Shown: in pieces, positions 1 to 64,000 of the stretch
How the letters are laid out: every line of letters starts with the position of its first letter
How positions within the stretch are numbered: the stretch's first letter is position 1
Assembly (NCBI RefSeq): GCF_002251755.1
Contig: NZ_NOXT01000114.1
Location: 1 to 64,000, forward strand
Origin: Sandarakinorhabdus cyanobacteriorum
GTDB lineage: Bacteria > Pseudomonadota > Alphaproteobacteria > Sphingomonadales > Sphingomonadaceae
DNA length: 64,000 bases
Reading direction: 5' to 3'
The notes under the pieces: generated by a model
What the model saw: only the letters and a program-made list of their open reading frames with translations
Database searches by the model: none
What the model was told of the DNA's origin: nothing
Position numbers and translations under genes: made by a program

Positions 1-28
1 GGCAACGCCCTGACAGGAAGGCTCATGA

Positions 29-2515
29 ATAAGGCGGGTCAACATCAAGACCCCGCGTCCGCTCGATCGCCCCGGGTTCAAGGGCAGCATCGCCGCCAAG
101 GGCATGATCGACAACCAGTTCAAGGGCACGTCGCTCACCCCGGAAGTGTCGGGCATCCTGAGCAAGACCTTTGCGGATGACAAGATCGGCATCCTTGTCA
201 CCGGCGTGTATCAGCGCCGCAAGGCCAGCCTGGCTCAGTTCAACGCCGGCTGGCGCGAAGGCTATCTGGGCAACGAGAACAACTGGGGCTCGCTGCCGGT
301 TGATGCCAACGACTGGCGCGGCAATTTTGCCAAGACCCAGAACCGCCCGGGCCCGACCGATGTCTATCAGGTCACCCAGAACGCCGGGTATGATTTCACC
401 GACATCGATCGTGAGCGCATCAACGGCCAGGTCGTGCTGCAGGTGAAGCCGAGCGACACGCTCGACCTGCTGGTGGATTACACCTATTCGCAGAACACCA
501 TCGATGCGCGCACCAACAGCATCGGCGTGTGGTTCAACCACAACAACACCAGCAGCAACTGGACCAAGGGTCCGGCGGCTGGCCCGCTCTTCTATGCGGA
601 AGAATTTGGTGCGGGCGAGGGCAAGGATCTGGCGATCACCGGCGCCGTGGCCGCCAACCGCAACATCAACCGCAGCCTGGGCGGCAATCTGAAGTGGGAT
701 GGCCCCGGCGGCCTGTCGCTGGAGCTGGATGTTCACCACTCCACCGCCGAGAGCAAGCCGACCTCGCCGTTCGGCAGCAACATCGCGGTGGGCAGCGCCA
801 TTTTCGGCGTGGCCAACCAGCGGGTTGATTTCCAGACCGACATGCCGGTGATTTCGGTGGCCATGCATCCGGGCGCCAATATCCAGGCCAGCAACATCCG
901 CCCGGCCGGCAACAGCTTCCGCAACGCCTACATTAAGGACACGATCAACGAAGGCTCGCTGCGCGGTCGCTATGATTTTGAATCGGACCTGATCGACAGC
1001 CTGGATTTCGGCGTGACCTTCACCGAGAACAAGGTGCGTTCGGCCTTCAACGTGATCCAGAACGACAGCTGGGGCGGCACGCTGAGCGCGGCGGACACGC
1101 CGGATGCGCTCTATGCCATCACCCCGCTGGCCAATCGCCTGGCCGGCATGGATGGCTCGCAATCGCCCAACCTGATCCCGAATTATTTCCAGGTTGATAC
1201 GGTTGGCCTGATCAACCTGCTGCAACAGCGCATCGGCATCTGCAATGCCAGCGCCGTGCAGGGGGCCTGCCTTGCCAGCTTCTCGGCCGCCGGTGCCACC
1301 GACCGCCGCATCCGCGAACAGACCTGGGCGCCCTATCTGCAGAGCACCCACAAGTTTGATCTGGGTGCCATGCGCGCCAACCTGCGCCTGAGTGTGCGGT
1401 ACGAAAAGACCCGCATCAACTCGTCGGCGCTGGTGCCGATCCCGACCGGCGTGGTGTGGGTGGCCGACAATGAAATGGGTCTGCTGGGCGGCAATGCCCA
1501 GGATTTCAGCACCCTGCGGGGCGAATACGCCAACTGGCTGCCGGCCTTTGATTTCGATCTGGCGCCGACCAGCGACATCCGGCTGCGCGCATCCTACAGC
1601 CACACCATCACCCGCCCGGATTACACCAGCATGCAGGGCGGCATCACCGTGGCCCAACCGCTGCGCCCGAACGGCGGCAGCACCGCCAGCCGCGGCAACC
1701 CGGGTCTGCTGCCCTACAAGGCGAAGAACATCGATCTGTCGGCCGAATAGTATTACGGCAAGGATAGCTATGTCTCGGTGGGCTTCTTCCACAAGGATGT
1801 GAGCAACTTCATCGCCAACACCACCACGCAGGGCCCGCTGTTCGATCTGCCGAACCCGGCGCAGGGTGCGGCGGTGCAGGCGGCGCGGGCGGCGCTGGGC
1901 GGCAATCCGGGCCAGGCCGCGATCCTGGCCTGGCTGGCGACCAGCAATCCGGCGGTCGTGCGGTTTGAAACCATCAACAATGTCCGCACGCCCACTGGCA
2001 TCATCGGCCAGAACGCCGATCCGGACGTGGTGTTCACCATCACCCAGCCGGCCAACAGCGCCCAGACCGCCAAGCTGCACGGCTTTGAATTTGCGGTGCA
2101 GCACAGCTTCTGGGACACCGGCTTCGGCACAATCCTGAACTATACCATCGTGCGCAGCGACACCCGCTATGACAACACGCTGCGTTACACGGCGACCCAG
2201 TTCGCGGTGAACGGCGTGTCGGACAGCGCCAACGCCGTGCTCTATTACGACAAGAACGGCGTGCAGGTCCGCGTTGCCTACAACTGGCGTGATGGCTTCC
2301 TGTCGGGCTATGGCTTCGATCCCTTCTATGTCGCGGCTTATGGCCAGGTCGATGTCAGCGCGTCGTGGGAGTTCAAGAAGGGTCTGACCGCGTTCGTTGA
2401 AGGCATCAACATCACCAATGCCGATCGGCGCGGCCACATGCGCAACAACAACACGGTGTTCTTCGCCGCACCGGGCTATGCCCGCTACACGGCTGGGATG
2501 CGTTACAGCTTCTGA
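29..2515 (+). pseudogene. TonB-dependent receptor, broken (5' part missing, in-frame amber stop)
   Basis: This encodes an outer-membrane TonB-dependent receptor of the kind used by Caulobacter, Xanthomonas and sphingomonads for sugar uptake. The readable part begins in the plug (VNIKTPRPLDRPGFKG at 38-85), runs through the long beta-barrel and ends in the terminal aromatic of MRYSF, as expected for Bam recognition. Two defects are visible. The frame is closed by TGA at 11-13 and 26-28, so roughly the first 130-150 residues (signal peptide, TonB box, early plug) are not in frame here. A TAG at 1748-1750 interrupts LSAE*YYGKDSYVSVGF, where relatives usually have a tryptophan or another aromatic; the same frame continues open to 2515. 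It heads the halogenase/SapC locus, so the substrate is probably a glucoside (inference). A sequencing error or a contig edge at base 1 could mimic both defects. Confidence 0.85.
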
Positions 2516-2601
2516 TCGGAACGGCCGGGCTGTGTTGAGGGGAGCCGCGCGCGCAAGCGTTGCGGCTCTCTTCATGCTCTGCCACTGTCGGGGCTGAGGT
2601 T

Positions 2602-4167
2602 ATGGGTGTGACTGAGGACGGGGCATTTCGCATCGTGATTGCTGGCGGCGGCACCGCCGGCTGGTTGACGGCCTGCGTGCTGGCCGCGCGCCACCCGCAG
2701 CTGGACATCACCCTGGTGGAATCGCCCGACATCCCGACCATCGGCGTGGGAGAGGGCACCTGGCCGACCATGCGCGAGACGCTGGCCAGCATCGGGCGGG
2801 GCGAAGCCGAATTCATGGCCGCCTGTGATGCCAGCTTCAAGCAGGGCTCACGCTTTGATGGCTGGGTGACGGGCGCCGAGGATGACATCTGCCTGCACCC
2901 GTTCACCCTGCCGCCGCCCGGCAACATGGCGGCGCTGCTGCATGCCTGGGCAAGCACGGCACCGGCCAGGCGCTTTGCCGAGGTGATGACGGCCCAGGCC
3001 GCCGCCTGCGCGCAGGATCTGGCGCCCCGCCAGCGCGGCATGCCGGATTATGCAGGGGCGCTGAACTATGGCTATCATTTCGATGCCGGCAAATTTGCCA
3101 AGCTGCTCACCCGCCATGCCACCGGCCGGCTGGGGGTGAAGCATGTGCCGGCGGAGATTGTGGGTACGATTGCCGCCGACAATGGTGATGTGGCGGCGCT
3201 GGTTCTGGCCGATGGCCGGCAGCTGGCGGCCGACCTGTTCATCGATTGCACCGGCCAGGCGGCGCGGCTGATTGCCGGCCATTGCGGCGTGGCCTGGATT
3301 GACCGGTCGCATGTCTCGTTCAACGATCGGGCGCTGGCGGTGCAGGGCCCGGTGGCCCAGGGCAGCCCGATTGCGTCGCAAACCATCGGCACTGCGCACC
3401 GCGCCGGCTGGATCTGGGACATTGACCTGCCCACCCGGCGCGGCATCGGCTGTGTCTATGCCAGCCGCTTCATGAGCGATGACGAAGCCCATGCCGTGCT
3501 GTGCGCCCATGTTGCCGCCAAGGTGCCGGGCGCGGATGTGACGGCCCTGGCCCCGCGCCGGCTGGCCTTTGCCACCGGCCATCGCGCCCGTTTCTGGCAG
3601 GGCAATGTGGTTGCCGTGGGCCTGTCTGCCGGTTTCATCGAGCCGCTGGAGGCGTCTGCCATCGTGTTGATCGAGCTGTCGGCGCGGGCGCTGGCCGATG
3701 CCCTGCCGGCCAGCCGGGCCGCCATGGACATTCACGCCCGGCGGTTTGACGACATGTTCCACACGCGCTGGGACCGGATCGTCGATTTCCTCAAGCTCCA
3801 TTATGTCCTCAGCCGGCAGAGCGAACCTTATTGGCAGGCCCAGCGCGACCCGGCGAGCCTGAGCCCGCGCCTGGCGGAGGATCTGGTGCTGTGGCGGGAA
3901 CAGCCGCCATCGGCGCGGGATTTCCCGCTGCATGACGAGATGTTTCCGCCGGCCAGCCAGCATTATATCCTGTATGGCATGGGCCATGCCCTGCCGCCGG
4001 CGCCGCCGGCGCCGGCGATCGCCGCTGCGGCGGCCCGGCTTGCCGAGGTGCAGGCCCGCAGCCGCCAGTTGGGTGCCGCCTTGCCCGAAAACCGCATCTA
4101 TCTTGCCGCCGGCGCAGCCCAGGCCGCCTGTGGACCACACGCATCATGGCCAATCATCAGATCCTGA
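2602..4167 (+). CDS. Tryptophan halogenase family flavoprotein (first copy)
   Basis: This is a homologue of FADH2-dependent tryptophan halogenases, 521 aa. It has an N-terminal dinucleotide fold (IAGGGTAGW, residues 13-21), the IGVGEGTWP segment, and a lysine at residue 80 in ASFKQGSRF, where PrnA has its catalytic Lys79. A late [15 protein letters not shown] block carries the conserved glutamate. The WxWxIP signature is altered: WIWDIDLP has Asp in place of Pro. I chose ATG 2602 because GAGG lies just upstream; an upstream TTG at 2560 is less likely. It follows the receptor by 86 bases and overlaps the SapC gene by 22. Such genes are common beside TonB receptors in sugar loci of this group, and true tryptophan halogenation has not been shown for them (family knowledge), so the substrate is unknown. 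Confidence 0.85.
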
Positions 4168-4868
4168 ATTTTGAACAGCATGGTGCGCTACGCGTGCTGA
4201 CCGGCGCCGGGGCCGCTTTGGGCGATGCGGTGATGGCCTGTCTGGTGGTGCCGCTGGAATTCCGCCGGCTGGCCAATGATTATCCCATCCTGTTCCGCCG
4301 CGATGACGAAAGCGGCGACTGGTCGGCCCTGGCGCTGTTCGGCTTTGAACCGGGCGAGAATCTGTTTCTGGAGGGCGATCGCTGGCTGGCGCTGAACCGG
4401 CCGCTGGCGATGGCGGCGCAGCCGTTTCTGGTGGGCCGCACGGCTGCTGGCGAGGGCCCCGGCCAGGTGCATATCGACATGGACCATCCCCGCGTGTCGC
4501 GCAGCGGCGAAGGCGTGAAGCTGTTTGAGCCGGGCGGCCAGCCCACCCCGCATGTCGAACTGGTTGCCGACATGCTGGGCGCGCTGGATGAAGGCTATCG
4601 TGCCAGTGGCGGCTTTTTCGCGGCGTTGGCCCGTTATGATCTGATCGAACCCTTCTCGCTTGATGTCACGCTCGACAATGGCGCCATGCATCGCCTGGTC
4701 GGCTATCATCTGATCAACGAGGACAGGCTGGCAGCGCTTGAGCCGGGGGCGCTGGCCGAACTGCAGGCCGAAGGGCATTTGCAGCCGATCTACATGGCGT
4801 TGGCCTCGCTGGGCAATCTGGCCCGGCTGGTGCGGCGGAAGAACCAGTTGCAGCTTGGGGATGGCTGA
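4146..4868 (+). CDS. SapC family protein
   Basis: This 240-residue protein matches the SapC family, named after a Campylobacter S-layer-associated gene. It has the usual opening, in which a short N-terminal strand is followed by [19 protein letters not shown], then [13 protein letters not shown], and it ends in a basic [17 protein letters not shown] helix. No signal peptide or membrane segment is visible, so it is probably cytoplasmic. Its start overlaps the end of the upstream halogenase gene by 22 bases, and its stop lies within the first codons of the cupin-like gene, so the three are probably translated together. The biochemical role is not established. Its constant company with TonB receptors and halogenase-like flavoproteins suggests a shared task in glycan uptake or modification. 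Confidence 0.88.
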
Positions 4869-5883
4869 GGCGGCGATCCTTGACCGGCTGCCGCGGGTGG
4901 CCGAAGTGGCGGTGCCGGCGGCTGGCCTGGCTGACCGGTTGACCGGCGCCACCACGCCGTTCGTGGTGCGCGGCCTGGCGGCCGATTGGCCGCTGGTGCA
5001 GGCGGCCGGGCAGGGCGGTGCGGCGGTGCGGGCGCTGCTGGCCCGGCAGGCACGGCCGCGCGGATTTCCGGCCAGCATTGCCAGCCAGGCCGGCGACGCG
5101 CGGCTGTTCTACACCGATGCGATGGCGATGAATTTCCGCATGGACATGGCGCCGCTGGCCCAATGGCTGGCCGCGATGGCCGAAGCGGAGACCGATCCGG
5201 CGCAGCCGACGCTCTATCTCTCGTCCATCGACATGGCGGATTATTTCACTGGCCTTGGCGAGGCGCACCAGCTGCCGCTGGGGGATCGCCAGCCGCTGGC
5301 CAGCATCTGGATCGGCACCCGCACCTGCATCGCCGCCCACAATGACGTGCCGGAGAATGTCGCCGTGTGCGCGGCCGGACGCCGCCGCTTCACCCTGTTT
5401 CCGCCGGATCAATTCGCCAATCTCTATGTTGGACCGCTCGACAATACGCCGGCGGGACGGCCGGTGAGCCTGGTGGATGTCAGGGCGCCCTATCTGGCCC
5501 GGTTTCCACGCTTTGCCGAGGCCTTGGCCCAGGCCCAGGTGGCAGAGCTGGGCCCCGGTGATGCCATTTTCGTGCGGTCGCTGTGGTGGCATCATGTCGA
5601 AGGGTTGGCGCCCTTCAACGTGCTGGTGAATTTCTGGTGGCGCGACTGCCCGCGCTGGCTGGGCAATCCGGAGGATGCCCTGCTGCATGCCATTCTGGCG
5701 GTGCGTGATCTGCCTGACCATCAGCGCCGGCAATGGCAGGCGCTGTTTGATCATCATGTCTTTGCCCCTGATGCCGGGGTGACAGAACATCTGCCGCCCG
5801 AGGCGCGCGGTGTGCTGGCGCCCCTGACCCCTGAAACCGCTGGCCGGATCAAGGCCCGATTGCTGAGAGGATTGTCGCGATGA
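4861..5883 (+). CDS. Cupin-like (cupin_8 / JmjC-type) domain protein
   Basis: This 340-residue protein resembles the cupin_8/JmjC group of Fe(II)/2-oxoglutarate oxygenases. The metal-binding HxD motif is in IAAHNDVPENV (His160, Asp162), and a distal histidine lies in SLWWHHVEG (around 244-245), inside a FxLFPPDQ...NFWW double-stranded beta-helix core. I chose ATG 4861, which overlaps the SapC stop by 8 bases; a longer frame reaching 4738 is not supported. The stop overlaps the next start as ATGA. The family can hydroxylate proteins or small molecules, and the substrate here is unknown. Its position between two halogenase homologues suggests joint oxidative tailoring of one target (inference). 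Confidence 0.85.
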   Translation: MAEAAILDRLPRVAEVAVPAAGLADRLTGATTPFVVRGLAADWPLVQAAGQGGAAVRALLARQARPRGFPASIASQAGDARLFYTDAMAMNFRMDMAPLAQWLAAMAEAETDPAQPTLYLSSIDMADYFTGLGEAHQLPLGDRQPLASIWIGTRTCIAAHNDVPENVAVCAAGRRRFTLFPPDQFANLYVGPLDNTPAGRPVSLVDVRAPYLARFPRFAEALAQAQVAELGPGDAIFVRSLWWHHVEGLAPFNVLVNFWWRDCPRWLGNPEDALLHAILAVRDLPDHQRRQWQALFDHHVFAPDAGVTEHLPPEARGVLAPLTPETAGRIKARLLRGLSR

Positions 5884-7391
5884 ACAAGGCAGCTTCGCCC
5901 CTGCGGGTGGTGGTGGCGGGCGGCGGCACCGCCGGCTGGATGACGGCGGCGGCGCTCGCCCACACGCTGGGCCCGGTGATCGAACTGACGCTGGTGGAAT
6001 CCGATGCCATCGGCACCATCGGCGTGGGCGAAAGCACCATCCCGCCGATGCAGCTGTTCAACCGGCTCTTGGGCATCAACGAGGCCGAGTTCATGCGCGC
6101 CACACAGGCGACGTTCAAGCTGGGCATCATGTTCGAGAACTGGCGCGACGTGGGCCACAAATATTTCCACAGCTTTGGCACCACGGGAAAGGATCATTGG
6201 TCGGCCGGGTTCCAGCATTTCTGGATGCACGGGCTGACCCAGGGGCATGAGCATCCCTATGATGACTACGCGCTGGAACTGCAGGCGGCGATGCAATCCA
6301 GGTTCGCGCATCTGCCCGATGACCGGCTGAACTATGCCTATCAGCTCGACAGCGCGCTTTATGCCCGCTTCCTGCGCCAGCGCGCCGAAGCCGGCGGGGC
6401 CACCCGCATCGAAGGCCGCATCGCCCAGGTGGAGCTGAACGGCGAAAGCGGCGACATTGCCGCGCTGGTGCTGGATGGGGACCGCCGCATCGAAGGCGAT
6501 TTGTTCATCGATTGCACGGGCTTCCGCGCCCTGTTGATCGAAGGGGCGCTGCATGCCGGCTTTGATGACTGGTCGCATTGGCGGCCGTGCGACAGTGCCA
6601 TTGCCATCCAGACCAGCAGCGTGCGCCCCGCCGTGCCCTACACGCGGGCCATCGCCCATGATGCCGGCTGGCAGTGGCGCATTCCGCTGCAGCATCGCCA
6701 GGGCAATGGCATCGTCTATTGCAGCCGCTATCTGAGCCAGGAGGCCGCCCAGGAACGGCTGTTCGCCACCATCGAGGGCGACAAGCTGGTGAAGCCCAAC
6801 ATCATCAAATATCAGACTGGAGTGCGCCGCCGGCAATGGCACCGCAATTGCGTGGCGGTGGGCCTGTCGGGCGGGTTCATGGAGCCGCTCGAATCCACCT
6901 CCATCCACTTGATCCAGCGCGCCGTGCTGCGCATCTGCCGCATGCTGCCGGCCGGCCGGGTGAGCGAACGCGACATTGCCGAGTTCAACGAACAGCAGTT
7001 CACCGACATGGAGCAGATCCGCGATTTCCTGATCCTGCACTACAAGGTCACCGACCGGCGCGACAGCCCGTTCTGGCGCCATGTCGCCAGCATGGCCATT
7101 CCGGACAGCCTGGCGCACAAGATCGAGCTGTTCCGCGAGACCGGCCGGGTGTTTCGCAAGAATGAGGAATTGTTCGTCGAGAACAGCTGGGTGCAGGTGA
7201 TGATGGGGCAGGGGATCATGCCGCAATCCTGGCATCCGGTGGCGGCCAAGCTGCGGCCGGGGGAGCTGACGGCCTTTCTGTCGGGCCTGCGCGACAGCGT
7301 TGCCCGCACCGTTGCGGGCCTTCCCGATCATCATGCCTATGTTTCCCGCTATTGCGCGGCGGCCGAACCGCGTGACAACAAGGCGGCGTGA
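5880..7391 (+). CDS. Tryptophan halogenase family flavoprotein (second copy)
   Basis: This 503-residue flavin-dependent halogenase homologue keeps all the hallmark motifs. They are VAGGGTAGW near residue 12, GTIGVGESTIPP, Lys80 in ATFKLGIMF (the PrnA Lys79 position), an intact WxWxIP motif (GWQWRIP), and GLSGGFMEPLESTSI with the conserved glutamate. It is clearly paralogous to the first copy but better conserved. Its ATG overlaps the cupin-gene stop (ATGA), so it closes a four-gene coupled unit after the receptor. The product could halogenate or otherwise oxidise an indole or aromatic aglycone; no free-tryptophan role is implied by this context. Confidence 0.88.
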   Translation: MNKAASPLRVVVAGGGTAGWMTAAALAHTLGPVIELTLVESDAIGTIGVGESTIPPMQLFNRLLGINEAEFMRATQATFKLGIMFENWRDVGHKYFHSFGTTGKDHWSAGFQHFWMHGLTQGHEHPYDDYALELQAAMQSRFAHLPDDRLNYAYQLDSALYARFLRQRAEAGGATRIEGRIAQVELNGESGDIAALVLDGDRRIEGDLFIDCTGFRALLIEGALHAGFDDWSHWRPCDSAIAIQTSSVRPAVPYTRAIAHDAGWQWRIPLQHRQGNGIVYCSRYLSQEAAQERLFATIEGDKLVKPNIIKYQTGVRRRQWHRNCVAVGLSGGFMEPLESTSIHLIQRAVLRICRMLPAGRVSERDIAEFNEQQFTDMEQIRDFLILHYKVTDRRDSPFWRHVASMAIPDSLAHKIELFRETGRVFRKNEELFVENSWVQVMMGQGIMPQSWHPVAAKLRPGELTAFLSGLRDSVARTVAGLPDHHAYVSRYCAAAEPRDNKAA

Positions 7392-7420
7392 GCAGCGGCA
7401 ACGGGAGGCAGTGAAGCGGC

Positions 7421-8500
7421 ATGGCGCGGCGCAAGCAGGCGGTGACGATCCGGCACGTGGCGGCCGAAGCGGGCGTGTCGTTGCAGACCGTCAGTCGGGT
7501 GATCAACAACGAGGCCAATGTCCGTGCCGAAACCAAGGAGCGGGTGCAGGCAGCGATTGACCGGCTGGGCTATGTGCCGTCCATCGCCGCCCAACGTATG
7601 AGCGGGTCGCGATCCTATCTCATCCTCGCGGTGAACGACCGGACACGCACCATCGCCGACTGGCAGGCCCGCCAGGGCACCGACTGGGTGGACCAGATGA
7701 TGCTGGGCGGCATGCTGAAATGTGCCGAGCATGGCTATCGGATGATCTTTGAACTGGTCGATACCCACAGCGACCATGTCGAACGCGAATTGGGTGCCGC
7801 CATTGCCGCGTTGCAACCCGATGGCATCATCCTCACGCCGCCACACAGCGACAATCCGCAAATTGTTGATTTTCTGTGCGAACATGGTGTGCCGTTCGTG
7901 CGCATCGGTTCGCAGCGGCAAGATCATGGCATCCCGGTTTCGATGGATGATGAAGGTTCCGCGCGCATTGCGACCAACCATCTGATCGCCCATGGCCACC
8001 GCCGCATCGGTTTCATTGCCGGCCCTTCTGATTATGAATTGAGCGGCTGGCGCGTTGATGGCTGGCGTGCCGCGATGGCCGCCGCTGGCCTCGACACGGC
8101 CGGCCTGCTGGATGCCGGGGATTTTTCCCACGCCTCTGGCCGGGCGGCCGCGCTGCGCCTGCTCGATCCGCCCGAACGGCCAACCGCCATCATCGCCAGC
8201 AACGACCAGATGGCGGTGGCAACGCTGGAAGTGGCACGCGAGCTTGGGCTGGTCGTGCCCGATGATCTGTCGATCATCAGCTTTGACAACACGCCCATCG
8301 TGCAATTTGCCCAGCCGCCGCTGACAGCCATCGATCAATCCATCGCGGCGACCGCATCGCTGGCGGTGGAGCTGATCATTGCCAGCCTGAAGGGCGATCC
8401 GGCGCCGGACCAGTCCCCCCCGGAACCGCCGCAGCCGGACCAGTTGCATGTTGTGCCGGCCACATTGATTCCCCGTGCATCCGTGGCTGCGCGTGGCTGA
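7421..8500 (+). CDS. LacI family transcriptional regulator
   Basis: This 359-residue LacI/GalR repressor has an N-terminal helix-turn-helix (TIRHVAAEAGVSLQTVSRVI, residues 7-26) and the hinge helix RLGYVPSIAAQRM. A periplasmic-binding-protein-like effector domain follows, including GHRRIGFIAGP and PDDLSIISFDNTPI. It lies 29 bases after the second halogenase gene and overlaps the MFS transporter gene. A LacI-type palindrome stands at 9691-9704 before the GH3 gene, so it probably represses this locus until a sugar or glucoside binds. The exact inducer cannot be read from the sequence. Confidence 0.93.
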   Translation: MARRKQAVTIRHVAAEAGVSLQTVSRVINNEANVRAETKERVQAAIDRLGYVPSIAAQRMSGSRSYLILAVNDRTRTIADWQARQGTDWVDQMMLGGMLKCAEHGYRMIFELVDTHSDHVERELGAAIAALQPDGIILTPPHSDNPQIVDFLCEHGVPFVRIGSQRQDHGIPVSMDDEGSARIATNHLIAHGHRRIGFIAGPSDYELSGWRVDGWRAAMAAAGLDTAGLLDAGDFSHASGRAAALRLLDPPERPTAIIASNDQMAVATLEVARELGLVVPDDLSIISFDNTPIVQFAQPPLTAIDQSIAATASLAVELIIASLKGDPAPDQSPPEPPQPDQLHVVPATLIPRASVAARG

Positions 8501-9650
8501 CGCCAGGCGCCTGCGCCGCTTTCTCCTCGTCTATGCCATCGCCTGGGCCGGCGTGGCTGTTGCCTACATGCCATTCCTCACCATCCTGTTGCCGATGCGC
8601 GTGGCCGGCCTGGCCGGCCCCGGCGCGGCCGTGGACTGGGTGGCGCAGATCAGCTTTGCCGGTGCCTTGGCAGCCAGCGCCGGCCACCTGTTGTTTGGTT
8701 GGCTCAGCGATGTGAGTGGCGTGCGCCGGCCCTGGATCTGGGCTGGCCTTGGCCTCAGTTGCGTCTTGCTGCTGCTGGTGCGTCAGGTCCACACGCTGCC
8801 GCTGTTGCTGGCGATCATCATTGCCTGGCAATTGGCGCTCAACCTGATGATGGCGCCGCTGGCCGCCCTGGCAGGTGATGTCGTGCCGGATGATCACAAG
8901 GGCATGCTGGGCGGACTGATGGCGCTGGCACCGGGCTGTGGTGCCTTGTCGGGCACGTTGATCACCTGGCCTGGGCTGGCCGGGGCGGATGGCCGGCTGT
9001 TGCTGGTGGCCGGGCTGGTGCTGATGTGCCTGTTGCCGTTGCTGCTGATGCCGCTGCCGGGCCCGGCGATGGCAGCCCCGGCCGGGGGCGCAGCGCCGGC
9101 GCGCAGCCGCACCCAGCGCATGTGGCTGGCCCGGCTGGCCGTGCAAATCGCCGAGGCGACGCTGTTCGCCTATCTCTATTTCTGGTTCCGCAGCGTTGAT
9201 CCGGCGATGACCGACAATCGCGTCGCCAGCCTGTTTGCTGTCCTGCTGTTGCTGTCAGCGCCCATGGCCTTGCTGGCCGGTCGCTGGTCTGACCGGCGGG
9301 GAGAGCCGCTCATGCCGCTGCGGCTGGCCGCGCTGGGATCGGCGGCGGGGCTGCTGGTGATGGCCCTGGCCGATGGGCTGGCCATGGCGGCCGGCGGCTT
9401 TGCCCTGTTTGCGCTGGCTTCGGCGAGCTTTCTGGCCCTGCATTCGGCCCAGACGCTGCGGGTGCTGCGCCGGCCTGATCGGCGCGGGCGCGATCTGGGC
9501 CTGTTCAACCTCACCAACACCATCCCATCGCTGATCATGCCGTGGCTCACCCTCGGCATTGTGCCGCGCTTTGGCTATGCCGGGCTGTTCCTGGTGCTCG
9601 CGCTGCTCAGCCTGGTCGGCGCTGCCTTGCTCAGCGAGCGTCGAGCCTGA
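8475..9650 (+). CDS. MFS transporter
   Basis: This 391-residue inner-membrane protein has about twelve hydrophobic segments and a major-facilitator loop after the second helix (LFGWLSDVSGVRRPWIW). A cytoplasmic linker containing GPAMAAPAGGAAPARS separates the two halves, and LFNLTNTIPSLIMPW lies in a late helix. The GTG at 8475 overlaps the end of the LacI gene by 26 bases; a GTG at 8493 is the alternative start. Context suggests import of a sugar or glucoside released by the locus, but this subfamily resembles no transporter of known substrate that I recognise. Confidence 0.85.
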   Translation: MHPWLRVADARRLRRFLLVYAIAWAGVAVAYMPFLTILLPMRVAGLAGPGAAVDWVAQISFAGALAASAGHLLFGWLSDVSGVRRPWIWAGLGLSCVLLLLVRQVHTLPLLLAIIIAWQLALNLMMAPLAALAGDVVPDDHKGMLGGLMALAPGCGALSGTLITWPGLAGADGRLLLVAGLVLMCLLPLLLMPLPGPAMAAPAGGAAPARSRTQRMWLARLAVQIAEATLFAYLYFWFRSVDPAMTDNRVASLFAVLLLLSAPMALLAGRWSDRRGEPLMPLRLAALGSAAGLLVMALADGLAMAAGGFALFALASASFLALHSAQTLRVLRRPDRRGRDLGLFNLTNTIPSLIMPWLTLGIVPRFGYAGLFLVLALLSLVGAALLSERRA

Positions 9651-9660
9651 TTTCAGTGGC

Positions 9661-9689
9661 TTGATTTCCCATTTTGCCCGTGCCAATGT
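9661..9689 (+). promoter_or_regulatory. Putative promoter of the GH3 gene
   Basis: TTGATT at 9661-9666 and CAATGT at 9684-9689 are separated by 17 bases, immediately upstream of the LacI-type palindrome. A start point about 7 bases downstream would fall inside that palindrome, which is a classic repression layout. The -10 is weak, so this remains a guess from spacing. Confidence 0.35.
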
Positions 9690-9690
9690 T

Positions 9691-9704
9691 TGAGAACGTT
9701 CACA
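9691..9704. promoter_or_regulatory. LacI-type operator
   Basis: TGAGAACGTTCACA is a near-perfect 14-base palindrome (its reverse complement is TGTGAACGTTCTCA) with the central CG and AACGTT core typical of LacI-family sites. It sits 64 bases before the GH3 start and just after a candidate promoter. The repressor gene at 7421-8500 is the obvious partner. Confidence 0.65.
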
Positions 9705-9767
9705 GATTTCGACCGATGCGGGGCAAGCGCGCGGTTGCGGACGGCCAGCAACGGGCCGGGACGGGGG

Positions 9768-12185
9768 ATGGACATGCGCAAGGCAGCCTTGCTTGCAGGC
9801 TTGATGACATTGGTGGCCAATGATGCGGCGATGGCGGCAGAACCGGCGCTGGATCCCCAGCGCTGGCCGGCCACGGCCAGTCCGGCGGCGTTGACCGATC
9901 CGGCCACCGAAGCCCGCATCACCGCCCTGATGGCGCGGATGACCTTGCGGCAGAAGATTGGCCAGATGATCCAGGCCGATCTGAATGCCATCAAGCCGTC
10001 TGAGCTGAAGCGGTATCCGCTGGGCTCCATCCTGGCGGGCGGCAATGGCGGGCCCTATAATATCGAGCGTGCCGATGGCGCGACCTGGGTGCGGCTGGTC
10101 AATGAATTTCGGGCCGCTTCGGCCCGCAGTGGCGCCGGCATTCCCATCCTGTTCGGGGTTGATGCCGTGCACGGCCACAGCAATCTGCCGGGCGCCACCA
10201 TCTTTCCTCACAATATCGGCCTGGGTGCCGCCCGTGATCCCGATCTGATTGGCCGGATTGGCGCGGCCACCGCGGCCGAACTGTCGGGCGGCGGCATTGA
10301 CTGGACCTTTGCGCCGACGCTGGCCGTGCCCCAGGATCTGCGCTGGGGCCGCAGCTATGAAGGGTTCAGCGCCGATACCGGCATCACCGCCGCCTATGCA
10401 CGCGCGTTGACCCTGGGCTTGCAGGGGGTGCTGGTCGGGGCGCAACCAATGGCGGCCGACAAGGTGGCCGGCAGCGCCAAGCATTTCGTGGCCGATGGCG
10501 GTACCGACGGCGGCAAGGACCAGGGCGATGCCCGCATCGATGAGGCGACGCTGGTGCGCGTCCACGCCGCCGGTTATGCGCCGGCGGTCGAAGCTGGCGT
10601 GCTGAGCGTGATGGCCAGTTTCTCCAGCTGGAACGGCACCAAGGCGCACGGCAACCGCTATCTGCTGACCGACGTGCTGAAGGGCCGCATGGGCTTTGCC
10701 GGGCTGGTGGTGGGCGATTGGAATGGCCATGGGCAGTTGCCCGGCTGCACGGTCACCGATTGCCCGCTCACCTTCAATGCCGGGCTGGATCTGGCGATGG
10801 CGCCCGACAGCTGGAAGGGTCTGTTTGATTCGACCCTGCGCCACGTGAAGGCCGGCACCATTTCGATGGCGCGGGTGGATGATGCGGTGCGGCGCATCCT
10901 GCGGGTGAAGGCGAAGCTGGGCCTGCTCGACACGCCGGCAACCGCGCGGGCCGATCTGTCGCGCATCGGGGCCGCCGAGCATCTGGACCTGGCGCGCGAG
11001 GTGGCGGCGAAATCGCTGGTGCTGCTCAAGAACAATGGCGGCGTGTTGCCGATCAAACCGGGCGCGCGGGTGCTGATCACCGGGCCCGGTGCCGATGACA
11101 TGGCGATGCAGAGCGGGGGCTGGACGGTGACCTGGCAGGGCACAGACACCACAGCAGCCGATTTCCCCAAGGGCCAGACCATCGGCCGGGCCATTGCCGA
11201 TGCCGTCCGCGCTGCGGGGGGGCAGGCCGAGGTTGCGGCCGGCAAGGCAGGCGACGCGCCGGCCGATGTGGCCATCGTGGTGTTTGGTGAACAGCCCTAT
11301 GCCGAGTTTCAGGGGGATATGCCCGATCTGGCGTTCCGCGCCTTGTCGGGCGAGGCCGAATTGATCGCGGGGCTGAAGGCCAGGGGCATCAAGGTCGTTT
11401 CGCTGTTCCTGTCGGGCCGGCCCTTGTTTGTTTCCCCGCTCATCAACGCGTCGGATGCCTTTGTGGCGGCCTGGCTGCCGGGGTCGCAGGGGCAAGGCGT
11501 TGCCGATGTGCTGGTGGCGGGCCGCGATGGCCGTTCGGTCCGGGATTTCACCGGGCGGCTGCCGTTTGCCTGGCCGGCCGATGCGCGCTCGCCGATCAGC
11601 CAGCCGCTGTGGCCGCTGGGCCATGGCCTCAGCTATGCCAATGCGGCTGAGGTGGGACCGCTGCCAGAAGCGCCGGGTATTGATCTGGCCGCCACCGCCA
11701 GCGAGGATGTCTATATGCTGCGCGGCAAGGTGATGGCGCCGTGGCGGCTGGGGCTGGACAGCGCGGTGGTGATGAAGGCGGTTGATGTGTCGGCGCAGGA
11801 GGATGCCCGTCAGTTCCGCTGGAACGCGACGGGCGCCATCGCCATCGACGGGCCCCCGGTGGGCCTGACGCGGCATGCCACGGGCGGCTTTGCCCTCACG
11901 CTGGAATGGCGGGTGGATGCAGCCCCGGCCGGGCCGGTGACCTTGGCCATTGGCAGCGCCACGCTGGATATCACAGCGGCGGTGAAAACGGCGCCGGTGG
12001 GCGAGATCGGCAGCCTTGCCGTGCCGCTGGGCTGCTTTGCCAAGGCGGGTGCGGATCTTGCGCATGTCGGCACGGCGCTGCGCCTGGCGGCGCCCAAGGG
12101 CTTCGGCATGACCTTGCGCACGGCGCGGTTGACGCAGCCGGCCAACATGCCACCTTGCCCTGCGACTGTTTCATCGGGCCACTGA
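9768..12185 (+). CDS. Glycoside hydrolase family 3 beta-glucosidase, exported
   Basis: This 805-residue GH3 enzyme hydrolyses terminal beta-D-glucosyl residues. It opens with a signal peptide (MRKAALLAGLM...AMA before AEPAL), so it acts in the periplasm or outside. The N-terminal barrel carries GVDAVHGHSNLPGATIFPHN, the GSAKHFVADGG motif and the likely nucleophile Asp317 in LVVGDWNG. The second domain carries VVFGEQPYAEFQGDMPDL, whose Glu508 is the likely acid/base by analogy with barley ExoI. A C-terminal beta-rich region of about 170 residues follows, as in bacterial exo-1,4-beta-glucosidases. ATG 9768 (or 9774) is preferred; a TTG at 9690 lies inside the operator. It precedes the FucP-type transporter by 13 bases. 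Confidence 0.92.
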   Translation: MDMRKAALLAGLMTLVANDAAMAAEPALDPQRWPATASPAALTDPATEARITALMARMTLRQKIGQMIQADLNAIKPSELKRYPLGSILAGGNGGPYNIERADGATWVRLVNEFRAASARSGAGIPILFGVDAVHGHSNLPGATIFPHNIGLGAARDPDLIGRIGAATAAELSGGGIDWTFAPTLAVPQDLRWGRSYEGFSADTGITAAYARALTLGLQGVLVGAQPMAADKVAGSAKHFVADGGTDGGKDQGDARIDEATLVRVHAAGYAPAVEAGVLSVMASFSSWNGTKAHGNRYLLTDVLKGRMGFAGLVVGDWNGHGQLPGCTVTDCPLTFNAGLDLAMAPDSWKGLFDSTLRHVKAGTISMARVDDAVRRILRVKAKLGLLDTPATARADLSRIGAAEHLDLAREVAAKSLVLLKNNGGVLPIKPGARVLITGPGADDMAMQSGGWTVTWQGTDTTAADFPKGQTIGRAIADAVRAAGGQAEVAAGKAGDAPADVAIVVFGEQPYAEFQGDMPDLAFRALSGEAELIAGLKARGIKVVSLFLSGRPLFVSPLINASDAFVAAWLPGSQGQGVADVLVAGRDGRSVRDFTGRLPFAWPADARSPISQPLWPLGHGLSYANAAEVGPLPEAPGIDLAATASEDVYMLRGKVMAPWRLGLDSAVVMKAVDVSAQEDARQFRWNATGAIAIDGPPVGLTRHATGGFALTLEWRVDAAPAGPVTLAIGSATLDITAAVKTAPVGEIGSLAVPLGCFAKAGADLAHVGTALRLAAPKGFGMTLRTARLTQPANMPPCPATVSSGH

Positions 12186-12198
12186 GGGGGGAATCGCC

Positions 12199-13485
12199 GT
12201 GTCCATGCCGGCAACGCCGACCGCCACCGCGCCGAATGCCGGGGCGGTGATCCTTGATACGCGCCTGCAAAGCTTTGTCTTTGCGCTATTTTTCATCTTT
12301 GGCGGTATCACCAGCCTCAACGATGTGATCATCCCCAAGCTGAAGGAGCTGTTCACCCTCAGCTACACCCAGGCGATGCTGGTGCAATTCTGCTTCTTCA
12401 CCGCCTATGCCGTGGTCGGCATCCCCGGTGCGCGGCTGGTCAAGCGCATCGGATACATGCGCGGGGCCGTCGCCGGCTTGTGCCTGATGATGCTGGGCTG
12501 CCTGATGTTCATCCCGGCCAGCCAGACCGCGGCCTATCCGCTGTTTCTTGCGGCGCTGTTCGTGCTCGCCAGCGGTGTGGTGATCGTCCAGGTGGTGGCC
12601 AACCCGTTGATTTCCATGCTGGGCAAGCCGGAAACCACCCACAGCCGCCTGACCTTTGCCCAGGCGTTCAACTCGCTGGGCACAACCGTGTTTCCCTATT
12701 TCGGGGCGATCCTGATCCTGGGCGCGCTGGCCAGCCAATCGGCCGAGACGCTGTCGGGCGCGGCGCTGGATGCCTATCGCACCGCCGAAAGCCAGGCCAT
12801 CGTGAATGGTTATCTGGGGCTGGCCGCCGCGCTTGCGGTGGTGGCCGGCGTGGTCTGGATGTTCCGCAACAGCCTGAAGGGCGAACAGCATGAGGCATCG
12901 TCTGGCCTTGCCGGGCTGGATTTGCTGCGCCAGTCGCGCTTTGGTTTCGGGGCGCTGTGCATCTTCCTTTATGTCGGTGCCGAGGTGTCGATCGGTTCGC
13001 TGATCGTGTCTTATCTCAGCGATTCCAGGGTGATGGGCCTTTCGGGTGAAGAGGCCGGCAAGCTGATCGCCTGGTATTGGGGTGGGGCGATGGTGGGCCG
13101 CTTTGTCGGCTCGGCGGTGCTGCGGCTGGTGGCGCCGGGCAAGGTGCTGGCCTTTGTTGCGGTGGGGGCCATCACGCTGATCGCGGTTTCGACCCAGACC
13201 AGCGGCACGCTGGCCGGTTACAGCCTGCTGGCCATTGGTCTGATGAACGCCATCATGTTCCCGACCATCTTCAGCCTGGCCTGCGAAGGGCTGGGCCCGC
13301 GCTCGGCCGATGGGTCGGGCATTATCAATGTCGCGATCTTTGGCGGCGCGGTGATCCCGCTGCTGACCGGCTTCCTGGTCGATGGCACCGGGAGCATCGC
13401 CATCGGCCTGGCGCTGCCGGCGGTCTGCTATGCCATCATCGCGATGTTCGGTGTGAAGACCGCCCGAGAACCGGCTGTTATCTGA
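12199..13485 (+). CDS. FucP/GluP-type sugar:proton symporter (MFS)
   Basis: This 428-residue inner-membrane transporter belongs to the fucose/glucose/galactose permease group. It has twelve hydrophobic segments, and the N-terminal FIFGGITSLNDVIIPKLKELF segment, the FFTAYAVVGIPGARLV helix and the VQVVANPLISMLG block are characteristic. It starts with GTG at 12199, 13 bases after the GH3 stop and preceded by GAGGGGGGAA, so it should be co-transcribed and import the monosaccharide released by GH3. Glucose is the likeliest substrate from the pairing with a beta-glucosidase (inference). Confidence 0.9.
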   Translation: MSMPATPTATAPNAGAVILDTRLQSFVFALFFIFGGITSLNDVIIPKLKELFTLSYTQAMLVQFCFFTAYAVVGIPGARLVKRIGYMRGAVAGLCLMMLGCLMFIPASQTAAYPLFLAALFVLASGVVIVQVVANPLISMLGKPETTHSRLTFAQAFNSLGTTVFPYFGAILILGALASQSAETLSGAALDAYRTAESQAIVNGYLGLAAALAVVAGVVWMFRNSLKGEQHEASSGLAGLDLLRQSRFGFGALCIFLYVGAEVSIGSLIVSYLSDSRVMGLSGEEAGKLIAWYWGGAMVGRFVGSAVLRLVAPGKVLAFVAVGAITLIAVSTQTSGTLAGYSLLAIGLMNAIMFPTIFSLACEGLGPRSADGSGIINVAIFGGAVIPLLTGFLVDGTGSIAIGLALPAVCYAIIAMFGVKTAREPAVI

Positions 13486-13502
13486 CGATTTTCAGGAATG
13501 AC

Positions 13503-13578
13503 TGGTGGAGTAGAGGGGAATCGAACCCCTGACCTCAGCAGTGCGATTGCTGCGCTCTCCCATCTGAGCTACTACCCC
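13503..13578 (-). tRNA. tRNA-Ala (anticodon CGC), CCA encoded
   Basis: Reading the minus strand, a 76-base cloverleaf forms. Acceptor GGGGTAG pairs with CTACTCC (one G-U), the D arm is GCTC...GAGC, and the anticodon stem CAGCA/TGCTG encloses loop ATCGCAC, giving anticodon CGC. The T arm has GGTTCGATTCC, and the genome encodes CCA at 13503-13505. It lies antisense just after the FucP-type gene. Confidence 0.95.
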
Positions 13579-13613
13579 GCACCAGTTCTGGCCCCTGCGA
13601 TGCAGGGGCCGCC

Positions 13614-13641
13614 CGTATAGCGCGCCAGACGCTGTTTGCAA
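13614..13641 (-). promoter_or_regulatory. Promoter of tRNA-Ala
   Basis: On the minus strand, TTGCAA (13636-13641) and TATACG (13614-13619) are 16 bases apart, and the -10 ends 35 bases before the mature tRNA 5' end. The spacing and boxes fit a housekeeping sigma-70-type promoter. Confidence 0.5.
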
Positions 13642-13645
13642 CGCC

Positions 13646-14842
13646 CTATTTCACGGCAAAGCCATTGTTGAGGAAGGCTTGTGCGATGGCGGCTTGGAAG
13701 GCGGCGCCGCGGGCCATGGCGGCTTCATCAAGGTGCATGTGGCTGCTGTGCAGGCCGCAGCAGGCGCGCCAGTCACTGCCTTCGGGCGCGACGCCCAGGA
13801 AGAACATGGCGCCGGGTACTTTTTCCAGCACATAGGCGAAATCCTCCGCCCCCATGATCGGGTGTGCCAGATCCTGCCAATATGTGTCACCAAACAGCTC
13901 GCGGGTGACCGCGGCGCCCAGCGCAGTGGCCGCGGCATCGCAGCGGGTGACCGGAAAGCCGGGGATGATGTCGATTTTGGCCTCTGCCCCGTGGGCGGCG
14001 GCGATTCCGGCGGCGAGGCGGGGAATGCCGGCGTGGAGTTTGGCACGGGTTTCGGCCGAAAGCGTGCGCATCGTGCCATAAAGCAGGGCGGTTTCGGGGA
14101 TGACATTGTCGGTCGTCCCGGCGCTGATCTGGCCGATGGTGATGACGGCGGGATCAAACACGCTGATCTGCCGGGTGACGAAGCTTTGCAGCGCCAGCGC
14201 GATCTCGCAGGCGATGGGCACGGGATCGAGCGCATCGTGCGGCATGGAGGCATGGCCGCCACGGCCGGTGATGGTGATGCGCAATTTGTCATTGCTGGCC
14301 AGCAGCGGCCCGGTGCGGCCGGCAATCACGCCCCACGGCGCGTTGGGCATGATGTGGAGCGCGAAGGCGGCATCGGGGAGGGGGGTGATTAGGCCATCAT
14401 CCAGCATGAAGCGGGCGCCGTGGTGGCCTTCCTCGCCGGGCTGGAACATGAACATCACGCTGCCGGCCAACTGGTCCCGCTGTTCGCACAGCAGCCGCGC
14501 TGCGCCGGCCAGCATGGCGACATGGGCATCATGGCCGCAGGCGTGCATGGCCCCCGGAACGCCGGAAGCGAAATCCAGCCCGGTTTCCTCCGCCATCGGC
14601 AGCGCATCCGAATCGCCGCGCAACAGCACGGTGCGGCCGTTGGCGGGGCCTTTCAGCGTCGCGATGATGCCGCTGGTTGACGGGCCGGTGCGGAACTCGA
14701 GCGGCAGGCCGGCCAGCGCCGCCATGATCTTTTCGGCGGTGCGCGGGTTGTGCAGGCCCAGTTCGGGTTCGGCATGGATGGCGCGGCGGAGCGCGATCAT
14801 GTCGGGCAGGATGGCTTCGGCTGCTTGAGTCCAATCGGTCAT
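13646..14842 (-). CDS. M20 family amidohydrolase (peptidase M20D type)
   Basis: This 398-residue metal-dependent amidohydrolase resembles hippurate and IAA-amino-acid hydrolases, which remove N-acyl groups from amino acids. It opens with LRRAIHAEPELGLHNPRTAEKI, followed by LLRGDSDALPM, MHACGHDAHVAMLAGAA (metal ligands) and FQPGEEGHHGARFMLDDG. The GMEDF-like metal site appears as MGAEDFAYVLEK, and a lid domain lies in the middle. There is no signal peptide, so it is cytoplasmic. It stands alone, divergent from the flavoprotein at 14998. The exact acyl substrate is not readable. Confidence 0.92.
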   Translation of the reverse strand: MTDWTQAAEAILPDMIALRRAIHAEPELGLHNPRTAEKIMAALAGLPLEFRTGPSTSGIIATLKGPANGRTVLLRGDSDALPMAEETGLDFASGVPGAMHACGHDAHVAMLAGAARLLCEQRDQLAGSVMFMFQPGEEGHHGARFMLDDGLITPLPDAAFALHIMPNAPWGVIAGRTGPLLASNDKLRITITGRGGHASMPHDALDPVPIACEIALALQSFVTRQISVFDPAVITIGQISAGTTDNVIPETALLYGTMRTLSAETRAKLHAGIPRLAAGIAAAHGAEAKIDIIPGFPVTRCDAAATALGAAVTRELFGDTYWQDLAHPIMGAEDFAYVLEKVPGAMFFLGVAPEGSDWRACCGLHSSHMHLDEAAMARGAAFQAAIAQAFLNNGFAVK

Positions 14843-14867
14843 GGGGTCAGTCTATCCAAAAATCCCC

Positions 14868-14969
14868 GTCATGCTGAACTTGTTTCAGCATCCATGGGTG
14901 TGCTGCTCCACAAGCGCGCTTTGCGGGGCATGCATCCCTTGGATGCTGAAACAAGTTCAGCATGACGAA
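14868..14969. repeat. Long inverted repeat between divergent genes
   Basis: Perfect 28-base arms lie at 14868-14895 and 14942-14969, extending about four more bases inward with one mismatch, around a spacer of some 46 bases. Each arm itself contains a small palindrome, ATGCTGA...TCAGCAT. The whole fills nearly all of the 155-base gap between the amidohydrolase and the flavoprotein. Similar CATGCTGAA-type repeats are widespread in sphingomonad genomes (recollection, not searched). Confidence 0.85.
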
Positions 14970-14997
14970 TGGCTTTTGAGGCGTTAGGCGCTCAGCC

Positions 14998-16182
14998 ATG
15001 CATGACGCCATCATCCTGGGGGCCGGCGGGGCCGGGTTGTTCTGTGCCGCAACGGCGGGCCAGGCCGGTGCGCGGGTGCTGGTGGTGGATCACAACCAGG
15101 AGCCGGGCAAGAAAATCCTGATCTCCGGCGGCGGGCGCTGCAATTTCACCAATGTGGGGGCGGTGCCGGACCGGTATCTGAGCGAAAACCGCCACTTCGC
15201 CCGGTCCGCTCTGTCGCGCTACACCCCGGCGGATTTCGTCGCGTTGGTGGAAAAGCACCGCATCGCCTATCACGAAAAGACGCTGGGCCAGTTGTTCTGC
15301 GATGGCTCCGCCCGGCAGATCGTGGCGCTGTTGATGGATGAATGCGCCGCCGGCGGAGTCGATTTCGCCTTTGGCGCCAGCATCAGCGATGTCACCCACG
15401 CCGATGGCCTGTTCAGCGTTTCCACCAGTGCCGGCCGCTTCACCGCCCCCAACCTGGTGATTGCCACCGGCGGGCCGGCCATTCCCAAGCTGGGCGCGAC
15501 CGGCTTTGCCTACCAGTTGGGCAAGCAATTCGGTTGTCGGATCATTCCGCCGCGCCCGGCGCTGGTGCCCTTCACCCTGCCGCAGGGGGAGAATCTGTTC
15601 CGCGAGCTGGCCGGGGTCGCGGCTGAGGTGGTGGCGAAGGCGGGAAAGACCGCCTTCCGCGAGGCGGCGCTGTTCACCCACAAGGGGCTTTCCGGCCCGG
15701 CGATGCTGCAGGTGTCGAGCTATTGGCGGCATGGCGAGGCGATTGCGGTGGATTTCCTGCCCGATGCGCCGGCGGACTGGCTGCAGGCCGCCAAGCGCCA
15801 GCGGCCCAGGGCCGGGCTGAAGAGCGTGCTCGCTGCCGCGCTGCCGGAGCGGCTGGCCGAGGCACTGTCGGCGCAGCTCGCCCTGCCGGGCGAACTGGGC
15901 GCGCAGAAGGATGCGGCGCTGGTGACCGCAATGGGCCGACTCAAGGCCTGGGCCTTCCGCCCGGATGGCACCGAAGGCTTTGCCAAGGCCGAAGTGACCG
16001 CTGGCGGCATCGACACCGCCGCGCTGAGCAGCCGCACCATGATGGCCAATCAGATTGGAGGGCTGTTCGCCATCGGCGAGGCAGTGGATGTGACAGGCTG
16101 GCTGGGTGGTTATAATTTCCAATGGGCCTGGGCGAGCGCCCATGCCGCCGGCCAGGCGATTGCGGAGAGGGTGCGCGGATGA
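14998..16182 (+). CDS. HI0933/YhiN-family FAD-dependent oxidoreductase
   Basis: This 394-residue flavoprotein belongs to the HI0933/BaiN/RdsA-like family. The FAD-binding GxGxxG is at the start (IILGAGGAGLF), and the family signature GKKILISGGGRCNFTN lies around residue 38. A later TGGPAIPKLGATGFAYQLG segment and the C-terminal GLFAIGEAVDVTGWLGGYNFQWAWASA block close the nucleotide site. Length fits the family. Its stop overlaps the nitroreductase start as ATGA. The physiological substrate is unknown for most members. Confidence 0.9.
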   Translation: MHDAIILGAGGAGLFCAATAGQAGARVLVVDHNQEPGKKILISGGGRCNFTNVGAVPDRYLSENRHFARSALSRYTPADFVALVEKHRIAYHEKTLGQLFCDGSARQIVALLMDECAAGGVDFAFGASISDVTHADGLFSVSTSAGRFTAPNLVIATGGPAIPKLGATGFAYQLGKQFGCRIIPPRPALVPFTLPQGENLFRELAGVAAEVVAKAGKTAFREAALFTHKGLSGPAMLQVSSYWRHGEAIAVDFLPDAPADWLQAAKRQRPRAGLKSVLAAALPERLAEALSAQLALPGELGAQKDAALVTAMGRLKAWAFRPDGTEGFAKAEVTAGGIDTAALSSRTMMANQIGGLFAIGEAVDVTGWLGGYNFQWAWASAHAAGQAIAERVRG

Positions 16183-16859
16183 TGAGTTATGACGAGGTGG
16201 TGCTGGGCCGCCGTTCGATCCGGGGCTTTCTCGACAAGCCGGTGCCGATGGACCTCATCAAGGAAATCCTGACGCTGGCGATGCGCAGCCCGTCGTCGAT
16301 GAACACCCAGCCGTGGAATTTCACCGTGGTCACCGGTGAGCCCCTGAACCGCATCCGCGCCGGCAACACCGAACGCAATCTGGCTGGCATTCCCCACAGC
16401 CGCGAATTCCGCACCGGCACGGCGTTCGAAGGCGTGCACCGCGAACGCCAGATCGGCGTGGCCAAGCAATTGTTTGCCGCCATGGGCATCGCCCGCGACG
16501 ATGCGCCCGCCCGGCAGGACTGGGTGCTGCGCGGCTTTCGCCAGTTTGATGCGCCGGTGTGCGTGATCATCACCTATGACAAGGTGCTGGCCGGCAGCGA
16601 CGACACGCCGTTCGATTGCGGTGCCGTTTCGACCGCGCTGGTCAACGCCGCCTGGTCGCGCGGGCTGGGGGCGGTGATCAACAGCCAGGGCATCATGCAA
16701 TCCCCCGTGGTGCGCGAACATGCCGGCATTGCGGACGATCAGGTGATCATGAAGGCGATTGCGCTGGGTTGGCCGGACGACAGTTTTCCGGCCAACGCCG
16801 TGGTGTCGGAACGCAAGAGCGTGGAGGAGGCGGCACGATTCGTCGGGTTCGACCGCTAA
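16179..16859 (+). CDS. Nitroreductase family protein
   Basis: This 226-residue FMN-dependent nitroreductase-like enzyme reduces nitro compounds, quinones or similar with NAD(P)H. The family opening VVLGRRSIRGFLDKPVP is followed by AMRSPSSMNTQPWNFTVV, which binds the FMN phosphate, and a C-terminal KAIALGWPDDSFPAN segment. I chose ATG 16179 because it overlaps the upstream stop (ATGA); the frame extends up to 16122 without support. Coupling with the flavoprotein suggests a joint redox role (inference). Confidence 0.9.
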   Translation: MMSYDEVVLGRRSIRGFLDKPVPMDLIKEILTLAMRSPSSMNTQPWNFTVVTGEPLNRIRAGNTERNLAGIPHSREFRTGTAFEGVHRERQIGVAKQLFAAMGIARDDAPARQDWVLRGFRQFDAPVCVIITYDKVLAGSDDTPFDCGAVSTALVNAAWSRGLGAVINSQGIMQSPVVREHAGIADDQVIMKAIALGWPDDSFPANAVVSERKSVEEAARFVGFDR

Positions 16860-16910
16860 TTGCTATTTATCCCATATTTCGGAATTTGCGATATTTTGCA
16901 GACCGCCCAC

Positions 16911-16939
16911 TTACAAACAGCCAAAACATGAATTATATG
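16911..16939 (+). promoter_or_regulatory. Possible promoter in an AT-rich leader
   Basis: TTACAA (16911-16916) and TATATG (16934-16939) are separated by 17 bases inside a strikingly AT-rich 90-base stretch, 25 bases before the next start codon. The match to consensus is partial. Confidence 0.3.
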
Positions 16940-16963
16940 TAATAAGCGATTGGGAGACGGCCA

Positions 16964-17653
16964 ATGTTCGTGCGCCTCAATTTCTTGTTGCCGATGCTCG
17001 CCCTTTTGGTCGTTGGCCCAGCCCATGCACAGTTTCCCGGTTACGCGGTGCCGGGTGCTGCGCCCCAGCCAGCCGCGCAGCGGGCGGCGGTGCTCCGGAC
17101 TGTTGCGGAGCTGCAGTTCGGCACGTCTGCGGTAGCAACGCGCCAGTTCCTCGAAGGGCGCGGCTACAAGTTGATCGATTTTGACACCGGTCTGTCGTGG
17201 TTTGGTCAGGTCGTGGCGCAAACGAACACGTCCATACCGCGTGGTTACCGCAGATCCGTGACCGCAGCGCGCTTTGAAGGACCAGAGGGCGACACACTGT
17301 CCCTCGGCTTTGTGCAACTGCCGGGCGGCGCTGCACTGGCGCGTGTGGGCGTGCAGATGTCTGCGCATGTTACGCCCGATATAATGCGAGCAGCCGTTTC
17401 CCAGAACTATGGCCAGCCCAATTGCGCGCAAGGCTGGTGTGCCGTGCCTGTTGCGGCCCGCGTGCCGGCGCGCAGTGGGCTTGTGCCACGATTGACCGCA
17501 GATGATCAGGCCCGCTCCTTCGTGCTTGATGTCTCCTATCAACTGGAACCGCTTGCCCAATCGAGCGTGAAGACCGCGATCTGGGAATGCCGCCGGACCC
17601 GGCTGGGCGTCCCGCTGGACATGAGCGCCTACACATTGTTTGCCTGTTCCTGA
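16964..17653 (+). CDS. Exported protein of unknown function
   Basis: I do not recognise this 229-residue protein. It has a clear Sec signal peptide (FLLPMLALLVVGPAHA before QFPGY). The mature part starts with proline/alanine-rich sequence, then has a mixed fold with two closely spaced cysteines (PNCAQGWCAV) and further cysteines near the end (WECRR, LFACS), so periplasmic disulfides are likely. A ribosome-binding GGGAGA lies upstream. Base composition is less GC-rich than its neighbours and the leader is AT-rich, which hints at later acquisition. Confidence 0.7.
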   Translation: MFVRLNFLLPMLALLVVGPAHAQFPGYAVPGAAPQPAAQRAAVLRTVAELQFGTSAVATRQFLEGRGYKLIDFDTGLSWFGQVVAQTNTSIPRGYRRSVTAARFEGPEGDTLSLGFVQLPGGAALARVGVQMSAHVTPDIMRAAVSQNYGQPNCAQGWCAVPVAARVPARSGLVPRLTADDQARSFVLDVSYQLEPLAQSSVKTAIWECRRTRLGVPLDMSAYTLFACS

Positions 17654-17670
17654 GGGCCAGCCCGACCACC

Positions 17671-18489
17671 TCATTCCACCATCAGGCCGACCACGCGCCA
17701 GCTGTCGCCTTCCTGCACCAGGGACAGGGTTTCGACGGCGTCGGGCTTGCCGGCAAAATGGCTGCGGAACTTGACCTGCCACAGGCCGGCGGGCGGGGCG
17801 GGGATGTAACCGCTGCTCAGCAGTTCGCGGCGGCTGGCCGGGCCGAGCGGGCCGTGCACGCGGGCGGCGGCTTCGGCCCAGCGGGCGCTGCTGTTCAGCG
17901 CGCGGAAGGCCTTTCCGGTGGCGTTCCAGCTGCCGGCCCAGTCTCCGGCATCGACCAGCGCCAGGAAGCGGCGGGCGGCGGCGACGGGTGGGCTTTCGCC
18001 CGTGCTGGCGGGAGCCGGTTGCGACAGGGTGGCGGTGAGGGTGCTGGTGGTGGCCGGGGCCGACGGATCGGCCGGCAAGTCAGTCGGCTGGGCGACGGCA
18101 AGCAGGGCGGCAAATGTGAGGGCAAGGGACATGGCAACAGCTCCCGTTTGCCAGCCGGGCCGCGGCCGCGGGGTGCGGGCGGCGGGCTGGTGCAGGGCAG
18201 ATTGGGCCGGCGCGGGCGCCGTGGCTGCCCCCAAAGACATGGGCACCAGTTTTTCGGGCACCAGTTTTTCGGGGGGCAGTTTTTCGGGGGCTTCGGCGGC
18301 CATCAGCAGGCGGGCGGCTTCGCGGCTGCTGCCGGTGCCCAGCTTCCGCCGGGCATCGCGCAGCCGTTCGTTGATGGTGTGGACCGACAGGCCGAGATGG
18401 CGGGCGATGCTCTTGGCGTCATGCCCCTGGGCCAGCAGGCGCAGCGTTTCCTGTTCCTTGGGCGTGAGGGCGTTGGGGCCGCTGGTCAT
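17671..18489 (-). CDS. LuxR-type HTH protein with DUF4019 domain
   Basis: This protein of about 272 residues joins a LuxR/GerE-type DNA-binding domain (LTPKEQETLRLLAQGHDAKSI and LGLSVHTINERLRDARRKLG) to a hydrophobic segment (AVAMSLALTFAALLAVA), then a Pro/Ser/Thr-rich linker and a C-terminal DUF4019 domain (AARRFLALVDAGDWAGSWN...GDSWRVVGLMVE). This predicts cytoplasmic DNA binding and a periplasmic sensor-like domain across the inner membrane. Three 15-base tandem repeats at 18241-18285 encode a PEKLVP-type linker repeat. I chose ATG 18489; a TTG at 18495 is less likely. The target genes and signal are unknown. Confidence 0.82.
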   Translation of the reverse strand: MTSGPNALTPKEQETLRLLAQGHDAKSIARHLGLSVHTINERLRDARRKLGTGSSREAARLLMAAEAPEKLPPEKLVPEKLVPMSLGAATAPAPAQSALHQPAARTPRPRPGWQTGAVAMSLALTFAALLAVAQPTDLPADPSAPATTSTLTATLSQPAPASTGESPPVAAARRFLALVDAGDWAGSWNATGKAFRALNSSARWAEAAARVHGPLGPASRRELLSSGYIPAPPAGLWQVKFRSHFAGKPDAVETLSLVQEGDSWRVVGLMVE

Positions 18490-18609
18490 GGCCAAGGGCT
18501 AACCGGGCCGGAGACGGCGTGCCACCCCGAATTTTTCGGGTGCAGCGACACTGTGGCGGTTGCCTGCCGCCACGGCCATGCCATCAGGGGCAGGCGGGGG
18601 TATCGGGGC

Positions 18610-19161
18610 ATGAGCGGGTTTGAATTCATCTTTTCGCTGATGGGCCTGCTGCTGGGCCTGGCGCTGGCCGAAGGGCTGGGCGGGCTGGCGCGCTGTCTGA
18701 AGGCCAGCCACAAGGTGCGCATCGGCTGGCCGACCGCGCTGCTCGGCCTGTTCGTGAGCTGCGATGTCGTGTCGTTCTGGATGTATGGCTGGGCGATGCG
18801 CGAGCTGCTGCCGATCAGCTGGCCGGTGCTGTTTGGCGGGTTCGTGCTGACCGGGGTTTATTACGTGGTGGCCTCGCTGGTGTTTCCCAACGATATCGAG
18901 GCGTGCGACGATCTGGATGCCCATTTTGAGCAGCATCGCCGCACCGTGCTGGCCGGCGTGATGCTGTGCAATGCCGCGCTGCTGGCGGTGACGCTGACGC
19001 TGTTTCCCAAGTTCCCGTTGGGGTCGTTCAGGGCGATCCTGTTCACCTGGTCCTTTTTTCCGATCACGCTGCTGGCCATCGTGGCGCGTGACCGGCGGGT
19101 GGTGGTGGGCTGCCTGTTGCTGTTGATCGCCACCTATCCCGCTTCGGCGCTGTGGAATTGA
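18610..19161 (+). CDS. Integral membrane protein of unknown function
   Basis: This 183-residue protein has about five hydrophobic segments (FIFSLMGLLLGLALAEGLGG, LLGLFVSCDVVSFWMYGWAM, VLFGGFVLTGVYYVVASLVF, AGVMLCNAALLAVTLTLF, and a C-terminal pair). A short charged loop (DIEACDDLDAHFEQHRR) lies in the middle. ATG 18610 is the first plausible start; the frame is open far upstream but antisense to the HTH gene. I do not recognise the family. It is divergent from the HTH-DUF4019 gene. Confidence 0.7.
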   Translation: MSGFEFIFSLMGLLLGLALAEGLGGLARCLKASHKVRIGWPTALLGLFVSCDVVSFWMYGWAMRELLPISWPVLFGGFVLTGVYYVVASLVFPNDIEACDDLDAHFEQHRRTVLAGVMLCNAALLAVTLTLFPKFPLGSFRAILFTWSFFPITLLAIVARDRRVVVGCLLLLIATYPASALWN

Positions 19162-19171
19162 AACGGCCGGA

Positions 19172-19537
19172 TCAGCGCTTGCGGCAGGGGTAGGCCGCCG
19201 CCAGCGCGCGGCTGTACACCTCGATCGACGGGCGGGCCAGATCGGCCGGGTGCTTGGCCAGCCAGGCCAGGATGATGCTCCGATAGGCGGCGAGATCGAA
19301 ATTCAGGCTGGGCGGGCAGAAGGCCGGAGTCTGCGCCGGATCACGCGGCTTGAACCAGCCGGTGCCCTGGGCGGCACCGTTCAGCCATGACAGGCAGATG
19401 ATGCGGCGATCACGGGCCTCCTGGTTGCCGCAGATGGCCTGGAGATGGGCGCCGGTGGCCATGGCGACGGGATTGTCGGCCGGCTGGGCCGCAGCGGGCA
19501 CGGCAGCGAGAAGGAGCAGGGCGGCGAGCTGTTTCAT
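19172..19537 (-). CDS. Rap1a/Tai-like secreted small protein (copy 2)
   Basis: This 121-residue protein has a signal peptide (MKQLAALLLLAAVPAAA). Its mature part resembles the Rap1a/Tai immunity fold: AICGNQ, CLSWLNGAAQG, FCPP, AWLAKHPADLARPS and a terminal AAAYPC, with four cysteines in the usual spacing. Named members neutralise type VI amidase effectors in the periplasm, but no effector or secretion gene is in this window, so immunity is not implied. It follows its paralogue by three bases and has the same spacing of conserved residues. Confidence 0.72.
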   Translation of the reverse strand: MKQLAALLLLAAVPAAAQPADNPVAMATGAHLQAICGNQEARDRRIICLSWLNGAAQGTGWFKPRDPAQTPAFCPPSLNFDLAAYRSIILAWLAKHPADLARPSIEVYSRALAAAYPCRKR

Positions 19538-19540
19538 GGG

Positions 19541-19933
19541 TCAGCCGGGCGGGCAGGGGAAGGCGGCGGCCATGGCCTTGCGATAGGCCAGCAGCGCCGG
19601 GCTGACGCGTTCGCCGGGGTTGGCAGCGAGCCAGGCCAGCAGCAGCTCGCGTTGCCGGCCGAGCGGGGCGGCGCCGGCGGGCGGGCAGCTGTCGGGGAAC
19701 AGCTGCGGGCTGAGCGACTGGTAGCGGGTGGCGATCTGATAGGCGCCGTTGAGCCACGACACGCAGGCCAGTTGCTTGGCGACGTCTACCCGCTCCCCAC
19801 AGACAAGGCGGGCATCATCGGCGCTGTTCAGCAGCAATGGGCTGGCCGCCGGGGCGGGCGCCACGTCCATCATCGCGGGCGGGGCGGCGGCGGTGGCCAG
19901 CAGCAGGGCCAGCGGGGCGAGCCGGCGGATCAC
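19541..19933 (-). CDS. Rap1a/Tai-like secreted small protein (copy 1)
   Basis: This paralogue of the next gene has about 130 residues. A hydrophobic leader (LAPLALLLATAAAPPA) is followed by LVCGERVD, CVSWLNGAYQI, SCPPAG, AWLAANPGERVSPALLAYRKAMAAAFPC-type motifs with four cysteines. I chose the GTG at 19933 because it overlaps the dienelactone hydrolase stop as GTGA; the frame could reach 19972. Translation is probably coupled to the hydrolase. The role is unknown. Confidence 0.72.
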   Translation of the reverse strand: MIRRLAPLALLLATAAAPPAMMDVAPAPAASPLLLNSADDARLVCGERVDVAKQLACVSWLNGAYQIATRYQSLSPQLFPDSCPPAGAAPLGRQRELLLAWLAANPGERVSPALLAYRKAMAAAFPCPPG

Positions 19934-20781
19934 ACGCCGTTGGCCTTGAAGTGCGCCAGCAGCTTGGCCCACGCATCCTGGCCGGCTGCCGCGTTATAGC
20001 TGGGGCGATAATCGGCGAGGAAGCCGTGATCGGCCTCAGGGTAGAGGATGATTTGGCTCTTGCTGCCCTTCAGCGCGGCCTGCATCGCCTCCACATCGGC
20101 GACCGGGATGCCCTTGTCGAGCGCGCCATAGAGGCCGAGGACGGGGGCCTTCAGCTCGGAAGCGATCTCCAGCGGCCATTTGCGCCCTTCGGCACCGGGA
20201 TCGCCCTTGATGCGGCCATACCAGGCGCCGCCGGCCTTCAATTGCGGGAAGCGGGCGGCGGCCATCCAGGTGACGGCACCGCCCCAGCAGAAGCCGGTGA
20301 TGGCAAGCTTCCTGCCGTTGACGAAGCCCTGGCCCGCCAGCCAATCGAGCGTGGTTTTCGTGTCGCCCATCACCTGTTCGTGGCCGGCCTTGGCGACGAT
20401 GGCGCGGATGGCGGTAAAATCGGTGAGCTTGGGCAGCGTCTTGTCGGGATCGCCGCGGAAGAAATACTCCGGCGCGATGGCAACATAGCCGGCCTGGGCA
20501 AAGCGGCGGCAGACATCCTGGATCCAGGCGTGCACGCCGAAAATCTCGTTCACCACGATGACGGCGGGGTGTTTGCCTTTCTTCGCCGGCCGCGCGACAT
20601 AGGCGGGCAGGCCGCCGGGCAGGGTTTCCCAGCCAGTTACAAGGCCGGTATCGGGCGTGCTGATCGGTTCGGCATTGGCCGCGATGTCAAACGCGGCATA
20701 GCCTGCCGCCAGCAGCAGCGCGCGCCGCGACAGGGCCAGATCGGCGGCTTCGGTGCCATCCGGGCGGGTGAGCGTGGCCAT
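19930..20781 (-). CDS. Dienelactone hydrolase family protein
   Basis: This 283-residue alpha/beta hydrolase is of the carboxymethylenebutenolidase type. The cysteine nucleophile is in GFCWGG (Cys165), with Asp222 in YGALDKGIP, His252 in EADHGF, and the partner Glu79 in VVNEIFG, all in family positions. An N-terminal LSRRALLLAAG segment looks like a degenerate twin-arginine signal, so export is possible. A classical role in chloroaromatic degradation is not supported by neighbours; it heads a coupled unit with two small secreted proteins. Confidence 0.88.
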   Translation of the reverse strand: MATLTRPDGTEAADLALSRRALLLAAGYAAFDIAANAEPISTPDTGLVTGWETLPGGLPAYVARPAKKGKHPAVIVVNEIFGVHAWIQDVCRRFAQAGYVAIAPEYFFRGDPDKTLPKLTDFTAIRAIVAKAGHEQVMGDTKTTLDWLAGQGFVNGRKLAITGFCWGGAVTWMAAARFPQLKAGGAWYGRIKGDPGAEGRKWPLEIASELKAPVLGLYGALDKGIPVADVEAMQAALKGSKSQIILYPEADHGFLADYRPSYNAAAGQDAWAKLLAHFKANGV

Positions 20782-20849
20782 GGTGGTTCCCCTGTTGTTG
20801 AGTCGGGGGCAAGATTAGGGCCGCGGCCCGGCCGCGCCAATGGGATGCG

Positions 20850-22118
20850 TCACAACAGCAGCATGCCGGCGCTGGCCGCCGCCATCAGGGCAACCGCGCC
20901 CCAACCCAGCACCGCCTGGCCGCCCGACACGCGGAAATTGCCCATCACGCGGCGCCGGCTGGCCAGCAGCATGATCGCCAGCATCACCGGCACCGCCACC
21001 ACGCCATTGGCCACCGCTGTCCAGAACAGGGCCTGCATGGCATCAATGCCGGCCAGATCGATCAGGAAGGCGGCCAGCACCGAAACCGCGATGACGCCAT
21101 AGAAGCCGGCCGCCTCACGCGGTTTCAGCTCCAGCCCGGCGCGCCAGCCCATGAGTTCGGCCAGCGCATAGGCGGCCGAACCGGCCAGCACCGGCACGGC
21201 GAGCAGGCCGGTGCCGATGATGCCGCAGGCAAAGAGCGCGAAGGCGAAATCGCCGGCGATGGGCCTGAGGGCAGCGGCGGCATCGGCGGCGGTGGTGATG
21301 GGATGGCTGCCGGCGCCGTGCAGCGTGGCGGCCGTGGCGGCAATGATGCACAGCGATATGACCATGGTGACCAGGAAACCGGCGGCGCTGTCGATCACCA
21401 GGCGGTTGAGTTCCTGGGCCGCGCCGCGCGGCCGGCGGGACAGCGGGGTGGCGTGGTGCAACTGCATCTCTTCCAGTTCCTGCGCGCTTTGCCAGAAGAA
21501 GAGATAGGGGCTGATGGTGGTGCCCAGGATCGCGACGACTGTTGTGGCGCTGCCGGCCGGCAGGCTGGGCCACAGGCCGGCGGCAAAGGCGGCCCAGGGC
21601 ACACCGGCGACCAGCACCACGCCGACATAGGCGAACAGCGACAGGGTCAGCCATTTCAGCAGCCCGACATAGCGGTGATAGGGCACGAACACCTGCAGCC
21701 CCAGCGACAGCAGGGCAAAGCCGGCCATCAGCGCCGTGCGGTTGCCGCCCGCGACCAGCCGTGTCGCCTCGGCCATGGCGGCGATATCGGCGGCGATGTT
21801 GAGGATGTTGGCGCCGAGCAGCAGCACCACGACCGCCCATACCGCCGGGCGCGGCAGGCTGGATTTCAGATTGGCAGCGAGGCCCTTGCCGGTGACCCGG
21901 GCGATTTCGGCGCAGGTGAACTGGAAGGCGGTGAGGAAGGGCCAGGCCAGCACCACCGGCCACAACAGGGCATAGCCATAGCTGGCGCCGGCCTGGGCAT
22001 AGGTGGCTATGCCCGATGGATCGTCATCGGCCGCGCCGGTGACGAGGCCCGGCCCCAGCGCCGAATGATAGGGCGGGCGTTTGAGACGGTGGGCGATGCC
22101 GGGGCGGGGGCTGGTCAC
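20850..22118 (-). CDS. Nramp-like divalent cation transporter
   Basis: This 422-residue inner-membrane protein has about eleven helices and the Nramp fold signature. The TM1 metal motif is DPSG (residues 33-36) instead of DPGN, and the TM6 MPH motif reads SPY (GTTISPYLFFWQ). Losing the metal-coordinating Asn and Met suggests the Nramp-related branch that includes magnesium carriers rather than a Mn/Fe transporter (inference from family knowledge). Its GTG start overlaps the tesB stop as GTGA, so both genes are co-transcribed. Confidence 0.85.
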   Translation of the reverse strand: MTSPRPGIAHRLKRPPYHSALGPGLVTGAADDDPSGIATYAQAGASYGYALLWPVVLAWPFLTAFQFTCAEIARVTGKGLAANLKSSLPRPAVWAVVVLLLGANILNIAADIAAMAEATRLVAGGNRTALMAGFALLSLGLQVFVPYHRYVGLLKWLTLSLFAYVGVVLVAGVPWAAFAAGLWPSLPAGSATTVVAILGTTISPYLFFWQSAQELEEMQLHHATPLSRRPRGAAQELNRLVIDSAAGFLVTMVISLCIIAATAATLHGAGSHPITTAADAAAALRPIAGDFAFALFACGIIGTGLLAVPVLAGSAAYALAELMGWRAGLELKPREAAGFYGVIAVSVLAAFLIDLAGIDAMQALFWTAVANGVVAVPVMLAIMLLASRRRVMGNFRVSGGQAVLGWGAVALMAAASAGMLLL

Positions 22119-23023
22119 GGCCGGTAACGGATCAGCCCTTCCTGCATCACGCAGGCGATGGGGCGTCCATTGATGTCATGCACGATGGCACGGTTGGTGC
22201 CGCGCCCGCCAGCGGCCATCGGCGAATCCTGATCGAACAGGTGCCACTGGTTCATGTCCGGCGTCTGGTTGAACCAGATGGCGTGATCGAGGCTGGCCGA
22301 TTGCAGCGCCGGGTTGGCCCAGCTGATGCCATGGGGGGCAAGGCAGGTGTCGAGCAGGGTCATGTCGCTGGCATAGGCGAACAGGCAGCGTTGCAGCACC
22401 GGATCGGCGGCCTGTTCGGGGGACAGGGCGGCGGCGAGGCGAATCCAGTGGCGCTGCTGGGGCGGGCGTTTCTGCGGATTGAAGAAATCATCATCGCCTT
22501 CGACCGCGCGCACATCGAGTGGCCGTTCACGGGTGAGCCAGATGGTGCGCCAGGGTTCGGGCGCCAGGGGGGCGTTGCGGCGGGCCCAGTCCGAATCGCT
22601 TTCCAGGCCATCGGGGTGCGGCACGTCGGATGGCGGGGATACGGCATGTTCGAGGCCGTCTTCCGGCACCTGGAAACTGGCGGCCATGTTGAAGATTGGC
22701 CGGCCTTTCTGGATGGCGATGATGCGCCGCGTGGTGAAGCCGGCGCCGTCCCGGTCCCGCTCCACCTTGTAGACGATGGGCAGCTTTGGATCGCCGGGGC
22801 GGATGAAATAGCTGTGCAGGCTGTGGCACAGACGCGGCTGTTCGACCGTGCGGCTGGCGGCCATCAACGCCTGGGCCACCACCTGGCCGCCATAGACGCG
22901 GATCCAGCCTTCATCGGTGGACTGGCTGCGGAACAGATCGGTTTCCACCTCTTCGAGATTGAGGAGGGAGAGGAGGCGGGCAACGGCGCGGGTGGCGACG
23001 GCGTCGGGGGAGTCGGTGGTCAT
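22115..23023 (-). CDS. tesB: Acyl-CoA thioesterase II
   Basis: This 302-residue double-hotdog thioesterase hydrolyses acyl-CoA to the free acid and CoA. The first hotdog carries IRVYGGQVVAQALMAASRTV and SLHSYFIRPGDP; the second carries LQSASLDHAIWFNQTPDMN, which contains the catalytic aspartate region. ATG 23021-23023 is preceded by AGGAGG at 23029-23034, so the longer frame to 23056 is rejected. It is the first gene of a two-gene unit with the Nramp-like transporter. Confidence 0.93.
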   Translation of the reverse strand: MTTDSPDAVATRAVARLLSLLNLEEVETDLFRSQSTDEGWIRVYGGQVVAQALMAASRTVEQPRLCHSLHSYFIRPGDPKLPIVYKVERDRDGAGFTTRRIIAIQKGRPIFNMAASFQVPEDGLEHAVSPPSDVPHPDGLESDSDWARRNAPLAPEPWRTIWLTRERPLDVRAVEGDDDFFNPQKRPPQQRHWIRLAAALSPEQAADPVLQRCLFAYASDMTLLDTCLAPHGISWANPALQSASLDHAIWFNQTPDMNQWHLFDQDSPMAAGGRGTNRAIVHDINGRPIACVMQEGLIRYRP

Positions 23024-23076
23024 GGCCAACCTCCTAGCCGATCGGCATTTGTCCACAACATGATTTGATATGATGC

Positions 23077-23105
23077 TTGACAGGGCGGCGCGCCGTCCAT
23101 ATCAG
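23077..23105 (+). promoter_or_regulatory. Promoter of tRNA-Asp
   Basis: A consensus TTGACA (23077-23082) and TATCAG (23100-23105) are separated by exactly 17 bases, and the -10 ends 18 bases before the tRNA. This is the best-looking sigma-70-type promoter in the window. Confidence 0.7.
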
Positions 23106-23123
23106 CGCGGCTCCGCAAGACAC

Positions 23124-23200
23124 GCGGGTGTAGCTCAGTCGGTTAGAGCGTCGGCCTGTCACGCCGAAGGTCGCGGGTTCGAGCCCCGTCACTCGCGCCA
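23124..23200 (+). tRNA. tRNA-Asp (anticodon GTC), CCA encoded
   Basis: A 77-base cloverleaf. Acceptor GCGGGTG pairs with CACTCGC, the D arm is GCTCAGTCGGTTAGAGC, and the anticodon stem TCGGC/GCCGA encloses loop CTGTCAC (anticodon GTC). The T arm has GGTTCGAGCCC, and CCA is encoded at 23198-23200. Confidence 0.97.
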
Positions 23201-23224
23201 CTTGCCCTGCAAGTGGCGGCATGA

Positions 23225-23260
23225 AAAAGCCCCGCTGCCAGTGATGGCAGCGGGGCTTTT
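23225..23260. terminator. Bidirectional intrinsic terminator
   Basis: A perfect 16-base stem, AAAAGCCCCGCTGCCA with TGGCAGCGGGGCTTTT, closes a GTGA loop. The A-tract on one side and T-tract on the other let it stop both the tRNA-Asp transcript (plus) and the chorismate mutase operon (minus). Confidence 0.9.
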
Positions 23261-23282
23261 CCTTTGGCGGTGCGGCGGCGGA

Positions 23283-23618
23283 TCAGGCCGCGTCGGGCGT
23301 TGCCAGATTTTCCATTGGCCGCAGGCGGTCCCATTCGCCGAATTCGTGCGCGATGCTGGCTTCCACCAAGGTCTCCCAAAGCGCTTCAGCGAGGCCCGCA
23401 GGCAGGCCGGCTTCGCTGGCGGCAGCCGCCGCGTTGGCAATCACCTGGGCCTTGCGCGCCTCGTCGCGCACGGCGCCGCGGGTTGGCTTGATGCGGGCAG
23501 CCGCGTTCATGTAACCGAAGCGGCGGGCGAGCAGGGCGACCAGTTCGCGATCGAGCGCGTCAACGCCGGCGCGCACCTCGATCATGGTCTGGCACTGCTC
23601 GGGCGGCTTCACGGTCAT
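23283..23618 (-). CDS. Chorismate mutase (AroQ type)
   Basis: This 111-residue all-helical chorismate mutase converts chorismate to prephenate for Phe/Tyr synthesis. Visible are the helix-1 pattern EVRAGVDALDRELVALLARRFGY, with the active-site arginine and Asp, and AARIKPTRGAVRDEARKAQVI with the catalytic Lys/Arg set, as in short AroQ and PchB enzymes. An isochorismate-pyruvate lyase role cannot be excluded by sequence alone. ATG 23618 overlaps the stop of the DUF2842 gene (ATGA). Confidence 0.88.
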   Translation of the reverse strand: MTVKPPEQCQTMIEVRAGVDALDRELVALLARRFGYMNAAARIKPTRGAVRDEARKAQVIANAAAAASEAGLPAGLAEALWETLVEASIAHEFGEWDRLRPMENLATPDAA

Positions 23619-23854
23619 TTCACTCTCCAGCGGCCGGTGTTCATCCACAGCAGCACCGGCTTCAGCGGCGCGATCCAGGCAATGCCGGCCGCGGCATAAA
23701 CCAGCAGTTCCAACAGGCGCGGCAAGCCCTGCAGCCAATCCGCCAGCGCCGCGATGGCAAGGGCATAGGCGGTGATGTACAGCACGATGCCCAGCATCCC
23801 GACCGGCTTGCGCCAGCTGGGTTCGGGGGGGATGCGGTGCGGGGCCACGCTCAT
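23615..23854 (-). CDS. DUF2842 family small membrane protein
   Basis: This 79-residue protein has two predicted membrane helices (VGMLGIVLYITAYALAIAAL and LLELLVYAAAGIAWIAPLKP) and the C-terminal LLWMNTGRWRV pattern seen in DUF2842, a small family of alphaproteobacterial inner-membrane proteins. The function is unknown. The start at 23854 (MSVAPHRIPPEPSWRKP) fits the family, which typically opens with a short Pro-rich, Trp-containing segment. It is coupled to chorismate mutase. Confidence 0.8.
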   Translation of the reverse strand: MSVAPHRIPPEPSWRKPVGMLGIVLYITAYALAIAALADWLQGLPRLLELLVYAAAGIAWIAPLKPVLLWMNTGRWRVK

Positions 23855-23865
23855 GGCGGAGCGCC

Positions 23866-24423
23866 TTAGCGATATTTGCGGCAGTCCACCAGCCGCTCCG
23901 GTGTCGCGATCAGGTCCAGCGGCATGTCCCACGGCTCGGCCGGCAGGGCCGGGGCAATCTGGCATTCCCAGGCAAGGCCGATGGCCCGCACCGGGCGGTG
24001 CTGGCGCAAGGCCGCCAGCGCCCGGTCATAATAGCCGCGGCCCTGGCCCAACCGCACGCCGCCCAAGGTGACGGCGACCAGCGGCACCAGCAGCAGGTCG
24101 GGTTCCACTTGGCGAGCGCTGGCCGGCGGCTCGGGAATATTCTGGAAGCCGGGCACCAGCGCGCTCCATTCCACCTGGTGGAAGCTGGTATTGGGGCCGG
24201 CGACGCGCGGGAAGGCGTGGGGGCCCAGCTGCTTTTCGATCCACACCGGGTCGATCTCGTCAGCCACGGCGGCATAGCTGCCGGCCATGCGCACACCGGC
24301 CAGCGCCGGGGCAATCATCGCGGCCAATTGGCGTTCCAGCCGTTCCCGCACGCCGGGGCCAAGGTTGGCGACAAAGGCCTTGCGGGCGGCGCGATAGGTG
24401 CGGCGAAGGTCGGTCTTGGTCAC
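23866..24423 (-). CDS. fau: 5-formyltetrahydrofolate cyclo-ligase
   Basis: This enzyme of about 185 residues makes 5,10-methenyl-THF from 5-formyl-THF using ATP. It starts with KTDLRRTYRAARKAFV, has ADEIDPVWIEKQLG in the middle, and the signature LLLVPLVAVTLGGVRLGQGRGYYDRAL (split here by family convention into substrate and nucleotide parts), then IGLAWECQ and PWDMPLDLI. I prefer GTG 24423; an ATG at 24456 would place the start within the 6S RNA. As in E. coli, it lies directly downstream of 6S RNA and zapA. Confidence 0.9.
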   Translation of the reverse strand: MTKTDLRRTYRAARKAFVANLGPGVRERLERQLAAMIAPALAGVRMAGSYAAVADEIDPVWIEKQLGPHAFPRVAGPNTSFHQVEWSALVPGFQNIPEPPASARQVEPDLLLVPLVAVTLGGVRLGQGRGYYDRALAALRQHRPVRAIGLAWECQIAPALPAEPWDMPLDLIATPERLVDCRKYR

Positions 24424-24440
24424 GGCAGCTCTCGGGTGAT

Positions 24441-24604
24441 GTGGCGGGACCACCATGGGCCGTTGGACTTGAAGATCCTCTGACGCCAGTAACGTCAGGT
24501 GGGAACCAGTTGTGGTGAACCACGGTTCACCCAGGGCCAGCCCCCAATAGGATGATTATCGCCTCAGGGATGCTTGCTTGCTCGTACCGGGCAGTGCCCG
24601 CCAC
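24441..24604 (-). ncRNA. ssrS: 6S RNA
   Basis: On the minus strand a segment of about 164 bases is closed by a perfect 8-base stem, GTGGCGGG with CCCGCCAC. It contains CCCTGAGGCGATAATCAT, close to the E. coli 6S 5' half (CCCTGAGCCGATATTTCAT), and in its 3' half GGTGAACCGTGGTTCACC, equivalent to the E. coli GAACCAAGGGTTC hairpin. The position between zapA and fau is the conserved 6S locus. 6S RNA mimics an open promoter and sequesters sigma-70 RNA polymerase in stationary phase. The ends are set by the closing stem and could move by a few bases. Confidence 0.85.
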
Positions 24605-24609
24605 GTCTG

Positions 24610-24638
24610 GCTATAGGCGCTTGGGGCCGCCCGCTCAA
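24610..24638 (-). promoter_or_regulatory. Promoter of 6S RNA
   Basis: On the minus strand, TTGAGC (24633-24638) and TATAGC (24610-24615) are separated by 17 bases, and transcription would start near the 6S 5' stem. The -35 box overlaps the zapA stop codon. Confidence 0.65.
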
Positions 24639-24952
24639 GTGCGGGCAATCGCCTCAAGCCGTTCGACCAGCGCCGCCAACCGCGACAGGTCGGGGGCGGC
24701 GGTGGCTGTGGCAGCCGCCGTCACCGGGGCCAGCGATGGCGGATTGGCGCCGCGCGCTTCGGCCAGTTCATCGGCCAGCATCAGGGACACCAGCACCAGC
24801 AGCTGGTTTTCCGGCAGCACGCCCAGCGCCGTCGTCAGCCGGTGGGCGCGGGCCGACAATTCGTCGCCCAGGCGCGAAATCCGCGCCTCGTCGCCGTCGC
24901 GCGCCGGGATGCGATAGCTGCGGCCAGCGATGGTGAGCAGTGCCTGGCCCAT
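24635..24952 (-). CDS. zapA: Cell division protein ZapA
   Basis: This 105-residue FtsZ-ring stabiliser starts [22 protein letters not shown], as in ZapA, followed by [18 protein letters not shown], then [16 protein letters not shown] leading into a C-terminal coiled coil ([12 protein letters not shown]). The N-terminal domain binds FtsZ; the coil makes the dimer and tetramer. The start is fixed by TGATG overlap with the upstream coiled-coil gene. It is followed by 6S RNA and fau. Confidence 0.88.
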
Positions 24953-25155
24953 CAGCCGTTCCCGGCCAGCAGCGCATCTAGCGCCGCCACGGTGTCGCTG
25001 GCCGCCGCCTCGATCCGGGCGAGGCGGGCGCGGTCGCCGGCCTGGGCCGTGCGCAGATCGTTCAGGGCGGCCGCATCGGTGAGGCGGCGCCGTTCGATGG
25101 CACCGATTGCGCTTTCGAGTCGCGCCAACAGGCTCTCCAGCTCGGAAATGGCCAT
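24952..25155 (-). CDS. Small coiled-coil protein upstream of zapA
   Basis: This 67-residue protein is almost wholly helical with heptad-like leucine/alanine spacing ([20 protein letters not shown] and [20 protein letters not shown]). Its stop overlaps the zapA start as TGATG. Small coiled-coil genes just before zapA are common in alphaproteobacteria, and a role at the division ring is plausible but unproven. I do not name a family. Confidence 0.65.
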
Positions 25156-25187
25156 TCTCCCCGCCAAGCTCAACGGCTTGCACCGCA

Positions 25188-25217
25188 GACATAAGAGCAA
25201 TTGTCAACGAGCGTCAA
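25188..25217 (-). promoter_or_regulatory. Possible promoter of the zapA operon
   Basis: On the minus strand, TTGACG (25212-25217) and TATGTC (25188-25193) are separated by 18 bases, placing a start point some 25 bases before the coiled-coil gene. The surrounding 196-base gap to tkt also has several spaced GTCAA words with no clear role. Confidence 0.4.
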
Positions 25218-25351
25218 GAATCGCGCCTGTCAATTTCGCCGCGCGCAACAGCAAAAGGTTGACGTTGCCGCCATGCTTCGGCCAAAGCCGCGCACGTCAA
25301 TCCGAACTGCACTGCCACCCATGGTGGCGCCACACACAAGGACCGGCCGCG

Positions 25352-27319
25352 ATGACCGATCTGAACCGCTGCGCCAATGCCATCCGTGCCTTGGCCATGG
25401 ACGCGGTGGAGGCCGCCAACAGCGGCCATCCCGGCATGCCGATGGGCATGGCCGATGTGGCGACGGTGCTGTTTGCCAATCACCTGAAATTTGATCCGGC
25501 CGCGCCGCGCTGGCCGGATCGGGATCGCTTCGTGCTGTCGGCCGGCCATGGTTCGATGCTGATCTATGCGCTGCTGCACCTGACCGGCTATGCCCAGCCG
25601 ACGCTGGACGACATCAAGCGCTTCCGCCAGTGGCACTCACCCTGCGCCGGCCACCCGGAAAACACCGAACTGCCGGGCGTGGAATGCACCACCGGGCCGC
25701 TGGGCCAGGGCCTGGCCATGGCAGTGGGCATGGCGATGGCCGAGCGCCATCTGAACGGCGTGTTCGGTGACGGCCTGGTGGATCACCACACCTGGGTGAT
25801 CGCCGGCGATGGCTGTTTGATGGAGGGGATTTCCCAGGAGGCGATTTCGCTGGCCGGCCATCTGCAGCTGGGCCGGCTGAACGTGATCTGGGACGACAAT
25901 GGCATTTCCATCGACGGCCCGGTGAGCCTGGCCAGTTCGGAAAACATGGCCGCGCGCTTTGCGGCGGCCGGTTGGCATGTCGTGGCCTGTGACGGGCATG
26001 ATTTTGCCAGCATCGACGCGGCCTTGACGGCGGCGAAGGCCGATCCGCGCCCCAGCCTGATCGCGGCGAAGACCACCATCGGCAAGGGCGCGCCCACCAA
26101 GGCCGGCACCAGCGGCAGCCATGGCAGCCCGCTGGGCGCCAAGGAGATCGAGGGCGCCCGGGCCGCGCTGGGCTGGAACCATGGCCCGTTCGAGATTCCG
26201 GCCGACATCAAGGCCTGGTGGGAAGGGCTGGGTGCCCGTGGCGCCGCCGCCCGGACCGCCTGGGAAGCCCGGCTGGCCGCCAGCGACCAGGCCGGCGAGT
26301 TCACCCGCCGCATGGATGGCCGTCTGCCCGAAGGCGCCGCCGCCTATCAGGCGCATGTGGCCAGCCTGATCGCCAATCCGCCCAAGGTGGCCACGCGCAA
26401 GGCCAGCGAGATGGCACTGGATGCGCTGGTGCCGGCCCTGCCCGAACTGGTGGGCGGTTCGGCCGACCTGACCGGATCGAACAACACCAAGGCCAAGGGC
26501 CAGGCGCTGTTTGGCGCGGCCGATTATGCCGGCCGCTATGTCCACTATGGCATCCGCGAATTCGGCATGGCCGCCGCGATGAACGGCATGGCGCTGCACG
26601 GCGGCATCATTCCTTATGGCGGCACCTTCCTGGTGTTCAGCGATTACATGCGCAACGCCATCCGTCTCGCCGCCATCCAGCAGATCCGCGTGATCCATGT
26701 GGCGACGCACGACAGCATCGGCCTGGGCGAGGATGGCCCGACCCACCAGCCGATCGAGCATCTGGCGTCCTTGCGCGCCATGCCCAATGTGGCGGTGTGG
26801 CGGCCGGCCGATGCGGTGGAAACCGCCGAGGCCTGGGCCTGCGCCCTGAAGGACGAGAAGCGCCCGTCGGTGCTGGCCCTGTCGCGCCAGAATCTGCCGC
26901 CGCTGCGCAGCGATGGCGGCGAGAACCGCGGCGCGCGCGGCGCCTATCGCCTGGTGGCCGCCACGGCCCCGCGGGCCGCCGTGCTGATCGCCACCGGTTC
27001 GGAAGTGCATATCGCGGCCGAAGCGGCCAGGTTGCTGGAGACCGATGGCATTGGCTGTGATGTGGTGTCGATGCCGTGCTGGGAGGCGTTTGCGACGCAG
27101 GATGCCGCCTATCGCGCCGATGTGTTGCCGGCGGGCGTATTGAAGGTGTCGGTGGAAGCCGGCGTCACCCTGGGTTGGGAGCGCTGGACGGGCAGCGATG
27201 GCCTCAACATCGGGGTTGATCATTTTGGCGCTTCGGCGCCGGCCGAGCGGCTCTATGCCGAATATGGTTTGACCGCGCCGGCGATTGCCGCGCGGGTGAA
27301 GGCCCAACTGGGTCGCTGA
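25352..27319 (+). CDS. tkt: Transketolase
   Basis: This 655-residue thiamine-diphosphate enzyme transfers two-carbon units in the pentose-phosphate and Calvin-type pathways. The N-terminal half has [15 protein letters not shown] and the TPP-Mg motif [13 protein letters not shown]...[10 protein letters not shown]. The pyrimidine domain has [20 protein letters not shown], and [19 protein letters not shown] holds catalytic histidines. ATG 25352 is the family start; the open frame to 24842 is antisense to zapA. It leads the tkt-gap-pgk-fba cluster, 15 bases before gap. Confidence 0.97.
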
Positions 27320-27334
27320 GGAAAGGTGAGTGAC

Positions 27335-28342
27335 ATGGCTGTGAAGGTTGCAATCAACGGTTTCGGGCGCATCGGCCGCAACGTGCTGCGCGCCATCGCC
27401 GAATCCGGCCGCACCGATATCGAGGTGGTGGCGATCAACGATCTCGCCAGCGCCCAGGCCAATGCCCGGCTGCTGGCGCGCGACAGCGTGCACGGCGCCT
27501 TCCCGGGCAGCGTGAGCGTGGATGGCGACGCCATCGTGGTGAATGGCAAGCGCATCGCCGTGACCGCCGAGCGTGACCCGGCCAAGCTGCCGCACGCCGC
27601 CATGGGCGTGGACATCGCGCTGGAATGCACCGGTTTCTTCACCGATGCCGCCAAGGCCGGCGCCCATATCACGGCTGGTGCGAAGAAGGTGCTGATCTCC
27701 GCCCCCGGCAAGAATGTCGATCTGACGGTGGTGTATGGCGTCAACCACGGCAAGCTGGCGGCGGAGCATAATATCGTTTCCAACGCCTCGTGCACCACCA
27801 ACTGCCTGGCGCCGGTGGCCATGGTGCTGGACCGGGAGTTCGGCATCGTGAAGGGCCTGATGACGACGGTGCACGCCTATACCAACGATCAGAAGATCCT
27901 CGATCAGATCCACGACGATCCGCGCCGCGCCCGCGCTGCCGCCCTGTCGATGATCCCCACCACCACCGGGGCTGCCCGCGCCGTGGGTGAGGTGCTGCCG
28001 CAGCTCAAGGGCAAGCTGGATGGGTCGGCCATCCGCGTGCCGACCCCGAATGTGAGCGTGGTGGACCTGACCTTCGAAAGCGCCAAGGCGACGACGAAGG
28101 AGGAGATCAACGCCGCGCTGGCCGCGGCCGCCAATGGCGAGCTGAAGGGCGTGCTGGATTTCGCCGTCGAGCCGCTGGTGAGCATCGATTTCAACCACAG
28201 CCCGGCCTCGTCCACCGTGGACAGCCTGGAAACCGCGGTGATCGGCGGCAATCTGGTGCGCGTGCTGGCCTGGTATGACAATGAATGGGGCTTCTCCAAC
28301 CGCATGGCTGACACGGCGGTTGCCATGGGCAAGTTCCTCTGA
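27335..28342 (+). CDS. gap: Glyceraldehyde-3-phosphate dehydrogenase
   Basis: This 335-residue enzyme oxidises glyceraldehyde-3-phosphate to 1,3-bisphosphoglycerate with NAD(P)+. The NAD fold [15 protein letters not shown] opens the protein, and the catalytic Cys153 is in [11 protein letters not shown]. The following blocks are [11 protein letters not shown] and a C-terminal [13 protein letters not shown] chose ATG 27335 because AGGAAAGG lies just upstream; a GTG at 27326 adds only three residues. It is three bases from pgk and surely co-transcribed. Confidence 0.97.
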
Positions 28343-28345
28343 ACC

Positions 28346-29539
28346 ATGGCCGGCTTTCGCACCATCGATGACATGCCGGCACAGGCCGGCAAGACCGTGC
28401 TGGTCCGCGCCGATCTGAACGTGCCGATGGCGGACGGTGTCGTGGGGGATGACACCCGCCTGCGCGCCGCCGTGGCCACCATCGCCGGGCTCGCCGATGC
28501 CGGCGCGCGTGTGGCGGTGCTGTCGCACTTTGGCCGGCCCAAGGGGCGGGATGCGAAGAACAGCCTGGCCCCGGTGGCCAAGGCGCTGGCCGGCGTGCTG
28601 GGCCGCGATGTGGCGTTCATCGATGATTGCGTGGGCGTAGCCGCGGCGGCGGCGCTGGCCGCCCTGCCGGAAGGCGCGGTGGCGGTTCTGGAAAACACCC
28701 GCTTCCATGCCGGGGAGGAGGCCAATGATCCGGCCTTCGTGGCCGAACTGGCCAAGCTGGGCGATTATTATGTGAACGATGCCTTTTCGGCGGCGCATCG
28801 CGCCCATGCCAGCACCGAAGGCCTGGCCCATCATCTGCTGGCCTTTGCCGGCCGCACGATGGAGGCCGAGCTGAAGGCGTTGCAGGCGGCGCTGGGCACG
28901 CCCAGGCGCCCGGTGGCAGCCGTGGTCGGCGGCGCCAAGGTGTCGAGCAAGATCGATGTGCTCACCAATCTGGTCGGCAAGGTTGATCATCTGATGATCG
29001 GCGGCGGCATGGCCAACACCTTCCTGGCGGCGCGCGGCATCGATGTCGGCAAATCGCTGTGCGAGCATGATCTGAAGGCCACCGCGCTCGACATCATGGC
29101 GCGGGCCGAAGCGGCCGGCTGCACCATCCATCTGCCCTATGACGTGGTGGTGGCCAAGGAATTCAAGGCGCAGGCCGAGAACCGCGGCGCCAATATCCAT
29201 GACATAGCCGCCGACGAGATGGTGCTGGACATCGGCCCGGCGGCGGTCGAGGCGCTGGCTGATGCCCTGAAAACCTGTGCGACCTGCGTGTGGAACGGGC
29301 CGCTGGGTGCATTTGAAATCGCGCCGTTCGATGCAGCCACGGTGGCGCTGGCCCGCACGGCGGCCGCGTTGACGCAAGGCGGCACGCTGCTGACCGTGGC
29401 CGGTGGTGGCGACACGGTGGCGGCGCTGGCCCATGCCGGCGTGACGCAGGATTTCAGCTTCATTTCGACCGCCGGCGGCGCCTTCCTGGAATGGATGGAA
29501 GGCAAGGCTTTGCCCGGTGTCGTTGCACTTCAGCATTGA
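28346..29539 (+). CDS. pgk: Phosphoglycerate kinase
   Basis: This 397-residue kinase makes ATP from 1,3-bisphosphoglycerate. It has [11 protein letters not shown] near residue 18, [39 protein letters not shown], and a C-terminal nucleotide loop [16 protein letters not shown]. Length and domain order are standard. It sits between gap and fba. Confidence 0.97.
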
Positions 29540-29553
29540 GAAGAGGGGGATTT

Positions 29554-30468
29554 ATGTCGATCACGCCGACCGTGAAGGCCATCCTGGCCAATTATGAGAG
29601 CGACAATCCCGGCACCAAGGCCAACATCGCCCGCATGCTGATGCAGGGCCGGCTGGGCGGCACCGGCAAGATGGTGATCCTGCCGGTGGACCAAGGCTTC
29701 GAGCATGGCCCGGCCCGAAGCTTTGCGCCCAACCCCGATGCCTATGATCCGCATTACCACTACCAGTTGGCCATTGATGCCGGCCTGTCGGCCTATGCCG
29801 CGCCGCTGGGCATGCTGGAGGCGGGCGCCGACACGTTCGCCGGCCAGATCCCGACCATCCTGAAGGTGAACAGCAGCAACAGCTGGGCGACCGGCATCAA
29901 CCAGGCCGTGACCGGCACCGTGCACGACGCGCTGCGCCTGGGCTGCGCCGCCATCGGCTTCACCATCTATCCGGGTGCGGATGATGTGTTCGACATGATG
30001 GAGGAGTTCGGCGAGCTGGCTGCCGAAGCCAAGTCGGTCGGCCTCGCCACCGTGCTGTGGAGCTATCCGCGTGGCGGCAAGCTGTCGAAGGATGGCGAGC
30101 TGGCGCTCGACGTCGGCGCCTATGCCGCGCACATGGCGGCGCTGCTCGGCGCGCACATCATCAAGGTGAAGCTGCCGAGCGCGCATATCGAGCAGAAGGA
30201 TGCGGTGAAGGCCTATGAGGGCGGCGACTGGTCCACGCAGGCCAAGCGCGTTTCCCATGTGGTCAAATCCTGCCTGAACGGCCGCCGGCTGGTGGTGTTC
30301 TCGGGCGGCGCCACCAAGGGCACCGATGCCGTGTATGAAGATGCCTATGCCATCCGCGACGGCGGCGGCAACGGCAGCATCATCGGCCGCAACACCTTCC
30401 AGCGTCCGCGCGCCGAAGCCATGGCGATGCTGGACAAGATCATCGACATCTATCTCGGCAAGGCGTGA
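29554..30468 (+). CDS. fba: Class I fructose-bisphosphate aldolase (DhnA/FbaB type)
   Basis: This 304-residue aldolase is of the archaeal-type class I family, which forms a Schiff base with a lysine and needs no metal. It has ILPVDQGFEHGPARSF near residue 45, IGFTIYPGADD, LWSYPRGG, the likely Schiff-base lysine in HIIKVKLPS, and VFSGGATKG near the phosphate site. ATG 29554 follows AGAGGGGGA, so the frame start at 29491 is rejected. It completes a tkt-gap-pgk-fba unit that runs lower glycolysis and gluconeogenesis. Confidence 0.93.
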   Translation: MSITPTVKAILANYESDNPGTKANIARMLMQGRLGGTGKMVILPVDQGFEHGPARSFAPNPDAYDPHYHYQLAIDAGLSAYAAPLGMLEAGADTFAGQIPTILKVNSSNSWATGINQAVTGTVHDALRLGCAAIGFTIYPGADDVFDMMEEFGELAAEAKSVGLATVLWSYPRGGKLSKDGELALDVGAYAAHMAALLGAHIIKVKLPSAHIEQKDAVKAYEGGDWSTQAKRVSHVVKSCLNGRRLVVFSGGATKGTDAVYEDAYAIRDGGGNGSIIGRNTFQRPRAEAMAMLDKIIDIYLGKA

Positions 30469-30487
30469 GACAGCGCTGTCGGCAAAA

Positions 30488-30511
30488 TGGATGCTGGCCT
30501 GCGCCAGCATG
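30488..30511. repeat. Palindromic repeat, copy A
   Basis: ATGCTGGC and GCCAGCAT arms enclose a CTGC loop. The 24-base core is identical to that at 38063-38086. It lies in the 59-base gap between fba and thiE. Confidence 0.8.
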
Positions 30512-30527
30512 GCGAGAATTGTGAGAC

Positions 30528-31214
30528 ATGACCGACGACGACCTCATCCCGCTGCCGGCCGAGTTTGCTGATCGCTTCGATCAGGAAGACCGGCCGGCGT
30601 GTCAGCTTTATGTCGTCTCGCCCGCGCGCATCGAAATCCCGGCCTTCATTGACAGCCTGAAGGCGGCGCTGGACGGCGGGCCGGTGGCGGCCTTCCAGCT
30701 GCGGTTGAAGGATGTGTCCGACGACATGGTGCTGCGCGCCTGCGAGGCGTTGCTGCCGGTCTGTAATGAGCGCGAGGTCGCCTTCATCCTGAATGATCGC
30801 GCCGATCTGGCCAAGCGCGCTGGCGCCGATGGCGTGCACCTGGGGCAGGGCGATGGCAGCCTGGCCGAAGCGCGCGCGCTGCTGGGCGCCGGCGCGCAGA
30901 TCGGCCGCACCTGCCACGACAGCCGGCATCTCGCCATGGAAGCCGGGGAGCAGGGCGCCGATTATGTGGCGTTCGGCGCCTTTTACGACACCACCACCAA
31001 GCCCAGCCATTACCGGCCGCAGCCGGAAATCCTCAGCTGGTGGATCACGCTGAGCCAACTGCCCTGTGTCGCCATCGGCGGCATCTTCCCGCACAATGCC
31101 GCGCCGCTGGTGGATGCCGGCGCCGATTTCATCGCCGTCGTCCGCGCCGTTTGGGAGCATGAGGGCGGGCCCGGTGCCGGGGTGGCGGCCTTCAAGGACG
31201 TGCTGGGCTGGTAA
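30528..31214 (+). CDS. thiE: Thiamine phosphate synthase
   Basis: This 228-residue TIM-barrel enzyme couples the thiazole and pyrimidine parts to give thiamine phosphate. It has AAFQLRLKD, FILNDRADLAKRAGADGVHLGQ, IGRTCHDSRH and FGAFYDTTTKP, and a phosphate-binding VAIGGIFPHNA loop. No TPP riboswitch is visible in the 59-base leader, which instead holds a palindromic repeat. Its position after tkt is interesting, as tkt needs thiamine diphosphate, but a functional link is inference. Confidence 0.9.
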   Translation: MTDDDLIPLPAEFADRFDQEDRPACQLYVVSPARIEIPAFIDSLKAALDGGPVAAFQLRLKDVSDDMVLRACEALLPVCNEREVAFILNDRADLAKRAGADGVHLGQGDGSLAEARALLGAGAQIGRTCHDSRHLAMEAGEQGADYVAFGAFYDTTTKPSHYRPQPEILSWWITLSQLPCVAIGGIFPHNAAPLVDAGADFIAVVRAVWEHEGGPGAGVAAFKDVLGW

Positions 31215-31304
31215 TCGGCGGCGGCTTCGGTTAAGGGCCGCCCGTTCTTTCGCATTCCCGTTCCCCACGCCCGGCCGGCACCCGCTGGCCGCAAGGATTT
31301 AGCC

Positions 31305-32102
31305 ATGGTCGCCCATTCGTCCCTCATCACCGTCATGGAAAAGGCCGCGCGCAAGGCTGCGCCCAAGCTGCGGCGCGATTTCGGGGAGGTGGATGCGCTG
31401 CAGGTCAGCCGCAAGGGCCCGGCCGATTTCGTGTCCAATGCCGACAAGGCCGCCGAAGCCGCCGTGGTGGAGGTGTTGCGCCACGCCCGGCCGGATTGGG
31501 GCCTGCTGCTGGAGGAGGGCGGCGAGATCAAGGGGGCCGATGACCGCTGCCGCTGGATTGTCGATCCGCTGGATGGAACCTCCAACTTCCTGCACGGCAT
31601 CCCGCATTTCGCCATTTCCATCGCCGCCGAAGTGGTTGGCGAGGTGGTGTCCGGCCTGATCCATCAGCCGCTGACGGGCGAAAGCTATTGGGCGGAAAAG
31701 GGGCGGGGGGCCTGGCTCAGCGACCGGCGGCTGCGCGTGTCGGGCCGGCGCGATCTGAATGATTGCCTGATCGCCACCGGCATCCCCTATCAGGGCCATG
31801 GCAACCGCGCCCAGTTTTCCGCCATCCTGGATGCGGTGATGCCCGAAGTGGCCGGTGTGCGCCGCTTTGGCGCCGCCAGCCTGGATCTGGCCTGGGTGGC
31901 GGCCGGGCGCTTTGACGGCTTCTGGGAAACCGGCCTGTCTTATTGGGATATTGCCGCCGGCATGCTGCTGATCCGCGAGGCCGGCGGCTTCGTTTCGGAT
32001 TTCCGCGGTGGGCAGGACATGGTGTCCCGGCGCGAGGTGGTGGCGGGCAACCAGTCCATTCAGTCGCGCCTGCACAAGCTGGTGGCCGGCGCGCTGCGTT
32101 GA
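31305..32102 (+). CDS. suhB: Inositol monophosphatase family protein (SuhB-like)
   Basis: This 265-residue Mg-dependent phosphatase has a glutamate in LLLEEGGEI, the IVDPLDGTSNFLHGIPHF motif with the metal-binding aspartates, and WDIAAGMLLIREAGG near the C-terminus with the third aspartate. Substrates in this family include inositol phosphates; SuhB also works with the ribosomal antitermination complex. It stands alone between thiE and the nuo genes. Confidence 0.9.
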   Translation: MVAHSSLITVMEKAARKAAPKLRRDFGEVDALQVSRKGPADFVSNADKAAEAAVVEVLRHARPDWGLLLEEGGEIKGADDRCRWIVDPLDGTSNFLHGIPHFAISIAAEVVGEVVSGLIHQPLTGESYWAEKGRGAWLSDRRLRVSGRRDLNDCLIATGIPYQGHGNRAQFSAILDAVMPEVAGVRRFGAASLDLAWVAAGRFDGFWETGLSYWDIAAGMLLIREAGGFVSDFRGGQDMVSRREVVAGNQSIQSRLHKLVAGALR

Positions 32103-32162
32103 GCGCCAGCTCCCCCCTGGCCGAAATGATGACAAAATGTCGCATTTTTTGGGCTTGGGAGG

Positions 32163-32191
32163 TTGCCCCACCGGCAAGGGGCCGCTAATCA
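32163..32191 (+). promoter_or_regulatory. Possible promoter of the nuo genes
   Basis: TTGCCC (32163-32168) and TAATCA (32186-32191) are 17 bases apart, about 38 bases before nuoA. The boxes are partial matches. Confidence 0.35.
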
Positions 32192-32229
32192 TGGTGCATC
32201 GCAACAGCTGTTGAAGGCGCCCCCAGGCC

Positions 32230-32607
32230 ATGTCGGCCATCGCATCTGAATATCTGCCGGTATTGCTGTTTTTTGCAGTGGGCATCGCCTTTGCGCTGAT
32301 CTTCGTCAGCGCCCCCATCGCCGTTTCGGCGCTCACCGGCACGGCCAAGCCCGAAGCGGTGAAATTGTCGGAATATGAAAGCGGTTTTCCCGCCTTTTCC
32401 GATGCGCGCGCCAAATTTGACGTGCAATTCTATCTGGTTGCCATCCTGTTCATCGTGTTTGACCTGGAAGCGGCCTTCCTGTTCCCCTGGGCAGTGAGCC
32501 TGCATTGGGGCGGCGAAAGCGCCTGGTGGGCGATGATGGAATTTCTGGGCGAACTGGCCATCGGCCTTGTCTACGCCTGGAAGGTGGGAGCGTTGGAGTG
32601 GGAGTGA
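32230..32607 (+). CDS. nuoA: NADH-quinone oxidoreductase subunit A
   Basis: This 125-residue complex I membrane subunit has three helices. The loop [24 protein letters not shown] carries the conserved KLSEYESG and FD patterns, followed by [16 protein letters not shown] with the invariant acidic residues. It is the first gene of the nuo cluster, and its stop overlaps the nuoB start (TGATG). Confidence 0.96.
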
Positions 32608-33149
32608 TGACGCCTCAGGAAGGAACCGGCGCCATCGCCCTGCCGGAAAACAACCGCGACCTGTTCCTGCGCGATGTCTCCCAGGAAGTGGCGGACAAGG
32701 GCTTTCTCGTCACCTCGACCGAGGATCTGTTCCACTGGGCCCGCACCGGCAGCCTGTGGTGGATGACCTTTGGCCTCGCCTGCTGCGCGGTCGAGATGAT
32801 GCACACCAACATGCCGCGCTATGACATGGAGCGCTTTGGCATCGCGCCGCGCGCCTCGCCGCGCCAGTCCGACGTGATGATCGTGGCCGGCACGCTGTGC
32901 AACAAGATGGCCCCGGCATTGCGCCGCGTCTATGACCAGATGGCCGAGCCGCGCTATGTCATCTCCATGGGCAGCTGTGCCAATGGCGGCGGCTATTATC
33001 ACTACAGCTATTCGGTGGTGCGCGGCTGTGACCGGATCGTGCCGGTGGACATTTATGTGCCCGGCTGCCCGCCGACGGCCGAAGCCCTGCTTTATGGCAT
33101 CCTCGCCCTGCAGCGGAAGATCCGCCGCGTTGGCGTGTTCGAACGGTAA
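32607..33149 (+). CDS. nuoB: NADH-quinone oxidoreductase subunit B
   Basis: This 180-residue peripheral-arm subunit carries the terminal [4Fe-4S] cluster N2 next to the quinone site. The ligands are in [27 protein letters not shown] and [18 protein letters not shown] 32607 follows from coupling to nuoA, and five bases separate the stop from nuoC. The frame to 32505 is rejected because it runs inside nuoA. Confidence 0.97.
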
Positions 33150-33154
33150 GCAAG

Positions 33155-33799
33155 ATGACGATCATTGCGCCTGAGGTGGGCAAACACAGCTGGCCGGTGA
33201 TGGCCCGCCATGCCGAGTTGCACGGCCGGCTGGCCGAGCTGCTGGGCGATGCGTTGATCCATGTGGTCGATCATGCCGGTGAGACCAGCGTGACCGTGGT
33301 GCGCGAACGGCTGGTCGAATGCGTGACCGCGCTGCGCGATGCCGAGGATCTGCGCTTCAACCAGCTGACTGACATTTGCGGTGCCGATTATCCCGACCGC
33401 GCCGAACGGTTCGAGGTGGTGGTGCAGCTGCTGTCGATGGCGAAGAATCTGCGCCTGCGCGTGAAGACGGCCACCGATGGCGCCGCCCCGGTGCCCAGCC
33501 TGACGGGCGTGTTTGCCAACGCCGGCTGGTATGAGCGCGAGACCTGGGATTGTTTCGGTGTGATGTTTGCCGGCAACCCCGACATGCGCCGCATCCTCAC
33601 CGATTATGGTTTTGAAGGTCATCCGTTCCGCAAGGATTTCCCGCTGACCGGCCATGTCGAGCTGCGCTGGTCGGAAGAGCACAAGCGCGTGGTGTATGAG
33701 CCGGTGCGCCTGGCGCAGGATTTCCGCAGTTTCGATTTCCTGAGCCCCTGGGATGGCACCGATTATGTGCTGCCGGGTGACGAGAAGGCTGGACAATGA
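33155..33799 (+). CDS. nuoC: NADH-quinone oxidoreductase subunit C
   Basis: This 214-residue 30-kDa subunit sits in the hydrophilic arm. The family signature is [40 protein letters not shown]-like and is seen from about residue 125 ([12 protein letters not shown], then [14 protein letters not shown]). [14 protein letters not shown] lies earlier. The stop overlaps nuoD by ATGA. Confidence 0.96.
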
Positions 33800-35040
33800 G
33801 CAGTCTTGGTTCCGCGGGGGCCGCCTGGACGGCCGAAGACACGATCGACGTGCTGCCGGCGAAGGACGGCAACGAGATCCAGAACTACATGATCAACTTC
33901 GGGCCCCAGCACCCGGCAGCGCACGGCGTGCTGCGGCTGGTGATGGAGCTGGACGGCGAGATCATCGAGCGGTGTGACCCGCACATCGGCCTGTTGCACC
34001 GCGGCACCGAAAAGCTGATCGAATACAAGACCTATCTGCAGGCGCTGCCCTATATGGACCGCCTCGATTATGTGTCGCCGATGTGCATGGAGCACAGCTA
34101 TGTGCTCGCCGTCGAGAAACTGGCGGGCATCGAGGTGCCGCTGCGCGCCAAATATATCCGCACCATGTTTGCGGAAATCACCCGCATACTGAACCACATC
34201 CTCAACACCACCGCGCATGCCATGGACGTGGGCGCCATGACGCCGATGCTGTGGCTGTTTGAAGAGCGCGAAAAGCTGATGGAGTTTTACGAGCGGGTGT
34301 CGGGCGCGCGCTTCCACGCCGCCTGGTTCCGCCCCGGCGGCGTGCACCAGGATCTGCCGGCCGGCATGCTGGAGGATATCGCCGCCTGGTGTGATGGCTT
34401 CCCGCGCCTTCTGGATGAATTCCAGGGCCTGGTGGCGGACAACCGCATCTTCAAGCAGCGCAATGTCGACATCGGGGTGATTTCCAAGGACGATGCCATC
34501 AACTGGGGGTTCACCGGGCCGTGCATCCGCGCCAGCGGCGTCGCCTGGGATCTGCGCAAGGCCCAGCCCTATGACGCCTATCATCTCGTCGATTTCAATG
34601 TGCCCGTCTCCAACGACGGCGATTGCTATGCCCGCTTCATGGTGCGCATGGAGGAAATGCGCGAGAGCGTGAAGATCATCCGCCAGTGCGTGCGCGACAT
34701 GCCGGCGGGCCCGCACATCACCGAAAACCGCAAGGTGGCGCCGCCGTCACGCCGCGAGATGAAGCGCTCGATGGAAGCGCTGATCCACCATTTCAAGCTC
34801 TACACCGAAGGCCTGCACGTGCCGGCCGGCGAAGCCTATGTCGCCACCGAAAGCCCCAAGGGCGAGTTCGGCATCTATCTGGTCGCTGATGGCACCAACA
34901 AGCCGTGGCGCTGCCATATCCGTGCGACCGGCATGGCGCATCTGCAGGCGATGGATTTCCTGTGCAAGGGCCATCTTCTCGCCGACGCACCGGCGGTGCT
35001 GGGCAGCCTGGACATCGTGTTTGGTGAGGTGGACCGGTGA
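33796..35040 (+). CDS. nuoD: NADH-quinone oxidoreductase subunit D
   Basis: This 414-residue 49-kDa subunit forms the quinone-binding cavity with NuoB. It contains [20 protein letters not shown] with the conserved histidines, [18 protein letters not shown], and a C-terminal FGEVDR end. Length is normal for a stand-alone NuoD. The stop overlaps an NTF2-like gene by GTGA rather than nuoE. Confidence 0.97.
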
Positions 35041-35369
35041 GCAAGCTGGCCATCGCCGAGGCGATGATCGCGCATTACAACGCGCAGGATGCCGATGCCT
35101 ATGTGGCGCTGATGACCGACGATGCGGTGGAGGCCGGCTATCGCGGCGCCGTGCTGCGCGATGGCAAGGAAGGCGTGCGGCAGGGCCTGAAGGCGATGTT
35201 TGCCCAGTTCCCGGAAAACCGTGCCGAGATCATCAGCGGCCATGAACTGGGCCCGTTCGCCGTGCTGCACGAGAAGGTGTGGCGCACGGCGGATGGCGAG
35301 CCGTTCGAGGTGATAAGCGTGTACAGTTTCGAGGGCGACCTGTGCAGTCGCGTGGAGTTCATCCGGTGA
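35037..35369 (+). CDS. NTF2-like / SnoaL-fold protein inside the nuo cluster
   Basis: This 110-residue cone-fold protein of the nuclear-transport-factor-2-like group is recognised by [25 protein letters not shown] near the start and a strand pattern ending [17 protein letters not shown]. The fold serves as isomerase, hydrolase or binding protein, and no catalytic set is clear here. The GTG start overlaps nuoD (GTGA), and the stop overlaps the next gene (GTGA), so it is tightly embedded in complex I translation. Confidence 0.8.
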
Positions 35370-35734
35370 GTGCGCCGCAGCCCATATCACTGGCCGACAA
35401 GCTGGCGGGTATTTCCGACCATTGGAACCCGCGCATCGTCGCCGGCTACAATGGCAACGAGCTGCGGCTGGTGAAGCTTGCCGGCGACTTCACCTGGCAC
35501 AGCCACCCCGATACGGACGAGCTGTTCCTGGTGTTGAAGGGCCAGATGCGCATCCTGTTTCGCGACGGCGTGGCCGAACTGGGCGAGGGCGATCTGCTGG
35601 TGGTGCCGCGCGGAGTCGAACACTGCCCGCAGGCCGACGCCGAATGCCATGCGCTGCTGATCGATCGCGAAGGCGAGCCCAACACCGGCGACACGCCATC
35701 GCACCGCACCCGCACCACCCTGGAACGCGCATGA
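35366..35734 (+). CDS. Cupin-domain protein inside the nuo cluster
   Basis: This 122-residue single-domain cupin has the metal-site motif WHSHPDTDELFLVLKGQM (His, His, Glu) and the second motif LVVPRGVEHCPQ. I chose GTG 35366, which overlaps the NTF2-like stop; the frame to 35279 is out of context. The stop overlaps nuoE by ATGA. The role is unknown; small cupins often bind Fe, Mn or a small metabolite. Confidence 0.82.
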   Translation: MSAPQPISLADKLAGISDHWNPRIVAGYNGNELRLVKLAGDFTWHSHPDTDELFLVLKGQMRILFRDGVAELGEGDLLVVPRGVEHCPQADAECHALLIDREGEPNTGDTPSHRTRTTLERA

Positions 35735-36324
35735 CCGACTTTTCCGACTTCAGCTGGACCGCCGAGAACGCCGCCGAAGCGCAGCGCCTGATCGGCCTCT
35801 ATCCGCCCGGCCGCCAGGCCAGCGCCATCATGCCGTTGCTGTGGCTGGCGCAGTATCAGATGCGCGATGAAACCGGCGTCGCCTGGCTGCCGGTGCCAGT
35901 GATCGAGTTTGTCGCCGCCCAAATCGGCATGCCCTATATCCGGGCGTACGAGGTGGCGAGCTTCTACACCATGTACAATCTGAAGCCGATCGGCCGCTTC
36001 CATGTGCAGGTGTGTGGCACGACGCCGTGCATGCTGCGCGGCAGCGACGATGTGATGAAGGCCTGCAAGGACAAGGGCCTGAAGAAATATGGCACCACAG
36101 ATGACGGCCTGTTCACCCTGACCGAGGTGGAATGCCTGGGCGCCTGCGCCAACGCGCCGATGGTGCAGATCAACGACGAGAATTATGAAGACCTGACCTA
36201 TGACAGCATGACCGCCATCCTGGACATGCTGGCGCGTGGGGAAATGCCGAAGGTGGGCAGCCAGATCGGCCGCACCGCGTCGTGCCCGGACGGCGGGCCG
36301 ACCACGTTGACGGATATGGTGTGA
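35731..36324 (+). CDS. nuoE: NADH-quinone oxidoreductase subunit E
   Basis: This 197-residue 24-kDa subunit carries the [2Fe-2S] cluster N1a. The ligands are in VQVCGTTPCMLRGSDD and ECLGACANAPMVQIND, and the helical N-terminus contains QASAIMPLLWLAQYQ and RAYEVASFYTMYNL. ATG 35731 follows from ATGA overlap with the cupin gene. The stop overlaps a tiny membrane ORF (TGATG). Confidence 0.96.
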   Translation: MTDFSDFSWTAENAAEAQRLIGLYPPGRQASAIMPLLWLAQYQMRDETGVAWLPVPVIEFVAAQIGMPYIRAYEVASFYTMYNLKPIGRFHVQVCGTTPCMLRGSDDVMKACKDKGLKKYGTTDDGLFTLTEVECLGACANAPMVQINDENYEDLTYDSMTAILDMLARGEMPKVGSQIGRTASCPDGGPTTLTDMV

Positions 36325-36494
36325 TGGATCGGCGCATTGGTTTTGCAGCGCTTGTTGTCGCTGTTTTTGGCCTTGCGTTGATGGCCAGGCAGGCCGCTGA
36401 GGCGCCGGGCAACAGCATTTCGCTCTTGGCGGTTCTGCTCACCTGGCTGCCCTTGTCGGTCTTGTTGGTGTACCGACTGCTGAAGCGGAGGTAA
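36324..36494 (+). CDS. Small two-helix membrane protein between nuoE and nuoF
   Basis: This 56-residue ORF has two hydrophobic segments (IGFAALVVAVFGLALMA and SISLLAVLLTWLPLSVLLVY) and a basic end (RLLKRR). Its ATG overlaps the nuoE stop as TGATG, which supports real translation. I recognise no family. It could be an accessory of complex I or simply a lineage-specific insert. Confidence 0.6.
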   Translation: MDRRIGFAALVVAVFGLALMARQAAEAPGNSISLLAVLLTWLPLSVLLVYRLLKRR

Positions 36495-36501
36495 TGGTGT
36501 G

Positions 36502-36663
36502 ATGAAGCCGCTCAATATCCTGTCGATCCTGCTCATGCTGGCCTCCATCGGCCTGCTGATCTTTGGCATCGTCAACGACAAGTCGATGGTGGCCGTGGCC
36601 ATGCCGCTGCTGGTGGTGGGCATTGCGGTGGGCGCACAGGCGCGCAAGCGCGAAGGGAAGTGA
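36502..36663 (+). CDS. Second small two-helix membrane protein between nuoE and nuoF
   Basis: This 53-residue ORF follows its neighbour by seven bases. It has two hydrophobic stretches (ILSILLMLASIGLLIFGIV and VAVAMPLLVVGIAVGA) and a basic tail (QARKREGK). It ends six bases before nuoF. No family is recognised. Arrangement and codon use fit a genuine gene. Confidence 0.6.
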   Translation: MKPLNILSILLMLASIGLLIFGIVNDKSMVAVAMPLLVVGIAVGAQARKREGK

Positions 36664-36669
36664 ACGGCC

Positions 36670-37977
36670 ATGCTGGCTGACAAGGATCGCATCTTCACCA
36701 ACCTCTATGGCTTCCAGCCGTGGAATCTGGATGCCGCGAAGAAGCGCGGCGACTGGGCCGACACCAAGGATCTGATGAGCGTTGGCCCCGATGCCCTGAT
36801 CGATGCGGTCAAGGCCAGCGGCCTGCGCGGGCGCGGCGGCGCGGGTTTCCCGACGGGGATGAAGTGGAGCTTCATGCCCAAGACGCCCAATCCCGACCGG
36901 CCGTCCTATCTGGTGGTCAATGCCGATGAATCCGAACCCGGCAGCTGCAAGGACCGCGAGATCATCCGCCATGATCCGCACAAGCTGATCGAAGGCGCGT
37001 TGATTGCCGGCTTCGCGATGCGGGCGCGCGCCGCCTTCATCTATATCCGGGGCGAGTATATCGCCGAGGCCAAGGTGCTGATGGCCGCCGTGCAGGAGGC
37101 CTATGCTGCCGGGCTGATCGGCCGGAACGCCTGCGGCACCGGCTATGATTTCGATGTTGTCGTCCATCGCGGCGGCGGCGCCTATATCTGCGGCGAAGAA
37201 ACCGCGATGATCGAAAGCCTGGAAGGCAAGAAGGGCCAGCCGCGGCTGAAACCGCCGTTCCCGGCCGGCGCCGGCCTTTATGGCAACCCGACGACGGTCA
37301 ACAATGTCGAGAGCATTGCCGTGGTGCCGACCATCTTGCGCCGCTCGCCCGAATGGTTTGCCGCCATCGGCCGGCCCAAGAATGAAGGCACCAAGCTGTT
37401 CCAGATCAGCGGCCATGTGAACCGCCCGTGCGTGGTGGAGGAAGCGATGAGCATCCCCTTCCGCCAGCTGATCGATGAACATTGCGGCGGCATCCGCGGC
37501 GGGTGGGACAATCTGCTCGCCGTCATCCCCGGCGGATCATCGGTGCCACTGGTGCCGGCACATCAGATCATGGATTGCCCGATGGATTTCGACGCGCTGC
37601 GCGATCTGAAATCCGGCCTGGGCACCGCCGCCATCATCGTGATGGACAAATCGACCGACATCGTGCGGGCGATCGCGCGGCTGAGCTATTTCTACAAGCA
37701 TGAAAGCTGCGGCCAGTGCACGCCGTGCCGCGAAGGCACGGGCTGGATGTGGCGGGTGATGGAACGGCTGGTGACGGGTGACGCCGAACCGCACGAGATC
37801 GACATGCTGCTGGAAGTCACCACGCAGGTGGAAGGCCATACCATCTGCGCCCTGGGCGACGCTGCCGCCTGGCCGATCCAGGGCCTGATCCGCCATTTCC
37901 GCCCCGAGGTGGAAGCGCGCATTGCCCGGCGCAAGGGCTTTGTGCAGGTGCCGGGGTTGGCAGTCGCGGCGGAGTAA
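36670..37977 (+). CDS. nuoF: NADH-quinone oxidoreductase subunit F
   Basis: This 435-residue subunit binds NADH and FMN and carries the [4Fe-4S] cluster N3. Visible are [18 protein letters not shown] (glycine-rich NADH loop), [15 protein letters not shown] (FMN site), [15 protein letters not shown], and [16 protein letters not shown] with three cluster cysteines. No nuoG follows; the next gene is gyrA after 214 bases. Confidence 0.97.
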
Positions 37978-37984
37978 CCGTCCT

Positions 37985-38018
37985 CACAGTCATGCTGGCG
38001 AAGGCCAGCATGACTGTG
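37985..38018. repeat. Perfect 15-base hairpin after nuoF
   Basis: CACAGTCATGCTGGC and GCCAGCATGACTGTG enclose GAAG. It has no T-tract, so it is not a standard terminator, though it could protect the nuo mRNA 3' end. Its core is related to the repeats at 30488 and 38063. Confidence 0.85.
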
Positions 38019-38062
38019 CCGCTAGCGCTCTAGTGACTGCCGAATAGTCCCCCGTCCTACGG

Positions 38063-38086
38063 TGGATGCTGGCCTGCGCCAGCATG
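38063..38086. repeat. Palindromic repeat, copy B
   Basis: The same 24-base core as at 30488-30511, with ATGCTGGC/GCCAGCAT arms around CTGC. Together with the hairpin at 37985 it fills half of the 214-base nuoF-gyrA gap; the remainder shows only a possible gyrA promoter. Confidence 0.8.
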
Positions 38087-38157
38087 ACTGGAGAATGGCG
38101 GGAAAACAGCCTTTCCACTGGCCTTTTCCGGCCCAATCCCCTAATCGGGTCATGCAT

Positions 38158-38186
38158 TTGCAACACGCCAAGTTGAGCCGATAAAA
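38158..38186 (+). promoter_or_regulatory. Possible gyrA promoter, close to the start codon
   Basis: TTGCAA (38158-38163) and ATAAAA (38181-38186) are 17 bases apart. The predicted start point falls at about 38192, the gyrA ATG itself, and no Shine-Dalgarno sequence precedes the ATG. Confidence 0.35.
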
Positions 38187-38191
38187 AGCCA

Positions 38192-40891
<2,700 letters not shown>

Positions 40892-40897
40892 GCCGGT

Positions 40898-41596
40898 TCA
40901 GCCGCCGTGTTGTGCCTTGGCCAGCAGGCCGCGGGCGACCCCCAGCGTGATCAGCCATTGGCCGGCGAAATAGCTGGCCCAGACCAGCGCGCCATCGACC
41001 AGCGGATCGATCAGCCCGCCGCCGCCCAGGCGCAGCACCAGCAGCGTGTCTGACGCGATGAACAGCAGGGCGCCGATGGCGGCGAGGCGGGGAAAGCGGC
41101 TGAGCCACAGCGTGGCTGTCATGGCGCACAGCAGCAGCGCATAGACCAGCATTGCGGTGAAGCTTTGCCCGGCCGGGGTGAGCAGTGGCGGCATCGCCAG
41201 CGCATAGGCGAGCAGCGCGGCCATCACGATGAAATCGCCGATCGCCGGCCGGCGCCGATGCTGCAGATAGAAGGCGATGGCGGTGGCATGGCCCAGTGCG
41301 AAGCAGGCCGCGCCGGCAAGGAACAGGCCGGGGATGGCGAGCAATATGTCGCCAGCCGCCCCCAGGAGCATGACCAGGACCAGCCAGGATGCGCCGGCAC
41401 AGCGCAACTGCAGCGCCGAACCCGCCAGCAGCAGCACGCCGCTGCCTTTCAGCACCACATGTGCCGGCCCGGTGGTGAGTGGCCCCAGCAGCAGATAGGC
41501 CAGCCCGGCAAGGCCCGCCATGGCCAGCATGGCCCGGAAGCGCAGCGGCAGGCCGCTGGCACCGGCGATGGAGATCAGGGCCGTCATGTTAACCAT
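40898..41596 (-). CDS. YhhN/TMEM86 family membrane protein (lysoplasmalogenase-like)
   Basis: This inner-membrane protein of about 232 residues has eight hydrophobic helices. The family blocks are LLGAAGDILLAI...FALGHATAIAFYLQH and LFIASDTLLVLRLGG, whose Asp and His are the conserved polar residues. Mammalian members cleave lysoplasmalogen, but the bacterial substrate is unclear. Start choice is uncertain: ATG 41596 has AAGG upstream, and ATG 41587 is an alternative. It is convergent with gyrA (6-base gap). Confidence 0.82.
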   Translation of the reverse strand: MVNMTALISIAGASGLPLRFRAMLAMAGLAGLAYLLLGPLTTGPAHVVLKGSGVLLLAGSALQLRCAGASWLVLVMLLGAAGDILLAIPGLFLAGAACFALGHATAIAFYLQHRRRPAIGDFIVMAALLAYALAMPPLLTPAGQSFTAMLVYALLLCAMTATLWLSRFPRLAAIGALLFIASDTLLVLRLGGGGLIDPLVDGALVWASYFAGQWLITLGVARGLLAKAQHGG

Positions 41597-41769
41597 TGTC
41601 GGCCTTGGCCGGCCGAACGGCAAGGCCGCAGCGCCTGTCTCACCGATTGTTCATCTTTGGCCGGTTACACACGGCCAATCACCGTGCGTGTGACCGGTTG
41701 ACGCGGAAAGAGTCGCGGCTTAGCCCAAGGCGAAACGAAGAGAGGCCTTTGGGCTTGAGGGAGGCATGA

Positions 41770-43011
41770 ATGAGGATTTTGACGACTGCGCTGGCAATTG
41801 GCCTGATGGCTGGCACCACCCTGGGCGCCGCCAGCCCGGCGCTGGCCCAGAAGAAGCCTGAGGCCGCCAAGCCGGCCCCGCCCAAGCTGTCGAAGCCGGT
41901 GATGGCGGTGGTGATGGCGGTGCAGAAGCTGCAGCAGGCCGGTGATCATGCCGGGGCCCTCGCCAAGCTGACCGAGGCGGCCGCCGTGCCGCGCGCCGAG
42001 AAGGATGATGCGCTGATCCTGGCCAAGCTGAAGCTGTTTTCGGCTCAGACCATCAAGGACAATGCCAAGCTGGAAGAAGGCCTGACCGAAGCGGTCGAGG
42101 CGCCGAGCATCACGCCCGACGAAAAGCTGATGTTCTCCAAGTTTGTTGCCGGCCTGGCCAGCAACCGCAAGGATTATGGCAAGGCCTGGACCTGGTATGA
42201 ATTTTATCTGGGCCAGAAGCCGGATGATGTGGAAATCACCGTGCAGGCCGCCAGCGTGGCGGCAGCCCTGAAGCAGCCGGCGCGTGTGTATGAACTGCTG
42301 ACCAAGGCCATCGATCTGCGCGAGGCCAAGAACGAGACCGGCGATCGCAGCTGGTATGAATTCCGCGCCCAGACCGCCATCGACAACAAGATGGACGACA
42401 AGCTGCTGCCGTCGCTACTGGGTTGGGTGAAGGCCTTTCCGGAGCCCAAGAGCTACAACCTGGCCATCGGCCTGGTGAAGCAGCGCCAGGGCAATCTGGA
42501 CAACAACGTGCTGGTGGATTTCGGCCGCCTGATGTCGGCCGCCGGCGCGATGACCGATGCCAACAACTATCTGGAATATGCCGATGCGGCGCTGGATCGC
42601 GGCATGCCCAACGAAGCCGAGATCGTGTTGAAGGAAGGCATCGCCAAGCAGCTGCTGGACGGCAGCAAGCAGAATATCAAGGAATTCGTGGCCCAGGCGG
42701 CATCGAAGAACGCCGAAAGCAAGGCCGGCCTGGCCGCGCTGGAAAAGGATGCCAAGACCAGCCCGCGCCTGGCGCTGGTAGTGGCCGACACGTTTGCCAA
42801 TCTGAAGCAGTATGACAAGGCCATCACCTGGTACAAGACGCTGGTGGGCAATGCCATGATCGATCAGGACACGGTGAACCTGCGCCTGGCCTTTGCCCTG
42901 AAGAACAGTGGCGATGCCGCCGGTGCCAAGGCCGCGCTGGCCAATGTGAAGGCCGGCCCGCGTGCCATCATCGCCAAGTTCATGGATGTGGTGATCGGCG
43001 ACGCCGCCTGA
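41770..43011 (+). CDS. Exported repeat-rich protein, TPR-like
   Basis: This 413-residue protein has a signal peptide (MRILTTALAIGLMAGTTLG...ALA before QKKPEAAKP). The mature part is a lysine/alanine-rich series of helical pairs, with patterns such as LQQAGDHAGALAKLTEAA, YGKAWTWYEFYLGQKP, and LKQYDKAITWYKTLVG that read like tetratricopeptide repeats. It is probably a periplasmic scaffold. GAGGGAGG lies just before ATG 41770. A candidate promoter (TTGACG at 41698, TAGCCC at 41721) is weak. The precise function is not recognisable. Confidence 0.72.
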   Translation: MRILTTALAIGLMAGTTLGAASPALAQKKPEAAKPAPPKLSKPVMAVVMAVQKLQQAGDHAGALAKLTEAAAVPRAEKDDALILAKLKLFSAQTIKDNAKLEEGLTEAVEAPSITPDEKLMFSKFVAGLASNRKDYGKAWTWYEFYLGQKPDDVEITVQAASVAAALKQPARVYELLTKAIDLREAKNETGDRSWYEFRAQTAIDNKMDDKLLPSLLGWVKAFPEPKSYNLAIGLVKQRQGNLDNNVLVDFGRLMSAAGAMTDANNYLEYADAALDRGMPNEAEIVLKEGIAKQLLDGSKQNIKEFVAQAASKNAESKAGLAALEKDAKTSPRLALVVADTFANLKQYDKAITWYKTLVGNAMIDQDTVNLRLAFALKNSGDAAGAKAALANVKAGPRAIIAKFMDVVIGDAA

Positions 43012-43033
43012 TCGGCCAACGGACGTGACACGG

Positions 43034-43065
43034 GAGCGCGCCGCACGGCTTCGTGCGGCGCGCTC

Positions 43066-43069
<4 letters not shown>
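43034..43069 (+). terminator. Intrinsic terminator after the exported TPR-like gene
   Basis: A perfect 13-base GC-rich stem, GAGCGCGCCGCAC with GTGCGGCGCGCTC, encloses GGCTTC and is followed by TTTT. It is 23 bases after the stop. Confidence 0.88.
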
Positions 43070-45768
<2,699 letters not shown>

Positions 45769-45780
45769 TATTGGCAGGGC

Positions 45781-46257
45781 ATGATGATGCGCTCTGCTCT
45801 GCTTTCCCTCGCCCTGGTCTTGGCCGCCCCGGCGGCGGCGGTGGGCCGTGATGACCAGTTGAAGCCTGCCTCCACCCAGTTTGCCGCCGCCGGCCAGACC
45901 GCGCTCGCGGCCGGCAAGGCGCAGGATGCCATCGACAGTTTCGAAGCCGCGCTGGCGGTGGACCCGCGCAATGTCGCCGCCTTTGCCGGCATCGCATCGG
46001 CCTATGAAAAGCTCGGCCTGCCGGGCAAGGCGGTCAAATATTATCGCGAGGCCCTCGCGCTCAACCCGTCCGACATTGCGTCGCTGGAAGGGCAGGGCCG
46101 GGCGCTGGTGGCACGCGGCGCAACGGCGCGGGCGCAGATCAACCTCGCCCGCATCAAGGCGCTGTGCAAGGCCGATTGCAGCGCCGCTGTGCGCCTGGAA
46201 GGTGTGATCGGCAAGGCGGCGCAAACCGCCGAGGCGCCGGCCAAGCCGAAAAGCTGA
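45781..46257 (+). CDS. Exported TPR protein
   Basis: This 158-residue protein has a short signal peptide (ALLSLALVLAAPAAA) and two to three TPR units (FAAAGQTALAAGKAQDAIDS, AFAGIASAYEKLGLPGKAVK, YYREALALNPSDIASLEGQG). A cysteine pair (LCKADC) follows. Two closely spaced ATG codons at 45781 and 45784 leave the start uncertain by a residue or two. It lies 12 bases after rsmB and converges on rsmA. Its partner is unknown. Confidence 0.78.
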   Translation: MMMRSALLSLALVLAAPAAAVGRDDQLKPASTQFAAAGQTALAAGKAQDAIDSFEAALAVDPRNVAAFAGIASAYEKLGLPGKAVKYYREALALNPSDIASLEGQGRALVARGATARAQINLARIKALCKADCSAAVRLEGVIGKAAQTAEAPAKPKS

Positions 46258-46260
46258 GCT

Positions 46261-47085
46261 TCACCCCAGCCGCGCCGCCGCCCGGGCAAAGGCTGCCACC
46301 GGCACGGTTTCGGCACGGGCTTCGGGCTTGATGCCCTCGGCCTCCATCGCCTCCAGCGCGCCCGGCAGGCCCTTCAGGCTGGCGCGCAGCATCTTGCGGC
46401 GCTGGCCAAAGGCGGCGGCCGTCAGCGCGGCGAGCCTGGCCGGCTGTGCACTGCTCATCGGTGTGGCCGGCACCAGATGCACCACTGCCGATTCCACCTT
46501 TGGCGCCGGCACGAAGGCGCGCGCCGGCACGCTGAGCGCAATCCGCGGCGTGGACCGCCACTGCGCCAGCACGGCGAGGCGGCCATAGGCTGCGCTGCCC
46601 GGCTGGGCTGTGATGCGCTGCGCCACCTCCTTCTGGAACATCAGGGTCAGGCTGGCCCACCACGGCGGCCATTGCGGCCCGTCCAGCCAGCCGGTGAACA
46701 GCGCGGTGCCGATATTATAGGGCAGGTTGGCGACGATATGCGCGCCGGGGCCCACCAGCGCCGCCGGGTCCACCGCCATGGCATCGCCGGCCACCACCTG
46801 CAGCCGGCCATCGGCGGCGGCAGCGAGTTCCGCCAGCGCCGGCAGCGCGCGGTCATCCCGCTCCACCGCCACCACATGCGCGCCAGCTCTCAGCAGCGCG
46901 CGGGTCAGCCCGCCGGGGCCGGGGCCAACTTCATAAACACGGGCGCCGGCCAGATCGCCGGGCACCCGGGCAATCCGGTCGAGCAGATTGGTGTCGGTGA
47001 GGAAATTCTGGCCGAGCGATTTCTTGGCGTTGAGCCCGTGCGCCGCGATCACCTCACGCAGGGGGGGCAGGTCGGCCAATGCCAT
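46261..47085 (-). CDS. rsmA: 16S rRNA dimethyladenosine transferase
   Basis: This 274-residue KsgA/RsmA enzyme dimethylates A1518/A1519 late in small-subunit assembly. It starts with [19 protein letters not shown] and has [16 protein letters not shown] (SAM loop), [12 protein letters not shown], and [14 protein letters not shown] with the NLPY catalytic motif. It follows pdxA by three bases, in the order lptD-surA-pdxA-rsmA seen in many proteobacteria. Confidence 0.96.
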
Positions 47086-47088
47086 TGG

Positions 47089-48087
47089 TCAGCGGCGGCG
47101 GGCGGCGCAATCGGCCGCCATGCGGATGGCGGCGATCATCGCACCGGGGGAGGCCAGGCCCTTGCCGGCAATGTCAAAGGCGGTGCCATGATCGGGCGAG
47201 GTGCGGATAATCGGCAGGCCCAGCGTAATGTTGACGCCATCATCGAAATGCAGCGCCTTCAGCGGGATCAGCGCCTGGTCATGATACATGCACAGCGCCG
47301 CGTCATAGCGGGCGCGGGCATGGGCATGGAACATCGTGTCGGCCGGCAGCGGGCCGATCACGTCAATGCCCTCCTCGCGCAGCGCCTCGATCGCCGGGCG
47401 GATGATCTCGATCTCCTCCCGCCCGATGGTGCCGCTTTCGCCGGCATGGGGGTTGAGGCCGGCAATGGCCAGCCGCGGCGCATCGATGCCGAAATCGCGG
47501 GCCAGGCTGCGCGCGGTGATGCGGGCCCGGCACATGATCAGATCGCTGGTGATCAGCCGCGGCACCTCGGCCAGCGGCACGTGCACGGTCAGCGGCACGG
47601 TGCGCAACGTCGGCCCGGCCAGCATCATCACCGCATTGCTGGCGGCCACGCCGCAGCGTTCGGCAACAAATTCGGTCTGCCCCGGATAGCTGAACCCGAT
47701 GGCGGCCAGCTGCGATTTTGCCACCGGCCCGGTGACCAGCGCCGATGCCATGCCCTGCCGCGCCAGCCCGCAGGCCAGTTCCAGACTGTCGAGCGCGCAG
47801 CGGGCACCGGGCAGATTGGGCTGGCCGGGCACGATCTCGCCCGGATCATCCACCTGGATCAGCGGCAACGCATCGGCAAAGGCCGACGCGGCGTGATTGG
47901 GATCGGAAAGCGTCGCGATCGGCCCGTTCCACACGGCGCGCAGGGCACGGGCATCGCCGATGGCGAGGAACGGCGGCAGGCCGGCGCTGTCACGCCGTTC
48001 CCAGGCGGCCGCGATGATTTCCGGGCCAACCCCGGCCGGATCGCCAAGCGAAACCGCCAGCGGCGCCGAAGGGGCAGGATCGGCCAT
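47089..48087 (-). CDS. pdxA: 4-hydroxythreonine-4-phosphate dehydrogenase
   Basis: This 332-residue enzyme oxidises 4-phosphohydroxy-L-threonine in vitamin B6 synthesis. It opens with AVSLGDPAGVGPEIIAAAW, then has VTGPVAKSQLAAIGFSYPGQTEF and AGLNPHAGESGTIGREE, with metal-binding histidines, and CMYHDQALIPLKAL. The start overlaps the surA stop (TGATG). Confidence 0.96.
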   Translation of the reverse strand: MADPAPSAPLAVSLGDPAGVGPEIIAAAWERRDSAGLPPFLAIGDARALRAVWNGPIATLSDPNHAASAFADALPLIQVDDPGEIVPGQPNLPGARCALDSLELACGLARQGMASALVTGPVAKSQLAAIGFSYPGQTEFVAERCGVAASNAVMMLAGPTLRTVPLTVHVPLAEVPRLITSDLIMCRARITARSLARDFGIDAPRLAIAGLNPHAGESGTIGREEIEIIRPAIEALREEGIDVIGPLPADTMFHAHARARYDAALCMYHDQALIPLKALHFDDGVNITLGLPIIRTSPDHGTAFDIAGKGLASPGAMIAAIRMAADCAARRR

Positions 48088-49445
48088 CAGCGATAATCGA
48101 CGATGGCGTCGCGCCGCAGATCGCGCAGATAGCGGCGCGCGCGCATGCCCACCCGCTCTTCGTTCATCTGGTTGTATATCTCGTCGAAATTGGGGGCCTG
48201 GGCCTGCACCTGGCTGTCATCGCGGCCGCACAGCACCAGCACGCGCAGGCCTTCCTCGGCCGAGCCAAAGGCCGGCGTGGCCTCCCCGATCGACATCCGG
48301 CCCAGCACATTCTGCAGCGCCGGGGGCAGATCCTTCATGCGGATGGCATCATTGGTGGCAACATCACCGCCCACCTGCTTGGCCAGCGCGTCCACCCCGC
48401 CACAGCCGCCCATCTTCTGGGTCAGGCTGCCCAACTCGGCGACCTTGGCGCGCGCCTGTGCCTCGGTGGTGTCGGCCTTCAGCGGCACGGTCAACTGTTT
48501 CAGGCTGAGGATGGCAAGGGTGGGATCGGCGGCCAGCACCTGGCGCTTTTCCAGCAGCGACATGATGGCGACGCCGCCCGGCACCGGGATCGGATCGCTG
48601 ATCTGGCCCGGCTGCATGGCGGCGAGCACCGGGGCCAGCGCATCGCTCAGCTGCTCGGCGCGGACCCAGCCCAGATCGCCGCCCAGGCCGGCCGTGGAGG
48701 CTTCGGAAAACTGGCGGGCATAGGCAACAAAGCTGGCGCCGCCACGCACCTGGCCAACGATGCGCGCCGCATCCTCCATCACCTGGTCCAGATTTTCGGT
48801 GGTGGCGGTCAGGAAAATCTCGCCCACATGATATTCGTCCTTGCCCTTGGCGGCGTTCAGCTTGTCCACCACCGCCTGCACCTCGTCATCGCCGACATTG
48901 ACCAGCGGCTCCACCTTGCGCCGCAGCACGCGGCTCCAGGCCAACTCGGCGCGGATCTGGGCCTTGAGGCTGGCCGCCGACGAGCCGCTTTGGCTCAGAT
49001 AGGCTTCGAACTGGGCCGGGGTCCGCTTGAAATTCTGGGCCACACGGTCGAACGAGCGCTGCACTTCGGATTCGGGGATGCGGATGTCGTTTTCGGCCGC
49101 TTCCTGCAGCTGCAGCTTTTCATCGATCAGGTTGCGCACGATCTGCAGGCGCAGGCGCTGGCGTTCGGCCTCGTCGATGCGGCCGCCATTGGCCGCCAGC
49201 ACCAGCGCCAGCCGGTGATCGATATCGGTATCTGTGATCACATCGCCGTTCACGATGGCCTGGGCCTTGCGCAGGGCCGGATCGACATTGCCGAGCAGAA
49301 CGATGTCGGGCAGATCGTCGGCCGAAAAGCTGCGCTCGGTGGATTGCGCGCCGGCAGCATCGGCGACCACCAGGCCAGAGGCCAGGGGCGCGGCCGTGGC
49401 AAGAGCCAGGGCCAGCATCGGGCGCTTGATCAACTGAAACCGCAT
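48087..49445 (-). CDS. surA: SurA-like periplasmic chaperone / peptidyl-prolyl isomerase
   Basis: This 452-residue periplasmic chaperone escorts outer-membrane proteins, including LptD. A signal peptide (LALALATAAPLASGLVVADAAGA) is followed by the SurA N-terminal fold (AIVNGDVITDTDIDHRLALV and NLIDEKLQLQEAAENDI). A parvulin domain follows (EYHVGEIFLTATTENLDQVM to DLGWVRAEQLSDALAP), and a second, degenerate one sits at the C-terminus. ATG 49445 is chosen because the upstream frame lacks a signal. It is downstream of lptD across a 204-base gap with tandem repeats. Confidence 0.9.
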   Translation of the reverse strand: MRFQLIKRPMLALALATAAPLASGLVVADAAGAQSTERSFSADDLPDIVLLGNVDPALRKAQAIVNGDVITDTDIDHRLALVLAANGGRIDEAERQRLRLQIVRNLIDEKLQLQEAAENDIRIPESEVQRSFDRVAQNFKRTPAQFEAYLSQSGSSAASLKAQIRAELAWSRVLRRKVEPLVNVGDDEVQAVVDKLNAAKGKDEYHVGEIFLTATTENLDQVMEDAARIVGQVRGGASFVAYARQFSEASTAGLGGDLGWVRAEQLSDALAPVLAAMQPGQISDPIPVPGGVAIMSLLEKRQVLAADPTLAILSLKQLTVPLKADTTEAQARAKVAELGSLTQKMGGCGGVDALAKQVGGDVATNDAIRMKDLPPALQNVLGRMSIGEATPAFGSAEEGLRVLVLCGRDDSQVQAQAPNFDEIYNQMNEERVGMRARRYLRDLRRDAIVDYR

Positions 49446-49580
49446 TCCATCACTCCGCAGAACCTTGTCCGCCTTAGCGCATGGCTGCGCCGGGGGGAAA
49501 GCATCATCTTGGCCGCTGTGCGCCAACCGGCCTGAACCAAAGGTGAAATAAAAGTCAGATGCGGCGGGCGCTTGTGCCGC

Positions 49581-49670
49581 CCGGCCGGTTTACCGGCCAA
49601 GTGTCTTGCCCGGGCCGGTTTACCGGCCAAGAGTCTTGCCCCGGCCGGTTTACCGGCCAAGAGTCTTGAA
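49581..49670. repeat. Three tandem 30-base repeats at the lptD 3' end
   Basis: Units at 49581-49610, 49611-49640 and 49641-49670 differ by only a few bases. Each contains the palindrome GGCCGGTTTACCGGCC. On the minus strand each also encodes KTLGR and an in-frame TAA, so the real lptD stop is followed by two copies of its own last codons. There are no spacers, so this is not a CRISPR array. It may act as a terminator-like or mRNA-end structure. Confidence 0.9.
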
Positions 49671-51947
49671 CGCGATGCTAATCTGGAAGGCGTTGCCGGG
49701 GCGGAAATCGCGGTCGCCCACATAATCGCGCCGCCAGCCCACGCCAAAGCGGAAACATTCATCCTCATACTCGACGCCAAAGCGATGGCGGATGCCGCGA
49801 AAGCCGTTGCCGGTGGCCAGCGGATTGTCGGCCTTGGTGGTGAGATCGATGATGCCGTTGCCAAACAGCGTCCAGTAACGCGCGAAGGCAACCCGGCCGG
49901 CCAGGCGCAATTCCTGCCGGTCTTCCAGATCCTCCAGCGTGACATTGCGGTTGAGGCGGATATAGGCCGCCGAAACATAGGTGCGCCGGCCGCCGACGGT
50001 GAGATCGATTTCGTTGCGACGCACGGCCAGATTGTCCTTGTCCAGCCGGAAGCGGTGGGTCAGTTCGACCAGCCCACCCAGTTTCATGGCGATACGGCCC
50101 ACCACGTCCGACATCTGGCCGCGAAAGCCGGTGCCGGCAGAAAATTCGTTGCCATCGCCGCTCAACCGCACCGATTGGCCGAGTTCGGCCATCAGCTGGA
50201 ATCCGGAGCGGACAAGGCTGTATTCCGCGCCATAGGTGAGGCGGCTGCCGCTTTCAAAACGGTCCAACCCCGGGGCGCGGTTCAGATCGAACAGGCTGAC
50301 ATCCTCCAGCTCGAACGCGCGCGCATCCTCGTTGGGGAAGCCCAGATTGCGCACCTTCGGGGCCGCAACCAGCTGCACGCGCGGTGTGATGGTCTGCTCG
50401 CCGCCCAGGGCCGGGCCGGCAAAGGGCCAGCTGACGTCCACCGCGGCCAGCGCCATGCCGCGCCCGCGCCAGCCATCGCGCCCGGCATAATCGGGGAAGG
50501 TGGCCAGCTGGCTGTTGCGCACATCATAGACGTCGCCGCGCGCCAGGCCGGTGAAGGCGATGCGCTGGCCAAGGCCGGTGAGCAGGCTGCGATCCCAGCG
50601 CGCCCAGCCCAGGGCCCGGAACATGTCCTGCCCGCTGCTGCGCACGATGGTCTGGCTGTTGGCGCCCAGCCGGATGCGGCCGCCCGCCACCTGCCAATCA
50701 GGGCGCCAGTCATAATCGATCAGCGGCAGCACCAGCGGGCTTTCGCCGGCGCGATCGGTGGCGCGCAGGCCCTGGAAATACCAGGCCGAAACCGACAGCC
50801 AGCTTTCGTTGGTGATGCGTTCCAGCGCGTAGGACGAGCGCAGCGTATCATCAAAGCCCAGGCCATAACGGCGGTTGAACGTGTCGTCGCTTGAAAGCCG
50901 GATGGAGAAGACCGAACGCCAGCGCGCGCTGTGCTGCAGTCGGCCCTTGATGCCCAGATAGCCGCGAAATTGTTCGCCCTTGTCGATTTCGGTGATGCCA
51001 TTGGGCGCCAGATCAAAGCGGCGCGACACGGTGACCATGCCATCGACCTGGATCGGCCCATCGGCCAGCAGCCGGCGGGCCTGGAAGGCGAGCGCCGGAT
51101 TGGTGGCCGAATAAAGCCAGGGCGTGAGCGTGAGATCATGATCCGGCCCGAACGCCATGTGCACCGGGGCGGAAATGCCGATGCCGAGCTGGCGCTGGAT
51201 TTCGATGGCGGGCACCAGCAGGCCGCCGGCCCGCGGCGCATCGCCATCGGGGTGCGACAGGCGCGGCAGATAGAACACCGGCACGCCGAACATTTCCAGG
51301 CTGGCATCGCGATAGGAAATGCGGTGGCGGGTTTCATCATAGCTGATCTTGACCGCCTTGATCTTCCAAACCGGCACCTGCGGGCAGCCATCGCCATTCA
51401 CCACGGCGCATGGCGAATAGGCGGCATGATCCAGCGTGTAATTGCCGCCGTTGCGCGTGGCACCGCGGGCACCCAGCCGGCCGCCGTCATTCAGCACCAG
51501 CAGCATGTTGGCAATGGCGCCATCCTTCAGACTGTCAGACAGGGTGATGCGTTCGCCCATAGCCTGGTTGCCGGCCGGATCGGTGATCGAAACATTGCCG
51601 ATTGCCACCACCTCACCGGCATCACCCTCGGCCCCGCGCCGATATTCCACGCGATCGGCCACCAGCGCATAACCATCGCGCGACACGCGCACCCGCCCTT
51701 GCGCCGTCACCAGCCGGGCGGTTTCGTCATAGACCAGCTGGTCCGCTTCGAAATCCACCATGTCGCCGGGGGCGGGCAGGGCGGATTTGCGCACCGGTGC
51801 ATCCGGATCGACGTTGCGCGGTTCGGGATTGCCCCACAGCGCCGGGTTCATGCGCTGCGCCTGCGCGGCCTGGGGCAGCAGGGCCACCATCGCCACGGAA
51901 GCAAGGCACAGGGCGCGGCGCGGGAACGGGTGGCAAAGCAGGGTCAC
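49650..51947 (-). CDS. lptD: LPS assembly protein LptD
   Basis: This 765-residue outer-membrane barrel inserts lipopolysaccharide into the outer leaflet with LptE. It has a signal peptide (LCLASVAMVALLPQAAQA), an OstA-like jellyroll N-domain (VDFEADQLVYDETARLVTAQ), then the barrel. Cysteine pairs at YSPCAV and GDGCPQ, plus ECFRFG near the end, fit the disulfide scheme of LptD. GTG 51947 is the likely start; no ribosome site is visible. It is followed by surA, its own chaperone. Confidence 0.93.
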   Translation of the reverse strand: MTLLCHPFPRRALCLASVAMVALLPQAAQAQRMNPALWGNPEPRNVDPDAPVRKSALPAPGDMVDFEADQLVYDETARLVTAQGRVRVSRDGYALVADRVEYRRGAEGDAGEVVAIGNVSITDPAGNQAMGERITLSDSLKDGAIANMLLVLNDGGRLGARGATRNGGNYTLDHAAYSPCAVVNGDGCPQVPVWKIKAVKISYDETRHRISYRDASLEMFGVPVFYLPRLSHPDGDAPRAGGLLVPAIEIQRQLGIGISAPVHMAFGPDHDLTLTPWLYSATNPALAFQARRLLADGPIQVDGMVTVSRRFDLAPNGITEIDKGEQFRGYLGIKGRLQHSARWRSVFSIRLSSDDTFNRRYGLGFDDTLRSSYALERITNESWLSVSAWYFQGLRATDRAGESPLVLPLIDYDWRPDWQVAGGRIRLGANSQTIVRSSGQDMFRALGWARWDRSLLTGLGQRIAFTGLARGDVYDVRNSQLATFPDYAGRDGWRGRGMALAAVDVSWPFAGPALGGEQTITPRVQLVAAPKVRNLGFPNEDARAFELEDVSLFDLNRAPGLDRFESGSRLTYGAEYSLVRSGFQLMAELGQSVRLSGDGNEFSAGTGFRGQMSDVVGRIAMKLGGLVELTHRFRLDKDNLAVRRNEIDLTVGGRRTYVSAAYIRLNRNVTLEDLEDRQELRLAGRVAFARYWTLFGNGIIDLTTKADNPLATGNGFRGIRHRFGVEYEDECFRFGVGWRRDYVGDRDFRPGNAFQISIAFKTLGR

Positions 51948-51990
51948 CGGGGTGGATTAGCCGGGCGGCCACCAAGCTGCAACCATGTGC

Positions 51991-52019
51991 TTGGGTTCAC
52001 GCCTTGTCCGGCCTAATTG
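51991..52019 (+). promoter_or_regulatory. Possible pepA promoter
   Basis: TTGGGT (51991-51996) and TAATTG (52014-52019) are 17 bases apart, 30 bases before pepA. A second pair on the minus strand, TTGCAG (51977-51982) and TAATCC (51954-51959), also 17 apart, could serve lptD. Confidence 0.4.
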
Positions 52020-52049
52020 AAGGGACTGCCGAATCGAAAGGGTGCTTGA

Positions 52050-53525
52050 ATGCTTGTCGTGTCGTTCCTGCCTGTTGTTGCCGATGCCGCTCATGCGCTG
52101 GCCGTGCTGGCCGGGCCCGGTGATCTGGCCGGGCCTGCCGCAGCTGCCGATGCTGCCACCGGCGGTGCGCTGGCGCGCGCGGCAAAGGCGGCCCGGTTCG
52201 AAGGCGAAGCTGGCGCCATCGTCGAACTGCTCGCCCCCGCCGGCCTTGATTGCCACCGCCTGCTGCTGGTGGGTACGGGCGCGGCCGACAAGCTGGACGC
52301 ATTGACCGCCGAACGCATCGGCGGCGCCATCACCGCCCGGCTGCTGACCAGCGGCGAAACCCAGGCCAATGTCGATGTGACCGGCGTGCTCACCGCTGAA
52401 CAGGCCGCGCATCTTGCCCACGGCGCCCAGCTGCGCAGCTGGCAGTTCAACCCCTATCGCACCCGCCTGAAGGACAAGCAGAAGCCCAGCCTGGCCCATC
52501 TGGCGGTGGTTGGCGCCGCCGATGCTGCCGGCCCGCATGCCCGGCTGGCGGCGATTGCCGGCGGCGTTGCCCGCACCCGCACGCTGGTGAGCGAGCCGCC
52601 CAACATCCTCTATCCCGAAAGCTTTGTCGAAAAGGCGCTGGATCTGGCCGGCCTGGGTGTCGAGCTGATCGTGCTGGATGATGCCGAAATGAAGCGTCTG
52701 GGCATGGGCGCGCTGCTGGGCGTGGCGCAGGGTTCGGTGCGGCCGGCGCGCATGCTGGCCATGCGCTGGAACGGCACCGGCCGTGATGACGTGAAGCCGG
52801 TGGTGTTCGTCGGCAAGGGCGTGACGTTCGACACCGGCGGTATCAGCCTGAAGCCGGCGGCCGGCATGGAAGACATGAAGTGGGACATGGGTGGGGCAGG
52901 GGCCGTGACCGGCGCCATGCACGCGCTCGCCGCCCGCAAGGCCAAGGCGCATGTCATTGGCGTGGTGGGCCTCGTTGAAAACATGCCCGACGGCAATGCC
53001 CAGCGCCCCGGCGATGTCGTCACCACCATGAACGGCCAGACGGTTGAGGTGATCAACACCGATGCCGAAGGCCGGCTGGTGCTGTGCGATGCCATGTGGT
53101 GGGCGCAGGAGACGTTCGAGCCGGAAATCGTCGTCGATCTGGCGACGCTCACCGGTGCGATCATCATCAGCCTCGGCCACGAACATGCCGGCATGTTCTG
53201 CAACGATGATGGCCTGGCCGAACAGCTGCGCAGCGCGGGCGCGGCTGTGGGCGAGAAGCTCTGGCGGATGCCGATCGGTGATGCCTATGACAAGCTGATC
53301 GACAGCGATGTCGCCGACATGAAGAATGTCGGCCCGCGGGAAGGCGGCTCGATCAGCGCCGCCCAGTTCCTTGCCCGCTTCCTGAAGCCCGGCGTGAAAT
53401 GGGCCCATCTCGATGTCGCCGGCACCGTCTGGTCGAACAAGCCCGGCGCGGTCCACGACAAGGGCGCCACCGGCTATGGCGTGCGCCTGCTCGACCGCTT
53501 CATCGCCGACAATTTCGAAGCCTGA
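52050..53525 (+). CDS. pepA: Leucyl aminopeptidase (M17)
   Basis: This 491-residue two-metal aminopeptidase has an N-terminal domain of about 170 residues. Its catalytic domain contains VGKGVTFDTGGISLKPA (metal-binding Lys and Asp), MKWDMGGAGAVTGAMHA, the signature NTDAEGRLVLCDA, and VDLATLTGAIIISLGHEHAG. It removes N-terminal residues in the cytoplasm; the E. coli homologue also binds DNA in plasmid resolution. It is divergent from lptD. Confidence 0.96.
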   Translation: MLVVSFLPVVADAAHALAVLAGPGDLAGPAAAADAATGGALARAAKAARFEGEAGAIVELLAPAGLDCHRLLLVGTGAADKLDALTAERIGGAITARLLTSGETQANVDVTGVLTAEQAAHLAHGAQLRSWQFNPYRTRLKDKQKPSLAHLAVVGAADAAGPHARLAAIAGGVARTRTLVSEPPNILYPESFVEKALDLAGLGVELIVLDDAEMKRLGMGALLGVAQGSVRPARMLAMRWNGTGRDDVKPVVFVGKGVTFDTGGISLKPAAGMEDMKWDMGGAGAVTGAMHALAARKAKAHVIGVVGLVENMPDGNAQRPGDVVTTMNGQTVEVINTDAEGRLVLCDAMWWAQETFEPEIVVDLATLTGAIIISLGHEHAGMFCNDDGLAEQLRSAGAAVGEKLWRMPIGDAYDKLIDSDVADMKNVGPREGGSISAAQFLARFLKPGVKWAHLDVAGTVWSNKPGAVHDKGATGYGVRLLDRFIADNFEA

Positions 53526-53536
53526 CTGCGCCGATC

Positions 53537-53639
53537 CTCCCCCTCTGGGGGAGGTGGCAGCCGAAGGCTGACGGAGGGGGCGCGCACGCCGATACACATG
53601 CGCCCCCTCCGCCCTGCGGGCACCTCCCCAAGCGGGGGC
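53537..53639. repeat. Imperfect long inverted repeat before ndk
   Basis: Two arms of about 40 bases (left 53537-53582, right 53600-53639) share CCTCCCC/GGGGAGGTG and GGAGGGGGCGC words in inverted order, around a short spacer. It occupies half of the 205-base gap between pepA and ndk; the rest shows nothing I can name. Confidence 0.7.
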
Positions 53640-53730
53640 GGATCATTGCCGTCCCACCCTTGCCATTTCCCGCCTCGCCCTGTAGGGGGCCGCGCATCCG
53701 TTTCCCCTATCAACCGAGTGGACTTTTCTC

Positions 53731-54153
53731 ATGGCCATCACCCGCACTTTCTCGATCATCAAGCCCGACGCCACCCGTCGCAACATCACCGGCAAGGTGA
53801 ACGCGATGATCGAAGCCGCTGGCCTGCGCATCGTCGCGCAGAAGCGCCTGCAGCTGACCCAGGCCCAGGCCGAAGGCTTCTACGCCGTCCACCGCGAGCG
53901 TGGCTTCTTCGGTGAACTGGTGCAGTTCATGATCAGCGGCCCGGTCGTGGTGCAGGTGCTGGAAGGCGAAGACGCCGTTCCGGCCTATCGCAAGGTGATG
54001 GGCGCCACCAACCCGGCCAACGCCGATGCTGGCACCATCCGCAAGGAACTGGCCGAATCGATCGAAGCCAACACCGTCCACGGTTCGGACAGCGACGAGA
54101 ACGCCGCGATCGAAATCGCCTACTTCTTCTCGCAGTGCGAAATCGTCGGCTAA
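53731..54153 (+). CDS. ndk: Nucleoside diphosphate kinase
   Basis: This 140-residue kinase balances NTP pools by a phosphohistidine intermediate. It opens with [17 protein letters not shown], and the active-site histidine is in [12 protein letters not shown]. Length and motif order are standard. A clear terminator follows the gene. Confidence 0.98.
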
Positions 54154-54176
54154 ACCGAACCAGGTCGAACGATCGA

Positions 54177-54205
54177 GGGCCGCAGCGCATGCTGCGGCCC
54201 TTTTT
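54177..54205 (+). terminator. Intrinsic terminator after ndk
   Basis: A 10-base stem, GGGCCGCAGC with GCTGCGGCCC, encloses GCAT and is followed by TTTTT, 24 bases after the stop codon. Confidence 0.92.
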
Positions 54206-54216
54206 CGTTGCTTTCC

Positions 54217-55260
54217 TCAGGGCGTGGTCACGCCCAGACCGCGCCGCAGCGCCGCGATGATGGCGGCATTGAACTGGCGACTGACCCGGGCGCCCGGCAC
54301 GATGTTCATGAAGGCGTGATAGGCCCCCGGCACCACCAGCAATTCCACCGGCACACCAGCGGCGTTCAGGCGCCGGGCATAGGCAATATCTTCCTCGACA
54401 AACAGGTCGAGACCGCCAACCGCGATGAAGGCCGGCGGCAAACCGGCGAGATCTTCAACCCGGCCCGGCACCGATCCTGGCGGCACCGTCGGCAGGCCCG
54501 GCGGTTGGCCCAGCAGGGCGCTCCAGCCATTGCGGTTCGCGTCCACCGTCCAGACGTAGGTGCCAATGTGCGGCGGCACCGGCGTGCCTGATCCGGTGCG
54601 GTCGTCGAGCATCGGATAGACCAGCAATTGGAAGGCAATCGGGAACTCGCCGCGATCACGGGCAGCAATGGCAAGCATGGCCGCATGGCCACCGCCGGCA
54701 CTGTCACCGCCAACCGCGATCCTGGCCCGATCAATGCCGAGCGCATCGGCCTCGCGGTGCAGCCAGCGCAACACGGCATAATTGTCTTCAAGGGCGCCAG
54801 GAAAGCGGGTGGCCGGCGCCAGCCGATATTCGACGGACACCAGCATGCAGCCGCTGTCCCGCGCGCGCACCTGCAGCCGTTGCAGATTCTGATCGAAGCG
54901 GCCACCGATGAAGCCGCCGCCATGCATGAACAGATAGACCGGTTTGCCACGGTGCAACTGCGACCCGTCGATGATCATCACCCGCACATCGGGGGCGCCC
55001 GGCGGTCCGGGCACGGTCCTGATCACCGGCTGCGGCGCCGGCGGGGGCAGGGGCACCGGATTGGGCGGCGGCTGGCGGTTTGCTGGCGGGTTGGGGCGCG
55101 CCGCATTGCGGGCCGATGCTTCGGCGGCTGCCCGCAATTCCGGATCAACCAGCGCCAGCGGATCAGGCGCTGCTGCCCAGGCACCGGTGGTGCTGACCAG
55201 CCCGGTTCCCACCGCCGCCAGAAATCCCCGGCGGCTCAGCCCGGGCGGCATTCCCGTCAT
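54217..55260 (-). CDS. Tat-exported alpha/beta hydrolase (HSL-type esterase)
   Basis: This 347-residue esterase opens with a twin-arginine signal (LSRRGFLAAVGTGLVS) and is likely periplasmic. A proline-rich linker (PNPPANRQPPPNPVPLPPPA) follows. The catalytic domain has the HGGG oxyanion motif (FMHGGGFIGG), the nucleophile in GDSAGGGHAA, and a C-terminal Asp/His pair (GGLDLFVEED, GAYHAFMN). I chose ATG 55260, because the frame above it is out of context. Hormone-sensitive-lipase relatives cleave short acyl esters; the substrate here is unknown. Confidence 0.88.
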   Translation of the reverse strand: MTGMPPGLSRRGFLAAVGTGLVSTTGAWAAAPDPLALVDPELRAAAEASARNAARPNPPANRQPPPNPVPLPPPAPQPVIRTVPGPPGAPDVRVMIIDGSQLHRGKPVYLFMHGGGFIGGRFDQNLQRLQVRARDSGCMLVSVEYRLAPATRFPGALEDNYAVLRWLHREADALGIDRARIAVGGDSAGGGHAAMLAIAARDRGEFPIAFQLLVYPMLDDRTGSGTPVPPHIGTYVWTVDANRNGWSALLGQPPGLPTVPPGSVPGRVEDLAGLPPAFIAVGGLDLFVEEDIAYARRLNAAGVPVELLVVPGAYHAFMNIVPGARVSRQFNAAIIAALRRGLGVTTP

Positions 55261-55280
55261 GGCGCTGGCCGCCGGCCGGC

Positions 55281-56162
55281 TCACTTCTTCTTCACATAGG
55301 GCGTGATCTCCAGCGCCCCCGGCTCGACGGCATGAACACCGCCGAACACCATGATGCCGCCGCGAAATTCGAGCAGGCGGTAATCCTTGAAGTTGCCGAG
55401 ATCCCAGCCCCGCCACTTCAGCGGCTTGCCGACAAAGGGCAGCGATCCCTTGATGTCGAGCCGGGCTTCATCGTCGCGGGCAAAGGGCTGGCGGCGGTCG
55501 GTCAGCATCAGGCGCAGGGCGGTGTCCAGCTCGGTGTTGAGCAGCGCCTTCAGCTTTTCGCCGTTGTTTTCGGTCAGGCTGCCTGCACCGGTCAATGGCA
55601 TCGCCGGGCCTTCGCAGCAGAAATACTTAATTGTTCGGGGTTTCTTGCTGCCGGCTTCGGGTTCGAGCTTGGTCTTCAGCACGATATAGGGCCGCACGTC
55701 AGTCTCGTTGACGAAGGTGAGCACGATATAGGGCACCATCGAAACGGCCGTTGGGCTCTCCTCGGTAAGGAGCGTGTAGGCGCCCTCGAACGGCTTTTCG
55801 GCCAGGATGCTCGTCGTCAATTCCCTTGCCCGACCGGTCACGTCAAACCGCAGCGCGTCCTGGATGTCGTTGGTCCGCTTGCCGCCGGCATCGGTGTTGG
55901 CCGAACTCTGGATCGCCATGCCAACCACACCGAACAACAGGCCAAGCGCGCCGCCCTTCTGATGACCCGACACGACGATGTTGCTGTCGGGAATGCGCTT
56001 CACGCCCATGGGCAGATCGCTCATGCCGTTGGGGCCCTTGCCATCGATGAACAGGCCCAGCGGCGGCGGAGCGGCCGGGCTGGCAACCGTGTCGCTCGCC
56101 TGGGCCCGCAATGGTTGAGCCGCGAGGCCAGCCAAGGCCGCGGCAAGAAGCAAGATGCGCAT
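55281..56162 (-). CDS. Exported protein of unknown function
   Basis: This 293-residue protein has a signal peptide (LLLAAALAGLAAQPLRA before QASD). The mature part has a short hydrophobic stretch (GGALGLLFGVVGMAI) and a mixed fold with a CCEG cysteine pair. It ends in a lysine run (YVKKK). I recognise no family. It lies 20 bases upstream of the esterase gene and could be co-transcribed with it. Confidence 0.7.
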   Translation of the reverse strand: MRILLLAAALAGLAAQPLRAQASDTVASPAAPPPLGLFIDGKGPNGMSDLPMGVKRIPDSNIVVSGHQKGGALGLLFGVVGMAIQSSANTDAGGKRTNDIQDALRFDVTGRARELTTSILAEKPFEGAYTLLTEESPTAVSMVPYIVLTFVNETDVRPYIVLKTKLEPEAGSKKPRTIKYFCCEGPAMPLTGAGSLTENNGEKLKALLNTELDTALRLMLTDRRQPFARDDEARLDIKGSLPFVGKPLKWRGWDLGNFKDYRLLEFRGGIMVFGGVHAVEPGALEITPYVKKK

Positions 56163-56268
56163 CGTCGATCCCCCCGTTTGTGCCGCCCGTCACGGCGTGC
56201 GCGCGGGCCTGTGTGCTGGCATAGGAGAGGTGGCGCGTGCGGGCAATGGGCAGCCGCACCGCCGCGTT

Positions 56269-57210
56269 TCAGATCGGCAGCATCGCCAGGCGCTTGGGCG
56301 CGCACAGGCGCCAGGCCGCCGTCATCATCGCGTCGATCATCGCCCAGTCTGGCCCGTCGGTGAGGACGATGCCGATCCAGCCCGACGGGCCATAATATTT
56401 CGGGCGGAAAAACCGGTCAGGATCCTGCTCGATCAGCATTGCCTGTTCATCAAGGCCGGAAACCTTGAGCAGCAGGGCGGTGATGCCGTCGCCATGGTGA
56501 TTGTCGCTGAAATAGGCGAAGAATTTGCCGCCTTCGATGGTGAAGCCGTTGGACCCGTGGGAGAGTTTCTCGCTCACCGCCGGCAGGTTCAGCGCCAGGC
56601 CGCGCACCCGTTCCAGCAGCGCCGCCGGGCGATCGGCCGCGGAGACGAAATCGGCGAGCACCCGCGGGTAAAGCTGATGCTCGGCATATTGTACCCGGGT
56701 GGCCAGGGTTTCCGGCGTGTCGCCGGGCAGCACGGCGATGCGGGCCTGGCCCAGGATCGGGCCATCATCCAGTTCGGGGGTGACGATGTGGATGGTGCAG
56801 CCGGTCTCAAGCTCGCCCGCCGCCAGCACGGCCGCGTGCGTGTGCAGGCCCTTGTGTTTCGGGAGCAGGCTGGGATGGATGTTGAGGCAGCGGCCCTGCC
56901 AATGGGTCACGAACTCGGCCGAGAGCAGCCGCATGTAGCCGGCGAGCGCGATATGGGTGACACCGGCCCGTTCCAGTTCGCGGGTGATGATGGCATCGAA
57001 TTCGGCGCGCTTCAGGCCCTTGTGGCTGTGCGCGAAGGTAGGAATGCCTTCGGCCGCCGCCAGCTTGAGGCCTGCGGCTTCGGGATCATTGCTGCCCACC
57101 ACCACGATCTCATAGGGGCAGGCCGGATCAAGCCGGCTGGCATAGAGGAGCGCCGCCATGTTGCTGCCGCGTCCGGAAATGAGGACGCCGACCCGCGCTT
57201 TTTCAGGCAT
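56269..57210 (-). CDS. purN: GAR transformylase fused to an MmcQ/YjbR domain
   Basis: Residues 1 to about 195 are PurN, which formylates glycinamide ribotide in purine synthesis. It has [13 protein letters not shown] at the phosphate site, LAGYMRLLS, Asn110/His112 in [13 protein letters not shown] and Asp148 in [12 protein letters not shown]. Residues about 197-313 form an MmcQ/YjbR (DUF419) domain: [57 protein letters not shown]. No stop or frameshift separates them. E. coli PurN is only 212 residues. The start overlaps purM by 8 bases. Confidence 0.93.
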
Positions 57211-58291
57211 CGTGGCTGGCCGTCCAGGCGGCCGTTTCGCCCCATTGGCCGGGGGCGCCGTGCACCTCGCAGCCCTTCTGGCCGGCGATGATCTCGCCGA
57301 TCACGCTGGCCTGCTCGCCTGCCGCCACCAGCGCCGCGATCACGGCGTCGGCGTCGCTGCGGTCCACCACCAGCACCATGCCGGTGCCGCAGTTGAAGGT
57401 GCGGGCCATTTCGGCCGCCGCGACGCCGCCTTCGGCGCGCAGCCAGTCAAACAGCGGCGGCAGGGTGGGGGCCGCGACCAACGCACGCGAACCGGTGGGC
57501 AGCACGCGCGGGATATTCTCGAGGAAGCCACCGCCGGTGATATGGGCCAGCGCCTTGATGCGGCCGGCGCGGATCAGCGGCAGCAGCGGCTTCACATAGA
57601 TGCGGGTCGGCTCCAGCAGCGCTTCGGCGAGGCTGCGGCTGGCATCGAAGGGGGCAGGGGCGGCGAGATCAGCGCCCGACCGTTCCAGGATGCGGCGAAT
57701 GAGGCTGTAACCATTGCTGTGGGCGCCGGATGAGGCGATGCCGACCAGCAACTGGCCCGGCACCACCCCGTCACCGGTCAACTGCTCGCCGCGCTCCACC
57801 GCGCCAACGGCAAAGCCGGCCAGATCATAATCGCCCGCCGCATACATGCCGGGCATTTCCGCCGTCTCGCCGCCGATCAGCGCGCAACCGGCTTGCTTGC
57901 ACCCCTGTGCGATGCCGGCGACCACGCGGGCGGCCACACCATTCTCCAACTTGCCGGTGGCGAAATAATCCAGGAAAAACAGCGGCTCGGCGCCCTGCAC
58001 GATCAGATCGTTGACGCACATCGCCACCAGATCAATGCCCACCGTGTCGTGCCGGCCCGTATCGATGGCGAGTTTCAGCTTGGTGCCAACGCCATCATTG
58101 GCCGCGACCAGCAGCGGATCCTTGTAGCCGGCGGCCTTTGGATCGAAGAATCCGCCAAAGCCGCCCAGTTCGGCATCCGCACCGGGCCGGGCGGTGGCGC
58201 GGGCCAGCGGCGCGATGGCCTTCACCAGCGCGTTGCCGGCAGCGATGTCCACGCCGGCATCGGCATAAGTGAGGGGGCGTTTGTCGGTCAT
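57203..58291 (-). CDS. purM: Phosphoribosylformylglycinamidine cyclo-ligase
   Basis: This 362-residue AIR synthetase closes the imidazole ring in purine synthesis with ATP. It has [66 protein letters not shown] and [14 protein letters not shown] 58291 is preferred; ATG 58303 adds four residues. It is coupled to purN and divergent from the DUF2066-like gene. Confidence 0.95.
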
Positions 58292-58372
58292 GGCCGCCGC
58301 CATAGCGCCAGATGCCGGCCAATGCCAGCATCAGCCTTTGCAACCGCCGCGCCGCCGCCTTAAACAGCCGCT

Positions 58373-59608
58373 GTGAAGCGCATTCTGGCCCTGCTGGCCG
58401 GGGCGGGCCTGATCACGGCAATCGCCGTTGCCCAGCAGGCCAGCCCCAAGGCCGAAGTGCCGCCCCCCGACGCGTCGGGTGGCGGCGGCAGCGCCTATGC
58501 CGTGGGCGGCATCGCCGTGGACGTGACGGCCAAGAATGTCGACGACGCCCGCCGCATCGCCTGGTCTCGCGCCCAGCGCCTGGCGTGGCCGCAGCTGTGG
58601 GCCCGGCTGACCGGCCGGCCGGCGCTGGAGGCGCCCGCGCTGTCGGATGGCCAGATCGATGCCATGGTGGCCGGCATCGAAAGCCAGGGCGAGCAGTTTT
58701 CCGCCACCCGCTATATCGCCAAGCTTGGCGTGGTATTCGATCGCAGCCGCGCGGCTGATTATGTCGGCGGTGGCCTCGCCCTGCTGCAATCGCCGCCGAT
58801 GCTGCTGCTGCCCATCGAGGTGGATGGCGGTGCAGCCCTTGTGATGCAGGCGCGCACGCCCTGGGCCGAGGCGTGGGCGCGCTGGCGCGGCAATGTCACA
58901 CCGATTGATTATGTGCTGCCCGGTGGCGGTGCGGCCGAGAATCTGTGGCTCAACGCGTGGCAGGCCGGGCGGCCGGAGCGGGGGCCATGGCGCAGCATCA
59001 TGGCCCGGTTCGACACGGTCGATGTGCTGGTGGCCGAGGTGCGGCTGGTCCGCAGCTTCCCGGGCGGGCCGGTCAAGGGCCAGTTCATCGCCCGGCATGG
59101 CCCAGATGGGGTGGAACTGGGCCGCTTTGCCCTGACCGTGAAGAGCGAGAATGCGCTGCCCGCGCTGATGGATGAAGGCGTGCGCCGCATTGATGCGATC
59201 TATGCCGAGGCGCTGCGGGCCGGCCGTCTGCAGGCCGAACGCGATCTGGGCATCGACATGGCGCCGGTGGTGGAGGCCGAGCCGCTGATCGGCGATCCCA
59301 TGGCCGATGCCGGCGCCCTGTTGGTGGCGGCGATCACGCCCGATGCGGCGGCGCTGGCCGGGGCCGAAAATCTGCTGCGCGCGGTGTCGGGCGGCGAGGT
59401 GCTGGTGCGGCAATCGGCGGTGGGCGGCACCAGCCGGTTCGAACTGGCCATGCCGGGCGGGGAGGCGGCATTGCAGGCCGCGCTGGCCGCCAAGGGTTGG
59501 GCGCTGGTGGCCAACGGCAATGACCGGGTGCTGCGCCGCGCCGCACCTGCGGCTGCCCCGCAACCGGCACCGCCCGCGCCCAAGCCCCCGCCTGCCACCA
59601 AACCATGA
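58373..59608 (+). CDS. Exported DUF2066-like protein upstream of hdaA
   Basis: This 411-residue protein has a signal peptide (RILALLAGAGLITAIAVA before QQASP). Its mature N-terminal half fits DUF2066 (DDARRIAWSRAQRLAWPQLW then LTGRP, followed by YIAKLGVVFDRSRAADYV), a family that precedes hda in many bacteria. It ends in a proline-rich tail. GTG 58373 gives the signal peptide. The stop overlaps hdaA by ATGA. The function is unknown. Confidence 0.72.
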   Translation: MKRILALLAGAGLITAIAVAQQASPKAEVPPPDASGGGGSAYAVGGIAVDVTAKNVDDARRIAWSRAQRLAWPQLWARLTGRPALEAPALSDGQIDAMVAGIESQGEQFSATRYIAKLGVVFDRSRAADYVGGGLALLQSPPMLLLPIEVDGGAALVMQARTPWAEAWARWRGNVTPIDYVLPGGGAAENLWLNAWQAGRPERGPWRSIMARFDTVDVLVAEVRLVRSFPGGPVKGQFIARHGPDGVELGRFALTVKSENALPALMDEGVRRIDAIYAEALRAGRLQAERDLGIDMAPVVEAEPLIGDPMADAGALLVAAITPDAAALAGAENLLRAVSGGEVLVRQSAVGGTSRFELAMPGGEAALQAALAAKGWALVANGNDRVLRRAAPAAAPQPAPPAPKPPPATKP

Positions 59609-60213
59609 GCCTGCCGCCCGAACCGGCGTTGCCGTTGGCCTGGCCGGTTGATCATCGCCCCGAACGCCTGGCCATCACCGCAGCCAACCAGTCGGCCGCG
59701 GCCTGGCTGGCCACCCCTGGCCTGTGGCCGGTGCCGGTGACGTTGCTGATCGGGCCGGAAGGCAGCGGCAAGTCGCACCTGGCCGGCTGGTTCGCCGCCC
59801 GCACCCAGGCCCGCATCATCGAACAGGCCGAAACCCGCGATCCCGAAAGCCTGTTCCATGCCTGGAACGCCGCCACCCGCGACACGCCGCTGCTGCTCAC
59901 CAGCCGGCTCGTCCCGCGCGATTGGGGCCATGGTCTGCCCGATCTCGCCAGCCGGCTGGGTGCCACGCCGCAGGTGCGGTTGGGCGAGCCGGATGATGAG
60001 CTGCTTGCCGCCGTGCTGGCCAAGCTGTTTGCCGAACGCGGCATCAAGGTGGGCGATGATCTGATCCGCTGGCTGCTGGTGCGGATGGAGCGCAGCCTGA
60101 GCGCGGCGCAGTCGGTTGTGGCGGCGCTGGATGCCGAAGCGCTGGCCCGGCGCCGGGCCATCACCATCCCGCTGGCGCGCGAGGTGATCGATGGCCAGTT
60201 CAGCCTGTTTTGA
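59605..60213 (+). CDS. hdaA: HdaA, DnaA-related regulator of replication initiation
   Basis: This 202-residue protein resembles the ATPase part of DnaA and stimulates hydrolysis of DnaA-ATP on the sliding clamp. It has a Walker A loop (LIGPEGSGKSHL), PESLFHAWNAA, LLLTSRLVPRDWG, a sensor-like DLASRLGATPQV segment and a C-terminal arginine-rich lid (LVRMERSLSAAQSVV). The usual N-terminal clamp motif QxxLPL is degenerate (PEPALPLAWP), while the last five residues are QFSLF, which fits the clamp-binding consensus. It is followed by ppk after 31 bases. Confidence 0.85.
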   Translation: MSLPPEPALPLAWPVDHRPERLAITAANQSAAAWLATPGLWPVPVTLLIGPEGSGKSHLAGWFAARTQARIIEQAETRDPESLFHAWNAATRDTPLLLTSRLVPRDWGHGLPDLASRLGATPQVRLGEPDDELLAAVLAKLFAERGIKVGDDLIRWLLVRMERSLSAAQSVVAALDAEALARRRAITIPLAREVIDGQFSLF

Positions 60214-60244
60214 CGCTGCAACAAGCCTGCCGTAGAAGACGTAC

Positions 60245-62416
60245 ATGGCCCCCACACCCGCCCCCCAGCTCAGCCCGGCAGAGCGCTATATCAACCGCGA
60301 ACTGTCGTGGCTGTCGTTCAACGATCGCGTGCTGGCCGAAGCGATGAACCGCGCCCACCCGCTGCTGGAACGGCTGCGCTTCCTGTCGATTTCGGGGAAC
60401 AATCTTGATGAATTCTTCATGGTGCGTGTCGCCGGCCTGCGCGGCCAGGTGCGCGGCAACATCGATACGCTGAGCGCCGATGGCCTGACCCCGGCGCAGC
60501 AATTGGCCGCGATTGCCGAACAGGCCGACCGGCTGATGGAAGACCAGCAGGCGGTGTGGGCCAAGCTGATCAAGGAACTGGCCCGCGCCGATTTCCATGT
60601 CATCACCGCCGACAGGTTGACCAAGGCGGAACGGCAATGGCTGGAAAGCCATTTCCTCGATCAGATTTTCCCGGTGTTGACGCCCCAGGCCATTGATCCG
60701 GCGCATCCGTTTCCCTTCATCCCCAACAAGGGCTTTTCGCTCATCCTCGAACTGCGCCGCCAATCGGATGAGGAGCTGCTGCGCGCGCTGTTGATGTTGC
60801 CGGCGATGCTGCCGCGCTTCATCCGCCTGCCGGGCCGGGCGATGCGCTGGATTTCCCTTGAAAACACCATCCGCGCCTTCTTCAACCAGCTCTTCCCCGG
60901 CTATGAGCTGGTGGGCGACGGCGTGTTTCGCGTCATCCGCGACAGCGATATCGAAGTGGAGGAAGAGGCCGAAGACCTTGTCCGCTTCTACCAGACCGCG
61001 CTCAAGCGGCGGCGGCGCGGCGAGGTGATCCACCTGACCATGGAGGAGACGACCCCGGCCAATCTGCATGCGCTGGTGCAGGGGCAGCTGGGGGTGGAGG
61101 ATCGCGACACTATCCTGGTCTCGGGCGTGCTCGGCATCAATGATCTGGCGCTGCTGGTGGAGGAAGACCGGCCCGACCTGAAGTTTGAACCGCACACGCC
61201 GCGCTTCCCGGAACGCATCCGCGAACATGGCGGCGATTGTTTTGCGGCCATCCGTGCCAAGGATCTGGTGGTCCACCATCCGTATGAAAGCTTCGAGGTG
61301 GTGCTGGCCTTCCTGCGCCAGGCCGCGGCCGATCCCGATGTGATTGCCATCAAGCAGACGCTGTATCGTGCCGGCAAGAACAGCCCGATCGTGCGCGCCC
61401 TGATCGACGCGGCCGAGGCCGGCAAATCGGTGACGGCGGTGGTGGAGCTCAAGGCCCGGTTCGACGAGGAGCAGAATATCCGCTGGGCCAGCGAGCTGGA
61501 GCGGGCCGGCGTGCAGGTCGTCTATGGCTTTGTCGAATGGAAGACCCACGCCAAGCTCAGCATGGTGGTGCGCCGCGAAGGGGCGGCGATCCGCACCTAT
61601 GTCCACTTCGGCACCGGCAATTATCACCCGATCACGGCGCGCATCTACACTGATCTGTCCTTCTTCACCGCCGATCCGCGCCTCGCCCGCGATGCGGCGC
61701 AGGTGATGAACTATATCACCGGTTATGTGCAGCCGACCCGGCTGGAAAAGCTGGGCATGGCGCCGCTGGCCATGCGTGACCGGCTCTATGGCCTGATCGA
61801 CGAGGAAATCGCCCATGCCAGGGCCGGGCGGCCGGCGGCAATCTGGGTCAAGCTGAACAGCCTTGTCGACACCGGCATCATCGACAAGCTGTATGACGCC
61901 AGCCGCGCCGGGGTGGAGATTGATCTGATCGTGCGCGGCATCTGCTGCCTGCGGCCCGGCGTGCCCGGCCTGTCCGACAATATCCGCGTCCGCTCGGTGA
62001 TCGGCCGCTTCCTCGAACACAGCCGCATCTATGTCTTTGGCGGCGGCCATGAATTGCCCAGCCGCAAGGCGCTTGTGTTCATCAGCTCGGCCGACTGGAT
62101 GCCGCGCAACCTTGATCGCCGGGTGGAGATCATGGTGCCGATCGAGAATCCCACCGTCCATGCCCAGGTGCTGGATCAGGTGATGGTCGCCAATCTGAAG
62201 GACAATCAGCAGAGCTGGGAAATGGACGCCGCCGGCCGTTATGCCCGCGTGGCCGCCGACCGGGACGATCCGTTCAACCTCCACCGCTATTTCATGACCA
62301 ACCCCTCCCTGTCGGGCCGCGGCCATATGCGCGATGCCACTTCCGTGCCAGTGCTGCTGCTGCCCGAGGAGGAGGATGAACTGACCGATGCGACCGATGC
62401 CGCCGGGATTGCCTGA
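60245..62416 (+). CDS. ppk: Polyphosphate kinase 1
   Basis: This 723-residue enzyme makes long polyphosphate from ATP reversibly. It opens with [19 protein letters not shown]. The autophosphorylated His435 is in [10 protein letters not shown], and His592 is in [13 protein letters not shown]; both numbers coincide with E. coli. Other blocks are [20 protein letters not shown] and [13 protein letters not shown]. The stop lies inside the start region of ppx. Confidence 0.97.
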
Positions 62417-63932
62417 CACGATGCTGGGCCTGGCGCGACGGGTGGGATTGGCGGCGGCTCCGGCGGGGGACGACCGCTGCGCCATCATCGACATCGGCAG
62501 CAACAGCATCCGCCTTGTCGTCTACCAGGGGCGGACCCGCATCCCGGCCACCATGTTCAACGAAAAGGTGATGGCGGGATTGGGGCGTGGGCTCGCCGCC
62601 AACGGCAAATTGTCGGACGCGTCGATGGATGTGGCGGTCGCCGGCCTCCGCCGCTTTGCCGCGCTCACCCGTGCCATGGGCATCGCCAATGTGCGCACCG
62701 TGGCCACGGCGGCCGTGCGCGAGGCGAAGAACGGCGCCGCCTTCATCGCCCGGGTGGCGGCAGAATGTGGGCTTGCGATCGAAACCATCGATGGCGAGGC
62801 CGAAGCCCGCGGCGCGGCGCTGGGGCTGGTGTCGGGCATTCCCGATGCCGATGGCGTGGTCGGCGATCTGGGCGGCGGCAGCCTGGAACTGATCCGGGTG
62901 AAGGGTGGCGAGATGGGCCACCGCATCTCGCTGCCGATCGGCGCGCTGCGGCTCGACGCGGTCAGAAAGCGCGACCGGCGGGCGCTGGGTCCGTTCATTG
63001 CCAAGGCGCTGGACCAGGTCGGCTGGGCCGACGAGGGGCGGGGCCGGCCCTTCTACATGGTCGGTGGTTCGTGGCGGGCGCTGGCGCAGATCCATATCTG
63101 GACCAGCGACCATCCGCTGCCGATCGTGCACCAATATGAAATGCCGGCCGACGCGCCGGGCAAATTGTTCCGCAGCCTGTCGCACACCGATCTCGCCACG
63201 TTGAAGGCGGTGCCGCATCTGTCGACCAGCCGGCTGCCGTCGCTGCCGGGCGCTGCCATGCTGCTGGCCGCCGTCGTCAAGAAACTGGGCTCATCCAGCG
63301 TCATCGCTTCGGGCTTTGGCCTGCGCGAAGGCCTGTTGTTCGCCGATCTGCCGCCCGAGGTGCGCAGCCTTGATCCGCTGATCGAGGCGGCGCGGGCCGA
63401 AGGCGCCCGCCAGGGCCGCTTCCCCGAACATGGCGACATGCTGTTCGACTGGATGGACCCGCTGTTTGCCGATGAACCGGCCGGCCAGCGGCGGTTGCGG
63501 CTGGCGGCGTGCCTGTTGTCAGACATCGCCTGGCGCGCCCACCCGGATTTCCGCCCCGAACGCGGTGTCGATGTGGCGCTGCACGGCAACTGGGTGGCAG
63601 TCACGGCCGCAGAGCGGGCGGCGCTGGCCTGTGCGCTGCACCATAACTTTGGCGGCAGCGCCGATGCACCGATCATGGCGACGCTGGCCCGGCTGGCGCC
63701 GCCACCGCTGCTCGCCCGCGCCCGCATCTGGGGCCTTGCCCTTCGGCTGGGCCAGCGGCTCACCGGCGGCACCGCCGTCGCGCTCGCTGCCAGCCGGCTG
63801 GAACGGGCCGGCGATGCGGTGCAGCTGCGCCTTGGCCCCGGCCATGCCGATCTCGCTGGCGATGCCGTGCAGCGGCGGCTGAAGCTGCTGGGCAATGGTC
63901 TTGGCCTTGGGTCGCGGTTGGTGACCGGCTGA
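62388..63932 (+). CDS. ppx: Exopolyphosphatase / GppA family
   Basis: This 514-residue Ppx/GppA phosphatase degrades polyphosphate or pppGpp. It has [17 protein letters not shown] near the start, [15 protein letters not shown], the phosphate loop [14 protein letters not shown], and a C-terminal HD-like region ([12 protein letters not shown]). ATG 62388 overlaps ppk by 29 bases; ATG 62421 is an alternative with no overlap, and neither has a strong ribosome site. It ends with TGATG overlap to the DJ-1 gene. Confidence 0.92.
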
Positions 63933-64000
63933 TGCAGGTTGCGATCCTCACCTTTGCCGGCTTCAACGAGATTGACAGTTTCGTTGCCGCCGCGATCCTC
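63932..64000 (+). CDS. DJ-1/PfpI family protein, partial at window end
   Basis: Only the first 23 codons are present: [20 protein letters not shown] is typical of a DJ-1/PfpI glutamine-amidotransferase-like fold, whose first strand and the conserved Glu/Asp region appear here. The ATG overlaps the ppx stop (TGATG). The rest lies beyond the window. Confidence 0.7.
   Translation, partial: MQVAILTFAGFNEIDSFVAAAIL

Follow-up and report, generated by a model that had tools for sequence, protein, structure and literature searches.

The window analysed here, a stretch of 64,000 nucleotides, carries four genes coding for two flavoproteins of the tryptophan-halogenase family (halA and halB), a SapC-family protein and a Cupin_8 oxygenase (Table 1). 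All four were found to be complete, overlapping and located at 2602-7391, as described in the first-pass annotation. The halA/SapC, SapC/cupin and cupin/halB overlaps span 22, 8 and 4 bases respectively, and the intergenic gaps among the receptor gene and these four genes in the window measure at most 86 bases. The nearest NCBIfam models for the GH3 enzyme are exo-beta-1,3/1,6-glucosidase and BglX, each below its cut-off. With a receptor, a regulator, a glycosidase and an inner-membrane transporter, the locus has the gene content of TonB carbohydrate utilisation (CUT) loci. The TonB-receptor loci of Xanthomonas and Caulobacter that bear the CUT name reportedly group a receptor, a regulator, a glycosidase and transporters together, as the window also does. 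Related genes may have been noted in Xanthomonas loci. The words halogenase and SapC each have zero occurrences in the CUT-locus paper PMC1790865.

Table 1. Features annotated at the start of the window.
Feature	Positions	Strand	Supporting match or remark
Multicopy (IS-like) element, terminal sequence	1-38	.	40-base end repeated in genome
TonB-dependent receptor gene, 3' part	43-2515	+	PF00593 on both pieces
halA, flavoprotein of the tryptophan-halogenase family	2602-4167	+	PF04820, 383.5 bits
SapC-family protein	4146-4868	+	PF07277, 204.2 bits
Cupin_8 / JmjC-type 2-oxoglutarate oxygenase, FIH-like	4861-5883	+	PF13621, 191.3 bits
halB, flavin-dependent halogenase family	5880-7391	+	PF04820, 609.6 bits
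LacI-type regulator	7421-8500	+	PF00356, PF13377
MFS transporter	8475-9650	+	PF07690
GH3 beta-glucosidase type enzyme	9690-12185	+	PF00933, PF01915, PF18559
Glucose/galactose-type (GluP-type) MFS transporter	12199-13485	+	TIGR01272, 276.9 bits, above cut-off

The 5' part of the receptor gene was found on another contig (C38). The 40-base end of the window matches seven places in the genome with at most three mismatches, three of them at the first bases of contigs, and the end sequence of C38 recurs at six places. A multicopy element seems to interrupt the gene at the contig edge, and the TCAA at 39-42 is an apparent 4-base target duplication. The gene is also interrupted by an in-frame TAG at 1748-1750; Trp occupies this alignment column in 95 of 101 receptors, counting the window's copy. 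Because of the displaced 5' part, the multicopy contig ends and this TAG, the receptor gene is probably non-functional in this genome. The window receptor has 66% identity to the receptor of a related locus (L066), with one TAG within; the L066 receptor scores 604.5 bits against TIGR01782 (TonB-Xanth-Caul, cut-off 310), and it is through this relative that the type is assigned to the window's copy, which was itself covered by the Pfam scan only. The four reading frames behind the receptor are still open although the adjoining gene looks broken.

Conservation was followed in 80 named loci which, being picked by cupin similarity, give a picture of near relatives. Among these best 80 of at least 573 loci confirmed in this way, halA, SapC, cupin and halB occur in that order in 61, the LacI gene in 61, the receptor in 76 and the GH3 gene in 48 (contig ends truncate some of the loci), while five hold a receptor-cupin pair without the remaining genes. 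The placement of the quartet beside a TonB receptor, which the first-pass annotation had pointed out, recurs widely, as the receptor is contiguous upstream in 74 of the same best 80 of at least 573. The four genes are thus real and conserved as a unit, and their arrangement exceeds chance because 61 of the 80 nearest cupin relatives keep them in order. Complete quartets with this gene order were observed in Sphingomonadaceae, Caulobacter, Hyphomonadaceae, Lysobacter, Pseudoxanthomonas and Duganella; Xanthomonas has the set without halA. Distance-matrix correlations over 51 loci range from 0.65 to 0.85 for every gene pair (0.68-0.75 for LacI), and since they are high for all pairs, LacI included, the partners are not separable by distance matrices.

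A survey of 147 genomes drawn from the host's order ties the module to one kind of receptor. With the five best candidates per genome scored, 29 of the 30 receptors scoring 300 bits or more against the L066 receptor adjoin a SapC-cupin module, a clade in which the query locus itself and the window are counted; the receptor of G093 belongs to it and lacks the module. Among 14 more distant receptors, seven show no halA in the stretch examined (two of the seven end at a contig edge). All 30 examined survey loci with a same-strand SapC-cupin pair have a receptor adjoining the block, in 28 cases upstream on the same strand and in two divergently oriented. A same-strand SapC adjoins 31 of the best 65 Cupin_8 matches (the 65 strongest, the last five SapC matches, which are fragmentary, being left out), with 69-122 bases between the domain matches in 27 of the 31 pairs. 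The gene halA lies inside the block in 11 of the 30 loci and is dispensable to it, and the order SapC-halB-halA-cupin occurs in four survey loci. The first-pass annotation had named independent distribution of the genes as evidence against a common function; this comparison, run in part, left the SapC-cupin linkage standing, while halA proved dispensable and the five receptor-cupin loci stand apart from the quartet.

At the genome level these five cupin-only loci are accompanied by other module parts. SapC was found in all five genomes; in the three from Duganella, a SapC at another place is flanked by two halogenases, and the Stenotrophomonas maltophilia genome of L150 has one strong halogenase match near SapC plus weak pieces. 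The draft genome of L154 (G151) is the sole one of them without any halogenase match.

It could be argued that the four genes are mere passengers, held at the sugar locus by selfish linkage or co-regulation and having no common substrate. The absence of halA from many loci and the variable gene order fit such a history, as do four open reading frames beside a receptor that looks broken in this genome. However, the quartet retains its order across the six groups listed above, and two relatives (L198 and L200) are fusions of halA with a partial SapC domain, which makes a passenger origin very unlikely. Conserved order, overlaps, these fusions and the receptor tie together bear out the earlier proposal that tight coupling reflects one unit.

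The fusions also suggest that SapC is likely the partner of halA. The protein covers positions 1-220 of the 220 in PF07277, far above the cut-off of 28.9 bits, and its AF2 model has a pLDDT of 96.4. Foldseek gave no match to this model at an E-value of 0.001 or better, a second structural aligner reached a best Z of 2.1 over 57 residues, and no PDB sequence was found by profile search (best E 0.68); these missing matches fall short of proving a new fold. The name SapC comes from an S-layer protein context. As a lead to the family we discarded PMC4911050, where 'SapC' is, in the accessible text, the name of a clay.

Among the flavoproteins, halB has the motifs of flavin-dependent halogenases and would be predicted to give a halide-dependent product: in the relatives above 700 bits, window included, GxGxxG, K80, E338 and WxWxIP are each present in 99 of 99. 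Its best solved relative is 6y1w (639 bits), which we take to be Xcc4156, followed by 9luq and 6frl (438 bits), the last presumably BrvH. The halA relatives retain K80 and E350 in 75 of 75 and GxGxxG in 74 of 75 (one gap), and the best solved relative is 9ltb (684 bits), followed by 2pyx. All 75 carry WxWD(I/V)xL instead of WxWxIP, and an EASA-type segment is found at the position of the EST of halB; without WxWxIP, halA is a homologue rather than a proven halogenase. These departures would agree with flavoproteins, halA for instance, that serve as monooxygenases or sensors in a module which oxidises and does not halogenate. QhpG offers a precedent, being a flavoprotein resembling flavin halogenases that dihydroxylates Trp inside a protein according to the accessible part of PMC7876137. 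It differs from the window flavoproteins in that these score weakly against its model (31.6 and 30.8 bits, cut-off 240), and it works, as far as that part describes, alongside a radical SAM partner in another substrate system. A purely oxidising module nevertheless appears unlikely to us, with every halogenase motif checked being retained in halB.

Among solved structures, the cupin is closest to FIH and JMJD5, both of them protein hydroxylases. Its alignment to FIH spans cupin residues 157-265 (64 bits, E 1.1e-16). H160, D162, N166, R175, H244 and N257 are invariant in 22 of 22 sequences, H160, D162 and H244 forming the metal triad. An Arg stands in place of the Lys of FIH. The window protein thus has the HxD...H triad and FIH-like 2-oxoglutarate-site residues, from which protein-hydroxylase activity is predicted, and it differs from FIH and JMJD5 in being bacterial and receptor-linked.

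The association of halogenases with receptors extends beyond this block. A receptor lies near 18 of 20 sampled halogenases of the host's order compared with two of 20 control positions, among the matches listed; the halogenases were every seventh of the first 135 listed and hence high-scoring, the controls were hand-chosen in 16 genomes that only partly coincide with those of the halogenases, and both sets were scored with one receptor model whose source receptors include some of these loci. In this genome, PF04820 halogenases flank a receptor at a second locus that also contains two alpha-amylase genes, which argues against an aromatic-aglycone pathway.

Such a pathway had been one of two suggestions in the first-pass annotation. 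In it, the module would halogenate and hydroxylate the aromatic part of an imported glycoside, or a co-imported phenolic. The operon does run on into LacI, MFS and GH3 genes, and BrvH, a relative of halB, is weakly active on free indole according to the accessible portion of PMC5945002. Nevertheless, it is the receptor that stays constant rather than the glycosidase (76 against 48 loci among the best 80 of at least 573), receptor-cupin pairs are found without a contiguous GH3 or halogenase gene, and there is no obvious place for SapC. Together with the amylase locus, these observations make small-molecule tailoring improbable.

The other suggestion, a surface protein, is favoured here, with the receptor as that protein. 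As the four genes are kept together, usually right behind one receptor kind, they may chemically alter that receptor. We tentatively propose, well short of confidence, that one cytoplasmic oxidative module serves the upstream TonB-dependent receptor and acts on a polypeptide, most likely the receptor itself or a peptide tied to it. Two flavoproteins, halB with the full motifs and the variant halA, would modify polypeptide side chains with SapC assisting, and the FIH-like iron/2-oxoglutarate hydroxylase would modify side chains of the same polypeptide. The receptor would be modified before export, aromatic residues of its loops being the candidates, and the modification could tune the binding of the imported carbohydrate; a peptide tied to the receptor would be the alternative substrate. 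Cytoplasmic modification of an outer-membrane protein would need access before export. We infer a cytoplasmic location of the module, joint action of the four proteins on one substrate, a polypeptide as that substrate and the receptor as that polypeptide, and the use of halide in vivo. The most specific form of this proposal, a dedicated system of two flavoproteins, a SapC adaptor and an FIH-like hydroxylase that halogenates and hydroxylates aromatics of TonB-dependent receptors and thereby alters their binding sites, is more doubtful.

Published halogenases offer partial parallels. A peptide substrate has been proposed for enzymes of the BrvH/Xcc4156 kind (PMC5945002, PMC7336383), of which halB is a close relative with the same motifs; the accessible text of PMC5945002 adds that indole is perhaps not the natural substrate of BrvH and that a second halogenase adjoins it. 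In their accessible parts both papers treat the enzymes singly, as catalysts whose natural substrate is left open, whereas the window holds a linked set; TonB, SapC and cupin have zero occurrences in either. The peptide halogenase MibH (structure 5uao) shares only 26% identity with Xcc4156 and does not cluster with it, according to the available sections of PMC7336383. MibH resembles the window flavoproteins in being a flavin halogenase for Trp in a polypeptide, and 5uao is related to them at 178 and 186 bits; it differs in working in NAI-107 biosynthesis. We know of no receptor, SapC or FIH-like partners of MibH. Among the matches listed in open-licence titles and abstract openings, SapC, tryptophan halogenase and TonB receptor were not found as one system; halogenase, SapC and cupin have zero occurrences in PMC8245568, as do TonB, SapC and cupin in PMC8269204. 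PMC11337851 was set aside as a lead, as its accessible text deals with halogenase transcripts of phages and Colwellia.

MibH also lends weight to a separate short peptide or surface protein (RiPP-like or S-layer-like) as the substrate, with the receptor in uptake or display, since it halogenates Trp only within its peptide (accessible part of PMC5945002). The S-layer context behind the SapC name points the same way. Against this, gaps of at most 86 bases leave room between the genes for a very short precursor at most, and the Pfam scan of the operon proteins recognised no export gene; we consider a separate substrate quite unlikely.

Should the receptor proposal hold, it would add a new type of bacterial protein modification, bear on the tuning of nutrient uptake in oligotrophic bacteria, and turn receptor-linked flavin halogenases lacking a known substrate into receptor-maturation enzymes. 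The receptor linkage (18 of 20 sampled halogenases among the matches listed and 29 of 30 clade receptors) makes the question of the halogenase substrate testable.

A receptor Trp was considered as the halogenation site and rejected, its strong raw enrichment not being singled out by phylogenetically independent pairs. The position (354 of the L083 receptor) holds Trp in 128 of 139 halogenase-linked and nine of 35 unlinked receptors. W354 ranked second after W534 among column-residue combinations in the scan of all halogenases and seventh in that of halA-linked against unlinked receptors, and was absent from the best 14 combinations in that of other halogenases (halX) against unlinked receptors. 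Fourteen independent linked/unlinked pairs gave 7:2 for Trp, with eight other combinations performing better (nine of 189 receptors were dropped, seven at contig edges and two not truly adjacent). When receptors with and without halA were compared, no residue stood out convincingly as specific to halA, the best frequency difference being 0.58. In the receptor model the Trps are predicted at or near strand ends beside long loops, where conservation is also expected for plain sugar-stacking residues. All five receptors accompanied by the cupin alone retain the Trp, including that of L154, in whose draft genome no halogenase match was found. Without correction for ancestry, Trp makes up 1.29% of residues in the 139 linked receptors against 0.91% in 42 receptors.

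The genes for two PF04820 flavoproteins (halA and halB), a SapC protein (PF07277) and an FIH-like Cupin_8 oxygenase, claimed in the first-pass annotation to overlap beside a TonB-dependent receptor gene, are all present and complete, with consecutive overlaps of 22, 8 and 4 bases in the window. The receptor gene stops at 2515 and is separated from halA by 86 bases. The neighbouring glucoside set that was also claimed is found directly after the quartet as LacI, MFS, GH3 and GluP-type MFS genes. A tRNA-Ala gene (anticodon CGC) was observed immediately past this sugar locus, at 13503-13578 on the minus strand.

Genes of the quartet and their positions in the window
Gene	Position	State
halA	2602-4167	complete
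SapC	4146-4868	complete
Cupin_8	4861-5883	complete
halB	5880-7391	complete

Each protein family of the quartet is already known, as are receptor carbohydrate loci, and genes of this sort have reportedly been seen next to receptors in Xanthomonas. Among the open-licence publications listed, two of which were checked as candidates, none was found to treat the quartet and the receptor as one system.

The cupin alignment was scanned against 84,980 species genomes, confirming at least 573 relatives. Among the best 80 of these, the order halA-SapC-cupin-halB occurs in 61 loci and a contiguous same-strand receptor lies upstream in 74. Two loci (L116 and L138) fall outside the 74 as their receptor is about 1.1-1.2 kb upstream, two (L098 and L140) lie at contig edges with no contiguous receptor counted, and in two (L145 and L146) the receptor is absent from the locus. 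The variants observed in the 80 are receptor-SapC-cupin-halB without halA (eight, one with a split halB), receptor-SapC-cupin (two), receptor-cupin-halB (one) and the cupin alone behind the receptor (five). The taxa include Sphingomonadaceae, Caulobacter, Hyphomonadaceae, Lysobacter, Xanthomonas, Pseudoxanthomonas and Duganella. Median gaps at the three junctions are -1, 7 and -4 bases in 67 full quartets, 60 from these loci and seven from the survey described below. One record titled Bacillus sp. 2B10 (L096) holds the locus in a form typical of Sphingomonas and is therefore probably misnamed or contaminated. Cupin relatives were also found on 17 plasmid records; in the best of them (NZ_CP016453.1 481159-482181, Sphingobium sp. 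RAC03) the match overlaps a gene that is annotated as SapC family protein.

A survey of 147 genomes of the window's order, presumably Sphingomonadales, gave matches to SapC in 96, Cupin_8 in 62 and Trp_halogenase in 104. SapC lies within 5 kb of 32 of the 65 strongest Cupin_8 hits, on the same strand in 31; twenty-seven of these 31 pairs are separated by 69-122 bases and four enclose two halogenases. A receptor adjoins the SapC-cupin block in 30 of the 30 fetched loci with such a same-strand pair (28 upstream on the same strand, two divergent, at L069 and L070), and the block includes halB in 28 and halA in 11. Loci L071-L078 have another layout, where the same cupin type is adjoined by two or three halogenase frames with no SapC; in most of them a receptor and additional halogenases lie nearby.

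With the receptor of reference locus L066 as query on the 147 genomes, five best candidates being scored per genome, 30 receptors reached at least 300 bits and 29 of them carry the module: the one in the window and those of 28 fetched loci, among which is the locus of the query itself. The one exception, the receptor of genome G093 (L192), is accompanied by LacI and GH3, with the module absent within the 16 kb fetched. All 14 receptor places of 205-264 bits were also fetched, apart from a fragment on contig C38 of the window's genome. halA occurs in seven, alone or with SapC, two of which (L198 9754-11739 and L200 4080-6083) encode halA and a partial C-terminal SapC domain in one protein; it was not found at the other seven, two of them cut by contig ends.

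The association with receptors was also seen for halogenases sampled from the survey. A receptor was found within a 14 kb stretch for 18 of 20 halogenases (every 7th among the first 135 Trp_halogenase rows; one receptor is a fragment at the stretch end) versus two of 20 hand-chosen control positions. All four halogenases found in the window's genome lie in receptor loci, two in the window and two on contig C122 (L038 8913-19846), where they flank LacI and TonB receptor genes followed by two alpha-amylase genes. This genome also has a SapC gene at L039 11231-11998, around which the 19.9 kb fetched showed neither a halogenase nor a cupin; as with SapC genes from many loci in the same family (24-41 bits), its resemblance to the module SapC is weak (38 bits).

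The GxGxxG, catalytic Lys, catalytic Glu and WxWxIP motifs are all kept in 99/99 halB sequences, and the closest solved structures are 6y1w (639 bits), 9luq (537) and 6frl (438). halA keeps the Lys and the Glu (75/75 each), has WxWD(I/V)xL in place of WxWxIP (75/75) and an EASA-type segment at the EST position of halB; its closest structures are 9ltb (684 bits) and 2pyx (432). The roles assigned to these motifs follow published work on halogenases. The cupin matches FIH and JMJD5, with H160, D162 and H244 invariant (22/22). For SapC, a PDB sequence search gave no match, and its model (pLDDT 96.4) returned nothing from Foldseek at E <=0.001 and a best Z of 2.1 from a second structure aligner.

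The quartet proteins are taken as cytoplasmic because a hydrophobic stretch of signal-peptide strength is absent from all four N-termini in a rough 15-residue hydropathy check (highest means 1.17 to 1.44; SapC 2.01). The idea that their substrate may be a polypeptide comes from the FIH-like hydroxylase and SapC partners, from the relatives of halB and from the QhpG precedent. A peptide substrate has been suggested for BrvH (PMC5945002) and Xcc4156 (PMC7336383), although the latter has low identity to MibH according to its authors. QhpG, a flavoprotein that resembles flavin halogenases, is reported to modify Trp within a protein (PMC7876137).

Modification of the receptor itself is a bold but testable reading. 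Trp occupies position 354 (numbering of reference receptor L083) in 128 of 139 halogenase-linked receptors versus nine of 35 unlinked ones. This residue, W340 in L085, is located at the end of a long strand beside a long loop in the predicted structure (pLDDT 83.0), and W520 and W917 (L085) are also near strand ends; we infer an extracellular side for them from loop lengths, not coordinates. The enrichment is confounded by ancestry: over 14 phylogenetically independent linked/unlinked pairs it stands at 7 to 2, a result bettered by eight other column-residue combinations. W354 is also kept where the cupin alone accompanies the receptor, one such case being a draft genome without any halogenase match. 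Because of both observations, it is counted as a lead.

The receptor gene appears to be broken in this genome, as read from two contig ends. Its first ~174 codons end contig C38 (L191) and the remainder starts the window's contig. The contig-edge sequences at the break occur at 6 and 7 places in the genome, several at contig ends. Putative element ends lie inside the gene at window 1-42 and L191 6770-6812, with TCAA on both sides as an apparent duplication and partly matching inverted ends, read by eye. The simplest reading would be a multicopy IS-like insertion element. An in-frame TAG at 1748-1750, in a column with Trp in 95 of 101 receptors, would be a second lesion, or possibly a sequencing error. 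The quartet reading frames are all open.
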